A stretch of 64,000 nucleotides of DNA from Niallia sp. Man26 (GTDB lineage: Bacteria > Bacillota > Bacilli > Bacillales > Cytobacillaceae): the NCBI RefSeq assembly GCF_022049065.2, contig NZ_CP095743.1, positions 139,001 to 203,000 on the forward strand. The letters run 5' to 3'. Numbering within the stretch: the first letter of the stretch is position 1; each line of letters opens with the position of its first letter. This document shows, piece after piece, positions 1-64,000 of the stretch. A model generated the notes under the pieces. The model had not been told where the DNA came from. It did no database searches and saw nothing but the letters and a program-made list of their open reading frames with translations. Position numbers and translations under genes: made by a program.

Positions 1-1
1 T

Positions 2-853
<852 letters not shown>

Positions 854-855
854 TA

Positions 856-1483
<628 letters not shown>

Positions 1484-1503
1484 CGTGAGAGGAGGTTCGT
1501 ATG

Positions 1504-1767
1504 ATGAGCGAACGCAATCAACGCAAAGTCTATACTGGCCGTGTTGTTTCTGACAAAATGGATAAAACCGTTACTGTTGTTGTTGAAACGTACAAAAAAC
1601 ACCCACTATATGGCAAACGCGTGAAATACTCTAAAAAGTATAAAGCTCACGATGAGCAAAATACAGCTAAAATTGGCGATGTTGTACGTATTATGGAAAC
1701 ACGTCCATTATCAGCTACAAAACGTTTCCGTCTTGTAGAAGTAGTAGAAAAAGCAGTTATTATCTAA
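1504..1767 (+). CDS. rpsQ: 30S ribosomal protein S17
   Basis: 87 residues starting [20 protein letters not shown], an OB-fold primary 16S rRNA binder. Two ATG codons stand in tandem at 1501 and 1504. The second gives the family N-terminus and the better 7-nt spacing from AGGAGGT at 1490-1496, so it is preferred; the other adds one Met. The C-terminal motif [20 protein letters not shown] is typical of Bacillus S17. Confidence 0.96.
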
Positions 1768-1780
1768 TTGTTCGGAATAA

Positions 1781-2176
<396 letters not shown>

Positions 2177-2213
2177 ATCATAAATTCAATTGCCTTTAAG
2201 GAGGTGCGAAAAG

Positions 2214-2525
2214 ATGCATGTTAAAAAAGGTGACAAAGTAATGGTCATCTCTGGTAAGGATAAAGGCAAAACTGGTGTAGTTCTTGCAGCGTTCCCTAAA
2301 AAGAGCCGTGTGCTAGTTGAAGGAGTAAACATTGTTAAGAAACACAACAAGCCATCCCAGTTGAATCCACAAGGTGGAATCAATGACCAGGAAGCAGCTA
2401 TTCATGTATCCAACGTTATGCCTATCGATCCTAAAACAGGTGAACCTACACGTGTAGGATCTACATCTGTTGATGGTAAAAAAGTACGCGTAGCGAAAAA
2501 ATCCGGTGAAATTCTAGATAAATAG
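2214..2525 (+). CDS. rplX: 50S ribosomal protein L24
   Basis: 103 residues starting [20 protein letters not shown], the N-terminal KOW motif of L24. An in-frame ATG at 2190 would add eight residues but has no ribosome binding site; AAGGAGGTGCG at 2199-2209 serves the ATG at 2214. L24 is an early assembly initiator that binds the 5' end of 23S rRNA. It lies 37 nt after rplN and 26 nt before rplE. Confidence 0.97.
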
Positions 2526-2551
2526 TTTAAAAAAGAAGGGAGGTACTATGA

Positions 2552-3091
2552 ATGAACCGCCTAAAAGAAAAGTACACAAAAGAAACTGTACCTGCTCTTA
2601 TGAGCAAGTTCAACTATAAATCTGTAATGCAAGTTCCAAAGCTTGAGAAAATTGTTATCAACATGGGTGTTGGTGAAGCAGTTGCAAATGCTAAAGCATT
2701 GGACATTGCAGTAGAAGAATTGACAGTAATTTCTGGTCAAAAGCCAGTAATCACTCGTGCAAAGAAATCTATCGCAGGCTTCCGTCTACGTGAAGGTATG
2801 CCAATCGGTGCGAAAGTTACACTTCGTGGAGAACGCATGTATGAGTTTTTCGATAAACTAGTATCTGTTTCTCTACCACGTGTTCGTGACTTCCGCGGTG
2901 TTTCTAAGAAATCTTTTGACGGCCGTGGAAACTACACTCTAGGTGTTAAAGAACAATTGATCTTCCCTGAAGTTGATTACGATAAAGTAAACAAAGTTAG
3001 AGGTATGGATATTGTTATCGTTACTACAGCTAACACTGATGAAGAAGCTCGTGAATTATTAACTCAATTTGGAATGCCGTTCCAAAAGTAA
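2552..3091 (+). CDS. rplE: 50S ribosomal protein L5
   Basis: 179 residues, the standard L5 length. It starts [20 protein letters not shown] and carries the signature [14 protein letters not shown] and, later, LRVRD-like [18 protein letters not shown]5 binds 5S rRNA and contacts the P-site tRNA. GGGAGGT at 2538-2544 is the ribosome binding site. Its order rplX-rplE-rpsZ matches the spc operon. Confidence 0.98.
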
Positions 3092-3098
3092 TCTCTAA

Positions 3099-3302
<204 letters not shown>

Positions 3303-3331
3303 AACCCCATTATGGGAAGGAGGTTAAAACA

Positions 3332-3730
3332 ATGGTTATGACAGATCCAATTGCAGATTTGCTTACAAGAATCCGTAATGCGAATATGGTACGTCACGAA
3401 AAATTAGAGGTACCTGCTTCTAATGTGAAAAAAGAAATCGCTGAAATCTTGAAGCGTGAAGGTTTCATCCGTGATGTTGAATATATTGAAGATAACAAAC
3501 AAGGAATCATCCGCATTTTCCTTAAATACGGTTCTAGCAACGAGCGTGTAATTACTGGACTTAAACGTATTAGTAAACCTGGTCTTCGCGTATATGCGAA
3601 AGCAACTGAAGTACCACGCGTACTAAACGGTCTTGGAATCGCACTAGTTTCTACTTCTCAAGGAGTACTTACTGATAAAGAAGCTCGCGCTAAACAAGTT
3701 GGCGGAGAAGTTTTAGCATACGTTTGGTAA
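3332..3730 (+). CDS. rpsH: 30S ribosomal protein S8
   Basis: 132 residues with [16 protein letters not shown] at the start and the C-terminal S8 motif [21 protein letters not shown]8 is a primary 16S rRNA binder in the central domain and, in E. coli, the translational repressor of the spc operon. The ATG at 3332 gives MVMTD; a second ATG at 3338 would give the common MTD start. AAGGAGG at 3317-3323 fits either. Confidence 0.97.
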
Positions 3731-3761
3731 TATAGGTTTAAATGAATGGAGGTGCAACTAA

Positions 3762-4298
3762 ATGTCTCGTGTAGGTAAAAAACCAGTCGAAGTACCAGCA
3801 GGCGTTACAGTTACTATTGATAACAGTACTGTAACGGTTAAAGGTCCTAAAGGCGAATTAACTCGTACTTTTAACTCTGATATCGCAATCAACGTTGAAG
3901 AGAACGTGATTAACGTTACTCGTCCTTCAGATGCGAAGGAACATCGTGCATTGCACGGAACAACTCGCGCTTTGTTATCTAACATGGTGGAAGGTGTTTC
4001 TAAAGGCTTTGAAAGAGGTCTTGAACTAATCGGTGTAGGTTACCGTGCTCAAAAACAAGGAAACAAACTTGTTCTTAACGTAGGTTACTCTCACCCAGTT
4101 GAGATCGAACCAGAAGCAGGAATCGAAATCGAAGTTCCTTCTGCAACTAAAGTAGTTGTAAAAGGTACTAGCAAAGAGCGCGTTGGAGCACTTGCTGCTA
4201 ACATCCGTGACGTTCGCCCACCAGAGCCTTACAAAGGTAAAGGTATTCGTTACGAAGGCGAATTCGTACGTAGAAAAGAAGGTAAAACAGGTAAGTAA
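3762..4298 (+). CDS. rplF: 50S ribosomal protein L6
   Basis: 178 residues starting [19 protein letters not shown]. There are two repeated L6 half-domains, and the C-terminal rRNA-binding motif [17 protein letters not shown]6 binds helix 97 of 23S rRNA near the GTPase centre. TGGAGGTG precedes the ATG at 7 nt. The spacing to rpsH (31 nt) and rplR (32 nt) is ordinary for this operon. Confidence 0.98.
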
Positions 4299-4330
4299 TG
4301 CCGGATAGGTAAACGAAAGGAGTGACCTGA

Positions 4331-4693
4331 ATGATTACGAAGGCTGACAAGAATGAAACCCGTAAAAAAAGACACGCACGTGTGCGTTCTAAACTAAGCG
4401 GTACTCAAGCTCGTCCTCGTCTAAATGTGTTCCGTTCAAACAAACACATTTACGCTCAACTTATTGATGATGTTAATGGCGTAACAATCGCTAGCGCATC
4501 TACTTTAGATAAAGAGCTTAACTTAGAATCTGCTAGCAACCTTGATGCTGCTGTTAAGATCGGTGAATTAGTAGCTAAACGTGCTGTAGAAAAAGGTGTT
4601 AAATCAGTTGTTTTTGACCGCGGTGGATATTTATATCATGGTCGCGTAAAAGCTTTAGCTGATGCTGCTCGTGAGAACGGCTTAGAATTTTAA
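4331..4693 (+). CDS. rplR: 50S ribosomal protein L18
   Basis: 120 residues, basic N-terminus ([20 protein letters not shown]), then the L18 fold with [19 protein letters not shown] and the C-terminal [21 protein letters not shown]18 carries 5S rRNA to the large subunit together with L5. GAAAGGAGTG at 4315-4324 is the ribosome binding site. Confidence 0.98.
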
Positions 4694-4717
4694 TAGTCAA
4701 AGGAGGGACAAAAATAG

Positions 4718-5224
<507 letters not shown>

Positions 5225-5237
5225 GGAGGGAAATTAG

Positions 5238-5420
5238 ATGGCAAACAAACTGGAAATTACCCTCACTAAAAGCGTTATTGGTCGTCCTCAAGACCAACGC
5301 GAAACAGTTAAAGCGTTAGGTTTGCGTAAAGTAAACCAAACAGTACAACAACAAGATAATGCTGCTATCCGCGGCATGATCACTAAAGTATCACATTTAG
5401 TATCTGTTAAAGAAAACTAA
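5238..5420 (+). CDS. rpmD: 50S ribosomal protein L30
   Basis: 60 residues ([20 protein letters not shown]...), the short bacterial L30 with the conserved [13 protein letters not shown] stretch. It starts 14 nt after rpsE behind AAGGAGGGA at 5224-5232, which begins on the last base of the rpsE stop codon. L30 is a peripheral large-subunit protein. Confidence 0.97.
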
Positions 5421-5452
5421 AAATCATTCTTCTTCAATAAGGAGGTGCCAAT

Positions 5453-5893
5453 ATGAAACTTCATGAATTAAAACCTGCAGAAGGTTCTCGTAAAGAACGT
5501 AAGCGTGTCGGTCGTGGTATCGGTTCAGGTACTGGTAAGACTGCTGGTAAAGGTCATAAAGGTCAAAATGCACGTTCAGGTGGGGGTGTAAGACTAGGAT
5601 TTGAAGGTGGTCAAACTCCTTTATTCCGTCGTTTACCAAAACGTGGTTTTACAAACATCAACCGTAAAGAATACGCAATTGTTAACCTTGATGTTCTTAA
5701 CCGTTTCGAAGATGGAGCAGAAGTGACTCCAGAACTTCTTATCGAAACTGGAATCGTGAGCAACGAGAAAGCAGGAATTAAGATTCTTGCAAATGGCAAA
5801 GTTGAGAAAAAGCTTACTGTTAAAGCACATAAATTCTCCTCTGCTGCAAAGGAAGCTATTGAAGCTGCCGGCGGTCAAACTGAGGTGATTTAA
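5453..5893 (+). CDS. rplO: 50S ribosomal protein L15
   Basis: 146 residues starting [20 protein letters not shown], with the glycine-rich basic N-terminal tail ([19 protein letters not shown]) that threads into 23S rRNA and a globular C-terminal half. AAGGAGGTGCC at 5440-5450 is the ribosome binding site. Its TAA shares its final A with the ATG of secY, so the two are translationally coupled. Confidence 0.98.
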
Positions 5894-7188
5894 TGTTTCA
5901 GACAATCTCCAATTTTATGCGCGTGGGTGAAATAAGACGTAAAATCATATTCACCCTATTAATGTTGATTATATTCCGTATCGGTACTTTCATACCGGTA
6001 CCTTATGTAAATGCAGAGTTTTTACAAGCGCAGGATGCTTTTAGTGCCTTCGGTATTCTAAATACATTCGGCGGCGGCGCGCTTAGCAACTTTTCTATAC
6101 TTGCTATGGGGATTATGCCATATATCACAGCATCTATCATTGTCAGCTTGCTGCAGATGGATGTTGTACCTAAGTTCACTGAATGGTCTAAACAAGGTGA
6201 TGCTGGTCGACGTAAGTTAACTCAATTTACTAGATACTTCACTATCGTCTTAGGCTTCATTCAGGGCTTTGGAATGTCTTATGGTTTCAATAACCTTGCA
6301 GGTGGTGCTTTGATTACTAATCCTGGATTTAGTTCCTACTTGGTAATCTCTGTTGTGTTAACAGCAGGAACTGCTTTCTTGATGTGGCTTGGGGAACTAA
6401 TCACGTCAAAAGGTGTTGGTAATGGTATATCTATTATCATCTTTGCTGGGATAGCTGCTGGAATTCCAAATATCGCTAACCAAATTTATGCACAACAGTT
6501 TGAAAACCCTGGTGATCAATTATTCTTGCGCATTGCTACAGTGCTTCTAATTCTAGTTGCAGTGGTAGCTCTTGTAGTTGGAGTAATCTTCATCCAGCAA
6601 GCACTTAGAAAGATCCCAATTCAATATGCGAAAAGAATGACAAATGGAAACAGCTCGGTTGGAGGACAATCTACACATCTTCCGCTAAAGGTTAACTCTG
6701 CTGGAGTTATCCCGGTTATTTTCGCGGTTTCATTCTTGGTTACTCCAAGAACAATCGCATCATTCTTTGAGCAAAATGCTGTAACAACTTGGATACAAAA
6801 AGTATTCGACTACACGCATCCTATTGGAATGGTTATCTATACAGTATTAATTCTTGCATTCACTTATTTCTATGCTTTTATCCAAGTTAATCCTGAACAA
6901 GTTTCAGAGAACTTGAAAAAGCAAGGTGGATACATTCCAGGTATCAGACCAGGAAAAAGTACGCAAGAATATTTGACTCGTGTTCTTTACCGTTTAACAT
7001 TAGTCGGTGCATTATTCTTGGCTGTTATTGCCATTCTTCCAGTGTTCTTTATCAACATTGCCGGGTTACCGCAATCTGCGCAAATTGGTGGAACGAGTCT
7101 ACTAATCGTAGTCGGTGTTGCACTGGAAACAATGAAGCAGTTAGAATCCCAGCTAGTTAAACGTCACTATAAAGGATTTATAAAATAA
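5893..7188 (+). CDS. secY: preprotein translocase channel subunit SecY
   Basis: 431 residues with about ten hydrophobic segments, the pore of the Sec translocon in the cytoplasmic membrane. Family motifs are GGGALSNFSILAMGIMPYI near residue 56, and the cytoplasmic loop NPEQVSENLKKQGGYIPGIR, which contacts SecA and the ribosome. The start overlaps rplO by one nt. adk follows after 68 nt, the usual spc-operon order. GGGGACTCTTGTCCC at 7201-7215, in the gap, can form a small stem without a U-run. Confidence 0.98.
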   Translation: MFQTISNFMRVGEIRRKIIFTLLMLIIFRIGTFIPVPYVNAEFLQAQDAFSAFGILNTFGGGALSNFSILAMGIMPYITASIIVSLLQMDVVPKFTEWSKQGDAGRRKLTQFTRYFTIVLGFIQGFGMSYGFNNLAGGALITNPGFSSYLVISVVLTAGTAFLMWLGELITSKGVGNGISIIIFAGIAAGIPNIANQIYAQQFENPGDQLFLRIATVLLILVAVVALVVGVIFIQQALRKIPIQYAKRMTNGNSSVGGQSTHLPLKVNSAGVIPVIFAVSFLVTPRTIASFFEQNAVTTWIQKVFDYTHPIGMVIYTVLILAFTYFYAFIQVNPEQVSENLKKQGGYIPGIRPGKSTQEYLTRVLYRLTLVGALFLAVIAILPVFFINIAGLPQSAQIGGTSLLIVVGVALETMKQLESQLVKRHYKGFIK

Positions 7189-7244
7189 CATATAATTTTA
7201 GGGGACTCTTGTCCCTTGAATTTTATGTGCAAGACTTTATTTAG

Positions 7245-7913
<669 letters not shown>

Positions 7914-8450
7914 ATTCATAAAACACTTTTGCTTAGACTAATCTGAATCTAGCATGGACTTAAATCAGAGAATAAAATAGAAGAATTGGGATGAAATGGC
8001 TAAGGAGTTTATTCCTAAACATGATGCATTTCCTTTTTTCAAAAGGTATAATAATTCCTATGGTTATATCTGTAACAAATAAAGCATAAATATGAATTTT
8101 AATGTTTATGTGAGTTAGAAGAATAATCAATTTATGATAATTGGTGCAGAGTATTTTGGATTTCATGGTAGCTCCGCTTGAATTGCTTTTTTATCTAGTA
8201 GTGAAGAAGGTAACTATTATTCTTTCTATTATGGACATAAGGTATAGGACCAGGTGTGCGCAATCGGTAATCCCTCTTTATTTTAATATCGGAATGCGAA
8301 GATCTTTACGGCATTTCATGTAGCGATTGTGTATGTGATGCGAAAAATACGGTTAGACTCTTGAAGAAGTGTCCATGCTATTTTTTTTGCAGTAATTAAC
8401 AAAAGCAGTGAAACAGCCGCAGTTAGCACTTTGCTAGTGTTTTTATATTA
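7914..8450 (+). pseudogene. map: decayed methionine aminopeptidase gene (map remnant)
   Basis: No open frame survives, but fragments in order match type I methionine aminopeptidase. In one frame, 7981-8079 reads KNWDEMAKEFIPKHDAFPFF and then KRYNNSYGYIC, aligning with the family segment around KHGAIPSFKGYNGFRGSIC. After two stops in the same frame, 8143-8178 reads GAEYFGFHGSSA, matching GAxYxGYHGDSA (the metal-ligand Asp is now Ser). The catalytic GHGIG appears at 8233-8249 split by two extra bases, and IPLY at 8270-8281 lies at the expected distance. A VAIVYVM stretch and KKC follow where VLAVEPM and KKCAHF are expected. Stops, frameshifts and a deletion of about 40 codons after the HGSSA motif show decay. 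Position between adk and infA is the normal site of map. The comparison uses the family sequence from memory. Confidence 0.85.
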
Positions 8451-8489
8451 CCCTGTTAGCAAGAAATATTACTTTTAATATAGCTTTAT

Positions 8490-8605
8490 AACGGAGTGTA
8501 AAAGCAATATTAGCTGTGTTGGTGGTCACATTGGTCGATTCTGATGGAAGTTTATAATTTTTATTATTAATTTGTCATTATTAGCGGACGAAGGTTTAAC
8601 ATTGT
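8490..8605 (+). pseudogene. possible remnant of the KOW-domain gene that follows map
   Basis: In B. subtilis a small KOW-domain (L14e-like, ybzG) gene lies between map and infA. Here CAATAT at 8505-8510, then after two bases GCTGTG and onwards (8513-8554), encodes AVLVVTLVDSDGSL. This resembles the QYAVVI...VD core of that family, and a stretch at 8573-8597 reads roughly like its IIADGDKRKF motif with frameshifts. The similarity is short and from memory, so this is a suggestion supported mainly by position. Confidence 0.3.
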
Positions 8606-8613
8606 GTTATAAT
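8580..8613 (+). promoter_or_regulatory. candidate extended -10 promoter for infA-rpmJ-rpsM-rpsK
   Basis: TGTGTTATAAT at 8603-8613 matches the extended -10 consensus TRTGnTATAAT in every defined position. No good -35 is present 17 nt upstream. A second, weaker candidate is TTGCAG (8621-8626) with TATTAT (8645-8650). Either would give a leader of 100-150 nt to infA. The element lies inside the decayed map/KOW region. Confidence 0.4.
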
Positions 8614-8764
8614 CAATTAGTTGCAGTTATATGACGAATTAGTATATTATAGAGCAGTTCAGAGTAGTTGATGTACACCGATCGTGTTACAAAAGAGAGA
8701 ACTACACTTTGCTATATTTAGTTTAAAGTATTTCGCATTTTAAAATGAAGGGAGAATTTATTCG

Positions 8765-9134
<370 letters not shown>

Positions 9135-9156
9135 TAATAAGGAGGTGCGCATATAG

Positions 9157-9522
9157 ATGGCACGTATTGCTGGTGTGGATATTCCACGTGAAAAACGCGT
9201 AGTAATATCTTTAACATACATTTTTGGTATCGGAAAAATTACTGCACAAAAAGTATTGGCAGAAGCTGGTGTTTCTGAAGATACTCGTGTTCGTGACTTG
9301 ACGGAAGATGAACTTAACAAAATCCGTGATATCATTGACAAACTAAAAGTTGAAGGTGACCTTCGTCGTGAAGTTTCACTTAACATCAAACGTCTAATGG
9401 AGATCGGTTGCTACCGTGGTCTTCGTCACCGCCGTGGTCTTCCAGTTCGCGGACAAAACACGAAAAACAACGCTCGTACACGCAAAGGTCCTCGTAAGAC
9501 TGTAGCTAACAAGAAAAAATAA
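9157..9522 (+). CDS. rpsM: 30S ribosomal protein S13
   Basis: 121 residues beginning [20 protein letters not shown], with the C-terminal basic tail [21 protein letters not shown]13 is at the head of the 30S subunit and contacts the P-site tRNA and L5 (bridge B1b). AAGGAGGTGCGC at 9139-9150 is the ribosome binding site. Confidence 0.98.
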
Positions 9523-9933
<411 letters not shown>

Positions 9934-10110
9934 TTTTTCTGTATAAAATCATTTATCCTTGTCTATACTGGGATTTGATTAAAACTTTTTAAAAAAGCCC
10001 GTACAGAATTATTAACCCAGTTGTTGTGCACAAAGCGGGAACGTAAACATGGGGAATTTCGGTTACTCAGTTAGCCGGGGTTTCGACGTTTTGAAGGAGG
10101 GTATATTTTG
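9934..10110 (+). other. 177-nt non-coding leader before rpoA
   Basis: No open frame of note. An inverted repeat ACTGGG (9967-9972) and CCCAGT (10016-10021) encloses a second small stem (CTTTTT/AAAAAG) and a GCCCGTA that could compete for the same GGG. AAGGAGG at 10094-10100 serves rpoA. The gap is much longer than others in this operon. A regulatory role is possible but unproven. Confidence 0.4.
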
Positions 10111-11055
10111 ATGATCGAAATAGAAAAACCAAAAATCGAAACGGTTGAGATCAACGATGATGCCAAATACGGCAAATTCGTCGTAGAGCCACTTGAGCGT
10201 GGATATGGTACTACTTTGGGTAACTCCTTACGTCGTATTCTATTATCCTCACTCCCTGGTGCCGCTATCACATCCATTCAAATTGATGGGGTACTTCATG
10301 AGTTCTCAACAATTGAAGGCGTCGTGGAAGATGTAACATCTATCATATTGAACATCAAAAAACTAGCACTTAAAATCTACTCTGATGATGAAAAAACTTT
10401 AGAGATTGATATGCAAGGTGAAGGAGTTGTCACTGCAGCGGACATCACTCATGACAGTGATGTAGAGATCTTGAATCCAGATCTTCATATCGCTACATTG
10501 GGCAGCAACGGAAATCTTCGCATGCGTTTAACTGCTAAGCGTGGTCGTGGATACGCACCTGCTGAGCAGAACAAGCGTGAAGATCAGCCGATTGGTGTTA
10601 TTCCAATTGACTCTATCTATACGCCTGTATCTAGAGTGAATTATCAAGTTGAAAACACTCGTGTTGGTCAATTGACTAATTATGATAAACTAACATTTGA
10701 CGTTTGGACTGACGGTAGTACAGGTCCTCAAGATGCTATTGCACTTGGTGCAAAGATTTTGACAGAGCATTTAAACATCTTCGTTGGTTTAACTGATGAA
10801 GCACAAAATGCTGAGATAATGGTAGAAAAAGAAGAAGATCAAAAAGAAAAAGTTCTTGAGATGACGATTGAAGAGCTTGATCTATCTGTTCGTTCTTATA
10901 ACTGCCTAAAACGTGCTGGCATTAATACAGTACAAGAATTGGCAAATAAAACTGAAGAAGATATGATGAAGGTTCGAAATCTAGGTAGAAAATCTCTGGA
11001 AGAAGTTAAGCATAAACTGGAAGAGCTAGGTTTAGGCCTGAGAAAAGACGACTGA
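10111..11055 (+). CDS. rpoA: RNA polymerase alpha subunit
   Basis: 314 residues. The N-terminal dimerization and assembly domain (residues 1 to about 230) contains [21 protein letters not shown] linker with EKEEDQKEK leads to the C-terminal domain (about 245-314) that binds UP-element DNA and activators, with [24 protein letters not shown] just upstream is in frame, but the ATG at 10111 gives the normal N-terminus [10 protein letters not shown] and 314 residues as in B. subtilis. Confidence 0.98.
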
Positions 11056-11072
11056 TAAACAGCCGTTTTTGA

Positions 11073-11477
<405 letters not shown>

Positions 11478-11499
11478 TAAAGAGATTTTAAAAGAACTT

Positions 11500-11551
11500 A
11501 GGGTGCGGGACAGTTTATATTGCTATCAAACTTGTTCAAGTACCCTTTTTC
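11500..11551 (+). terminator. terminator after rplQ
   Basis: AGGGTGC (11500-11506) pairs with GTACCCT (11540-11546, one G-U) around an inner hairpin containing ACTTGTTCAAGT, followed by a run of Ts. This marks the end of the alpha operon. Confidence 0.65.
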
Positions 11552-11644
11552 TTTAGCAGTCTCATTCTATATGCTATCAAGCCAAAACAGAGTGTTACGA
11601 TGAGCATTAAGGAAAAAAAGATAGAAATGTCTCGTCTAGCTCTA

Positions 11645-11688
11645 GCACCTCAATAAATTCAATGTGAATTTGGGGTGCGGGCTTTTTT
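11645..11688 (+). terminator. second terminator downstream of rplQ
   Basis: GCACCTCAA (11645-11653) pairs with TTGGGGTGC (11670-11678, with G-U or mismatches), and an inner ATTCA/TGAAT stem; GGGCTTTTTTCG follows. It lies about 100 nt beyond the first terminator, with no gene between them. Confidence 0.65.
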
Positions 11689-11699
11689 CGTTTTTAAAG

Positions 11700-11850
11700 A
11701 AGCATTCAGGGTGCGAAGAATAGGAATATCATAAGATTCTTTACAACATATGAATTACCTGGGTAACAGGGACATAGGATTTTATAAAAAATATCAATCT
11801 TATGTTAAACCAATTCAAAGCTCGCCCGTAAGGCGAGTTTTCTTTTTGGC
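11700..11850 (+). promoter_or_regulatory. structured leader and terminator before ecfA1 (possible attenuator)
   Basis: CATAAGATT (11730-11738) and AATCTTATG (11796-11804) form a perfect 9-bp inverted repeat. It is followed by CTCGCC-CGTAA-GGCGAG (11821-11837) and TTTTCTTTTT, an intrinsic terminator ending only about 29 nt before the ecfA1 ATG. A promoter cannot easily fit between terminator and gene, so the operon is either read through or attenuated. GGGTGCGAAG at 11710-11719 could pair imperfectly with CTCGCCC as an antiterminator. No known riboswitch class was recognised. Confidence 0.45.
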
Positions 11851-11875
11851 AAAAGAAAAATGAGTGGGGTATTAT

Positions 11876-12715
11876 ATGGACCATAAAGTATTGGTAACAG
11901 TTGATTCCTTATCTTTTATGTACGAAGATCAACAAAGAAAAGCTCTCGATAACGTTTCCTTTCAAGTAAAGCAAGGGGAATGGGTGGCGATAGTAGGACA
12001 TAATGGCTCTGGCAAATCTACACTTGCAAAGCTGTTAAACGGCTTATATTTTTCGTCGGAAGGTTCAATTCAAATAGGTGATGTAACTATTTCTGAAGAA
12101 ACAGTATGGGAAGCAAGAAGAAAGATAGGCATGGTATTTCAAAACCCTGATAACCAGTTTGTAGGTACTACAGTAAAAGATGATGTGGCTTTTGGGTTAG
12201 AAAATATTGCCGTCCCCAGAGAAGAAATGCATAAAAGGGTAGAAGCAGCTTTATCAAAAGTTAATATGTTGCCTTTTCTTGATCAAGAGCCGCACCATCT
12301 TTCAGGCGGTCAAAAACAGAGAGTAGCTATTGCTGGGGTAATTGCTTTGAAACCTAGCATCATCGTGCTGGATGAAGCTACTTCCATGCTTGACCCGCAA
12401 GGCAGGCAAGAAGTGCTGGAATTAATGAAAGAGCTGAAGGAGGAGAACATGACCGTTATCTCCATCACTCATGATTTAGACGAAGCTGCAAGAGCAGACC
12501 GGATCATAATTATGAATGAAGGGAAGATATATAAAGAGGGGAATCCTTCTGAAATCTTTCAGTTAGAAAAGGAATTAATTGATATTGGGTTGGATATCCC
12601 ATTTGCGATAAAGCTGAGAAGCGGTCTTCGTAAGCAGGGAGTTCAACTGGACAAAATTACATTGACAGAAGAAGAGTTGGTGACAGAGTTATGGACATCT
12701 CACTTCAAAGAGTAG
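11876..12715 (+). CDS. ecfA1: ECF transporter ATPase A1
   Basis: 279 residues, an ABC ATPase: Walker [10 protein letters not shown] near residue 44, Q-loop [10 protein letters not shown], signature LSGGQKQR, Walker [11 protein letters not shown]. With EcfA2 and EcfT it forms the energy-coupling module that powers vitamin and metal S-components in the membrane. A GTG at 11864 is in frame, but the ATG at 11876 fits the family and the GTGGGG ribosome binding site. It overlaps ecfA2 by 25 nt. It lies after a terminator hairpin that may attenuate the operon. Confidence 0.95.
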
Positions 12716-13563
12716 CTTATAAGTATCAAGAGAATACACCATTTGAAACTCTGGCTATTAAGGATGTAGACATAAACATTACCTCTGGATCATATACAGC
12801 TATTATTGGACATACAGGCTCTGGGAAATCTACCGTCCTTCAACATTTGAATGCTCTGTTAACACCTTCAAATGGTAGTGTTGTAATTGGCGACAGACTA
12901 ATCGAATCTGGACGTAAAAATAAAAACCTTGCCCCTATTCGTCAAAAGGTAGGAATCGTCTTCCAGTTTCCCGAAAGCCAGCTTTTCGAGGAGACAGTGG
13001 AAAAGGATATTTGCTTTGGACCGATGAACTTTGGTGTAAGCGAGGAAGAAGCTAAAGTAAGAGCAAAAAAGGCGCTTAAAGAAGTTGGTCTGTCTGAAGA
13101 GTATTTGACTAAATCTCCATTTGATTTATCTGGAGGACAGATGAGAAGGGTTGCAATTGCAGGAGTTCTGGCAATGGAACCAGAGGTGCTTGTGCTTGAT
13201 GAACCAACCGCTGGACTTGATCCAAGAGGGCGCAAAGAAATTATGGATATGTTCTACAGACTTCATAAAGAGCGGAATTTAACGACCATTCTTGTTACTC
13301 ACAGCATGGAAGATGCCGCAATCTATGCTGATAAAATAGTTATTATGAACAAAGGAAATGTTTATAAAGAAGGAACACCAGAGAATATATTCTCAAATAG
13401 TGAAGGTTTAATAGAAATTGGTCTTAATGTTCCGGATATAGTTAGATTTCAACAGAAATTAGAATCACTGCTAGGATACAAGTTAGACAGAGTGCATTTA
13501 AACATGGAGACATTTATTATGGAAGTTTCAGATCATTTAAAGAAAAAAGAGGCTAATCAATGA
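12691..13563 (+). CDS. ecfA2: ECF transporter ATPase A2
   Basis: 290 residues, the partner ATPase of EcfA1: Walker [11 protein letters not shown]-loop [10 protein letters not shown], signature LSGGQMRR, Walker [11 protein letters not shown], and H-loop VTHSMEDA. The start lies inside the end of ecfA1 and the stop overlaps ecfT, so the three genes are translationally coupled. Confidence 0.96.
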
Positions 13564-14357
13564 TGGGGAAGATGATAATCGGCCGTTTTGTTCCCATTGA
13601 CTCTCTTCTTCACAGGATGGACCCTCGCTCTAAACTGATAATCGTATTTTTATTTATATGTATCGTTTTCCTTGCTAACAATGCGGTTACCTACTTTATA
13701 CTTGCTGTTTATGTTGGTATGATGATTCTGTTATCCAAGGTGCCCTTCCGATATATTTATCTCGGGTTAAGGCCGATTTTATGGCTTATATTATTTACTT
13801 TCTGTCTTCATTTATTCTTTACTAAAGGTGGCAACCTTTTATTTGAATACGGATGGATAAAGATTTATGAAGAAGGTTTAAGGATGGGAATTCTTATTTC
13901 ATTAAGATTCTTTCTGCTTATCATTATGACATCCTTGCTTACCTTGACAACGACTCCAATCGAGCTGACAGATGCCTTAGAAACGCTCCTAGGGCCGTTG
14001 AAAAAAGTCCGTTTTCCAGTTCATGAGCTTGCTTTAATGATGTCTATTTCCCTGCGCTTTATCCCGACACTTATGGATGAGACGGAGAAGATAATGAAGG
14101 CACAGATGGCAAGAGGGGTCGAATTTTCTAGCGGCCCAATCAAGAACAGAATTAAAGCTATTGTTCCATTGTTAATTCCGTTGTTTGTCAATGCTTTTAA
14201 GCGTGCGGAAGAGCTAGCAACTGCAATGGAGGCAAGAGGCTATCAAGGCGGAGAGGGCAGGACCAAGTACCGTCAGTTAGTATGGAAGCAAACAGATAGT
14301 ATCATGATTTTATTATTAGTGCTAGTGGCAGGATTGCTGTTTGTATTTAAATCATAA
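13560..14357 (+). CDS. ecfT: ECF transporter transmembrane coupling protein T
   Basis: 265 residues with about five or six hydrophobic segments between residues 25 and 260. Two Ala-Arg-Gly coupling motifs, MARGVEF near residue 184 and MEARGYQG near 224, are the sites through which EcfT engages the ATPases. The ATG overlaps the ecfA2 stop (ATGA); a second ATG is next to it. Together with EcfA1 and EcfA2 it would serve S-components such as the one at 53.7 kb. Confidence 0.96.
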
Positions 14358-14369
14358 TGGAGATAAATA

Positions 14370-15107
14370 ATGCAAAGATATAAAGGGATAGTCAGCTATG
14401 ACGGCACCGAATACTGCGGTTTTCAGTTGCAGCCAAAAGACCGAACTGTTCAAGGAGAAATTGAAAAAGCTCTTAAAAAGCTTCATAAAGGCAGTGAAAT
14501 TAAGATACAAGCATCGGGCCGTACAGATGCAGGTGTTCATGCAAAGGGTCAAGTTATTCATTTCGATTCAGATCTTGATATTCCTGCAGGTAAGTGGGAG
14601 CTTGCTTTAAATGCACTGCTGCCGCATGATATTGTTTTTTCCACAATAGAGGCGGTTGATAGGAGCTTTCATGCGAGATACGATGTGCAGGGCAAGGAAT
14701 ACCGTTATTTTATTCATCTCTCTGAAAGGAGAGACCCGTTTAAGCGTAATTTTTCCTATTATTACCCATATCAGCTGGATATAGGTGCCATTAGGGAAGC
14801 ACTGGAGTATTTCATCGGAGAACATGATTTTACGAGTTTTTGTTCCATGAAGACAGACAAAGAAGATAAGGTTAGGACCATTCATTCCATGAGATTGGTG
14901 GAAGAAGGGGACATACTTGTTTTTTGCTTCGAAGGGAATGGTTTCCTGTACAATATGGTCCGGATTATTATTGGGACGCTGTTAGATGTGGGCAGAGGCA
15001 AACGAAAGCCGGAATCCATTAAAGAGATAATAGAGAAGAAAGACCGCAAAGCCGCAGGAAAGACAGCTTCTGCAAACGGACTTTATCTTTGGAAGGTCTT
15101 TTATTAG
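14370..15107 (+). CDS. truA: tRNA pseudouridine(38-40) synthase TruA
   Basis: 245 residues. It isomerizes uridines in the anticodon arm of many tRNAs. The catalytic aspartate lies in GRTDAGVHAKGQ near residue 53, and the C-terminal FLYNMVRIIIGTLLDVGRGK is the second conserved block. It starts 12 nt after ecfT and is probably in the same operon, the order known from B. subtilis. Confidence 0.97.
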   Translation: MQRYKGIVSYDGTEYCGFQLQPKDRTVQGEIEKALKKLHKGSEIKIQASGRTDAGVHAKGQVIHFDSDLDIPAGKWELALNALLPHDIVFSTIEAVDRSFHARYDVQGKEYRYFIHLSERRDPFKRNFSYYYPYQLDIGAIREALEYFIGEHDFTSFCSMKTDKEDKVRTIHSMRLVEEGDILVFCFEGNGFLYNMVRIIIGTLLDVGRGKRKPESIKEIIEKKDRKAAGKTASANGLYLWKVFY

Positions 15108-15168
15108 GGCCGAAAGAGCCAGGTTTTCAAGAAATATTCATAACAACTAAACCTGGTGTAACATTTTC

Positions 15169-15197
15169 TTGACATATGCCACTCTAGCATATATCAT
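15169..15197 (+). promoter_or_regulatory. SigA-type promoter of rplM-rpsI
   Basis: TTGACA at 15169-15174, 17-nt spacer, TATCAT at 15192-15197 (six of six and five of six). Transcription would begin near 15204, just before the L13 leader. Confidence 0.7.
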
Positions 15198-15204
15198 AAT
15201 ATGG

Positions 15205-15300
15205 TATGTATTATAAACCCACATTAAGCCCCGGAAACTTATTGTGTGAACATATAGACGTAAATCATTAAAACAAACAAAAAATTAAAAACTTACATTC
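15205..15300 (+). promoter_or_regulatory. L13 (rplM) leader RNA
   Basis: The untranslated region before rplM contains CACA-T-TAAG (15220-15228) pairing with CTTA-T-TGTG (15238-15246) around a CCCCGGAAA loop, with one T-T mismatch. This resembles the ribosomal L13 leader described for Bacillus, thought to let L13 control its own operon. Identification is from memory of that motif; a covariance-model search would settle it. Confidence 0.55.
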
Positions 15301-15313
15301 AGGAGGGAAACTC

Positions 15314-15751
15314 ATGCGTACAACGTTCATGGCTAATTCAAATACTGTTGACCGTAAATGGTACGTGATTGATGCTGAAGGCAAAACTTTAGGTCGTCTT
15401 GCTAGTGAAGTAGCATCAATTCTACGTGGTAAACACAAACCAACTTTCACACCACATGTGGACACTGGTGATCATGTTATTCTTTTAAATGCTTCAAAAA
15501 TCGAATTGACTGGTAAAAAATTGACTGATAAAATTTACTACCGTCACACAATGCATCCAGGTGGACTAAAGCAAAGAACAGCTTTAGAAATGCGTACAAA
15601 CTACGCTGAGAAAATGCTTGAGCTTGCTATCAAAGGCATGCTTCCAAAGAATTCTCTTGGTCGTCAAATGTTTAAAAAATTACATGTATACGCTGGTAGC
15701 GAGCATCCGCACCAAGCACAACAACCAGAAGTTTACGAACTTCGCGGATAA
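15314..15751 (+). CDS. rplM: 50S ribosomal protein L13
   Basis: 145 residues starting [20 protein letters not shown], with the motif [18 protein letters not shown] and [15 protein letters not shown]13 is one of the first proteins to assemble on 23S rRNA. AGGAGGGAAA at 15301-15310 is the ribosome binding site. It has its own promoter and leader and is followed by rpsI after 21 nt. Confidence 0.98.
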
Positions 15752-15772
15752 TTAATAAGGGAGGTAAAAAAA

Positions 15773-16165
15773 ATGGCACAGGTTCAATATATCGGTACTG
15801 GTCGTCGTAAAAGTTCCGTTGCACGTGTACGTTTAGTACCAGGCGACGGTCAAATCATCATCAATGGTCGTGAAATTGAAAACTATATTCCATTTGCAGC
15901 TTTGCGTGAAGTTGTAAAACAACCATTAGTAGCTACTGAAACTACTGGAAGCTACAATATCCTAGTAAACGTTAGCGGTGGAGGTTACACTGGTCAAGCT
16001 GGAGCTATCCGTCATGGTATCGCTCGTGCTTTACTACAAGCAGATCCTGAATACCGTCCAACACTTAAACGTGCTGGATTGCTAACTCGTGACGCTCGTA
16101 TGAAAGAACGTAAAAAATACGGTCTTAAAGGCGCTCGTCGTGCACCTCAGTTCTCAAAACGTTAA
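15773..16165 (+). CDS. rpsI: 30S ribosomal protein S9
   Basis: 130 residues starting [20 protein letters not shown] and ending in the basic RRAPQFSKR tail, whose last residues touch the P-site tRNA anticodon stem. GGGAGGTAAA is the ribosome binding site. A strong terminator follows at 16180-16215. Confidence 0.98.
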
Positions 16166-16179
16166 TTTTGCGTTTCAAA

Positions 16180-16215
16180 GACCCTTTCCACTTTTGTGGA
16201 AAGGGTCTTTTTTAT
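16180..16215 (+). terminator. terminator after rpsI
   Basis: A 13-14 bp stem (AGACCCTTTCCAC / GTGGAAAGGGTCT) with a TTTT loop, followed by TTTTTTA. Confidence 0.9.
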
Positions 16216-16736
16216 GTCTGAAAATTATCTCTGACGGCGGCCTATGTTAACTCCTAAATATAAATCTTCACATCTAATCATTCTAGAGCTTAAATATCTT
16301 TTAATTTATGATGCAGGGGGCCTTTAAAAGTTAGTAACGTTATATAATAATATAGGTTAAACTTCTTCAATTGGTTTATAGAAGCTTTTGGCGGGATATT
16401 CTAAATCGAGGACTGCTTAAAATAAGCTGAATGGAAAAAATTATTAAGATAATTAGCATTTCTTAATAAGCGCATTTATTTTATAGCTGCTGTTTCTTGA
16501 ACAAAGGATAACCCTGAAGATATATCTTCAGGGTTATCCTTTGTAATTAAACTATTGACCGTTAATCAATATTTTGTTTTTGTCGCACGTTCTTGCTCTC
16601 AAACATTTGCCTTTGGGAACTTTATTTTATTTATGGTGTGAATTGCTAAAAGAATGAATCTAGAAGTATAAAAAGAGGGGATGGGGAAGATAAACAGAGA
16701 AGAAAGACCCGTTCTTTTTACGGGCCTTTCCATCAC
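16216..16736 (+). other. gene-free gap with a 44-bp perfect palindrome
   Basis: About 520 nt without a credible gene. Positions 16501-16544 form a perfect palindrome with 22-nt arms (ACAAAGGATAACCCTGAAGA plus TA, then its exact complement). It has no adjacent T-run and no gene within 200 nt. It looks like a terminator cut off from its gene, or a protein-binding palindrome. The rest of the gap is AT-rich without recognisable features. Confidence 0.6.
16703..16733 (-). terminator. terminator of the GH43 gene
   Basis: On the minus strand GGCCCGT-AAAAAGA-ACGGGTC forms a short GC-rich stem followed by a T-rich TTTCTTCTC stretch, directly after the stop of the GH43 gene. Confidence 0.6.
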
Positions 16737-19265
16737 TTATTCGTTCCTTTGAGCAAGGTTGCTTATTTCATCAGCTGTAAGTGAGCCATCATAAATCTTC
16801 AATTCATCCATGCTACCTTTAAATGGTGGGTCCCACCAGTTCACTCCTAAACTAAAGCTTGTGCTAGCCGTTGTGAATATGTTTGGGAATCCTGTGCCTT
16901 TATATTTTTCATTTCCGTTTACGTACACGGAGATCGCATCCTTATCAACTGTAAAAGCAAGATGTGTCCACTCACCCGTTTTTATTTGGCTGCCGACAGA
17001 TGCATCATACCATTTAGAGCTGCCTGACCATACTTCTGTGCTTCCATTTCCTGTGCCATATGGAAGCAGACTTATCCAGTTGTTACTGTCTCTTGCACCG
17101 AAGAAAGTAGTAGTGTATTGCGTCAGCTGTTCTGGTTTAATCCAGAGAGAAACACTATAGCTATCACTAGATATTAATCCGTTTGGCAAGCGGATGCCTG
17201 AAGCTCCGTCAAATTTTGCTGCTTTTCCTCCGTTTACTCCATCTGTATAGGAGATTGTTCCACCATTATTATCAATTCTATTTCCTGTCACTGTACCGCT
17301 GCCGAATTGTGCATTGCTGTCACTTAAATCACCTTCGAATGAGTATTGGGCTGCCAAGCCATTTTCCTTATATGGCAAAACAGTAATGACGAAGGTTTTA
17401 GTAGTCGTGGACTTGCCTTTTGTAATAGTTGCGGTTAGCGTTGCTTCTTTACTGGCAGCACCAGCCTCTGGACGTGTTACTGCACCTGTTGCTGATATGA
17501 CATTTGAATCAGAGGTTTTCCAAGTAATTGTTGTATGACGGGTTCCCTCAGTCGGCAAGGATATATTTGAAACTACGTTAGCTGTATCACCAAGGTTTAG
17601 GTCGGTTTTTACATCCTGGACTATTTCCTTGTCTGACTTATCTTCCATTTTGCTGCCCCAGATTGTAACTCCTTCGTTTGACATTGCTGTAAATGCCATC
17701 ACATAGCTTTGGGACGTTTCATCCCATTGGCGGACAAACACACCGTTATAGGTACTGCCATCGATTTTTATTTCTGCTTCGTTATGACTTGTTTTTTTCC
17801 AAGTACCTGTCGCATCTCCTGTTATTTTACCGTTTTTATTTAGTTCAATATAAACTGATTCTGTAATATCGCCTGAATAAGCTTTTCCATGATTAATGAA
17901 CTGATATTGGCCTATAAGATTTTGTCTATTCACTTTTTCTAACTTTTCCCCGCTGTAGCGGTATGGTGCTGCAACAGGCCAGCCTTCACTGTTCATGAAC
18001 ATTTGATGGACACGTACTTCATGCATTTCACCTGTTTCAGGGAAGCGGGAATGGAATACTAAGAAATGCTGCCCAGTTTTAGAATCGATGAAAGCTGAGT
18101 TATGCCCAGGAGATACATAGCCGACTCCGATACCAGTTCCTGGATCGCCAATTCTTCGTTCAAACAGGAAATTTCCCATTACCTTATTTCCGTATGGAGA
18201 ATTGTCAACATTCCCAGGTAGCACTGCAGATTGACCACTTGCATCTACATAAGGACCATCAGGTGATTTGGAACGGAACAGCCTCATATTATAACCTCCA
18301 TCAGCACCTAACCAGCCATATGTCACATACAGATAATAATATTTCGTATTTTTATCATAAACCACATACGGACCTTCTCCAGATTTGTAATAGCCTCCGG
18401 CGATTTTTGTGCCGAAGTAGCGGTCAATCATTCTGCCGTCCTTTGTTTTTCCGTCTTTGCCAGGATAAATTGGTTTTCCAGTTTTCTTATCAATTTCCAG
18501 CAGATAAATTCCGCCAGACCAAGAACCATATGTCATCCACAACTTGCCGTCAGCAGCTGTGAACACATTAGCATCAATCGCATTAGGATAAAGATTATTG
18601 TTATAGGAGCCGTCAGCATTAAACCAGCTGTCGTTTTCATTTGTTAATTCTTTAGAGCTTATTAAGGTACTGATATTTGTATTTACCCATTTTTTATCAA
18701 CATTGCTGTTAGCATCTTTTGCACTTTGTTTTGTGAAACCTGAATACACAATGGTGTCGACATATTCAAATGGACCTTCAATATTTTGAGAAACTGCATA
18801 ACCGATCGCTGAGCGTATATATGTGGAGGAAGCACTGTAGTAAATCATGTAAGCACCTTTGCTACCATCCTTATTAACATAATTTTCGTTCCAGAAAACA
18901 TCCGGAGCCCAAACAGCAAAACCTCCCTTGCTGTCGGAGTCATTTTCGCCAGCCCATTTGAATGATCCGGCTAAATTTTTGGATAAATCTCCATACAGCT
19001 TGTTATTAGGTGTTGTATACCCATTTGTGAATGTCTCCCAATTTATTAAATCGTTTGACTTGGCTGCTTCAATATGAGAACCAAATACATAGTATGTGTC
19101 ACCATCCTTGATAATAGATGGATCATGAACAGATACATTTTGAAAACTAGGATTTGTGCTAGAAGGGGATTTTTGTTTATCTTTTTCTGCAAAGGCAGCG
19201 CTGGGAATCATCAATACAAAAGCTAGAATAGCGGACAGCAAAACCCGCATATGATTTGTTTTCAT
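16737..19265 (-). CDS. secreted GH43 family arabinanase-like glycoside hydrolase, multidomain
   Basis: 842 residues. A signal peptide (residues 1-26, ending SAAFA) indicates secretion. The five-bladed GH43 domain (about 45-430) shows the three expected acids: Asp48 in HDPSII, Asp231 in DANVF, Glu297 in SGEGPYV. This fits endo-1,5-alpha-L-arabinanases of the AbnB type. Then come a lipocalin-like C-terminal domain (about 446-540), a bacterial Ig-like domain (545-632) and a LamG/concanavalin-like module (636-838, LAAQYSFEGDLSD) likely to bind polysaccharide. The ATG at 19265 follows GAAGGAGATC; the longer frame to 19307 has no such site. A cre-like operator lies upstream. It stands between rpsI and the ybaK-cwlD block, where B. 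subtilis has no such gene. Exact substrate is inferred. Confidence 0.9.
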   Translation of the reverse strand: MKTNHMRVLLSAILAFVLMIPSAAFAEKDKQKSPSSTNPSFQNVSVHDPSIIKDGDTYYVFGSHIEAAKSNDLINWETFTNGYTTPNNKLYGDLSKNLAGSFKWAGENDSDSKGGFAVWAPDVFWNENYVNKDGSKGAYMIYYSASSTYIRSAIGYAVSQNIEGPFEYVDTIVYSGFTKQSAKDANSNVDKKWVNTNISTLISSKELTNENDSWFNADGSYNNNLYPNAIDANVFTAADGKLWMTYGSWSGGIYLLEIDKKTGKPIYPGKDGKTKDGRMIDRYFGTKIAGGYYKSGEGPYVVYDKNTKYYYLYVTYGWLGADGGYNMRLFRSKSPDGPYVDASGQSAVLPGNVDNSPYGNKVMGNFLFERRIGDPGTGIGVGYVSPGHNSAFIDSKTGQHFLVFHSRFPETGEMHEVRVHQMFMNSEGWPVAAPYRYSGEKLEKVNRQNLIGQYQFINHGKAYSGDITESVYIELNKNGKITGDATGTWKKTSHNEAEIKIDGSTYNGVFVRQWDETSQSYVMAFTAMSNEGVTIWGSKMEDKSDKEIVQDVKTDLNLGDTANVVSNISLPTEGTRHTTITWKTSDSNVISATGAVTRPEAGAASKEATLTATITKGKSTTTKTFVITVLPYKENGLAAQYSFEGDLSDSNAQFGSGTVTGNRIDNNGGTISYTDGVNGGKAAKFDGASGIRLPNGLISSDSYSVSLWIKPEQLTQYTTTFFGARDSNNWISLLPYGTGNGSTEVWSGSSKWYDASVGSQIKTGEWTHLAFTVDKDAISVYVNGNEKYKGTGFPNIFTTASTSFSLGVNWWDPPFKGSMDELKIYDGSLTADEISNLAQRNE

Positions 19266-19409
19266 TGACAGATCTCCTTCATTTTGAAATGGAAAATTAC
19301 TTGCCAAAGGACAACTCCATTCTAAGAGGCGATGTTATGTATGAGGGAGGAGCTCCGTTGTGGTGAACTAAGTGATTATCGGCTTTATCAACTCCTTTTC
19401 TCTTAATTT

Positions 19410-19424
19410 TTGAAACGCTTTCAT
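19410..19424 (-). promoter_or_regulatory. candidate CcpA cre site upstream of GH43 gene
   Basis: Minus strand ATGAAAGCGTTTCAA is a near-palindrome one base shorter than the ideal cre TGAAAGCGCTTTCA. It lies about 147 nt before the GH43 start. Catabolite repression of a polysaccharide-degrading enzyme would be expected; a LacI-family local regulator is the alternative. Confidence 0.5.
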
Positions 19425-19533
19425 AATCTATCATACGTTAACAAAATTAGGAAAACAGAACCTATTGGCCTATTTTTAACTACTAATTTCTTTGAATAAA
19501 AATACTTAAATAATAACGTTTTTTGGAAATAGT

Positions 19534-19560
19534 AGAAACTAATCTGGCTTTTCACCCGTA
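19534..19560 (+). promoter_or_regulatory. SigW-type promoter of ydbST
   Basis: AGAAAC at 19534-19539 and CGTA at 19557-19560 (CGTATAAC) with a 17-nt spacer resemble the ECF SigW consensus TGAAAC-N16/17-CGTA. The sigW promoter in this window has the same 17-nt spacing. ydbST is in the SigW regulon of B. subtilis. Confidence 0.65.
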
Positions 19561-19592
19561 TAACAATTACAAGGCTTGGAGGTGAATGAAGA

Positions 19593-20087
19593 ATGTATAC
19601 AAAAATTGAGGAACCGAATAGATGTATTTCTGAAAAGGCAATGAAAGTGTGGCGGATATCGGAAGCTCTCCTAAATGGGGGAATTCTAGTTGTACTTGGC
19701 ATAGTATATTATTTAGATGTTTATTTTGATTGGAAGTACTGGATAGGCTGGATAATAATTGGGCTTCTTGGGCTAACAGTATTATCCGCAATTTGGGGGA
19801 TTATTCTTGAACCGTCATTAAAGCAAAAATATTGGCGTTATGATGTGGATGAAGAGTTCATTCAATTGAAATCAGGTATCTGGAATAAACAGCATCAACT
19901 CATTCCGATGACAAAGGTACAATCTGTTGAACTTATTCAAGGGCCATTATTAAGAAAATACGAGCTGTATTCCATCTCTGTCGGCACAATGGGCAGCAGT
20001 CATAAAATACCAGCTATACCGCAAGAAGAAGCACGAGAACTAAGGGATCAGATAGCACATTATGCAAAAATAAAGGAAGTGGAATGA
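19593..20087 (+). CDS. ydbS: bacterial PH-domain membrane protein YdbS
   Basis: 164 residues. Two hydrophobic segments lie between about residues 27 and 70, then a bPH2-type pleckstrin-like domain (DVDEEFIQLKSGIWNKQHQL ... KVQSVELIQGPLLRKYELYS). GGAGGTGAATG at 19579-19589 is the ribosome binding site. It overlaps the start of ydbT. In B. subtilis ydbST is SigW-dependent and contributes to resistance against membrane-active peptides; that role is inferred here. Confidence 0.85.
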   Translation: MYTKIEEPNRCISEKAMKVWRISEALLNGGILVVLGIVYYLDVYFDWKYWIGWIIIGLLGLTVLSAIWGIILEPSLKQKYWRYDVDEEFIQLKSGIWNKQHQLIPMTKVQSVELIQGPLLRKYELYSISVGTMGSSHKIPAIPQEEARELRDQIAHYAKIKEVE

Positions 20088-21559
20088 TGGAAGGGAGAAC
20101 AGTAAGGCTGCATCCGGTAAAAATGCTGCTGGACCTCATTACATTGGTTAAAACCAATATAATATTTATTTTCTTTCTTTATGTCATCCATTTTGGCACA
20201 GACAATAAGGTTTGGATAGCTTTACAGTATTTATTTGCAGTATTTATACTTATTGCCATTGTTTATATAATCTTTGATTGGTGCTTCTACCGTTATACAG
20301 TGAAAGATGAAGCTATTCATATTATATCGGGTGTCATAAAAAAATCAGAGCGGGTTATTTACTTAAATAAGATACAAAATATTCAAAGACGCACTACTGT
20401 TATCCATAAGTTATTTAATATCTCTTCCATTACTATGGAAACTGGTGAGTCAGGGGATAATGGTTCGATTGCACTGCCTGCTGTCTCTCGAAAGGAAGCA
20501 GATTGGCTGGAGACTATAGCTTCAACTGAGTATATGGATGTACCTGATGAAGCGGCTGAGGATAACATAGAATATACGGTGGAGAAAACAAATGACAGAC
20601 AGATTCACTTTATAGCGTCAAAAAAAGATGTCTTAAAGGCATCCTTTACATCATTTAGTTTTTTTGCACTAATTCCTGTTGTTTTTTCTATCTATTCCAA
20701 TGTAGAAGATGTTTTCCCTGTTACAAATAAAATGGGGGATTGGTTTAGCAGCATTATGAGATACTGGTGGATGATCGCTATACTGCTGTTTCTTTTTACA
20801 ATAGCTGCAGTTGCTTATGGTGTAATCTCCACGTACTGGAGATATGGAAAATACCAAATATTATCTGACAGCAATAGAATTTATATTAGAAAAGGACTTG
20901 TGGATGAGGTTGCATTTTCTATCTTAAAAGAGAAGGTGCAAGCAATTGAAGTGATCCAATCGCCTTTGAAAAGAATCCTGAAACTTGCAGAGGTCAAGTT
21001 AGTCAGTGCAGGGGAGACAGGGGAAGAAGATTTAAAGACAAACTCTCTTTATCCGTTTTTGCCGATAGAGAAAGCATATGAAATTGTTCATGAATTATTG
21101 CCTGAGTACAAAATTCATTCAAAAATGACTAGCCTGCCGAAGAACGCGCTAGCAGCAAGGTTGTTAAGACCGAGCTATTTATGGATTATATCATTAATTG
21201 CTCTATGTATTTTTAAACCAGGTTTATGGTATGCATCGTTTGCCGTATTGCTGTTTGTTTATCTATTACGAACTCTGGACTTCGTGAACAGCCGCTATAT
21301 AGTAAAGGATGAATATATCCAGATGAAAACAGGCAGCTTCCAAACGTCCTTATTTCTCACAAAAAGAAATAAAGTAATCGAGATTGAAGTAGGACAGTCC
21401 CGTTGGCAAAAGCGATTTGGTTTAGCGACAATTGATATTGTCAACCGTTCAAAGCCAATTGTACATACTGAAATATCGGATATTCCGTATGAAGCAGCTG
21501 CTGGCTTTTATTATTGGTATAGGATGCGGACAAAGGAAATTCGCATTGATAAGCAGTAG
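20084..21559 (+). CDS. ydbT: PH-domain membrane protein YdbT, three bPH2 repeats
   Basis: 491 residues. Each hydrophobic hairpin (about 15-60, 190-260, 360-390) is followed by a bPH2 domain; repeated signatures are KNxIQNIQRRTTVIHKLF, KVQAIEVIQSPLKRILKLA and KVIEIEVGQSRWQKRFGLA. The ATG overlaps the ydbS stop by 4 nt, so the pair is coupled and presumably forms one membrane complex. The biochemical role is not established. Confidence 0.85.
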   Translation: MMEGRTVRLHPVKMLLDLITLVKTNIIFIFFLYVIHFGTDNKVWIALQYLFAVFILIAIVYIIFDWCFYRYTVKDEAIHIISGVIKKSERVIYLNKIQNIQRRTTVIHKLFNISSITMETGESGDNGSIALPAVSRKEADWLETIASTEYMDVPDEAAEDNIEYTVEKTNDRQIHFIASKKDVLKASFTSFSFFALIPVVFSIYSNVEDVFPVTNKMGDWFSSIMRYWWMIAILLFLFTIAAVAYGVISTYWRYGKYQILSDSNRIYIRKGLVDEVAFSILKEKVQAIEVIQSPLKRILKLAEVKLVSAGETGEEDLKTNSLYPFLPIEKAYEIVHELLPEYKIHSKMTSLPKNALAARLLRPSYLWIISLIALCIFKPGLWYASFAVLLFVYLLRTLDFVNSRYIVKDEYIQMKTGSFQTSLFLTKRNKVIEIEVGQSRWQKRFGLATIDIVNRSKPIVHTEISDIPYEAAAGFYYWYRMRTKEIRIDKQ

Positions 21560-21680
21560 TGACATCTTTTCCTATCGTTCCCCAATCAATGAAGTGTATA
21601 CAAGTACATATTTCCTTCAATGTTCTTGTTTTTTTCGTTCATACTAATAAGGCAAAAGATTTAATGAAAGGAAAAATCTC

Positions 21681-22451
21681 ATGCTGACTAAACAACAACT
21701 TAATGAATTCCAATCACTGTTAGAAAATGAAAAACAAGACATAGAAGAAAGATATGATATAAATGATCACTTAGGTTTAATCCGCAGTCATGCACATGAT
21801 TCGGTTGGGGAATTATCGAGTTATGATAATCACCCAGGAGATGAGGGCACCGAGTTATATGAAAGAGAAAAGGATATTGCCTTAAATGAGCATTATAGAT
21901 TTGAATATGCTGGTGTTGTAAATGCGTTAAAGGCAATTGAAAATGGAACATATGGAAAATGTGAAGAATGTGGAAAGGAAATTCCTCTTGAAAGACTTGA
22001 AGCTCTTCCAACAGCAAGATATTGCATTGAGCATACCCCGGACCAAGTTGTTTCACACGAGCGGCCGGTAGAGGAAGGTGTGCTTATGCCTCCATTTGGA
22101 AAGTTTGACATGGATGAACAGGATGAAACAGTTGCATATGATGCGGAGGATTCCTGGCAGGATGTTGAGAGCTTTGGTACGTCAGAGACTCCATCTGACT
22201 TTGTTCATCCTGTATTTGATCATTATAATGATCTCTCCATTGATTCTTATGAAAATGTTGGGTACGTAGAGGAGTATGAAAATTTTGTAGGTGTTGATAT
22301 AGAGGGAAAAAATATCACGGTATATCCTAATCAGCAGCATAAAAGATATGAGCAGAGCTTAGATGAAGAAGGAATCATGACGAGCTTCGGAGATTTGCCT
22401 GCATATGAGCATGATCCTTATGTTGAAGATGAGGATGGCAGAGAACGCTAA
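21681..22451 (+). CDS. yteA: YteA-family regulatory protein (DksA/TraR-type zinc finger)
   Basis: 256 residues. The N-terminal part is charged and helical; residues 92-117 hold the zinc-finger region CEECGKEIPLERLEALPTAR followed by YCIEH, so the fourth ligand is His not Cys. The acidic C-terminal half contains FVGVDIEGKNITVYPN, typical of the YteA group. In related bacilli the family is linked to sporulation. AAAGGAAAAA at 21668-21677 is the ribosome binding site. It shares a terminator with the convergent csgA. Confidence 0.8.
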   Translation: MLTKQQLNEFQSLLENEKQDIEERYDINDHLGLIRSHAHDSVGELSSYDNHPGDEGTELYEREKDIALNEHYRFEYAGVVNALKAIENGTYGKCEECGKEIPLERLEALPTARYCIEHTPDQVVSHERPVEEGVLMPPFGKFDMDEQDETVAYDAEDSWQDVESFGTSETPSDFVHPVFDHYNDLSIDSYENVGYVEEYENFVGVDIEGKNITVYPNQQHKRYEQSLDEEGIMTSFGDLPAYEHDPYVEDEDGRER

Positions 22452-22456
22452 TAAGA

Positions 22457-22508
22457 AAGGTCAGGCACACATCTAGATTTATATCTAGTGCGCAGCCTGA
22501 CCTTTTTG
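22457..22508. terminator. bidirectional terminator between yteA and csgA
   Basis: AGGTCAGGC pairs with GCCTGACCT, with an inner TCTAGAT-type stem, and TTTTTG follows on the plus strand; the minus side is flanked by TTTCTTA. Confidence 0.8.
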
Positions 22509-22509
22509 T

Positions 22510-22761
22510 TTAAAACAACAGTTCATATATGTCGTTTAGGTGGTGAGCCCTTTTGGAGTCTTGCTCGTTTTTAGCATGCTGTATTTCCTCTTCTAATACT
22601 TGATTTAAGAAGCTACTTTCTTCTTCGGATAATTCGCGGACAAATGCTTCTTCTGATTTATAATGACCCTTCATCATTTTGCTGTAAATGCTTTTTCCAG
22701 TATCTGAACGGTCTGTATACAGAGATAAAACTTCTCTTACATAGGCTAATGACTGATTCAT
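22510..22761 (-). CDS. csgA: SigG-dependent sporulation protein CsgA
   Basis: 83 residues, charged and probably helical, with the family core YKSEEAFVRELSEEESSFLN and a C-terminus ending NDIYELLF. This matches CsgA of B. subtilis from memory. GAGGTGCTTA precedes the ATG on the minus strand. A CATAATA at 22795-22801 (minus strand) resembles a SigG -10, but I see no clear -35. Function in the spore is unknown. Confidence 0.75.
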   Translation of the reverse strand: MNQSLAYVREVLSLYTDRSDTGKSIYSKMMKGHYKSEEAFVRELSEEESSFLNQVLEEEIQHAKNEQDSKRAHHLNDIYELLF

Positions 22762-22941
22762 TTAAGCACCTCATACTTATCATTTTTTCTATATTATTAT
22801 GGGTTATTCTCTTGATTTTTATTATCCGTCTTACATTTTTCCATATATAGAAACATCCATATTATTTGGATATGGAAATTAGCCTTATCCTTGAATTGCT
22901 CCTCTCGATTAGTTAAAAACTATTTTCAAGAGGTGAAATCA

Positions 22942-23382
22942 GTGACAGTTATTATGAACTTCGATTTAAAAAAAAGAGAAAAACAAATAAAATATGAAAG
23001 ATCTGTTCTTAAAGAGCTTTCTGTAAAGGATTTAAAAGAAAAGGTTGCTCGTTATTTTGGCTCATCTCAATTGACATCAAGCGTTATTATGAACGAAGGT
23101 ATGGAAGAGGCTTGTTATGATGTAGCTATTGAAGCATTTTTGTTAGGGGCAAACTTTAGCAAGTTCAGCGCATGGGGTGAAGATATCCCCACTATTAAAA
23201 ATAGATGCTTAGAAGAAGATAAACATTTAAAGGATACATTATTTCATTTTCTCCTCTACTGGGGAAGTGAAGAAAGCAGTAAAAATGAATCGCTATACTA
23301 TCTTTGTGAACAATTCGTAAATGCATGGTGGTTAGAGGGTTTTAATAAAGCAATTAAAAGAAAAAAACTTAGACTTCATTAA
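22942..23382 (+). CDS. ybaK: YbaK family protein (DUF2521)
   Basis: 146 residues from the GTG at 22942, which follows AGAGGTGA at the right distance; the open frame continues upstream to 22891 without a ribosome binding site. Conserved segments are DVAIEAFLLGANFSKF and the C-terminal NAWWLEGFNKAIKRKKLRLH. The gene precedes cwlD as in B. subtilis. No function is known; no membrane segment or signal peptide is seen. Confidence 0.8.
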   Translation: MTVIMNFDLKKREKQIKYERSVLKELSVKDLKEKVARYFGSSQLTSSVIMNEGMEEACYDVAIEAFLLGANFSKFSAWGEDIPTIKNRCLEEDKHLKDTLFHFLLYWGSEESSKNESLYYLCEQFVNAWWLEGFNKAIKRKKLRLH

Positions 23383-23413
23383 AATCAGGCGGTGCGCACA
23401 CCGCTTGATTTTT
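23380..23413 (+). terminator. terminator after ybaK
   Basis: AAATCAGGCGGTG pairs with CACCGCTTGATTT around CGCA, followed by TTTTTT. Confidence 0.85.
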
Positions 23414-23491
23414 TTCTGGTTTGTTCTAAATTGCCTCCTTGTCCCATATATTTAGCATAAGGACGAGCAGCAGGAGGGATTGACTAGGACA

Positions 23492-24208
23492 GTGAATAAA
23501 AAACTTAAAATCAGTATATTTGCAGTGGGACTCATCCTTCTTTTTTTCATCTTGCAATTTGACTTTTCAGATGATGACTCATGGGACGCTTGGAATTTGC
23601 CTTTAACCGGGAAAATTATTGTCATTGATCCTGGTCATGGTGGCCCAGATGGTGGAGCGGGTGATGAGGAAGTGTTAGAGAAAGATGTTGCTTTGGATGT
23701 ATCCTTAAAAATCCGCGATTATCTTCAAGAACAAGGCGCGCTAGTTATAATGACTAGAGAGGAAGATAAGGATTTAGCAGGGGATGATGTAAAGGGATAT
23801 CGCAATCGGAAGGTAGCAGACCTGAAGGAAAGGCTCAATATGATTAATTCCTCAGATGCTGATTTGTTTTTAAGTATACATCTGAATGCCATTCCGTCCT
23901 CTAAATGGAGCGGAGCACAAACCTTCTTTTCCCCACAGCTGGAGGATAATGAGATTGCCGCAAAGTTTATTCAAGATGAGCTGATTGATAACCTGGAAAA
24001 CACAACAAGAAAAGCAAAGCCACTAAACAGTGTTTATATTTTAAAGTATGCCAAAAAGCCAGGTGCTTTAGTGGAAATTGGTTTTCTATCCAATCCTGCA
24101 GAGAAAAAGAACTTAATGGATAAGGAGTACCAAAATAAAATAGCTGCATCCATCTATAAAGGTGTTAATCGATATTTTTCTAACGAGGATGCAATTAAAG
24201 GGGAATAG
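23492..24208 (+). CDS. cwlD: germination-specific N-acetylmuramoyl-L-alanine amidase CwlD
   Basis: 238 residues. An N-terminal hydrophobic segment (about 6-24) is a signal or anchor. The Amidase_3 fold shows the zinc ligands: His in DPGHGGPDGG (near 52), the Glu in VLEKDVAL, His in SIHLNA, and the catalytic Glu in LVEIGFLSNP. In the mother cell CwlD, with PdaA, makes the muramic delta-lactam of spore cortex. The GTG at 23492 matches the family N-terminus; a TTG at 23480 is too close to AGGAGGG, so the exact start is uncertain. Confidence 0.92.
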   Translation: MNKKLKISIFAVGLILLFFILQFDFSDDDSWDAWNLPLTGKIIVIDPGHGGPDGGAGDEEVLEKDVALDVSLKIRDYLQEQGALVIMTREEDKDLAGDDVKGYRNRKVADLKERLNMINSSDADLFLSIHLNAIPSSKWSGAQTFFSPQLEDNEIAAKFIQDELIDNLENTTRKAKPLNSVYILKYAKKPGALVEIGFLSNPAEKKNLMDKEYQNKIAASIYKGVNRYFSNEDAIKGE

Positions 24209-24331
24209 CTATAGGCTGATTCTCCTTATTCTTTTCTCCCGTAATTCCTGGGAAATATAAAGGGAGAATCTGAAATATGTAAAGGTTATCATTTTCTATG
24301 TTATACTTACTAAAAAGAGGAGGGGATTGTC

Positions 24332-25372
24332 ATTTTAAACGCAGAAGCGATTGAACGCATGATAGAACAGATAACAGATCCTTTTTTACATAAGACATTG
24401 TTAGAATTGAATTCCATAAAGGATTTAAAATGGGATGCAGAAAAGTCACATGTCAGCATTAAGTTAGCAGTTGCGGAAATGGGATCTCCTGCACAAATGG
24501 AATTGCAGCAGGAAGTTGTCAGCATACTTAAACAAAATGGGGTGCAGACTGTTGGTATGCGATTCACTGAACTTTCAAGTGCCCTAGTCCGGGAGATACA
24601 AGCAGAACATGCTGAGATGGAAAATAAGAATTCCCCTACATATATTGCTGTGGCCAGCGGAAAGGGAGGGGTTGGTAAATCAACTGTTTCTGTCAACTTG
24701 GCTGTTTCTATGGCAAGGCTTGGAAAAAAGGTTGGGCTTCTAGATGCAGATATATATGGATTTAGTGTTCCTGATATGATGGGAATAACGAAGAGACCGG
24801 AAGTGGTAAATGATCGAATTATACCTGTAGAGCGTTTAGGAGTACAGGTCATTTCTATGGGTTTCTTTGTTGAGGATAATGCCCCAATCATTTGGAGAGG
24901 ACCTATGCTCGGGAAAATGCTGACAAGCTTTTTGCAAGAAGTGGAGTGGGGAGATTTAGATTATCTCATTCTAGACTTGCCACCTGGAACAGGTGATATA
25001 GCTTTAGATGTACATACGATGCTACCTTCTAGCAAAGAAATAATTGTAACAACTCCACATCCTACTGCAGCATTTGTAGCAGCTAGAGCGGGAGCAATGG
25101 CAATAAAAACGGAACATGAGATATTAGGTGTTATTGAAAATATGTCCTACTTTGAGAGTAAATTAACAGGAGAAAAGGAATATGTGTTTGGACAAGGCGG
25201 GGGCAAGAAGTTGGCAGAGGATTTGCAAACCTCCATGTTGGGACAGCTTCCGTTAGGTCAGCCTGATTGGGATAAAAATGATTTTGCCCCTTCTGTTTAT
25301 GGGCAGGAACATGTAATAGGCGATATCTATATAAAGATTGCAGAGAAGGTCATTCAAAAGGTAGGAAAATAA
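24332..25372 (+). CDS. salA: Mrp/NBP35-family ATP-binding protein SalA, apparent ATT start
   Basis: 346 residues if translation begins at ATT 24332. The first canonical start in frame, ATG 24359, would give 337. Between the in-frame TAA at 24311 and 24359 there is no ATG, GTG or TTG, yet GAGGAGGGG (24317-24325) stands 6 nt before the ATT, and the nine extra residues (ILNAEAIER) align without gap to the N-terminus of B. subtilis SalA as I recall it. Domain order: DUF59-like N-terminus (1-90), then a deviant Walker A SGKGGVGKSTVSVNLA near residue 106, and DLPPGTGD. The protein is an Fe-S carrier/ATPase and, in B. subtilis, a protease-gene regulator. It sits between cwlD and gerD as in bacilli. 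Confidence 0.88.
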   Translation: MLNAEAIERMIEQITDPFLHKTLLELNSIKDLKWDAEKSHVSIKLAVAEMGSPAQMELQQEVVSILKQNGVQTVGMRFTELSSALVREIQAEHAEMENKNSPTYIAVASGKGGVGKSTVSVNLAVSMARLGKKVGLLDADIYGFSVPDMMGITKRPEVVNDRIIPVERLGVQVISMGFFVEDNAPIIWRGPMLGKMLTSFLQEVEWGDLDYLILDLPPGTGDIALDVHTMLPSSKEIIVTTPHPTAAFVAARAGAMAIKTEHEILGVIENMSYFESKLTGEKEYVFGQGGGKKLAEDLQTSMLGQLPLGQPDWDKNDFAPSVYGQEHVIGDIYIKIAEKVIQKVGK

Positions 25373-25385
25373 GAAGCCTAAATAA

Positions 25386-25416
25386 AAGAAAGCAGGGGAT
25401 TCCCTGCTTTCTTATT
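25386..25416. terminator. bidirectional terminator between salA and gerD
   Basis: AGAAAGCAGGG-GATT-CCCTGCTTTCT is a perfect 11-bp stem with T-rich flanks on both strands. Confidence 0.9.
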
Positions 25417-25420
25417 TTGA

Positions 25421-25993
25421 CTAGATTTTAAAGGATTTAGTATTAAAGTTAGAGGCTGCCTCTTTAGCTGCTTTGTCGAGCATTTCCTGAAACTTTTTCT
25501 TGAATTCAGGTGTATCCATTGATTCCTGCATAACCTGCATTAGATGTTCTCGATATTCTGTGCTTTTTAACACATTTTTCAAGTCTGATTCAATTGCCGG
25601 GTCTTGCAGTAGTTCGACCATCATCTTTCGATAATCTGGATCCTTCATCAAGTCTTTGAGTAATTTCTCATTCTCTGTTTTCAGGCTTTTTGCCATTGTT
25701 TCTGCAAATTCCGGATCTTTAAATTTCTCTGTCCAAAACTTAGCTGCTTTATCAGAAACTAAAGTAGATTCAATGGTCTTTGTTACAGCCTCTTCATTCA
25801 TTACGAGATTTTCCTTAATTTCTTCATCCCCAATAACATCACGTATTGCTTTTTTTCCGTCATCGGTTTTTAGTATATCTACTACCATTTTTTTGGTTTG
25901 GTCATAGTCCATCTGTTGCGCAGACTCGCCGGCTGAACATCCGCTTAAAATGGAAAGAGATAAAAGCAGGACGATGCTGTATTTTTTGAACAT
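25421..25993 (-). CDS. gerD: spore germination lipoprotein GerD
   Basis: 190 residues from the ATG at 25993, preceded by AAAGGAGC. A lipobox LSGC ends the signal peptide near residue 19, followed by a helical, charged chain with repeated DPxF/DPxY-type segments (KDPEFAETMAKSL, KDPDYRKMMVELL, DPAIESDLKNVL). GerD organizes germinant receptors into the germinosome on the inner spore membrane. In B. subtilis kbaA follows between gerD and pdaB; here there is no room for it. Confidence 0.92.
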   Translation of the reverse strand: MFKKYSIVLLLSLSILSGCSAGESAQQMDYDQTKKMVVDILKTDDGKKAIRDVIGDEEIKENLVMNEEAVTKTIESTLVSDKAAKFWTEKFKDPEFAETMAKSLKTENEKLLKDLMKDPDYRKMMVELLQDPAIESDLKNVLKSTEYREHLMQVMQESMDTPEFKKKFQEMLDKAAKEAASNFNTKSFKI

Positions 25994-26111
25994 TGCAGCT
26001 GCTCCTTTCAAAAGGAAATATCCCTGTTCATTAGGATGCTTTGTTTTTTATTTATTATTCCTTTCGATTTCAAGTTTGCAGGATATGTTTTGCCGGGAAT
26101 AGGGGATAATG

Positions 26112-26153
26112 ATAAAGGCCCTTAATGAAATAAATCATCAAGGACCTTTATGT
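26112..26153 (-). terminator. terminator after pdaB
   Basis: ATAAAGG-C-CCTT-A-ATG pairs with CATCAAGGACCTTTAT, with two mismatches, directly after the pdaB stop on the minus strand. Confidence 0.6.
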
Positions 26154-26161
26154 TATGGGAA

Positions 26162-26911
26162 TTAATTCACTTCTTTTGAACTTGAGTCAGCGTTTGAAAG
26201 CATTTCTGTTACAGAAACGAACTTCAAGTTTTTGTCTTTGAGATTGTCGATTATCGCTGGCAGTGCGTTAGCTGTCTGCTTAGCTGAATCTGATGCATGA
26301 AGCAATACAATATCTCCTTTTTTTGCCGGAGCAACGTTTTTAACAATTTGTTCGGTTCCTGGATTTGTCCAATCTTTAGAATCAACACTCCAATGAACAA
26401 GTGTGTAGTTGTACCTGTTTGTGATGGTTAAAGCCTTTTGGTCAAAATGCCCTGTTGGTGCTCTGAATAAGGAGATATTCTCCACTTTCAGTTTTTCAAA
26501 TGCTGTTTTTGCTTTTGAAACATCTTGATTAATCTTTTCTTCTTTTACATCGGAATAATCAACATAGTCATAGCCGAGGATACCAATTTCATGGCCTTCC
26601 TTAACGATTCTTGCGATGAGGTCAGGATGTCTTTCAGCCCAAGAACCAGCGAGAAAAAAGGTAGCGGTCACTTTCTCTTTTTTTAATATATCCAATATCG
26701 GCTCAGCTTTTTCATCGCCCCATCCGATGTTGAATGTCAATGCAATACCCTTTTCTCCTTTATAAACTGCTTTAGGTCCATCCTTTGATGAAAAGACAGG
26801 GACTTGTACAATGTTTTCCATATACAAGAACCAAGCGGTAAAGAAAGATACGACAACGATTAATGTTAACTGCTTCAACCTTTTGCCATTAAGTACATAA
26901 AAGTTATTCAT
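26162..26911 (-). CDS. pdaB: polysaccharide deacetylase-family sporulation protein PdaB
   Basis: 249 residues. One N-terminal membrane segment (about 14-32) is followed by a NodB-type domain. Motif 1 reads ALTFNIGWGDEKA, where B. subtilis PdaB, as I recall, has an Asp at the Asn position. The usual second zinc His motif is HEIGILGYDY and lacks the His of classical deacetylases. VHWSVDSKDW and DIVLLHASDS are intact. PdaB is needed to keep spores stable late in sporulation. GAGGTGAGC precedes the ATG. It is transcribed leftward like gerD. Confidence 0.9.
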   Translation of the reverse strand: MNNFYVLNGKRLKQLTLIVVVSFFTAWFLYMENIVQVPVFSSKDGPKAVYKGEKGIALTFNIGWGDEKAEPILDILKKEKVTATFFLAGSWAERHPDLIARIVKEGHEIGILGYDYVDYSDVKEEKINQDVSKAKTAFEKLKVENISLFRAPTGHFDQKALTITNRYNYTLVHWSVDSKDWTNPGTEQIVKNVAPAKKGDIVLLHASDSAKQTANALPAIIDNLKDKNLKFVSVTEMLSNADSSSKEVN

Positions 26912-27130
26912 ACTAAGCTCACCTCGTCCAATTTACTGCTTGGTTCATCCTATGCAGAGAAAGAAATGAAAATAACAAAAAAAGTTTATTCATAAAAAAA
27001 TATAAGATGGCAATAATACTGAGACAAAGTGCCATTATATTTGTTGATGATGGATATCATCTCTCCTAGATTGCAGTGGCTGTATATAGGAATAATAAAA
27101 TTTCACACAAGTACATCAAGGAGGAGCCAT

Positions 27131-27364
27131 ATGGTAGGACTACTATTAACGCAAAGAGAAGTGAAGGAAATAGAGTATTTGATTAAACGGGAATTAGACG
27201 AAATATTGTTGGATCTAGGTGATGAAAGAATTGATATTGTTGTCAAGAAATCAATGGTAGAAAGGTATAAAGACCTTTTTTCATTGTTCAAAAGAGTTGC
27301 TTCTCCAAAAGAGTGTATGAATTATATCATTAAGGATAATAAGTACCTGGATGAAAAAATATGA
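27131..27364 (+). CDS. small conserved-looking protein of unknown function
   Basis: 77 residues from the ATG at 27131 after AAGGAGGAG; the longer frame from 27029 has no ribosome binding site. The protein is charged, mostly helical by inspection (TQREVKEIEYLIKRELDEIL...), without signal peptide, membrane segment or cysteine pair. I do not recognise a family. It lies immediately before the rRNA promoters and reads in the same direction, with no terminator between; its stop is 22 bp before the P1 -35. Confidence 0.6.
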   Translation: MVGLLLTQREVKEIEYLIKRELDEILLDLGDERIDIVVKKSMVERYKDLFSLFKRVASPKECMNYIIKDNKYLDEKI

Positions 27365-27382
27365 AAAACTTCTAAATAGTTG

Positions 27383-27411
27383 TTGACGAAGTTTAGATAA
27401 CTTGCTATATT
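27383..27411 (+). promoter_or_regulatory. rRNA operon promoter P1
   Basis: TTGACG, 17-nt spacer, TATATT (five of six each). Confidence 0.75.
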
Positions 27412-27462
27412 AATAAACGTCACTTCGACAAAAAACACCAAAATAAAAAAGTTAAAAAATAT

Positions 27463-27491
27463 TTGACAATGAGTTTTGGTTATGTTAAATT
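27463..27491 (+). promoter_or_regulatory. rRNA operon promoter P2
   Basis: TTGACA at 27463-27468 with TAAATT at 27486-27491 (17-nt spacer). The spacing of about 80 bp from P1 is typical of tandem rrn promoters in Bacillus. Confidence 0.75.
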
Positions 27492-27640
27492 GATAAAGTC
27501 GCTTGAGAGAGCGGCATGAAATTGCTCTTTGAAAACTGAACAAACAAAACGTCAACAATAATCGTTTTTATAACTTGCGTTATAAAAATGAAAACAAAGT
27601 AACAAAAAGCTAGAGTTTAGCAAATGAGCTAATCTTACTC
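27492..27640 (+). promoter_or_regulatory. rRNA leader with boxA and 16S processing stem
   Basis: TGCTCTTTGAAAACT at 27523-27537 is boxA-like antitermination sequence. The stretch TTGAAAACTGAACAAACAAA and the following GTCAACAAT are complementary to ATTGTTGATGATTTTGTTGT-TCAGTTTTGA after the 16S gene, forming the long precursor stem cut by RNase III. Confidence 0.75.
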
Positions 27641-32360
<4,720 letters not shown>

Positions 32361-32420
32361 ATAAATGATTACTCATTCTTTCTTCTTACAACATAATCTA
32401 GTTTTCAGGGAATAAAAACC

Positions 32421-32449
32421 TTGAAAAGAAATTGAGAATATGATATAAT
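32421..32449 (+). promoter_or_regulatory. candidate internal promoter between 23S and 5S genes
   Basis: TTGAAA (32421-32426), exactly 17 nt, TATAAT (32444-32449), and the extended -10 bases TATGA directly before it. Transcription would begin near 32456, just upstream of 5S and the eight tRNA genes. The match is better than that of the rrn P2 promoter, but the spacer also contains processing stems, so it may be fortuitous. Confidence 0.5.
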
Positions 32450-32469
32450 AATATCTGTCTCAAAAAAGA

Positions 32470-32587
<118 letters not shown>

Positions 32588-32597
32588 ATACCATTAT

Positions 32598-32672
32598 TCC
32601 GCAGTAGCTCAGTGGTAGAGCACTCGGCTGTTAACCGAGCGGTCGTAGGTTCGAATCCTACCTGCGGAGCCA
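32598..32672 (+). tRNA. tRNA-Asn (GTT)
   Basis: Acceptor TCCGCAG/CTGCGGA, anticodon stem CTCGG/CCGAG with loop CTGTTAA, T-arm GGTTCGAATCC, encoded CCA. It follows 5S by 10 nt. Confidence 0.96.
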
Positions 32673-32702
32673 TAATGATTTTGAGTTATATGTTAGCAAT
32701 TT

Positions 32703-32775
32703 GCTTCCATAGCTCAGCAGGTAGAGCACTTCCATGGTAAGGAAGAGGTCACCGGTTCGAGCCCGGTTGGAAGCT
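32703..32775 (+). tRNA. tRNA-Thr (GGT)
   Basis: Acceptor GCTTCCA/TGGAAGC, anticodon stem CTTCC/GGAAG with loop ATGGTAA, T-arm GGTTCGAGCCC. CCA is not encoded (TTAAAA follows), so it must be added after transcription. Confidence 0.95.
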
Positions 32776-32789
32776 TAAAAAACAATAAA

Positions 32790-32864
32790 GGCCCATTGGT
32801 CAAGCGGTTAAGACACCGCCCTTTCACGGCGGTAACACGGGTTCGAATCCCGTATGGGTCACCA
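32790..32864 (+). tRNA. tRNA-Glu (TTC)
   Basis: Acceptor GGCCCAT/ATGGGTC, anticodon loop CTTTCAC between CCGCC and GGCGG, T-arm GGTTCGAATCC, encoded CCA. Confidence 0.96.
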
Positions 32865-32867
32865 AAT

Positions 32868-32943
32868 GGAGGATTAGCTCAGCTGGGAGAGCATCTGCCT
32901 TACAAGCAGAGGGTCGGCGGTTCGATCCCGTCATCCTCCACCA
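32868..32943 (+). tRNA. tRNA-Val (TAC)
   Basis: Acceptor GGAGGAT/ATCCTCC, anticodon stem CTGC with loop CTTACAA, encoded CCA. It follows tRNA-Glu by 3 nt. Confidence 0.96.
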
Positions 32944-32973
32944 TTTATAATATAATACAAGATTAAGATATGT

Positions 32974-33049
<76 letters not shown>

Positions 33050-33077
33050 TTTATGAAACAATTCTTTCCAATATTAC

Positions 33078-33161
33078 GGAGGGGTAGCGAAGTGGCTAAA
33101 CGCGGCGGACTGTAAATCCGCTCCTTCGGGTTCGGCGGTTCGAATCCGTCCCCCTCCACCA
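33078..33161 (+). tRNA. tRNA-Tyr (GTA)
   Basis: 84 nt with a long variable arm (CTCCTTCGGGTTCGG), anticodon loop CTGTAAA, encoded CCA. Confidence 0.96.
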
Positions 33162-33197
33162 TTTTACAATTGGACATTAAGTCCTTTTATTTATTTT

Positions 33198-33272
33198 TGG
33201 GCTATAGCCAAGCGGTAAGGCAACGGACTTTGACTCCGTCACTCGTTGGTTCGAATCCAGCTAGCCCAGCCA
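33198..33272 (+). tRNA. tRNA-Gln (TTG)
   Basis: Acceptor TGGGCTA/TAGCCCA, anticodon stem CGGA/TCCG with loop CTTTGAC, encoded CCA. Confidence 0.95.
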
Positions 33273-33273
33273 A

Positions 33274-33346
33274 GAGCCATTAGCTCAGTTGGTAGAGCAT
33301 CTGACTTTTAATCAGAGGGTCGCAGGTTCGAATCCTGCATGGCTCA
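33274..33346 (+). tRNA. tRNA-Lys (TTT)
   Basis: Acceptor GAGCCAT/ATGGCTC, anticodon stem CTGA/TCAG with loop CTTTTAA. CCA is not encoded. It starts 1 nt after the CCA of tRNA-Gln and is the last gene of the operon. Confidence 0.95.
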
Positions 33347-33352
33347 TCTGTA

Positions 33353-33382
33353 AAAACCAAGCATAAATTGCTTGGTTTTTTT
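33353..33382 (+). terminator. terminator of the rRNA-tRNA operon
   Basis: AAACCAAGC-ATAAATT-GCTTGGTTT followed by TTTTT. Confidence 0.9.
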
Positions 33383-33461
33383 TATGTTTTCTTATTTCAA
33401 AAAAATATGTAAGACATCAATTATGAGTAACTGTAATATGCTGTATAATGATTAAATTTCA

Positions 33462-33635
33462 TTAATAATTTTCTTTCCAACTTGCTTTCATAAAGCTGTC
33501 GTACTTGTTTAACAACACGTCTAATTTAGCGCTTAAATCAATCACTTTAGGGTGCGAAAAAGAAGTGCGAGTTGCTAAATTAATCATCTGTTCACGATGT
33601 TCCTCAATATCTTTTAACAACTTTTGCTCACACAT
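33462..33635 (-). CDS. Spo0E-family aspartyl-phosphate phosphatase
   Basis: 57 residues from the ATG at 33635 (GAGGGTG upstream); an in-frame ATG at 33650 adds five residues that are really the ribosome binding site region. Two helices and the family signature LSAKLDVLLNKY (SQELD-like) mark a small Spo0E-type protein that removes phosphate from Spo0A-P and so delays sporulation. It stands alone on the minus strand between the tRNA cluster and sigW. Confidence 0.8.
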   Translation of the reverse strand: MCEQKLLKDIEEHREQMINLATRTSFSHPKVIDLSAKLDVLLNKYDSFMKASWKENY

Positions 33636-34039
33636 TGGCTTCACCCTCATTCATTAGTTAGTCTTCATTTTATCTGAAAAGAATAATATTGTCATGATTT
33701 TAACATAATATACCTAATTTTTATAACCAAATAACAAAAATTTTAAACATAACTTGTCATAATTTGTTAAAATAGTAGTAAAGTCATTCAAAAGTAGTAA
33801 ATATACATATTATAAAAAATGTGAAAAATAAATCTCCTGATAGTTGGACGGTTAAGCCTTTAGATAGACAACTTGACTATAATTATAAGTAGAAGTCACT
33901 AAACTCTTTTTTTTTGTACACAAATATGAGCACAGATTTATTTTAAGCAGATTTAGGAGGAATTTTTTAAAAAAATGAAACCTTATTCGCTATCGATACG
34001 TATTAATCGATTAGCCGCATTTAGAGCGGAGGTAAATAG
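33636..34039. other. AT-rich intergenic region before sigW
   Basis: About 400 nt, very AT-rich, with no gene. It holds the SigW promoter near its right end and GAGCGGAGGTAAATAG as the sigW ribosome binding site. Confidence 0.7.
33976..34002 (+). promoter_or_regulatory. SigW autoregulatory promoter
   Basis: TGAAAC at 33976-33981 and CGTA at 33999-34002 with a 17-nt spacer match the ECF SigW consensus, as expected for an autoregulated sigW operon. Confidence 0.8.
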
Positions 34040-34603
34040 ATGGAAGCATTAGTTAAAAAGAGAATTAAGCAAGTAATAAAAGGGGATCAAAATGCCTTCG
34101 GTGACATAATTGACATCTACAAAGATAAGGTGTTCCAAATATGTTATCGGATGCTGGGGAATAGACATGAAGCGGAGGATATTTCACAAGAAGCCTTTCT
34201 TCGAGCATATGTTAATATAAACAGATTTAACATGGACTTGAAGTTTTCCACATGGCTTTATCGCATTGCAACTAATTTGTGTATTGACAGGATCAGAAAG
34301 AAAAAGCCAGATTATTATTTGGATGCTGAGGTACCTGGTACAGATGGTTTGAACATGTACTCGCAAATCTCTTCAGATTCGAGATTGCCAGAAGAAGATG
34401 TTGAAAGTCTTGAATTGCAAGCTTCAATACAACGTGAAATATCAAAACTGCCAGAGAAGTATCGTTCTGTAATTGTGCTAAAATACATTGAAGAACTGTC
34501 TCTGAATGAGATTAGCGAAATTCTAGAACTTCCTCTGGGAACGGTAAAAACTCGCATCCATAGGGGTAGAGAGGCTTTAAGAAAGCAATTACGGCATGTC
34601 TAA
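34040..34603 (+). CDS. sigW: ECF RNA polymerase sigma factor SigW
   Basis: 187 residues. Region 2 (about 20-90) includes EAEDISQEAFLRAYVNI and FSTWLYRIATNLCIDRIRKK; region 4 (about 130-185) includes LPEKYRSVIVLKYIEELSLN and the helix-turn-helix LPLGTVKTRIHRGREALRKQ. SigW directs the cell-envelope stress and antimicrobial-peptide regulon. It is co-transcribed with its anti-sigma factor rsiW 17 nt downstream. Confidence 0.95.
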   Translation: MEALVKKRIKQVIKGDQNAFGDIIDIYKDKVFQICYRMLGNRHEAEDISQEAFLRAYVNINRFNMDLKFSTWLYRIATNLCIDRIRKKKPDYYLDAEVPGTDGLNMYSQISSDSRLPEEDVESLELQASIQREISKLPEKYRSVIVLKYIEELSLNEISEILELPLGTVKTRIHRGREALRKQLRHV

Positions 34604-34620
34604 TAAGAAGGTGAAATAAT

Positions 34621-35265
34621 ATGACTTGTTCATCAAAGGTTATAGAATATATGCATGAATATCTTGATGAGGAAATATCAGAACAAGATAAGCATCAGTT
34701 AAAAAAACACTTGGATGAATGTGAAGATTGTGCAATTCATTTTCATGAATTGAAAAAGACAATTGCACTTGTACAAAGCACATCTCATATACAGGCTCCA
34801 GTTAATTTTACGGAGAATGTGCTGGCACTGCTGCCGAAGGAAAAGAAGCAGGCTGTCTTTAAAAGATGGGTGCGTAATCATCCCATGTTTGCTGCAGCAT
34901 CTTTATTTATTGTATTAATGATTTCAAGTCTCCTTTCCGCTTGGAATGAAAACCATGAATTTTCTGTTTCAAAACAGCCTAATTTGGTTGTTGAAAATGA
35001 TACGGTTATTGTTCCTAAAGGAGAGGTAGTTGAGGGAGATATCGTAGTCCGAAATGGAAATATTAAGATAGAAGGACAAGTGAAAGGCGATGTCACCGTT
35101 ATAAATGGAGAGAAGTATATGGCTTCTGCGAACCAGGTTACAGGTGAGATTGAGGAAGTTAATGAAGTCTTTGATTGGCTTTGGTACTACATCAAGTCAA
35201 CATTCGATGATATCACGGACATATTTAAAGGTGAAGAAGCAAAGAATAGCCTCCCTGCATATTAA
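34621..35265 (+). CDS. rsiW: anti-sigma-W factor RsiW
   Basis: 214 residues. The N-terminal zinc anti-sigma domain has the H-x3-C-x2-C motif in KHLDECEDC (near residues 29-37). One membrane segment lies near residues 85-107 (FAAASLFIVLMISSLLSAW), and the rest is extracytoplasmic. In B. subtilis RsiW is degraded by PrsW and RasP to free SigW. The extracellular part (VPKGEVVEGDIVVRNGNIKI) resembles the bactofilin-like repeats often seen in RsiW. The stop codon lies within the terminator hairpin. Confidence 0.93.
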   Translation: MTCSSKVIEYMHEYLDEEISEQDKHQLKKHLDECEDCAIHFHELKKTIALVQSTSHIQAPVNFTENVLALLPKEKKQAVFKRWVRNHPMFAAASLFIVLMISSLLSAWNENHEFSVSKQPNLVVENDTVIVPKGEVVEGDIVVRNGNIKIEGQVKGDVTVINGEKYMASANQVTGEIEEVNEVFDWLWYYIKSTFDDITDIFKGEEAKNSLPAY

Positions 35266-35281
35266 TTGCAGGGATTTTTCA
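35253..35281 (+). terminator. terminator overlapping the end of rsiW
   Basis: CCCTGCA-TATTAAT-TGCAGGG followed by ATTTTTC; the rsiW TAA is inside the loop. Confidence 0.75.
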
Positions 35282-35386
35282 TTCCTAACACTGATAAAAA
35301 CGGAAGAAGCATCATATAATAAAACCAAGAATTTTCCAATGGTTTATAGAAACATCCTCCTGTTTTTTAAAATTAGTATGTCCTGA

Positions 35387-35414
35387 TTGGTATTAAACAC
35401 AAATGTGATATAAT
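35387..35414 (+). promoter_or_regulatory. candidate promoter of cdaA-cdaR-glmM
   Basis: TTGGTA, 16-nt spacer, TATAAT. The 120 nt between rsiW and this site show no gene. Confidence 0.55.
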
Positions 35415-35483
35415 ATGATAATTGTAGGTAAATAAAACAAGCAGCGATTGCTTATGAAATATATATGCTTTGGAGGAAGGAAA

Positions 35484-36305
35484 ATGTCGTTTGCAGATTT
35501 CCCTTTTTTAAAATATTTAGCGAATACCGTAGACATTCTCCTTGTGTGGTATGTCATCTATAAAATCCTTATGATAGTAAAGGGTACAAAAGCTGTCCAA
35601 TTATTAAAAGGAATCTTTGTTATCCTAATCGTGAAGCTGCTGAGTGATTATTTCAACTTGCAGACAATGGGAACAATGATGGAGCAAGTGATTCAGTGGG
35701 GAGCACTAGGGCTCATCATCATTTTCCAAGGAGAACTGAGAAGGGCACTCGAACAGCTTGGTAGAGGAAAGTTCTTTTCGCGAAGCGGAATACCGGAAGA
35801 CCAAGCACAGCAACATGTGGTCGAATCCATTGTAAAAGCTGTTGATTATATGGCAAAACGGAGAATTGGTGCGCTTATCTCCATTGAAAGAGAGACAGGC
35901 ATGAATGACTATATTGAAACGGGGATTTCATTAGATTCCAAAATATCTTCTGAGCTTTTGATTAACATCTTTATCCCAAACACTCCTCTGCACGACGGTG
36001 CCGTTATTTTGCAAAAAAATAATATAGCTGCAGCTGCCTGTTATCTCCCTTTGTCTGAGAGTCCTTTCATATCAAAGGAGCTGGGCACAAGGCATAGAGC
36101 TGCACTTGGCATCAGTGAGGTAACGGACAGCATTACTATTGTTGTTTCTGAAGAAACTGGAGCTATTTCTATTACCAAAAATGGCGACCTCCATCGAGAT
36201 CTTAAATTGGAAGCATTTAAAGAACTATTGTCCAGTGCATTAATTGCACCTTCTGCCAAACATGCTTCCTCTGTTAAGTGGAGCTGGAAGGGGAAGAATA
36301 AATGA
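35484..36305 (+). CDS. cdaA: diadenylate cyclase CdaA
   Basis: 273 residues. Three N-terminal membrane helices (to about residue 80) are followed by a DAC domain with the DGA motif (PLHDGAVIL) and the RHR motif (LGTRHRAALGISE). It makes c-di-AMP from two ATP at the membrane. The ATG at 35484 follows TGGAGGAAGG; the longer frame from 35448 lacks such a site. It overlaps cdaR by 4 nt, so enzyme and regulator are coupled. Confidence 0.96.
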   Translation: MSFADFPFLKYLANTVDILLVWYVIYKILMIVKGTKAVQLLKGIFVILIVKLLSDYFNLQTMGTMMEQVIQWGALGLIIIFQGELRRALEQLGRGKFFSRSGIPEDQAQQHVVESIVKAVDYMAKRRIGALISIERETGMNDYIETGISLDSKISSELLINIFIPNTPLHDGAVILQKNNIAAAACYLPLSESPFISKELGTRHRAALGISEVTDSITIVVSEETGAISITKNGDLHRDLKLEAFKELLSSALIAPSAKHASSVKWSWKGKNK

Positions 36306-37621
36306 ATAAGTTATTTGACAGAATCGGAGAAAGCAATTGGTTTATGAAGGTAATTGCCTTCGCTCTTGCGTTGCTATTGTTTTTATATGTATATGATGGA
36401 AATGATAACTCTAATGATGTGAATGTCCCAGGAACAGAGGATACTGGAGTAGTAAAGGATATGCCTGTAAAGGTCTACTATGATACAGAGAATCTTATCG
36501 TATCCGGAGTGCCGGAAACAGTGGATGTTACGCTGACAGGACCCACAGTCCATTTACAATCGGCAAGACTGCAAAAGAATTTTGAAGTGTATGTTGATTT
36601 GACTGATGCAGAAATTGGCACGAAAAAGGTTACCCTTCAGGTCAAAGATCTTTCTGATAAACTGAAAGCCGATATTGATCCTGACACTATTGAGGTAACT
36701 TTAAAAGAGAAAGTAACAAAAGAAGTAAGCGTAGAAGCTGAGTATAACAGCAGCTTGATTGCTAAGGGGTATTCAACTGGCTCGGCAACTGTCAGTCCTT
36801 CGACTGTAAAGGTTACAGGAGCTAAGGATGAAATTGAGAAGATAGCCTATGTCAAAGCAAATGTAGAGCTGGAAGAAGGAACTAGTAAGGATATAAGCCA
36901 AAAGGCCAAAGTATCTGTTTTAGATAGCAGTTTAAATAAATTGGATGTCGAAGTGGAACCAGAAACGGTGGATGTGAATATCCCTGTAACAAGAACAAGT
37001 AAAACAGTTCCAATCAATATTGTAGAAAAAGGTGATCCGCCATCCAATATTACCATTGACTCTATTACTTTAAACAAAACGGAAGCGACAATTTCCGGTC
37101 CAGAAGATATACTAAAAGAAGTGGACAGTACAAGAGTTGAAGTGGACTTAAGTGATATAGATAAGGATTCAAATATTGAACTTCCTGTAATTATTTCAAA
37201 TGGCGTGACGGCTGTAGAACCGGAGCTTGTAACGGCCACTGTTAAAGTGACAGTTGGGAAGGATAGTGCAGATTCAGAGCAATCTTCCTCCTCAAGCGAA
37301 GATGATTCAGATGAAACAGCATCTGCAGAAGAACCGAGCACAAAAACAATCAGCGGTATACCTATTAACATACAAGGTCTGGGTGATGAGCTTGTGGCAG
37401 AAATAACAGACCCTGCTGATAAAAGCGCAAGTCTCGATGTAACTGGAGCAGATGAGATTGTTAAAGGCTTAGCAGCATCAGATTTTTCTCTGTATCTAGA
37501 TCTGACCGGGATGTCTGCTGGTGAACATGAAGTACAGATAACGGTTGAAGGTCCTGATGAGATCAGCTGGGAGCTGGCAAAAGAGACAGCAAGTGTATCA
37601 ATAACGGAAAAAGACGCTTAA
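36302..37621 (+). CDS. cdaR: CdaA regulatory protein CdaR (YbbR domains)
   Basis: 439 residues. One membrane helix near the N-terminus (WFMKVIAFALALLLFLYVY) is followed by about four extracellular YbbR repeats (each about 80 residues, with PVxVxY/VDVxLxGP-type strands). A Ser/Glu-rich linker at about residues 320-347 precedes the last repeat. CdaR binds CdaA and tunes its activity. The start overlaps the cdaA stop. Confidence 0.94.
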   Translation: MNKLFDRIGESNWFMKVIAFALALLLFLYVYDGNDNSNDVNVPGTEDTGVVKDMPVKVYYDTENLIVSGVPETVDVTLTGPTVHLQSARLQKNFEVYVDLTDAEIGTKKVTLQVKDLSDKLKADIDPDTIEVTLKEKVTKEVSVEAEYNSSLIAKGYSTGSATVSPSTVKVTGAKDEIEKIAYVKANVELEEGTSKDISQKAKVSVLDSSLNKLDVEVEPETVDVNIPVTRTSKTVPINIVEKGDPPSNITIDSITLNKTEATISGPEDILKEVDSTRVEVDLSDIDKDSNIELPVIISNGVTAVEPELVTATVKVTVGKDSADSEQSSSSSEDDSDETASAEEPSTKTISGIPINIQGLGDELVAEITDPADKSASLDVTGADEIVKGLAASDFSLYLDLTGMSAGEHEVQITVEGPDEISWELAKETASVSITEKDA

Positions 37622-37663
37622 CATGAATAAAGATTTATATTAGTTAGAAGGAGCGATTTAGGA

Positions 37664-39016
37664 ATGGGTAAATATTTCGGTACGGACGGAGTACGAGGAG
37701 TAGCAAATAGCGAACTGACACCTGAAATAGCATTTAAGCTTGGGAGATTCGGTGGTTTCGTCCTGACAAAAGATCAAGATCGGCCTAAAGTACTGATTGG
37801 CCGTGATACTCGTATTTCAGGCCATATGCTGGAAGGAGCCCTAGTAGCAGGATTGCTTTCCATCGGTGCGGAAGTAATGCGCTTAGGTGTTATTTCTACA
37901 CCTGGGGTATCCTATTTGACAAAAGTTCTGGGAGCACAGGCCGGTGTAATGATATCCGCTTCCCATAACCCTGTTGCCGATAATGGCATTAAGTTTTTCG
38001 GTCCAGATGGCTTTAAACTTTCAGATGAACAAGAATTAGAAATAGAAGCATTGATTGATCAAGGTGTTGACTCATTGCCAAGACCAACTGGAGCAGATCT
38101 TGGACAAGTTAATGATTATTTTGAAGGTGGGCAAAAATACCTGCAGTTCCTGAAGCAAACTGTTGATGAAGAGTTTGACGGCATTCATGTTGCGCTTGAC
38201 TGTGCACACGGAGCAACATCTGCTCTTGCTATGCATCTTTTTGCTGATTTGGATGCTGACATTTCAACAATGGGAGCATCTCCAAATGGATTAAATATAA
38301 ATGACGGGGTAGGCTCTACTCATCCAGAAACTTTGGCGGAATTTGTGAAGGAAAAACAAGCGGATGTTGGTTTAGCTTTTGATGGGGATGGCGATCGCCT
38401 AATAGCTGTTGATGAAAAAGGTGAGATCGTTGATGGCGATCAAATCATGTATATTTGTGCTAAATATCTGAAAGAAACTGGCCGCCTTAAACAAGATACA
38501 GTCGTATCGACTGTAATGAGCAATTTAGGCTTTTATAAGGCGCTGGAGCAGCATGGAATTAATAGCATACCTACAGCTGTCGGTGACCGCTATGTAGTGG
38601 AGGAAATGCGTAAAAATGGTTATAATCTTGGCGGAGAACAGTCAGGCCATATTATTTTCCTTGATTTTAATACAACTGGTGATGGTCTGTTGACAGGTCT
38701 TCAACTTGTAAACATTATGAAGGCAACGAAAAAGCCGTTATCAGAGTTGGCAGGAGAAATGAAGAAGTTCCCGCAAAAGTTAGTGAACATTAGGGTGACT
38801 GACAAGTACCATGTGACAGATAATGAGCAGGTGAAGGAAGTCATCAGTAAAGTGGAAGAGGACATGAATGGCAACGGCAGAATTTTAGTTCGTCCTTCTG
38901 GAACGGAACCGCTTGTCCGCGTAATGGCAGAGGCTCCAACAAGCGAATTATGTGATGCATATGTTAATATCATTGCTGAAGTAGTAGAGAAGGAAATGGG
39001 CTTGAAAGAGCAGTAA
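37664..39016 (+). CDS. glmM: phosphoglucosamine mutase GlmM
   Basis: 450 residues. The phosphoserine loop is [12 protein letters not shown] near residue 100, the magnesium loop DGDGDR near 241, the sugar loop GGEQSGH near 323 and the phosphate loop [11 protein letters not shown] near 408. It converts glucosamine-6-phosphate to glucosamine-1-phosphate for peptidoglycan. GlmM also binds and inhibits CdaA in bacilli, consistent with the cdaA-cdaR-glmM arrangement. Confidence 0.98.
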
Positions 39017-39054
39017 GCAAGGTATTGTCACATTTTTTTAAATACTGAATAGGA

Positions 39055-39106
39055 TAGAGGGTAAAGAAAATTCACTGGTTGAATCTTTCTTTATCCTCTT
39101 TTTTCA
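39055..39106 (+). terminator. terminator after glmM
   Basis: GAGGGTAAAGAAA pairs with TTTCTTTATCCTC, followed by TTTTTTC. Confidence 0.85.
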
Positions 39107-39135
39107 TAAAAGTAAAATACCTTAACTATTAGTAT

Positions 39136-39165
39136 TTGACGGATTATTTGAAAGTAAGGTATGAT
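39136..39165 (+). promoter_or_regulatory. promoter of glmS
   Basis: TTGACG, 18-nt spacer, TATGAT (five of six each), about 70 nt before the ribozyme core. Confidence 0.65.
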
Positions 39166-39231
39166 TAACTTGCTTTTGTGAAAAAAAGCAATATAAGAAA
39201 AGGGAGGGAGAAAAAGAAAGTAAAATTTCAT

Positions 39232-39410
39232 AAAGCGCCTGAACTAGCAGTGGACGAAACTTATGCTAGTTGACGAGGAGGAGGTTTATCGATATTTCGG
39301 CGGATGCCTCCCGGTTATAGCAAATCGTGAGCTTTATTTTAAAACATTAAGGTAACTTAATGGACAAAGAATAGGGCATGCTAACATAAAGATTAATTAT
39401 AAACATTACA
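39232..39410 (+). promoter_or_regulatory. glmS: glmS ribozyme-riboswitch
   Basis: The conserved core is present: AAGCGCC with the expected self-cleavage site between A39234 and G39235, then GTTGACGAGGAGGAGGTTTA, TCGGCGGATGCCTCCCGG, and the 3' pairing region to about 39400. On binding glucosamine-6-phosphate the RNA cleaves itself and the glmS message is degraded, giving feedback control. The 3' boundary is approximate. Confidence 0.93.
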
Positions 39411-39415
39411 GAGAT

Positions 39416-39457
39416 AGGGGAGCAAGTTTGTCCCCTAAGAAGACTTCTTGCTCCCCT
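39416..39457 (+). repeat. 11-bp hairpin between ribozyme and glmS ribosome binding site
   Basis: AGGGGAGCAAG (39416-39426) is perfectly complementary to CTTGCTCCCCT (39447-39457). A second CCCCT at 39432-39436 in the loop can pair with the same AGGGG, giving two exclusive folds. No T-run follows; the ribosome binding site CGGAGGA begins about 5 nt later, so this is not a normal terminator. Confidence 0.7.
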
Positions 39458-39476
39458 AGAACGGAGGAAAAGAAGT

Positions 39477-41279
39477 ATGTGTGGAATAGTTGGTATTATT
39501 GGAAACCAGGATGCAAAAGAGATTTTATTAAAAGGGCTTGAAAAGCTTGAATATAGAGGATATGATTCTGCAGGTATTGCCTTAAGCAATGCGGACGGAG
39601 TACAGGTATTTAAAGAAAAAGGCAGAATTGCAGATTTGCGCAGCATTGTGGATGAAACAGTGTTTGCTGATACAGGAATTGGCCATACACGCTGGGCAAC
39701 ACATGGTGTGCCAAGCAGATTGAATGCACATCCGCATAAAAGTGCGTCTGGTCGTTTTACCATTGTTCATAATGGAGTAATTGAGAACTACGATCTGTTA
39801 AAAAAGGAATACTTGCCAGAAGTTGAAATGAAAAGTGATACAGATACAGAAGTAGTTATTCAATTAATTGAACAAATTGTTGAGAGCGGCAAAGATGTTA
39901 AAGCAGCATTTGTGCAAACGTTGAAGATGCTAAAAGGTTCTTATGCTTTTGCTCTATTGGATGAGCAAAACAAAGATGTAATTTATGTTGCTAAAAACAA
40001 AAGTCCCCTTTTAGTCGGATTGGGAGAAGACTTCAACGTAGTAGCGAGCGATGCAATGGCAATGCTGCAAGTGACAGACCAATATGTTGAACTAATGGAT
40101 AAAGAAATTGTTCTAGTTTCAAAGGACAGAGTAGTAATTGAGACTTTAAACGGAGAAGTTATTTCCCGGGAAGCTTATACAGCTGAATTGGACGCAAGTG
40201 ACATTGAAAAAGGAACTTATCCTCATTACATGTTGAAGGAAATTGACGAGCAGCCGCTTGCTATTCGTAAAATCATTCAACAATACAGAGATGAAGATGG
40301 GAAGCTTACAATTGATCCTGCTATAATAGATGCAGTAAAAGCAGCAGATCGCCTATATATCATTGCAGCAGGAACTTCTTATCATGCAGGTCTGCTAGGC
40401 AAACAATTTATTGAAAGCTTAGCTAAGATTCCGGTAGAGGTTCATGTAGCTAGTGAATTCGGATACAATATGCCATTGCTTTCTGAAAAACCATTGTTCA
40501 TTTTCATTACGCAAAGTGGTGAAACAGCTGATAGCAGAGCTGTGCTTGTGCAAGTGAAGGAGCTTGGTTATCCAGCAATCACTATCACAAATGTTCCTGG
40601 TTCTACACTGTCTCGTGAAGCAGACCACACATTGCTGCTGCATGCAGGTCCTGAAATCGCGGTTGCTTCCACAAAGGCATATACTGCGCAGATGGCAGTA
40701 TTGTCTATACTTGCTGAAGTAACAGGCAGAAGCAAGGGCTATGATAGCAGCTTTGACTTAGTGCATGAGCTAGGCATCATTGCAAATGCAATGGAAGTTG
40801 TCTTTGAGCAAAAAGACGAACTTGAAACGATTGCTAGAGAATATCTATCTACAACAAGAAATGCATTCTTTATTGGCCGCGGAATTGATTATTATGTTGG
40901 TCTAGAAGGTGCGCTTAAGCTTAAAGAAATCTCTTACATCCAGGCAGAAGGCTTTGCAGGCGGGGAATTAAAGCATGGTACGATTGCTTTAATTGAAGAA
41001 GGAACGCCAATCATTGCTTTAGCAACACAGGAAAGTGTTAACTTGAGCATACGCGGAAATGTTAAAGAAGTGGTTGCACGCGGTGCTAATCCGTGCATCA
41101 TCTCCATGAAAGGCTTGGAGATGGACGGCGACCGTTTTATCGTTCCGGCTGTGCATGAGTTATTGACACCCCTTATCTCTGTATTACCGCTGCAGCTTAT
41201 TTCTTATTATGCAGCACTTCATAGAGACTGTGATGTTGATAAGCCGCGTAACTTGGCTAAATCTGTTACAGTTGAATAA
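39477..41279 (+). CDS. glmS: glutamine--fructose-6-phosphate aminotransferase (isomerizing)
   Basis: 600 residues. The N-terminal glutaminase domain has Cys2 as nucleophile (MCGIVGIIG) and the class II motifs GHTRWATHG. Two SIS sugar-isomerase domains follow (about 285-425 and 455-600), ending [15 protein letters not shown]. It makes glucosamine-6-phosphate, the entry to amino-sugar synthesis. Expression is controlled by the upstream ribozyme. Confidence 0.98.
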
Positions 41280-41288
41280 ATAGATAAA

Positions 41289-41330
41289 AGTAAACCCTAT
41301 AGACTAATTTGTCTATAGGGTTTATTTATT
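41289..41330 (+). terminator. terminator after glmS
   Basis: TAAACCCTATAGAC pairs with GTCTATAGGGTTTA around TAATTT, followed by a T-rich stretch. Confidence 0.9.
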
Positions 41331-41380
41331 TTAAAAATCTAGTAAAAGGGCCTGCTTGAATTTGGTTCAAAAAGAAACAA

Positions 41381-41409
41381 TTGACAGAAAAATAAAAAAG
41401 AATTATTAT
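41381..41409 (+). promoter_or_regulatory. promoter of the siderophore importer operon
   Basis: TTGACA at 41381-41386, 17-nt spacer, TATTAT at 41404-41409. The Fur box lies over the start of transcription. Confidence 0.8.
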
Positions 41410-41412
41410 TAT

Positions 41413-41431
41413 TGAGAATGATAATCATTGT
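41413..41431 (+). promoter_or_regulatory. Fur box
   Basis: TTGAGAATGATAATCATTG contains the perfect palindrome AATGAT-A-ATCATT and closely matches the Fur consensus GATAATGATAATCATTATC. Position just downstream of the -10 suggests iron-dependent repression of the operon that follows. Confidence 0.88.
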
Positions 41432-41521
41432 AAAATGTGATGAATATGACTTTTTCAATAATTCTTGATCACTTTTTGCTCTATTAAACTTTCATAATAC
41501 ATAATAAGAGGGGACCTAGAT

Positions 41522-42574
41522 ATGCATATAAAACGCAATAAGTCATTTCTTCAGTTACTATTATTTTCAATTATTGCAATCTTAGTATTAGCAGGTTGTT
41601 CTAATTCATCATCAAATGATTCTGATAATGAGGAATCTGCTTCTTCCGATTCAGATTCCCAATATCCGATTACAATAAAACATGCTTTAGGTGAAGCAGT
41701 TATTGAAAAAAAACCAGAACGTGTTGTTACTATTCAATGGGGAAATCAAGATGTTGCTTTAGCTCTTGGTGTAGTGCCTGCAGGATTCTCAGCAGCAAAC
41801 TTTGGGGTACAGGATGACAGTGGTCTGCTTCCATGGACTGCAGAGAAGCTAGAAGAGCTTAATGCAGAAAACCCTAATGTTTTCCAAGATACTGACGGTC
41901 TTGATTTTGAGGCTATTTCAGATGCAAAACCAGACGTTATTCTTGCTGCTTACTCTGGTATTACGCAAGAAGATTATGATACCCTTTCTGAAATCGCTCC
42001 CGTTGTTGCATACCCAAAAGCAGCTTGGGCTACAACATGGCGTGAACAAGTGGAACTGAATGCAACAGGTATGGGAATGAAAGAAGAAGGCGAACAGCTT
42101 ATTACAGATGTTGAGGATATGATTAAAGAGAAATTGACTAAATACCCTCAAATTGAAGGTAAAAAAGTAGTTTGGGTAAACTTCTCAGCTGATGACTTAT
42201 CTAAGCTTCATTTATATACACCGGTTGACTCCCGTGTTGCTTTCTTGAAAGAACTTGGACTTGATTATCCAGACAGTGTTAAAGATTTAATTACAGACCC
42301 TAACAGTTATTCTCTAGAGTTAAGTGCGGAAAATGTAGAAGCACTTAATGATGCTGATGTAATTGTAGGTTACGGTAACGACGATTTATATAACGCAATT
42401 AAGGCAGACCCATTACTTGGAAACATCCCTGCTGTAAAAAGAGGTTCAGTAGCATTTATTGCAAGTGATACACCATTGGTTGCAGCGGGAACACCAACTC
42501 CGCTTTCAATCGAATACACTATTGATGAGTATTTAGAGCTAATTGGCGGAGCTGTCGATAAGATCAATGAATAG
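41522..42574 (+). CDS. iron-siderophore ABC transporter, substrate-binding lipoprotein
   Basis: 350 residues. The signal peptide ends in the lipobox LAGC (Cys about residue 25), then a Ser/Asp-rich linker and a class III periplasmic-binding-type fold (KKPERVVTIQWGNQDVALAL, DFEAISDAKPDVILAAYSGI). It is the cell-surface receptor of the importer formed with the next three genes. The family resembles B. subtilis YfiY or YhfQ; the actual siderophore cannot be read from sequence. Confidence 0.9.
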   Translation: MHIKRNKSFLQLLLFSIIAILVLAGCSNSSSNDSDNEESASSDSDSQYPITIKHALGEAVIEKKPERVVTIQWGNQDVALALGVVPAGFSAANFGVQDDSGLLPWTAEKLEELNAENPNVFQDTDGLDFEAISDAKPDVILAAYSGITQEDYDTLSEIAPVVAYPKAAWATTWREQVELNATGMGMKEEGEQLITDVEDMIKEKLTKYPQIEGKKVVWVNFSADDLSKLHLYTPVDSRVAFLKELGLDYPDSVKDLITDPNSYSLELSAENVEALNDADVIVGYGNDDLYNAIKADPLLGNIPAVKRGSVAFIASDTPLVAAGTPTPLSIEYTIDEYLELIGGAVDKINE

Positions 42575-43607
42575 TTTCTCCGCTTCAAAAGTTAAACAGA
42601 TGGACCTGCATGTTCCCAGAAACTTTAAGCTAGTTATTGTTTTGTCCATTATATTATTAATCGCCAGTATTATTGCTTCTCTCTCCTTTGGGGCTCGTGT
42701 GGTCAGCTTTCAAGACATAATGGACGGATTGTTTAGTCAGAATAAAGATTCCTTTGCGGCAAATATTGTGCGTAAGCGTCTGTCCAGAACGATTTTTAGT
42801 TTATTATGCGGAGCTGCATTAGGAGTATCTGGAGCGCTAATGCAAGCTATTACGCGCAATCCGCTTGCAGATCCTAGCATACTTGGAGTAAATACTGGAG
42901 CAGCATTATTTGTTGTTTGTGGACTGGCATTCTTTAATATTAGTACAGCAAATCAATATATATGGTTTGCTTTAATAGGAGCAGCATTAACAGCAGCATT
43001 TGTTTTTGGAATTGGTTCAATGGGACGAGGGGGAGCAACACCAATAAAGCTTGTATTGGCGGGAGCTGCAACAACTGCAGCTCTCTCTTCCCTTGTAACG
43101 GCTATTTTGATACCTAATTCTTATGCTATGGATCAATTCAGATTCTGGCAAGTAGGCAGTGTTGGTTCAGGAACTTGGGATTCTATTACAACATTTCTTC
43201 CTTTTCTGGCAATTGGTCTAATCATCGCCTTTATTTCGGCACCAGCATTGAATGCTCTTGCACTAGGAGACGATGTTGCATCAGGACTTGGCGTCAGACC
43301 AGGACTTTTACGTCTTGGGGCGGCTGTTGGCGGTGTGATATTATGTGGAGCAGCTACTGCGTTAGCAGGTCCAATTGGCTTTATTGGACTTTTATCTACA
43401 CATGTTATGCGGCTAATACTTGGTCCAGATGTACGATTTACCATTCCGATGTCCGCAATTGCAGGGGCAATTATATTAACGTTCTCTGATGTAATTGGAC
43501 GTCTTGTTGCCAGTCCTGGAGAACTAGAAGTTGGTGTTGTCACTGCATTTATAGGGGCACCAATACTCATCATATTAGCGAAGAAATCGAAAGTGCGGTC
43601 ATTATGA
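42567..43607 (+). CDS. iron-siderophore ABC transporter permease, FecCD family (first)
   Basis: 346 residues from the ATG at 42567, which overlaps the previous stop by 8 nt; a TTG at 42543 would add eight residues. About nine or ten membrane helices are visible, with the FecCD motif GALMQAITRNPLADPSILGV and the ATPase-contact region LGDDVASGLGVRPGLLRL. Its partner permease follows. Confidence 0.93.
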   Translation: MNSFSASKVKQMDLHVPRNFKLVIVLSIILLIASIIASLSFGARVVSFQDIMDGLFSQNKDSFAANIVRKRLSRTIFSLLCGAALGVSGALMQAITRNPLADPSILGVNTGAALFVVCGLAFFNISTANQYIWFALIGAALTAAFVFGIGSMGRGGATPIKLVLAGAATTAALSSLVTAILIPNSYAMDQFRFWQVGSVGSGTWDSITTFLPFLAIGLIIAFISAPALNALALGDDVASGLGVRPGLLRLGAAVGGVILCGAATALAGPIGFIGLLSTHVMRLILGPDVRFTIPMSAIAGAIILTFSDVIGRLVASPGELEVGVVTAFIGAPILIILAKKSKVRSL

Positions 43608-44641
43608 AAAATCAATCTAGTGAAGTTAACTTTATTATGACAGGCATCCGCAAAAGACGGCGTCGATGGATACAAGTTACTAGCTTACTGCTTCTGCTGA
43701 CTTGTATTCTTTGCTGCGCAATGCTTTTATTGGGTAACACAATCTATCCCATCCAAGAAGTTATTCGAACACTTTCAGGGGAAAAAATTGCAGGTGTTTC
43801 TTTTGCAGTCAATACGATACGTTTACCAAGAATGGTTGCAGGTCTTTTTGCAGGCTTTGCCTTTGGTGTTGCTGGCTATATATTTCAAACAATGCTGCGC
43901 AATCCACTTGCAAACCCAAATGTTCTAGGAATAACATCTGGCTCAAGTGCTGCAGCTGTTCTGTGTATCACTATGTTTCATACGAGCAATGCAGTTGTGT
44001 CTATTGCTTCTGTTATTGCAGGTCTTGTAACTGTTATTTTTATGTACGTATTATCCCGAGGGAAATCTTTCTCTATTGGACGCTTAATTCTTATTGGAAT
44101 AGGAATACAGGCTATACTTGATGCCGTAATATCTTATCTTTTGTTAATCAGTTCGCAGCAGGATATTCCAGCAGCACTTAGGTGGCTTAATGGAAGTTTG
44201 AATGGCTCTCGGATGGAAGAGCTGCCGCCGCTGATAATTACGGTCATTCTATTTACGCCAATTGTTCTATTGTTAGGCAGACACTTGAATATTTTAGAAC
44301 TTGGTGAGCAAATGGCAACTTCCCTTGGTGTTGCTGCTGGTAAGACAAGGGTTTTACTTATTGTAAGTTCTGTTTTTATGATTGCTATTGCGACATCAAC
44401 GACAGGTCCGATTGCATTTGTCTCCTTTCTTGCAGGTCCGATTGCTAATAGATTAGTAGGCGCGAGTTTCTCTAATATTTTACCAGCAGGTCTTGTAGGA
44501 GCCAGCTTAGTGTTAGCGGCAGATTTAATTGGCCAATTTGCTTTTGAGTATCGGTTCCCGGTAGGGGTAATAACTGGATTGCTAGGAGCGCCGTATTTAA
44601 TCTTGCTGTTAATCCGAATGAATCGAAAGGGAGAATTGTAA
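43604..44641 (+). CDS. iron-siderophore ABC transporter permease, FecCD family (second)
   Basis: 345 residues, about nine or ten membrane helices, with GYIFQTMLRNPLANPNVLGI and LGEQMATSLGVAAGKTRVLL. The ATG overlaps the previous stop (ATGA) and its own TAA shares an A with the ATPase start, so the transporter genes are tightly coupled. Confidence 0.93.
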   Translation: MKNQSSEVNFIMTGIRKRRRRWIQVTSLLLLLTCILCCAMLLLGNTIYPIQEVIRTLSGEKIAGVSFAVNTIRLPRMVAGLFAGFAFGVAGYIFQTMLRNPLANPNVLGITSGSSAAAVLCITMFHTSNAVVSIASVIAGLVTVIFMYVLSRGKSFSIGRLILIGIGIQAILDAVISYLLLISSQQDIPAALRWLNGSLNGSRMEELPPLIITVILFTPIVLLLGRHLNILELGEQMATSLGVAAGKTRVLLIVSSVFMIAIATSTTGPIAFVSFLAGPIANRLVGASFSNILPAGLVGASLVLAADLIGQFAFEYRFPVGVITGLLGAPYLILLLIRMNRKGEL

Positions 44642-45444
44642 TGGAAACAATACATGATTTTCGGGCGGAAAAGTTAATAGCAGGCTATGAAAATAAAATG
44701 ATTTTAAACGAGATAGAGCTGAAGATTCCGAGCAACAAAATCAGCGTTATAATCGGAGCTAACGGCTGCGGAAAATCGACTCTTCTAAAAACTCTTGCCA
44801 AGTTGATAAAACCTTCATCTGGTCAAATTACGCTTGATGGGAAAGCAATCAGCAAAATTCCACCAAAGCAATTAGCGAGAGTTTTAGGTATCTTACCGCA
44901 ATCTCCTGTAGTCCCAGAAGGTATTACAGTAGCAGATTTAATCGGTTGTGGACGGTTTCCGCACCAATCCTTGCTAAGCGGCTGGTCGAAGAAGGACTAT
45001 GAAGCAGTTGCAGAAGCAATGGAAATTATGAATATAACAGAATTTGCAAATCATGATATTGATGAACTTTCAGGCGGTCAAAGGCAGCGAGTTTGGATTG
45101 CGATGGCGCTGGCACAGCAAACGGATATATTATTTCTTGATGAGCCGACCACTTTTTTAGATATTACGTATCAAGTAGAAATCTTAGATTTGTTAACAGA
45201 CCTTAATCGTAAGTACGGGACGACAATTGTAATGGTTCTTCATGATATAAACCTGTCAGCTCGTTATGCAGATTATATTTTTGCCCTTGAAAAAGGAAAG
45301 CTGGTAGGAGAAGGCAAGCCTTCCGAGATAATTACTAGTACATTAGTGAAAGATATATTTGGACTCAATTGTACAGTAATTAGTGATCCAGTTTCCGCTA
45401 CTCCTTTAGTTGTGCCTAAAGGCAGATACCATGTTAAGGAATAA
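44641..45444 (+). CDS. iron-siderophore ABC transporter ATPase
   Basis: 267 residues: Walker A GANGCGKSTLL near residue 40, Q-loop LPQSPVVPEG, signature LSGGQRQRVW, Walker B ILFLDEPTTF, H-loop VLHDINLSARYADY. It is a FecE/FhuC-type ATPase and completes the importer. B. subtilis often uses one shared ATPase (YusV) for such permeases; here the operon has its own. Confidence 0.95.
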   Translation: METIHDFRAEKLIAGYENKMILNEIELKIPSNKISVIIGANGCGKSTLLKTLAKLIKPSSGQITLDGKAISKIPPKQLARVLGILPQSPVVPEGITVADLIGCGRFPHQSLLSGWSKKDYEAVAEAMEIMNITEFANHDIDELSGGQRQRVWIAMALAQQTDILFLDEPTTFLDITYQVEILDLLTDLNRKYGTTIVMVLHDINLSARYADYIFALEKGKLVGEGKPSEIITSTLVKDIFGLNCTVISDPVSATPLVVPKGRYHVKE

Positions 45445-45456
45445 TAATTTTAAAAA

Positions 45457-45492
45457 GCCCTCAAGTTTATAATAAAACTTGAGGTTTTTTTT
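45457..45492 (+). terminator. terminator of the siderophore importer operon
   Basis: CCTCAAGTTT-ATAATA-AAACTTGAGG followed by eight Ts. Confidence 0.9.
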
Positions 45493-45615
45493 CAGCAGTT
45501 AATGCTCTTAGGGCTTGCTGCTTATTTTAATCGTAAAGAAATATTTTAAGAGGATATTCGCATTGCGTAGCGAAAATGTTGATAGGAAAACATCTTTAAA
45601 AGAGGAGGAATAGGA

Positions 45616-46299
45616 ATGTCTTTAAACAAATACGGTGTGCTAAAGGGGAAGGTTATAAACACGATGTTGGGAAGCGGTGATTCTCCTCATTATCAGATTC
45701 ATATAAAGGATGATGAAGGTGTTGATTACCGGATTGCTGTTAATATTAAGTCACAAGCGTATCCTTCAGAAGTACTTTTTTATGTGGGAGAGGACTTTAA
45801 TTCTGACGATATCTCCAAGCTGCCTGCGCTTAAGTCTGGTTTTACACTTATAAAAAATAATGAACCTGATCTTGCGCTTGATTATGTTAGAGGCAATCTA
45901 TTTGATCCTAAAAAAATGGTTCCCCTTCCAGCAGATCTTGATGGGGAAGATAATGACCTCAATGAGAAGATGCAGCGTTATGTGAAAGAGGCGCTGGAGA
46001 AGGAGGCTGTCATTTATGCTTTTGGGGAAAGATGGGGCCCAGAGGAGAATAAAGCAGATCAGTACTTTAAATTTAAGCCGGGAAACGGCATTCATGATAT
46101 TCATATGAATCAAGGTAATGTTGGAAGATGGAAAAAGGATAATGGAGCATGGCAGGACGGTGGCATCCTTATCCATTTTGAAAAAGAAAATCGTTGGGCA
46201 GCTATCTTCCTTGCCTTTCAATCACAGTCATGGTGTACAGATGATAACGGACATGCGCTTAAGCCTGTGGAGGAATGCAGTTATTTATCGGTAAAATAG
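45616..46299 (+). CDS. yukJ: YukJ family protein (DUF2278)
   Basis: 227 residues starting MSLNKYGVLKGKVINTMLGS, with the family segments HYQIHIKDDEGVDYRIAVNI, GNGIHDIHMNQGN and the C-terminal FLAFQSQSWCTDD. No signal peptide. Function is unknown. AGAGGAGGAAT at 45600-45610 is the ribosome binding site. The next gene follows 12 nt later in the same direction. Confidence 0.85.
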   Translation: MSLNKYGVLKGKVINTMLGSGDSPHYQIHIKDDEGVDYRIAVNIKSQAYPSEVLFYVGEDFNSDDISKLPALKSGFTLIKNNEPDLALDYVRGNLFDPKKMVPLPADLDGEDNDLNEKMQRYVKEALEKEAVIYAFGERWGPEENKADQYFKFKPGNGIHDIHMNQGNVGRWKKDNGAWQDGGILIHFEKENRWAAIFLAFQSQSWCTDDNGHALKPVEECSYLSVK

Positions 46300-46311
46300 G
46301 GGGCGGCACAA

Positions 46312-47193
46312 ATCAGAACAGAACAGGAAATGCTTGAGCTTATCCTTGGATATGCTAAAAGGGATGATAGAATTAGAGCAGTGTATATGAACGGCTCCAG
46401 AACAAATCCAAATGTGAAAAAGGATATCCTGCAGGATTATGATTTCGTTTATGTTGTCACAGAAACAGGCTCCTTTCTTTCGGATGAGTGCTGGATACAG
46501 GTGTTTGGCAATCTTATTATGCTTCAGGAGCCTGATAAAATGGATTTGGCTGCTGGACGTAAGGCTGACGTCAGCCAATCATACGGATATTTAATGTTGT
46601 TTACCGACGGCAATCGGATTGATCTTCATCTTGAAACAAAAGAGTCGATGCAAAAACATTACGGGTCTGATTCTCTCACTGTGCCCTTATTGGATAAGGA
46701 CGGCATCCTTCCGAAAATTAATTCTGCTTCTGACAGGAGCTATCATGTAAAGGCACCGTCAGATATTCAATATCAGCATGTATGCAATGAATTTTGGTGG
46801 TGCCAACAGAATGTTGCAAAGGGAATATGGCGGAAGGAGCTGCCATATGCAAAAAACATGGCAGAAACAATTGTGAGACCAATGCTTGATGAAATGATTT
46901 CCTGGTGGATTGGTATTCACCATGATTTCAGAGTGTCGACAGGAAAGATGGGGAAATATTTTGGAGAATATTTGCCAGAGGAATATTGGCGTATGTATAA
47001 ACAAACTTATACAGACAGTAATGATGAGAGCTTGTGGCAAGCCTTGTTTATGATGAGTGATTTATTCAGGCATCTTGGAGCAGCTGTGGCCACACACTTA
47101 CATTATCGTTATCCTCTTGAAGAAGATCAAGCGATGACAAAATACTTGGAGCGCATCAGAAGCATGGCAGCAGATGCTAAGCATATATTTTAG
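46312..47193 (+). CDS. AadK-like aminoglycoside 6-adenylyltransferase, apparent ATC start
   Basis: 293 residues if initiated at ATC 46312, or 287 from the ATG at 46330. The six extra residues (IRTEQE, then MLELIL) match the MRSEQEMM-type N-terminus that I recall for AadK. AGGGGGCGG stands at the right distance before the ATC and nothing fitting precedes 46330. The nucleotidyltransferase motifs are AVYMNGSRTNPN and the metal-binding DYDFVYVV near residue 42, with GNRIDLHLE further on. It would transfer AMP to the 6-OH of streptomycin-type drugs; chromosomal copies often confer only weak resistance. It follows yukJ by 12 nt. Confidence 0.82.
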   Translation: MRTEQEMLELILGYAKRDDRIRAVYMNGSRTNPNVKKDILQDYDFVYVVTETGSFLSDECWIQVFGNLIMLQEPDKMDLAAGRKADVSQSYGYLMLFTDGNRIDLHLETKESMQKHYGSDSLTVPLLDKDGILPKINSASDRSYHVKAPSDIQYQHVCNEFWWCQQNVAKGIWRKELPYAKNMAETIVRPMLDEMISWWIGIHHDFRVSTGKMGKYFGEYLPEEYWRMYKQTYTDSNDESLWQALFMMSDLFRHLGAAVATHLHYRYPLEEDQAMTKYLERIRSMAADAKHIF

Positions 47194-47302
47194 CTGTTGA
47201 TTGGACTTCCTTTTTGATTTCCATTTCTATATAGTTAAGTATAAAAAGAGGTGCGCACAGGTATAAAAGGGCTAGCTTCTGTGTTGTAGGGGGAATACTA
47301 TC

Positions 47303-48001
47303 ATGAGAAAATACAGGACATTGCTGTTTGATATTGATGACACATTATTGGATTTTGCAGCGGCAGAGCAAGAATCATTGCGCATGTTGCTGGAAAGCCA
47401 AGGTATTCAATATAGTACAGATAACCATAACAAATATTCACAAATTAACCGCCGCTTATGGGCAGCCTTTGAGGACGGCAAGATTTCGCGAGAGGAATTA
47501 TTCAGTACACGATTCAGCCTGCTGTTTAAAGAGCTGGGGAAAGTGGTGGATGGCATGCAGCTGGAAGAGCATTACCGCAGAGGTCTTAGTGAGGGACATC
47601 AGCTTATTGCTGGTGCACTGGAGCTTATTCAGGAGCTGCAGAATGAATTTGACTTGTATATTGTTACAAACGGTATTTCCAAAACACAGGATAGACGTTT
47701 AAAGCTGTCAGGCTTGTTCTCATCCTTTAAAGCTGTATTTGTATCTGAGGATACAGGATATCAGAAGCCGATGAAGGAGTTTTTTGATTTCGTATTTGAG
47801 CGCATACAAAATTTGACATTAAATGAAACGTTGATTATCGGTGATTCTTTAAGTGCAGATATTAAGGGCGGCATTTTAGCTGGTATTGATACATGTTGGG
47901 TTAATCCGAAGGGGATTGCAAATACTACGGAGTGGAAGCCTACTTATGAGATTAAGAGTCTTTCTGAGCTGTATAACATACTTGAGGTTAACAGAAAATA
48001 A
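47303..48001 (+). CDS. yfnB: HAD-superfamily hydrolase, YjjG/YfnB type
   Basis: 232 residues. HAD motif I is LLFDIDDTLLDF, motif II YIVTNGISKTQ, motif III a Lys in GYQKPMKEFF, and motif IV IGDSLSADIKGG. This family acts as noncanonical nucleotide 5'-monophosphatases. AGGGGGAATA precedes the ATG. A terminator at 48020-48051 ends the unit. Confidence 0.88.
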   Translation: MRKYRTLLFDIDDTLLDFAAAEQESLRMLLESQGIQYSTDNHNKYSQINRRLWAAFEDGKISREELFSTRFSLLFKELGKVVDGMQLEEHYRRGLSEGHQLIAGALELIQELQNEFDLYIVTNGISKTQDRRLKLSGLFSSFKAVFVSEDTGYQKPMKEFFDFVFERIQNLTLNETLIIGDSLSADIKGGILAGIDTCWVNPKGIANTTEWKPTYEIKSLSELYNILEVNRK

Positions 48002-48019
48002 AATCAGTACAAAATTTGG

Positions 48020-48051
48020 GAAGTCATCTAAAGTGCAGATGACTTCTTTTC
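48020..48051 (+). terminator. terminator after yfnB
   Basis: GAAGTCATCT-AAAGTGC-AGATGACTTC followed by TTTTCT. Confidence 0.85.
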
Positions 48052-48129
48052 TATAATCAAACTATTTGAAGTTATGATAAGGAGAATGAGACAATCTATA
48101 TAAGGTATAAAAAAGGAGGAGCTAAAATA

Positions 48130-48777
48130 GTGAAAGTGTTAGTTGTAGGAGCAAATGGAAAAATAGGCAAACAGCTTGTAGACTTGTTGCAGAATGAGAA
48201 CAAACATGCCGTGCGGGCTATGGTCCGTTCTGAGGAGCAAAGTGAGGCATATGCCAACAAAGGCATTGAAACAGTTTTAGCTAATCTTGAGGGAAGCGTG
48301 GATGAGCTGGCCGAAGCTATGAAAGGCTGTGATGCCATCGTGTTTACAGCTGGTTCAGGTGGAAGCACTGGGGCGGATAAAACATTGTTAATCGATTTAG
48401 ATGGTGCAGTGAAAACTGTGGAAGCAGCCGAAAAGGTGGGAATTGACCGCTTTATCATGGTTAGTGCCTTACAGGCTCATAAGAGAGAAAATTGGAATGA
48501 GCATATTTTACCTTATTACGTTGCAAAGCATTATGCAGACCGCATGCTGCTCGCCAGCAATCTCAATTACACAATCATTCGGCCTGGAGGACTTACGGAT
48601 GAGACTGCAACAGGAAGGATACAGCTTGGGGAAAATTTAACTAGAGGCTTTATTCCAAGGGGAGATGTCGCAAAAGTTATCGCCGCGTCTCTTGATGATT
48701 CAAGAACATATAAGCGTTCCTTTGATTTAGTTTCAGGTGAAGAGCAATTGCCGGAAGCCTTTAATCAACTAGCATGA
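48130..48777 (+). CDS. yhfK: NAD(P)-binding SDR-like protein YhfK
   Basis: 215 residues, atypical short-chain dehydrogenase fold: the dinucleotide motif VGANGKIGKQL at the N-terminus, AIVFTAGSGGSTGADKT, FIMVSALQAHKRENW and the YYVAKHYADRML active-site region. The start is GTG at 48130 behind AGGAGGAGC. The substrate is unknown. It converges with cysI and shares a bidirectional terminator. Confidence 0.88.
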   Translation: MKVLVVGANGKIGKQLVDLLQNENKHAVRAMVRSEEQSEAYANKGIETVLANLEGSVDELAEAMKGCDAIVFTAGSGGSTGADKTLLIDLDGAVKTVEAAEKVGIDRFIMVSALQAHKRENWNEHILPYYVAKHYADRMLLASNLNYTIIRPGGLTDETATGRIQLGENLTRGFIPRGDVAKVIAASLDDSRTYKRSFDLVSGEEQLPEAFNQLA

Positions 48778-48780
48778 AAA

Positions 48781-48814
48781 AAACCGAGATAGGAACAACC
48801 TATCTCGGTTTTTG
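48781..48814. terminator. bidirectional terminator between yhfK and cysI
   Basis: AAACCGAGATAGG-AACAA-CCTATCTCGGTTT with A-run upstream and T-run downstream, so it works on both strands. Confidence 0.92.
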
Positions 48815-48815
48815 C

Positions 48816-50540
48816 TTATACTGCATGGAAGTTTGTTCCGTCTGTCACTGCTTTAACAACACCAGCACGAATGACGAAGTCACCAAAGTGTTCGCCTTCT
48901 AATCTTTCTTTTGCGTAGCGCGGCAGAAGAACACCAAGCTCGCTTAAAATATCTTCTTCTCCGACATTTTCACGATAAAGCTTGCTCAATCTGCTTCCGT
49001 TAAAGGCTGCGCCAAGATACATGTTATATTTGCCAGGACCTCTTCCGATAAATGCGATTTCAGCGATTGTGTGTCGAGCACATCCATTAGGGCAGCCTGT
49101 CATGCGAATAGTAATTTCTTTATCATGTAAGCCATTCGCATCGACGATTTCTTCAATCTTATCGATTAGGCGCGGCAAGTAGCGCTCAGCCTCTGCCATT
49201 GCAAGACCGCATGTCGGCAAAGAAACACAAGCAAGAGAGTTTCTGCGCAATGCAGAGAAATGCTTGCCATCTAATAGACCATACTGTTCGATTAGTTCTG
49301 TAATTTTTTTCTTATTTTTCGTTGATATATTAGCAATGATTAAGTTTTGGTTAGCTGTAAGACGGAAATCACCTGTATGGATTTTCGCAATTTCACGCAA
49401 GCCTGTCATCAGCTTGTAGTCATCAAAGTCTTTAATACGTCCGCCTTCTACAAACAGGGTGAAATGCCATTTCCCTTTAACACCTTTTTCCCAGCCATAT
49501 CTGTCGCCATTATGATCAAAATGGAATTCCCTTGTTTCCTGTAAATCCCAGCCGAGGCGATACTCTAATTCTGCTTTAACATTTTCTAAGCCGAGGCGAT
49601 CGACAGTATATTTAAAACGGGCATTTTTACGCACAGAGCGGTTTCCGTAGTCACGCTGGATGGTAATTACTTTTTCTGCAACTTCTAAAACTTGCTCAGG
49701 CTCACAGAAGCCAATAACCTTCCCGAGCTGTGGATACGTTTCTGTATCTCCATGTGTCATACCCATGCCGCCGCCGATGGAAATATTGAAACCAACCAAT
49801 TTCCCTTCTTCAACAATCGCGATAAAGCCAAGATCTTGTGAGTATACATCCACATCATTAGAAGGAGGGACAGCTACCCCGATTTTAAACTTTCTTGGCA
49901 AGTAAACAGGACCGTACATTGGCTCTATTTCTTCATCCACTGTTGGAGAAGAAGCGACTTTTTCTTCATCAAGCCAGATTTCATGATAGGCACGAGTCCG
50001 AGGAAGAAGGTAATCGCTCAATCTCTGTGACCAGTTGAATACCTCTTCGTGAACTTCCGACTGATAGGGATTTGGATTACACATAACGTTACGGTTAACG
50101 TCACCGCAAGCTGCTATTGTATCAAGCATCGATTGGTGAATTTCCTGGATAGTGCTCTTCATATTCCACTTCAGAATACCATGCATTTGAAATGCCTGAC
50201 GCGTTGTAAGCTTCAATGTTTGGTTACCATAACGCTGGGCAAGGTCATCCATTTTCAGCCATTGCTCAGGTGTTGCGACACCTCCAGGAGTTCGAACGCG
50301 AAGCATGAATTGATAAGCAGGCTCTAATTTTTGCTTTTGACGTTCATTCCGAAGGTCGCGATCATCCTGCAGATAACTTCCATGGAATTTCATTAGCACG
50401 TTATCATCATGTGGAATCCCTGATGTCAGAGGTTCCTGCATCGTGTCTGCTAAGCTTCCGCGCAAATAGTTACTGTCTATTTTTAGTTGCTCATTTGGAG
50501 AGGGTGGTCCTTCTGGTGCTGTTAATACTGGTCTAGCCAT
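48816..50540 (-). CDS. cysI: sulfite reductase [NADPH] hemoprotein beta subunit
   Basis: 574 residues. It reduces sulfite to sulfide with siroheme and a 4Fe-4S cluster. The cluster and siroheme ligands are CVSLPTC (C-x5-C) and CPNGC (C-x3-C) near residues 438 and 483. The ATG at 50540 follows AAAGGAG; the frame open to 50558 lacks a better site. It lies 22 nt after cysJ in a two-gene operon. Siroheme would come from SumT-SirB-SirC at 59-61 kb. Confidence 0.97.
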
Positions 50541-50562
50541 TAGAAAAACTCCTTTCAATTAC

Positions 50563-52380
50563 TTAATAGACATCACGCTGGTAGCGTTTGTCCTGCTGCA
50601 TTGCTGCAAGATATTTTTCGGCATCTTCACGGTTTAGATTGCCTTCTTTTTCAATGATGCTGATTAATGTTTCGTGTACATCATGGGCCATATGCTTTTC
50701 ATCGCCGCAAACATAAACAGCGGCACCTTCCTGCAGCCATTCGAATAATTCTTTGCTGTGCTCAAGCATACGATGCTGTACATAAACTTTCTCGGCAGTG
50801 TCGCGGGAGAATGCGACGTTCATTTTTGTTAATACCCCGCTTTTGAGGTAATTTTGCCATTCTGTTTGATAAAGGAAGTCTGTTACAAAATGCTGATCAC
50901 CAAAGAACAGCCATGATTTACCTTCAGCACCGATTTCTTCACGTTCTTGGATAAAGGAACGGAATGGTGCAATACCTGTGCCTGGCCCAATCATAATGAC
51001 AGGGGTATCAGGATTTTCAGGCAGCTTAAAGTTTTCATTCTGCTGGATAAATACTGGAATTTTATCACCTGGATTAAGACGCTCCGCACATAGTATCGAG
51101 CAAACACCTTTGCGTTCACGGTCATGGGCATTATAGCGGACTGCTCCAATTGTCAAATGAACTTCCTCAGGATTTGCTGTATAGCTGCTTGCAATAGAGT
51201 AAAGGCGCGCAGGCAATTTACGTAATTGCGAGATAAAGTTTTGAGCTGTAAAATTCCAAGGACCAAATTCACTTACTAAATCAAGCAAGTCCCTTCCGTC
51301 TATATAGGCTTTCAATTGTTCTTGATTCTTGAGAAGATTTTGAAGCGCTTCGTTTGTCGAATACGCTGCTAACTTTTCTAATAAAGGTTTTGTTAAAACG
51401 GTTATTTCAAATTCGGAAAGAAGTGCTTCCTTAATGGAACGAATCTCACCTTTTTTATTAATAGAGACTGTTTCTTCTGGATTAAAGGACAGTTTATTAA
51501 GCAGCAGTTCAACAAGCTCTGGGTCATTCTTCGGATAAATTCCAAGGCTGTCTCCAGGTTTATATGTCAATCCAGATTCCTCAAGAGATAGCTCAATATG
51601 AAGCGTCTCTTTATTGGAGCCTCGGCCGTTTAAGTTTTGGATGTCCAGTACTTCAGCGAGGAAAGGGTTTGATCTAGAATATTCTGTTTCTGCCGTTGTT
51701 GCTGTATTTGGAGTTGCTGTGCTTTGAGCAGCTGCTGCGCTTGTATTACCAAGCTCTGCAAGCACACCTTCGAGCCATTCATTTGCCGGCTCTTCAAAAT
51801 CTAAGTCACAGTCAACGCGTGGAAATAGGCGCTTACCGCCAATTTCTTCTAAGCGTTCATCAAATTCTTTACCAGTCTGGCAGAAGAATTCATAGGAGCT
51901 GTCACCAAGTGCCAATACAGAGAAGCTCAAATCATCCAATTTAGGCGCTCTTTTACCATGAAGAAACTCATGGAATGTTAAGGCAGTATCAGGTGGATCT
52001 CCTTCCCCATGTGTGCTGACAATAATAAGCAAGTTTTTAACTTTCTTAATATTATTTGGCTTAAAGTCGCTCATTGATAATGTTGTAACATGGAAGCCTT
52101 TATCTGTCAGAGTTTTTGCACTCTTTTTGGCAAGGTTTTGTGCATTTCCTGTTTGAGATCCAAATAGGATTGTGACATCTTTAGAGACTGGTTCGGCAGG
52201 TGCAGGAGCAGAAGACGGGACTTCTGCTGCCAGTCCAGCGGGACTTACCGTTGTTGCTGCTGTTGCAGAAAGATAGCCGTTAAGCCATACCTTTTGTGTT
52301 TCTGATAAAGTCGGCAAAAGCCGGTTTAAAAGCTCTGTCTGTTCCTGGTTAAAAGGACTGTTCGTTACTAGTAATTGCAA
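50563..52380 (-). CDS. cysJ: sulfite reductase [NADPH] flavoprotein alpha subunit
   Basis: 605 residues. Flavodoxin domain (about 65-215, GSQTGNAQNLAKKSA and STHGEGDPPD), an Ala/Thr-rich linker, an FAD-binding domain (LPARLYSIASSY) and an NADPH domain (MIGPGTGIAPFRSFIQE, ending KRYQRDVY). It passes electrons from NADPH through FAD and FMN to CysI. The start is TTG at 52380 behind GTGAGGTGA. It is divergent from the cysL-like regulator gene. Confidence 0.96.
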   Translation of the reverse strand: MQLLVTNSPFNQEQTELLNRLLPTLSETQKVWLNGYLSATAATTVSPAGLAAEVPSSAPAPAEPVSKDVTILFGSQTGNAQNLAKKSAKTLTDKGFHVTTLSMSDFKPNNIKKVKNLLIIVSTHGEGDPPDTALTFHEFLHGKRAPKLDDLSFSVLALGDSSYEFFCQTGKEFDERLEEIGGKRLFPRVDCDLDFEEPANEWLEGVLAELGNTSAAAAQSTATPNTATTAETEYSRSNPFLAEVLDIQNLNGRGSNKETLHIELSLEESGLTYKPGDSLGIYPKNDPELVELLLNKLSFNPEETVSINKKGEIRSIKEALLSEFEITVLTKPLLEKLAAYSTNEALQNLLKNQEQLKAYIDGRDLLDLVSEFGPWNFTAQNFISQLRKLPARLYSIASSYTANPEEVHLTIGAVRYNAHDRERKGVCSILCAERLNPGDKIPVFIQQNENFKLPENPDTPVIMIGPGTGIAPFRSFIQEREEIGAEGKSWLFFGDQHFVTDFLYQTEWQNYLKSGVLTKMNVAFSRDTAEKVYVQHRMLEHSKELFEWLQEGAAVYVCGDEKHMAHDVHETLISIIEKEGNLNREDAEKYLAAMQQDKRYQRDVY

Positions 52381-52530
52381 AAGTATTCACCTCACATAAA
52401 AATCCGTTGCTTTTTCAAATGTCAAAGTTCATTAATTAACAAAACGTTTTTAAGAAGTTGATTCTAACTAATTAATCCAATAAGACAAATCGGATTTTAG
52501 ACAGATTCTTTTTTCAAATTGTTTCATGCA

Positions 52531-52558
52531 TATATAATTGTACTTTACTGGAAGTCAA
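52531..52558 (-). promoter_or_regulatory. candidate promoter of cysJI
   Basis: On the minus strand TTGACT (52558-52553), 16-nt spacer, TATATA (52536-52531). An inverted repeat CCAATAAG (52477-52484) / CTTATTGG (52581-52588) brackets the region and could be part of the regulator site. Confidence 0.5.
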
Positions 52559-52671
52559 AGAATTAGTAAAATACATTTAACTTATTGGAGCTATTAATAA
52601 TCTTAATAATTAAACAAATAGCTGTTTGGAATTTACATGTAAGATTCAAAAAGTCGAAAGGAGTGTTTTTG

Positions 52672-53580
52672 TTGCAGTATGATGCGTTAAAAACATTTGT
52701 CACCCTTGTAGAAGTGAAAAATTTCACTAAAACAGCTGAAATTCTGCTGATGTCTCAGCCAAGTGTAAGCCTCCATATTAAAAACTTAGAAAAGGAATTT
52801 CAAACGAAGCTGTTTGAACGTTCTCCAAAATATTTAAAAGTAACTCCTACAGGGGAAATTCTCTATGATTGTGCAGTACAAATGATTACTATATATGAAC
52901 AGACAAGGCAAAATATATTAGACCACCATCATTCCATCAAAGGAGATTTAAAAATAGGCGCAAGCTTCACGATAGGAGAATATATACTGCCCCCATTATT
53001 GCTGGAACTTCAGAAAACCCATCCCGATTTGGCACTCCAAGTAACAATTGGTAACACAGAAGAGGTAGTCGAGTCAGTCAGACGTTATCAAGTGGATATC
53101 GGTTTAATTGAAGGACAAACTAATGATAAGGAAATTTCTGTCCATCCATTTATGGAAGACGAACTGTTTGTTGTTGCATCTGCTAAACACCCGCTTGCTA
53201 GTAAGGAAATGGTTCCTATAAAGGAATTGCAAAACCAAGCGTGGATTACCCGGGAAATCGGATCAGGGACGAGGGAATACTTGGATCATGTCATCCGTTC
53301 AAACGGATTGAAGATGAACACACTTCTGACAATCAGCAGCAACCAGGCGATTAAAGAAACGGTCATAAGCGGCCTAGGGTTAACCCTTTTGTCTAAATGT
53401 GTAATAGAAAGGGACCTGCAGGCAGGAAATCTTTCGACCATCTCCCTTGATAAAGAAGTATTTAAAAGGACACTCTCCTATGTATACTCGCCTGTTATGA
53501 AGGAAAAGCAGAATGTAAAAACATTTATTCAGGCATTAAACAGCAAGTATCCATACCAGGAAGAGGAACATAGAAATTAA
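52672..53580 (+). CDS. cysL: LysR-family regulator, CysL-like
   Basis: 302 residues from the TTG at 52672, which has AAAGGAG 8 nt upstream and gives the usual LysR N-terminus (MQYDALKTFVTLVEVKNFTK). The helix-turn-helix is AEILLMSQPSVSLHIKNLEK near residues 20-40; the effector domain runs from about 90 to 295. Divergent placement opposite cysJI matches CysL, the activator of cysJI in B. subtilis; that assignment rests on context. Confidence 0.85.
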   Translation: MQYDALKTFVTLVEVKNFTKTAEILLMSQPSVSLHIKNLEKEFQTKLFERSPKYLKVTPTGEILYDCAVQMITIYEQTRQNILDHHHSIKGDLKIGASFTIGEYILPPLLLELQKTHPDLALQVTIGNTEEVVESVRRYQVDIGLIEGQTNDKEISVHPFMEDELFVVASAKHPLASKEMVPIKELQNQAWITREIGSGTREYLDHVIRSNGLKMNTLLTISSNQAIKETVISGLGLTLLSKCVIERDLQAGNLSTISLDKEVFKRTLSYVYSPVMKEKQNVKTFIQALNSKYPYQEEEHRN

Positions 53581-53649
53581 GATAAACATGCATAAAGAAA
53601 TAATAAACCGCAACTACCTAGAAAGGAAGCTTTTATAGTCGTTCGCCTA

Positions 53650-53677
53650 TTGCCTCTTTTGGATTTTGTAGTATGAT
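53650..53677 (+). promoter_or_regulatory. candidate promoter of the ECF S-component gene
   Basis: TTGCCT, 16-nt spacer, TATGAT. No riboswitch motif was recognised in the short leader. Confidence 0.4.
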
Positions 53678-53714
53678 AACGAAGGAGATTTTTTTCGTTA
53701 AAAGGAGTATTGTT

Positions 53715-54302
53715 ATGAAAAAAAACAATAAGACATTTCGGATTGTCCTATTAGGGATGCTTTCTGCTATCATCATTATTCAAACGACAATCCCGTTTTT
53801 AGGATATATCCCGATTGGACCGCTTAGCTTGACGATTATTCAAGTAACAGTCATTATTGCAGCGATTGTTCTTGGCCCGAGGGAAGGAGCAATAGTCGGC
53901 GGTATATGGGGAATCATTACCTTTATCAGGGCATTTGTTGCACCGACAAGTCCAATTGCCCCGATTGTATTTACGAATCCCCTTGTCTCTGTTCTGCCCC
54001 GAATATTAATAGGTGTTGTAGCAGCATATGTATTTCATAAGCTGCTCAAAGACAAGCTTAATGAAACAGTTAGAATGAGTGTAGCTGGTGTGCTTGGATC
54101 TTTAACAAATACTGTTTTAGTGCTGGGATTGATTTATTTATTTTACCAGGAACCGTATGCGAATTTTCTAGAAATGAATATGGATCAGCTTTTGCCTGCG
54201 CTATTGACCATAATAGCTACTAATGGGGTTACCGAAGCAATTCTTTCAGGTATATTAGCCCCGATTATTTCAAAACCATTATTAAGAATTAGAAAAAAAT
54301 AG
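53715..54302 (+). CDS. ECF transporter S-component (substrate-specific membrane subunit)
   Basis: 195 residues from the ATG at 53715 behind AAAGGAG; the frame from 53673 has no such site. Six hydrophobic segments are visible. SIIIIQTTIPFLGYIPIGPL and VAPTSPIAPIVFTNPLVSVL are features of the ECF_trnsprt family. It has no ATPase or T gene next to it, so it probably uses the EcfA1-EcfA2-EcfT module at 11.9-14.4 kb. The vitamin is not determined; a pantothenate-type S-component is one guess. Confidence 0.8.
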   Translation: MKKNNKTFRIVLLGMLSAIIIIQTTIPFLGYIPIGPLSLTIIQVTVIIAAIVLGPREGAIVGGIWGIITFIRAFVAPTSPIAPIVFTNPLVSVLPRILIGVVAAYVFHKLLKDKLNETVRMSVAGVLGSLTNTVLVLGLIYLFYQEPYANFLEMNMDQLLPALLTIIATNGVTEAILSGILAPIISKPLLRIRKK

Positions 54303-54393
54303 CAGCTTAGGCTGCTTTTTTTTACGCCGTTTGCTGACATAATAATCTTTTAAAACGGCACAATATAAGAGATTAATTTTGGAGGTGAGTTTT

Positions 54394-54816
54394 TTGACAA
54401 CTGTTAAAGATATAATGACAACGGATGTAAAGGTATGTCAGCCCCATGATTCTCTTGTGGAAGCGGCAAAAATAATGCGTGATGTTAACGTTGGGATTGT
54501 TCCTGTATGTGAAGGAAAAAAGGTTATTGGCATGATTACTGACCGTGATATTGTTATCAATGCAATCGCTGATGGCAAAGACGGAAATACGGTTCACTGT
54601 CATGATGTGATGACAGCGGATGTAACTACATGTACGCCAGATACAGATGTTCATGAATGTGCAAACATCATGTCAGAGAATCAGATTCGCCGCCTGCCTG
54701 TAGTTGAGAACGGCGAACTTGTCGGAATATGCGCAATTGGTGACCTTGCAAGAATCAATATTCATATGGATGAAGCAGGGCAAGCTTTGAGCGATATATC
54801 TGAACCACTTCATTAA
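54394..54816 (+). CDS. yhcV: CBS-domain protein YhcV
   Basis: 140 residues from the TTG at 54394 (GGAGGTGAG upstream). Two CBS motifs: VKDIMTTDVKVCQPHDSLVE with PVCEGKKVIGMITDRDIVI, and HDVMTADVTTCTPDTDVHEC with LPVVENGELVGICAIGDLA. Such pairs bind adenosine nucleotides as a regulatory module. Closest to B. subtilis YhcV from memory. There is no attached catalytic domain. Its target is unknown. Confidence 0.85.
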   Translation: MTTVKDIMTTDVKVCQPHDSLVEAAKIMRDVNVGIVPVCEGKKVIGMITDRDIVINAIADGKDGNTVHCHDVMTADVTTCTPDTDVHECANIMSENQIRRLPVVENGELVGICAIGDLARINIHMDEAGQALSDISEPLH

Positions 54817-54825
54817 TTCTGTAAG

Positions 54826-54862
54826 CAAAAAAACCCGCTTTTTAAAAAGTGGGTTTTTTTGG
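54826..54862 (+). terminator. terminator after yhcV
   Basis: AAAAACCCGCTTTTT pairs with AAAAGTGGGTTTTT, followed by Ts. Confidence 0.88.
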
Positions 54863-54969
54863 CATGGACTTGCTGCTTATTTTTTATATATGCATATGTT
54901 AAAATAAGGTTATCAAAAAATTGTAAATGTTAGATGATTTAATTCCGACTAAACAACTAGAAAAACTTG

Positions 54970-54997
54970 TTGACAATATAATCAATTGTGATAAAAT
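54970..54997 (+). promoter_or_regulatory. promoter of the SAM-riboswitch sulfur operon
   Basis: TTGACA at 54970-54975, 16-nt spacer, TAAAAT at 54992-54997. Transcription would start near 55004, just before the riboswitch. Confidence 0.75.
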
Positions 54998-55011
54998 TTA
55001 GAAAAAACATT

Positions 55012-55170
55012 GCTTATCCAGAGCGACAGAGGGAATTGGCCCTATGATGTCCAGCAACCTGCATTTGTAACCAAGAGCAAGGTGCTAAATCCAACAAAAT
55101 GGTCTCCATTTTGAAAGATAAGGTAGTTATATTACCTTGTGTCTTTCCGAATTGGGAAGATTTTTTTATT
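55012..55170 (+). promoter_or_regulatory. SAM-I riboswitch (S-box) with terminator
   Basis: The aptamer spans about 55012-55123. P1 is formed by GCTTATCC and AGATAAGG. Conserved core strings are CAGAG, GGCCCTATGATGTCCAGCAA, and GGTGCTAAATCCAACAAAA. The expression platform ends in TCTTTCC-GAATT-GGGAAGA followed by seven Ts (55142-55165). GGTAG...TACCTTGTGTCTTTCC can serve as antiterminator. With SAM bound, transcription of the sulfur operon should stop. Confidence 0.95.
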
Positions 55171-55217
55171 GCTATGATCATCGGTAACAGTTTTTTGTTT
55201 GTAGGAGGGATTTGTTA

Positions 55218-55367
55218 ATGGGGGAAAAAACAAATCAACTGGACAAAATAAAAGATCAGTTGGAAGAAATGTTGAAAAATATGAAATTTGGCTCCATTAC
55301 CTTAATTGTTCAGGATGGAAAAGTCATTCAAATCGAAAAAAGCGAAAAGATTAGACTTGGAAAATAA
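55218..55367 (+). CDS. yezD: YezD family small protein (DUF2292)
   Basis: 49 residues: a helical N-terminal half ([20 protein letters not shown]) then two strands ([20 protein letters not shown]). GTAGGAGGGA precedes the ATG. This small protein of unknown function often heads the cysH operon of bacilli behind an S-box or CymR site. A terminator directly after it separates it from cysH, so it may be made in excess over the other products. Confidence 0.85.
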
Positions 55368-55388
55368 ATTGCTGACTAGAGAAACTAG

Positions 55389-55430
55389 AGGCAGTTTTAA
55401 CACAGGAATTGTGTTAAAGCTGTCTTTTTT
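55389..55430 (+). terminator. intrinsic terminator between yezD and cysH
   Basis: GGCAGTTTTAACAC pairs over 14 positions with GTGTTAAAGCTGTC (two G-U) around AGGAATT, followed by TTTTTT. It lies 38 nt before the cysH start. Confidence 0.85.
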
Positions 55431-55467
55431 GCATGTAAAGCAATTTATCTGGAGAGGAGTAGGCAAC

Positions 55468-56184
55468 TTGAGTGAACTATTAACTTATGAAAATCTTGAT
55501 CGTTATACATTGCCAGCATTCCCGAGCGACACAGAAACAAAAGGAGCTTTGGAAGTACTGGAATGGGCATATGAGACATATGAAGAGGAAATTGTATATG
55601 CCTGCAGCTTTGGTATAGAAGGAATTGTACTTATCGACTTAATTTCAAAAGTGAAGGAAGACGCCAAAATCGTCTTTTTAGATACAGATGTGCATTTTAA
55701 AGAAACATATGAATTGATAGAAAAAGTGAAAAAAAAATATCCGCTACTGCAAATTGAAATGAAAAAACCAGAATTAACATTGGCAGAGCAAGCAGAACAG
55801 TATGGGGATGAGCTATGGACATCTAATCCAAATAAGTGCTGTGAAATTAGAAAAGTTATTCCATTAAATTCTGTTCTTTCAGGTTCAACTGCTTGGATAT
55901 CTGGATTAAGAAGAGAACAGGGCGGAGCAAGGGCGAATACGGAATATATCAATCTAGACAATAAATTCAAAAGTATTAAAGTATGCCCGCTTATTCACTG
56001 GACTTGGAAGGATGTTTGGAGATACGCACACAAGAATCAGCTTGACTATAATGTCCTTCATGATAACGGCTATCCGAGTATTGGCTGCAGAACATGCACA
56101 CAGCCTGCTTTCACAATGGAAGATATGCGCTCTGGAAGATGGTCTGGCAAAGGAAAAACAGAATGCGGGCTACATTTACAATAA
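55468..56184 (+). CDS. cysH: phosphoadenylyl-sulfate / adenylyl-sulfate reductase CysH
   Basis: 238 residues from the TTG at 55468 (AGAGGAGT upstream). The much longer open frame from 55306 runs through the yezD end and the terminator and is not used. A PP-loop-like ATP-pyrophosphatase fold, a CC pair in NKCCEIRK and CxxC in CRTCTQPAF bind a 4Fe-4S cluster, and the catalytic Cys is in KTECGLH. The Fe-S type suggests it accepts APS as well as PAPS. Product is sulfite for CysJI. Confidence 0.95.
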
Positions 56185-56199
56185 CTTAAAGGAAACTAA

Positions 56200-57279
56200 A
56201 TGATGATGATAATTCTTGCAGGCATAATGTCTTTATTCTTTGCCATGAACATAGGCGCAAGTGGTGCTGCGGCAAGCCTTGGCGTTGCCTATGGTTCAGG
56301 TGCGATTCCAAGCAAAAGGCATGCCCTCCTTTTATGCGGTGTTGCGATTTTTTTAGGGGCCTTTTTAGGAGGCAGTGAAGTAGTTAAAACGATAGGGGAA
56401 GATCTCATTCCAAGCAGCTTGCTTAATGCAAAAATCGTGTTAATTATTCTGTCATCTGCCGCCATTTCCCTGTTTATCGCAAATTTAATGGGGATTCCGT
56501 TATCAACTAGCGAAATCACTGTTGGCAGCGTTGTTGGTGTTGGCGTAGCATATAAAAGCCTTTTTATTGGACATATTTTATGGATTGTATTCTTTTGGAT
56601 TTTTATTCCCTTCGTTTCCTTTGGAATTGCTTTGGCAGCAGGGAAGCTAATCATGCGAGCTGAGAGGAAGTACACTTGGCTGAAAGCGAGCAAATCACAG
56701 CGTTACTTATCCGTTTTCGTAATTGTTGTTGGTTTTTTTGAAGCCTTTTCGGCAGGAATGAATAATGTAGCTAATGCTGTTGGTCCGATGGTTGGAGCCA
56801 ATCTCATCTCGATGAGCAGCGGAATATTAATAGGCGGTTTGGCTATCAGTATTGGAGCTATTTTGCTGGGTGGAAGGGTATTGCAGACAAATGGGAAGAA
56901 AATCGTCCAATTCAGCAAGCTGGAAGGCGGAATTATTTCTGGTATCGGAGCAACCTTAGTTACAATTGCTTCCATTTTCGGACTTCCTGTGCCGTTGACT
57001 CAAGTAACAAGCACAGCGATTATTGGCATCGGTGTTGCGAAGAATGGTGTAGGACTTTTCAAAAAGCAGATGATTCATCGAATTATAAAGGTATGGATTG
57101 TTTCACCAGTCTTGTCTCTTGTTATTTCCTACTGTCTTGTACAACTATTTGTTAAAAATGATTTCTACAATGTCATTGTGCTGTCGAGTGTATGTATCGC
57201 CACATTAGGCATCTTAAGCCTCGTGAAATCAATCAAAGAAGATAATCGCTCTATATATGAGGACGGAGGCGGCATTTGA
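56200..57279 (+). CDS. cysP: sulfate permease CysP (PiT family)
   Basis: 359 residues with about ten membrane helices. Two inverted half-repeats carry the PiT signatures (MNIGASGAAASLGVAYGSGA and GMNNVANAVGPMVGANLIS). In B. subtilis the cysH-operon member of this family transports sulfate. Three ATGs in tandem (56200, 56203, 56206) follow AAAGGAAAC; the first is used. It sits between cysH and sat. Confidence 0.93.
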   Translation: MMMIILAGIMSLFFAMNIGASGAAASLGVAYGSGAIPSKRHALLLCGVAIFLGAFLGGSEVVKTIGEDLIPSSLLNAKIVLIILSSAAISLFIANLMGIPLSTSEITVGSVVGVGVAYKSLFIGHILWIVFFWIFIPFVSFGIALAAGKLIMRAERKYTWLKASKSQRYLSVFVIVVGFFEAFSAGMNNVANAVGPMVGANLISMSSGILIGGLAISIGAILLGGRVLQTNGKKIVQFSKLEGGIISGIGATLVTIASIFGLPVPLTQVTSTAIIGIGVAKNGVGLFKKQMIHRIIKVWIVSPVLSLVISYCLVQLFVKNDFYNVIVLSSVCIATLGILSLVKSIKEDNRSIYEDGGGI

Positions 57280-57357
57280 TATATGCAAATCCGTTTCTAT
57301 TAAATATAAATAATAATATAACTAGATGTTAAATTAGGAAGGATAGGTGCAAAGATT

Positions 57358-58506
57358 ATGGCATTAAGCAAACCTCATGGAGGAACACTAATTAATTTAT
57401 GGGAACCAAATTATGATGTGAGCGGCATTACACAAGAGCTTGAAATTGATGGCGTTGCGCTAAGTGATTTAGAATTAATCGGAAATGGAGCTTTCAGCCC
57501 ACTAACTGGGTTTTTGACACAGAAAGACTATGAATCTGTTGTAGAGAACATGAGGCTTGCTTCAGGGCAAATTTGGAGTATTCCAATTACACTTCCTGTA
57601 TCACAAGAGCAAGCAGACAAATTAGAAGTGAATGACATAGTGAAGCTTGTACATGACGGTGATGTGTATGGTGTGCTTACTGTTGAAGATAAATTTAAAC
57701 CAAATAAAGAAAAAGAAGCAGAAGCTGTTTACCGCACTGCAGATTTGGCTCATCCTGGAGTAAAGAAGGTTTTTGAAAGAGGAAATGTGTATATTGGTGG
57801 TTCTATTAAACTGCTGAAAAAATTAAAAAGAACTAAATTTGAAAGTTTCTACCTAGATCCTAAAGATACTAGAGAAGTGTTCCAAGAGAAGGGCTGGAAG
57901 ACTGTTGTCGGTTTCCAAACTAGAAACCCTGTGCACCGTGCTCATGAATATATTCAGAAGACGGCTTTAGAAACAGTGGATGGATTATTCTTGAACCCGC
58001 TTGTTGGTGAAACAAAATCAGATGACATTCCTGCAGATGTACGAATGGAAAGCTACCAAGTACTATTGAAAAACTATTACCCAGAAGACCGTGTATATCT
58101 TGCTGTTTTCCCTGCTGCAATGCGTTATGCTGGACCGAGAGAAGCAGTATTCCATGCACTTGTAAGGAAAAACTACGGCTGCACACACTTTATTGTGGGA
58201 CGAGATCATGCAGGTGTGGGCAATTATTATGGCACATATGATGCGCAAAGGATTTTTGATCAATTTGAATCAGAAGAACTTGGTATTAATCTGTTGTTCT
58301 TTGAACACAGCTTCTATTGCAAAAAGTGTGAAAACATGGCGTCTACAAAAACTTGCCCTCATGACAAGGAATATCATGAAATCTTATCTGGAACAAAGGT
58401 GCGCGAGCTTCTAAGAAATGGTGAAATTCCGCCAAGCACGTTCAGCCGCAAAGAAGTAGTGGAAGTGCTGATAAAAGGCTTGAAAAACCAAGAGATCCAT
58501 TCATAA
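57358..58506 (+). CDS. sat: sulfate adenylyltransferase (ATP sulfurylase)
   Basis: 382 residues. The nucleotide-binding motifs are [13 protein letters not shown] near residue 188 and [13 protein letters not shown] near 279; a C-terminal CKKC...CPHD cysteine set is typical of the Bacillus form. It makes APS from ATP and sulfate. cysC follows after 17 nt. Confidence 0.97.
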
Positions 58507-58523
58507 TACAGGGGGAAAAGTAA

Positions 58524-59135
58524 ATGAGCGGCAAAAGTACAAATATCACATGGCATGAACAAACTGTTTCAAAAGAACGCAGAAGAGAGAAAAATAAACA
58601 TCACAGCTATGTATTGTGGTTTACTGGTCTTTCCGGTTCAGGGAAATCATCTGTAGCTAACGCAGTTGCAGAGAGGCTGTTCCAAGATGATACGCTCACA
58701 TATGTGCTGGATGGTGATAATATCCGTTTCGGAATCAATAAAGATCTTGGCTTCTCTGAAGAAGACAGGAAGGAAAACATTCGCAGAATTGGCGAAGTCA
58801 GCAAGCTGTTTGTAGACAGTGGGCAAGTGGTGCTGACTGCCTTTATCTCTCCGTTCCGCAATGATCGAGAAGGAGTCAGAGAATTGCTGGAGGGCAATGA
58901 GTTTGTTGAAGTATATGTGAAATGTTCATTGGAAGCTTGTGAAGCTAGAGATCCTAAAGGTCTTTATGAGAAGGCAAGGCAAGGAATCATCAAGGACTTC
59001 ACAGGAATCAGCTCTCCTTATGAAGAGCCGGTTAATCCGGAGATTGTGATTGACTCGGAAAAAAATTCCATTGAAGAATGTGTGGAGCAAATTGTTCAAT
59101 TTTTGAAAGAAAAAGGCTATTATAGAAATATATAA
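58524..59135 (+). CDS. cysC: adenylyl-sulfate kinase
   Basis: 203 residues: P-loop [14 protein letters not shown] near residue 36, [20 protein letters not shown], and [14 protein letters not shown]. It phosphorylates APS to PAPS. Together with sat it completes sulfate activation. A hairpin follows before sumT. Confidence 0.97.
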
Positions 59136-59143
59136 ATATAGAA

Positions 59144-59195
59144 AGAAAGGAATTATAGTGTCTCTAGTTTTGAGAGAATCCTATAATTCCTTTCT
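59144..59195 (+). repeat. long hairpin between cysC and sumT
   Basis: AGAAAGGAATTATAG pairs perfectly with CTATAATTCCTTTCT, and an inner TCTCT/AGAGA extends the stem. It ends CCTTTCTGTT with no real T-run, so it is a weak terminator, a processing site or an mRNA-stability element within the operon. Confidence 0.75.
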
Positions 59196-59246
59196 GTTAA
59201 TATGCCAAAGCTTAGGATTATGCAGCAACAGAGGAAGGTGAAAGAT

Positions 59247-60020
59247 GTGGGGAAAGTTTATTTGGTAGGAGCAGGGCCTGGAGATCCTGATTTAATTACT
59301 GTTAAAGGGCTGAATTGCATTAAAAATGCTGATGTTATCGTATATGACCGACTTGTTAACAAAGAGCTGCTGCATTACGCAAAGCCGAAGGCAGAATTGG
59401 TATATTGCGGAAAGCTGCCGCATCATCATGTAATGAAACAGGAATTGATTAATCAGACGCTCGTCAAGCATGCTAAAAGAGGAAAGATAGTGACAAGATT
59501 AAAAGGGGGAGACCCTTTTGTATTTGGCAGGGGCGGAGAAGAAGCAGAAGAATTGGCTAAAAATCAGATTCCGTTTGAAATTGTGCCAGGCATCACTGCG
59601 GGTATTGCTGCACCGAGCTATGCAGGAATCCCCGTTACACACAGAGATTATGGTTCATCCTTTGCTTTTGTAACAGGACATATGAAGAATGGGGAAGAAG
59701 ACAGCATCAAGTGGGAGGCATTATGCCATATAGATACACTTGCCATCTATATGGGAGTTAAAAACTTACCGAATATCAGGGAGAAGCTGCTTTCCTATCA
59801 AAAAAGCGGGGATACTCCTGTTGCCTTGATTAATTGGGGAACTACGAGCAGCCAGCGAACGATTGTAACAACATTAGATAAAGCTGTAGAGGATGCGCAA
59901 AACGGGCAGATTGAAAATCCGTGCATGATTATTATCGGTGAGGTTGTCCGCATGCGTGAAAAAATTAAATGGTTTGAAAACTCATTTGAAGATCCATTGG
60001 CGAAAGAAGTGGTTTTATAA
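59247..60020 (+). CDS. sumT: uroporphyrinogen-III C-methyltransferase
   Basis: 257 residues from the GTG at 59247, preceded by GGAAGGTGA; an upstream ATG at 59202 would add 15 poorly matching residues. SUMT signatures are VYLVGAGPGDPDLITVKG, VIVYDRLV, RLKGGDPFVFGRGGEEAEEL and EIVPGITAG. It makes precorrin-2 with two SAM, the first step from uroporphyrinogen III to siroheme. It is the ylnD-type gene of the cys operon. Confidence 0.95.
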   Translation: MGKVYLVGAGPGDPDLITVKGLNCIKNADVIVYDRLVNKELLHYAKPKAELVYCGKLPHHHVMKQELINQTLVKHAKRGKIVTRLKGGDPFVFGRGGEEAEELAKNQIPFEIVPGITAGIAAPSYAGIPVTHRDYGSSFAFVTGHMKNGEEDSIKWEALCHIDTLAIYMGVKNLPNIREKLLSYQKSGDTPVALINWGTTSSQRTIVTTLDKAVEDAQNGQIENPCMIIIGEVVRMREKIKWFENSFEDPLAKEVVL

Positions 60021-60778
60021 TGAAAGCAGTTTTGTATATATGCCATGGCAGCAGGGTAAAGGAAGCGAGTGACCAGGCAATATCCTTTGTAAAGGAATGC
60101 ATGAAAGAGAATGATTACCCCATTCAGGAGTATTGCTTTTTAGAGCTCTCAGAGCCAAGCATTGAGGAAGGCTTTAAGACATGTGTAGCAAAAGGCGCAA
60201 CAACGATAATAGCTGTTCCTGTCTTGTTGCTGACAGCAGCTCATGCAAAGATTGATATTCCTGAAGTCCTCGACGAACTCGTTAAAGCATATCCAGACGT
60301 AGCATTACATTATGGACGCCCGATTGGTGTACATGAGAAGATGGCAGAGATTGTCATAGCTAAAATTAAACAGTCTGAATTGTATGTTAAAAACAAGTCA
60401 CTTGTTCTGCTTGTTGGCAGGGGCAGTAGTGATCCGGATGTAAAGCGGGATTTACGGGAAATTAGTGACTTGGTAGAGCGGTCGCTGGACGGTGTTAAAG
60501 TGGAGGACTGTTATTTGACAGCAGCATCTCCTAGCTTTGAAGCTGCCCTTCAGGCTGCAAGCAACTCTCAGTACGAAAATATCATCGTCATTCCATATTT
60601 GCTGTTTACAGGTATACTGATGAACACGATGCGCAAGACAATCAACGGATTATCAAATTCAAATAAAAACTATGAGCTTTGCAACTACTTAGGATACCAG
60701 CCTGCTATTGCTAGTATTCTGAAGGATCGAATTGATGAAGCAGCTGGGGCTAAACTGTATGTTCCCATTAATGGTTAA
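60020..60778 (+). CDS. sirB: sirohydrochlorin ferrochelatase SirB
   Basis: 252 residues, a CbiX-type chelatase with two homologous halves (LYICHGSRVKEASDQAI and SLVLLVGRGSSDPDVK). The metal-site histidines are in ICHGSR and LTAAHAKIDIPEVL. It inserts Fe2+ into sirohydrochlorin to make siroheme for CysI. The ATG overlaps the sumT stop (TAATG). Confidence 0.93.
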   Translation: MKAVLYICHGSRVKEASDQAISFVKECMKENDYPIQEYCFLELSEPSIEEGFKTCVAKGATTIIAVPVLLLTAAHAKIDIPEVLDELVKAYPDVALHYGRPIGVHEKMAEIVIAKIKQSELYVKNKSLVLLVGRGSSDPDVKRDLREISDLVERSLDGVKVEDCYLTAASPSFEAALQAASNSQYENIIVIPYLLFTGILMNTMRKTINGLSNSNKNYELCNYLGYQPAIASILKDRIDEAAGAKLYVPING

Positions 60779-61364
60779 TATGCAGAATAAGAAATGTATC
60801 GTTGCAGGTGGAGGCAAGGTTGCCTTAAGGAAAGTAAAAGCACTAATTGCAGAAGGTGCAAACATTACAGTTATTAGTCCTGTACTATGTCCTGAGCTTG
60901 AGGAGCTCGAGCAAGCGGGAGCAATCGCTGCAGTTAGAAAAAAAGCAGCAGAAAGTGATTGTAAGGATGCTTTTTTTGTAGTTACAGCAACGAATGACGA
61001 TAAAGCAAACCAAAGATTAGCGAACAGGCTGAAGCACCGTATGCTAGTTAATAATGCTAGCTCTGCTGATAATGGAAACTGTCATATACCGGCAAGTTTG
61101 CAAAGAGGCAGGCTTATCTTAAGTGTGTCGACAATGGGTGCAAGCCCAATCCTCGCAAGAAAAATCAAGGATGAATGGGCACAGGAATACCCTGATGGTT
61201 TGGAGGATTATTTCGATTTTTTATTTAATGCCCGGGAAATGATTAAAAGAGCTAATCTAAATTCTGTTGATAAGAAGGGCTTGTTAGAGGAGATAACGGA
61301 CAATAAATACAAGCAATCTCCACAATTGAGAGATGATTTTTATAAGCTGCTCCAAAACTTCTAA
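60759..61364 (+). CDS. sirC: precorrin-2 dehydrogenase SirC
   Basis: 201 residues from the ATG at 60759, which overlaps sirB by 20 nt; the open frame extends to 60732. The Rossmann motif is CIVAGGGKVALRKVKAL, and NNASSADNGNCHIPASLQRG with TMGASPILARKIK is typical of Met8/YlnF-like dehydrogenases. It oxidizes precorrin-2 to sirohydrochlorin with NAD+. It is somewhat longer than the 162-residue B. subtilis YlnF as I recall it, with an extra helical C-terminus. Confidence 0.9.
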   Translation: MFPLMVNMQNKKCIVAGGGKVALRKVKALIAEGANITVISPVLCPELEELEQAGAIAAVRKKAAESDCKDAFFVVTATNDDKANQRLANRLKHRMLVNNASSADNGNCHIPASLQRGRLILSVSTMGASPILARKIKDEWAQEYPDGLEDYFDFLFNAREMIKRANLNSVDKKGLLEEITDNKYKQSPQLRDDFYKLLQNF

Positions 61365-61388
61365 CGAGGAATGTTAGAGGTTTTTTTG
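61355..61388 (+). terminator. terminator of the sulfur/siroheme operon
   Basis: ACTTCTAAC pairs with GTTAGAGGT (one G-U) and TTTTTTG follows; it overlaps the sirC stop. Confidence 0.75.
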
Positions 61389-61396
61389 TGAGAAAA

Positions 61397-61430
61397 AATG
61401 CCTGCTGATCTTTCCAGACAGCAGGCATTC
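61397..61430 (-). terminator. terminator of nrnB
   Basis: AATGCCTGCTG / CAGCAGGCATT is a perfect 11-bp stem; on the minus strand TTTTTCTC follows. Confidence 0.88.
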
Positions 61431-61433
61431 GTC

Positions 61434-62615
61434 TTAATTTTTTGTTTTTACATATTCCATCACATACCGAACGTACTTGTCGTCCTTACACATCCAGGCT
61501 CCGTGATTTCTCTTTAAAAAGTTTTCTCCTTCTTGGAAGGAAGAAAAAGTTTCAGGCAGCTTTGTTTTCTTTTTGTTGATAACCCATTGCTGCTTGCCAG
61601 TCGGATATAGATAAAATATATCATCATGTTTATTCTCATAAAGTGTGCCTAATGGAGAATTCTTCTTATTATATTCATTCTTTTTAGGATCTTCCCTTAA
61701 TGCTTCAAGCGGGAATGTATCTGTTACGAAGTTTTTATATGCTTCACTCGTCATTGTGCAGCCAGACGCTTTCACATGTCCGCCTCCACCATATGTACCG
61801 GCAACTTTGGAGACATCGACGTGGTCATGAATGGTTCGGAAACCGACCCTCTTGCCGCCAATATTAAGGATTGCTATATAATCGAGATGCGGGTATTCTT
61901 TGCCTAGCTCATTGCCTAGTTCTGAGTGATATGATTCGGCATAAACAACACCTGCATAAAGACCGTCGATTTGTGTTTGAACAAGCTCCCGCCGTTTGCG
62001 GCGAATATATCGTTCAATTTTTTTCTCTTCCAAATCAAGAATTTGCTGCTCTACTTCATCAAAGAAGAAGTGGTTGTTATTCTCAAGACGCGCAACCATT
62101 TTTTCTACAAATTCGTCAAATGATATTAAATAGAAAAGTGCATTCAGCTTTTGGGCATCAAAGTTTTCATTCTTTTCCCAATCCCATGTATCGTACTGTC
62201 TGACAAGCTCTACAAACTCAAGCACACTGTCAGAGGGAGTGAGATGCCCGTTTTTAACAAGGTACTCATATAATAATGAAGTAGCACAGGTGGAAATTCC
62301 TTCTTCATCTTCTACTACTACATGTCCCCATTCAAAATCATTTAAATGTAAGGCTGTTTTATGATGATCTATCAGTTGGACCTTGCCGCCCTTCTTATAG
62401 TAATCATCCAGCCTGATAGCATTCTCTTCACTTACAGAAAGGTCTGTAACGATAAGGAATGTATCCTCAGGCTTTTGGTCAAGGAATCTTTCTACCTCAA
62501 GATTCAGGCTGGAAACAGAATTATAGCGGATTTCCACATCTTCTCCAAAGGCAAGCTTTGCGATGATTCCACAGCCGACCCCATCAAGGTCATTATGCGA
62601 CAATAATTTATACAT
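61434..62615 (-). CDS. nrnB: DHH-family oligoribonuclease NrnB
   Basis: 393 residues from the ATG at 62615 (GGGGTGA upstream); the frame continues to 62666 without a better start. DHH motifs: SHNDLDGVGCG at the N-terminus, VTDLSVSEEN and IDHHKT; the DHHA1 part carries GGGGHVKASGC. NrnB (YngD in B. subtilis) degrades short RNAs of a few nucleotides and complements oligoribonuclease. It converges with the sulfur operon. Confidence 0.9.
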   Translation of the reverse strand: MYKLLSHNDLDGVGCGIIAKLAFGEDVEIRYNSVSSLNLEVERFLDQKPEDTFLIVTDLSVSEENAIRLDDYYKKGGKVQLIDHHKTALHLNDFEWGHVVVEDEEGISTCATSLLYEYLVKNGHLTPSDSVLEFVELVRQYDTWDWEKNENFDAQKLNALFYLISFDEFVEKMVARLENNNHFFFDEVEQQILDLEEKKIERYIRRKRRELVQTQIDGLYAGVVYAESYHSELGNELGKEYPHLDYIAILNIGGKRVGFRTIHDHVDVSKVAGTYGGGGHVKASGCTMTSEAYKNFVTDTFPLEALREDPKKNEYNKKNSPLGTLYENKHDDIFYLYPTGKQQWVINKKKTKLPETFSSFQEGENFLKRNHGAWMCKDDKYVRYVMEYVKTKN

Positions 62616-62697
62616 TTTTTTCACCCCTGCCCAATAGTATAATCTAATATGGAAAAAATAGAACATGTTTCTTTTGAAAAGGACATATAAACGAGAA

Positions 62698-62730
62698 AGA
62701 CCTAAGGTAATATGTACTTAGGTCTGACTC
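62698..62730 (-). terminator. terminator of ileS
   Basis: AGACCTAAG / CTTAGGTCT, a perfect 9-bp stem, then TTTCTCG on the minus strand. Confidence 0.65.
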
Positions 62731-62738
62731 TTATGGAC

Positions 62739-64000
62739 TTATTCAAAAGCAACAAAAACCTGGTAGCTGCCTATACGCAATTCAGTCATGCTTTCTGACA
62801 CTGTGTAACGAATGCTATTTAAAAGGACACCTTTATTAATCAGATTCTCATACTCCTGTGCCAAGGAAATAAATTCTTTTGATCCGCCAAGCTTCAAAGT
62901 AATCCGCTGCTCGACAGGCAAATTCTTTTGTTTTCTCAAGTCTTGAACAGAGCGGATAAAATCCCTTACTAATCCTTCTTTTGCTAATTCGTCTGTGATG
63001 CTAGTATCTATTATAACAGTAAAGTTCCTGTTTGACGCCTCGCTGTAGCCTGACATAGATGCAGTTTTCTGGACAAGCACATCCTCTTTAAAGAGTTCAA
63101 CCTGCTGTTCGTCTGCTGTGATGGTTAACTTTCCATCGTAAAGAAACTGTTCTATCTCTTCTTTTGTGAGATGGCCGAGAGCTTTATGAACGGGATTTGC
63201 CTTTTTACCGAGACGCTTGCCGGCATTTTTGAAGTCGAGCTTGAGGCTGTATTGTACATAGCCTTTACTTGACTCAGTCCAGTCTATCGTTTTTACATTC
63301 AGCTCACTTTTAATGATTTGGCTGAAAGATTGCAATGCCGAAGGCGGAGTGTCATTTGAGACTATAGCCATCATGGCAAGCGGCTGTTTCGTCTTGATTT
63401 GGCTTTGATGCCGTATGTTTCTTCCCAGTTCCACAATTTCTCTTACACCGCTCATTTTCTTTTCAAGCTCTATGTTGATGTTCGCTTCTTCACCAGCTGG
63501 GAAATCTTCTAAATGAACGCTTTTTCCAGTCAGCTTATAATGAATATCTTCAGCAGTAAAAGGTGTGAACGGTGCGAGCAGCTTAGAGATATGAACAAGC
63601 AGGCTGTAAAGAGTATGGTAAGCACAAGCTTTATCCTCAGACATGCCTTCACTCCAAAACCGTTCTCTGTTTCTTCTGATATACCAATTACTTACGTCTT
63701 CTAAAAGAGTGCCAATATGTCTTGCTGCATTTGTCAGCTGGAAGCTTTCCATTTCTTTGCGGACTTGCGAGACAGTTGAAGCAAGCCGGGAAAGAGCCCA
63801 TTTATCCATCAAGGTTAAGGAAAGACTAGCTGGCGTTGAATTCGGATCAAATCCATCGATATCAGCATACATTTTGTAGAAATGATGAAGACTTGTTAGA
63901 GTATCGACTAGCTTTGACTTAGCTTCCTGTACATTTTTGACAGAAAATCGCTTCTGGTTCCAAGGTGCGCTGTCCTCTATCAATGCCCATCTTAGCGAAT
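62739..64000 (-). CDS. ileS: isoleucyl-tRNA synthetase, C-terminal part (partial; IleS2-like)
   Basis: The frame runs off the right edge of the window; about 419 C-terminal residues are seen. It opens SLRWALIEDSAPWNQKRFSV, then the anticodon-binding helical domain (NWYIRRNRERFWSEG, LLAPFTPFTAEDIHY) and an extra C-terminal part with RNIRHQSQIKTKQPLAMMAI and FRNFTVIIDT-type strands. There is no C-terminal zinc finger of the CxxC...CxxC kind found in the common bacterial IleS. This fits the long, eukaryote-like IleS2 class, which tolerates mupirocin. The catalytic HIGH and KMSKS motifs lie outside the window. Confidence 0.88.
   Translation of the reverse strand, partial: SLRWALIEDSAPWNQKRFSVKNVQEAKSKLVDTLTSLHHFYKMYADIDGFDPNSTPASLSLTLMDKWALSRLASTVSQVRKEMESFQLTNAARHIGTLLEDVSNWYIRRNRERFWSEGMSEDKACAYHTLYSLLVHISKLLAPFTPFTAEDIHYKLTGKSVHLEDFPAGEEANINIELEKKMSGVREIVELGRNIRHQSQIKTKQPLAMMAIVSNDTPPSALQSFSQIIKSELNVKTIDWTESSKGYVQYSLKLDFKNAGKRLGKKANPVHKALGHLTKEEIEQFLYDGKLTITADEQQVELFKEDVLVQKTASMSGYSEASNRNFTVIIDTSITDELAKEGLVRDFIRSVQDLRKQKNLPVEQRITLKLGGSKEFISLAQEYENLINKGVLLNSIRYTVSESMTELRIGSYQVFVAFE

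Follow-up and report, generated by a model that had tools for sequence, protein, structure and literature searches.

What remains in the long gap between adk and infA of Niallia sp. Man26, where relatives normally carry map, the gene for type I methionine aminopeptidase (MAP), and is what remains merely spacer? The sequence analysed here, called the window, is a stretch of 64,000 nucleotides (positions 139001-203000 within the 5.7-Mb genome), and its adk is 97% identical to that of Niallia taxi (L006) and 94% identical to that of N. circulans (L007).

A dead map gene between intact flanks

The features that define the locus are as follows.

7257..7913, plus strand: adk, intact, upstream flank (218-aa ORF)
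7922..8534, plus strand: ruin of map, codons 11-245 (DNA alignment with the sister map of L011; protein pieces)
8765..8983, plus strand: infA, intact, downstream flank (72-aa ORF)

From the end of adk at 7913 to the start of infA at 8765 the gap measures 851 bp and holds no MAP open reading frame (ORF), in agreement with a first-pass annotation of the locus, which had reported about 850 bp without an open frame. The longest forward stop-to-stop frame in the gap spans 60 codons, and a 68-codon ORF on the minus strand (7960-8166) is unrelated to the order of MAP.

Homology was assessed against locus L011, the sister of Niallia in a tree of SecY, L15 and Adk (starred branch), in which map is intact. 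Alignment of the Niallia majority DNA sequence with map codons 11-245 of this locus gave a score of 217, compared with a mean of 53 and a maximum of 84 in 300 shuffles of two-base blocks. In a piecewise, frame-by-frame protein comparison, 7990-8073 corresponded to MAP residues 41-68 of L011 (score 82) and 8140-8178 to residues 95-107 (score 46), where no single piece in 150 dinucleotide shuffles scored above 39. The collinear chain of protein pieces reached 177, against a mean of 77 and a maximum of 139 in the shuffles (n=150) and 94 on the minus strand. Taken alone against the L011 map, 8300-8580 also scored above chance (59.0, with 0/300 shuffles as high); other stretches were barely or not significant on their own, with shuffles as high in 8/300 cases for 8179-8300, 34/300 for 7914-7985 and 220/300 for 8080-8130.

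The earlier description of MAP motifs in the right order is borne out by the two protein pieces and fails for two of the motifs themselves. Pieces at the supposed GH-GIG and IPLY motifs score 18-22, which is chance level, and each of the two motifs is lost in some of the relatives; the DNA alignment places codons 127-136, not GHGIG, at 8216-8244. The ruin also extends beyond the 7914-8450 first assigned to it, being aligned to 8534 with a residual match within 8300-8580.

Many indels and stops interrupt the ruin, as had been seen at first pass, and the MAP frame, read from 7996, meets a stop within 35 codons in 12/12 distinct Niallia sequences (18 loci). In the window, the HGD of MAP has become HGS, which matches the replacement of Asp by Ser noted before; this Asp is a metal ligand of the enzyme. 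With no ORF and with HGD changed to HGS, the locus does not encode a functional type I MAP, the catalytic domain of which has five metal ligands. An intact gene misread or misassembled at this position, named at the outset as one way in which the pseudogene could prove false, has next to no probability: the shared broken frame in twelve distinct sequences excludes misassembly, and nothing was found in favour of a sequencing or assembly error. In total, the synteny with adk and infA, the homology beyond chance and the destroyed open frame establish that the gap holds an old map pseudogene.

Substitute MAP genes and repeated loss of map

Another MAP gene elsewhere had been postulated, and the same genome in fact contains three intact MAP-length type I MAP ORFs, L003, L004 and L005, with TIGR00500 scores of 320, 314 and 299 bits (cut-off 171), in addition to two further M24 matches that are longer ORFs of 370-380 aa. 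Among the genus genomes, the L003 type and the L005 type are each found in 13/13 and the L004 type in 10/13 (absent from G004, G011 and G012). To judge from these sequences, the intact genes at other loci can stand in for the dead map, and the L003 type would be the one that took over. L005 presumably resembles YflG. Published work on B. subtilis (PMC1266368) reports that map is essential whereas yflG, the second gene, is dispensable, that the two enzymes are each active, and that a plasmid copy of either one rescues a map defect, although the B. subtilis disruptants proved unstable.

The loss of map is not confined to the window. At the loci of named relatives, a 248-codon map lies intact between adk and infA in 54/80 and does not in 26/80. 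With the window included, map is lost in 27 of 81 Bacillaceae loci, and a tree obtained by quick search, with L084 on a long branch, needs six changes to explain this, five of them forced by starred branches. Comparison of the gap across related species, as had been proposed, would place the loss on the Niallia stem. Niallia endozanthoxylica has a 205-bp adk-infA gap (L040:3655-3859) with other MAP remnants (RLSNISHTIQ, IGQDLH); its loss of map looks separate because L040 falls outside the Niallia clade of the tree.

At the level of whole genomes, 113 of 193 family genomes have the spc-type map (best E at or below 3.6e-133, rows counted by eye) and 80 lack it, one of the latter, G091, being only 66% complete. 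A MAP of the L003/L004 type (best E below 1e-100) is missing from 34/193. The spc-type map is gone in 78/159 genomes with such a spare versus 2/34 without, in counts made by eye over related, non-independent genomes and uncorrected for kinship. Two genomes of group g19, G117 and G118, have by E-value neither the spc-type map nor an L003/L004-type MAP (best 1e-47 to 1e-53); a different MAP probably serves there. A gene that is essential in B. subtilis has thus been repeatedly dispensable in Bacillaceae, nearly always with a second MAP paralogue present, which bears on how essentiality is judged and on MAP-targeted antibacterials.

Two blocks of the ruin are nearly invariant across the genus

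Rates of change were inferred from 12 distinct Niallia sequences, obtained from 18 loci by removing six identical ones, on a tree built from adk and infA; the Niallia alignments leave out L040, which with its 205-bp gap lies outside the seven-row Niallia clade. Three segments of the ruin are distinguished by these rates.

7975..8056, plus strand: frozen block A (map codons ~41-62 from 7989 on), 1 inferred change in 82 sites
8126..8245, plus strand: frozen block B (map codons ~91-136), 13 inferred changes in 120 sites
8276..8580, plus strand: unconstrained rest of the ruin, with residual match from map codons ~156, 1.475 changes per site

Block A shows 0.012 inferred changes per site, a figure from a single change with a bootstrap range of 0-0.037, and is about 100 times slower than either adk third positions (1.175) or 8276-8580. 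Block B, at 0.108, is about 11-14 times slower than the same two references. Both block counts exclude single-base and five-base indels, which also occur in the blocks. For adk positions 1 and 2 the values are 0.207 and 0.147, for infA position 3 the value is 0.222, and in the remaining gap they are 0.509 (7914-7970), 0.406 (8057-8125), 0.633 (8246-8275) and 0.641 (8581-8764). When seven species were compared over 5225-9900, the invariant runs longer than 32 bases all fell within or next to infA, rpmJ and rpsM, apart from two in the ruin, 8003-8056 and 8136-8170. The blocks within 7975-8245 are under strong constraint at the nucleotide level and are not mere spacer. The near-invariance of most of 7975-8245 across the genus had been missed at first pass.

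The block is present in 12/13 genus genomes; the exception, G009, has neither the block nor an adk match despite a stated completeness of 99%. Outside the genus, 16 genomes have a block match, 13 of them inside map genes and the other three only 22-30 bases long. No second genomic copy and no phage or plasmid origin of the block was found, the viral contigs having been searched with an exact 30-base pattern. Short extra matches in the window's own genome (L099-L101, 20-21 bases) and in genome G003 (L129, 31 bases) look like chance, and in three of the four an ORF lies over or just beside the match. Since there is no second copy and the changes within the blocks follow the species clades, gene conversion is an unlikely cause of the near-invariance.

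These rates divide the initial view of the locus as an old pseudogene kept as spacer, of which the first half stands and the second does not. Inert sequence is exactly what 8276-8580 resembles, and there the ruin evolves without constraint; 7975-8056 and 8126-8245 do not, and an inert spacer leaves the 1/82 and 13/120 changes beside saturated sequence unexplained. A recent spread by recombination does not rescue it either, given the clade-wise distribution of the block changes, and we regard inertness of the whole gap as very improbable.

Decay came first, constraint later

Over codons 41-68, identity between Niallia and L011 is 0.75, 0.75 and 0.75 at codon positions 1, 2 and 3, while the same codons in 53 intact genes have means of 0.85, 0.91 and 0.60. 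As the codon periodicity of a living gene is gone, the segment first decayed freely on the stem and was later fixed at the nucleotide level.

The order of events would be otherwise if an overlapping element had already existed within the living map and had outlived the gene. Across 54 intact map genes, synonymous divergence among 28-codon windows is indeed lowest at codons 41-68, at 0.81 of expectation (adk minimum 0.88), and 15-codon synonymous dips also occur at codons 145-165 and 169-183 (0.73-0.77), stretches whose like is recognisable in Niallia, Peribacillus and Neobacillus-group ruins. These dips are however small and might stem from the choice of codons for conserved residues, and the 25% difference between Niallia and its sister over codons 41-68 is spread evenly over codon positions. 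In other genera, conservation of the gap exceeds that of adk third positions by little in the Peribacillus pair L046-L056 (0.77 vs 0.64) and hardly at all in the Neobacillus group, L051 vs four others (0.61-0.67 vs 0.47-0.60). Strong constraint on ruins of other genera was thus not seen in the Neobacillus group and was slight in Peribacillus in the pairs tested. An element inherited from within the living gene is in our view improbable.

What the frozen blocks may encode

Our tentative preference is that a new, genus-specific functional RNA of about 200 nt in 7975-8245 arose from the dead map within a ribosomal-protein operon, recruited after the spare MAP was in place. RNA is favoured because of the elimination of other readings, the length of the blocks and the independence of the constraint from any frame. 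Two candidate features fall in this region.

7991..8089, plus strand: candidate 32-aa ORF in a non-MAP frame, intact in 11/12 sequences, codon use not adapted
8086..8109, plus strand: candidate hairpin, lying in the more variable middle (8057-8125), with 93.7% of cells still paired

The candidate ORF offers a different explanation for block A, namely that the constraint falls mostly on a small protein of 32 aa. In 11/12 sequences the first 22 residues are identical, and their codons carry a single base change, which is synonymous; in the twelfth, L091, a 1-base deletion in a T run breaks the ORF and may be a sequencing error. That one synonymous change is nevertheless far under the adk third-position rate of 1.18 and low even at the infA rate of 0.22, non-synonymous changes prevail in the last 10 codons, and the comparison of synonymous with non-synonymous change draws on few changes in total. 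Codon adaptation of the ORF is 0.39; ribosomal-protein windows average 0.74, and the value for all frames of the gap is 0.36. A 28-codon MAP-frame piece from 7996 has an adaptation of 0.51, but its end is not conserved. No frame is conserved in block B, and a peptide from it was rejected on that ground, as was a longer MAP-frame fragment. We therefore consider a constrained peptide rather unlikely.

A constraint that hits all positions irrespective of frame would equally suit an element acting at the level of DNA, such as protein binding sites, a cryptic promoter or similar, and one promoter-like site on the minus strand (8076-8048) lies at block A. The blocks are long for a binding site, however, and a promoter scan of 7850-8800 found two sites against 4.5 expected by chance. 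Such an element is, on balance, doubtful.

For the RNA itself, the evidence from folding and covariation is weak, and neither a terminator nor an excess of promoters was found. The 8086-8109 hairpin keeps its pairing in 93.7% of cells as compared with 20-60% for slid versions, and its fold has a z of -1.75 to -4.19 over 9 distinct sequences. None of its pairs shows a double change; its pairing is equalled in 44/500 column shuffles and its covariation score in 465/500. The stability of hairpin A was matched in 7/54 intact genes and in 115/2000 random substitution sets, so that it is not clearly a derived structure. The fold of 7970-8275 as a whole was no stabler than shuffles (z -0.5; minus strand -1.0), and among 76 pairs predicted by RNAalifold one had a change on both sides. 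A search of 7000-9200 against Rfam on both strands at E up to 1 gave no match in the ruin; its sole sub-threshold match, to the Alpha operon ribosome binding site (Alpha_RBS), lies before rpsM at 9085-9189 with 24.1 bits (gathering score 38).

In order to account for the locus as a whole, the following sequence of events is proposed. On the Niallia stem, a second type I MAP of the L003 type would have made map dispensable and map died; the dead gene would then have decayed regardless of codons, after which 7975-8056 and 8126-8245 were recruited as a nucleotide-level element, while the remaining ruin goes on decaying. The element would belong to the secY-adk...infA transcript or else be a processed small RNA, its sequence and local hairpins being what matters, and it might for example help to process or stabilise the mRNA between adk and infA. 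For this full account, from the spare MAP that freed map through its death and decay to the recruitment of two blocks, most likely as RNA, we would claim slightly less than an even chance.

The map of Bacillaceae sits in the same place between adk and infA and can be aligned there, dead in Niallia and in about five other lineages. Dead genes that stay in place and are possibly transcribed are likewise described for Sodalis (PMC7067036) and for Buchnera spacers (PMC3164680), endosymbionts with many pseudogenes or reduced genomes; in Niallia, by comparison, genus genomes are 3.8-5.8 Mb and part of one ruin is frozen at the nucleotide level. Intercistronic constraint at the nucleotide level is also a property of the regulatory RNAs of Bacillota in Rfam, from which the Niallia element differs in having no Rfam match, little covariation and an origin in a protein gene. 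In the literature on Niallia, on spc-operon and map loss and on pseudogene-derived bacterial RNA, of which the parts available included few subscription journals, no report of the element was found. The locus provides a natural case in a bacterium of a dead protein gene that became a constrained non-coding element, and the intact sister gene shows the state before.

Remnants and conserved sites downstream

Two further features lie between the ruin and infA.

8480..8640, plus strand: weak remnant of the second gene, which follows map in L011 as a ~107-codon ORF (DNA alignment)
8605..8613, plus strand: TGnTATAAT, extended -10-like, kept in 12/12 sequences (alignment)

The second-gene remnant has a DNA score of 95.8 against a maximum of 70 in 200 shuffles, with first matched blocks at 8480-8556 and the extension to 8640 read by eye. 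We take the ~107-codon ORF of L011 to be KOW/YbzG-like, and the alignment suggests that the gene behind map probably also died in Niallia. The trace of this second gene may include TGnTATAAT and the infA leader (8581-8764, 0.64 changes per site). The TGnTATAAT at 8605-8613 is a possible infA promoter that the promoter scan did not return. Beyond infA, the spacer to rpmJ (8984-9020) is invariant at 37/37 bases across seven Niallia species.
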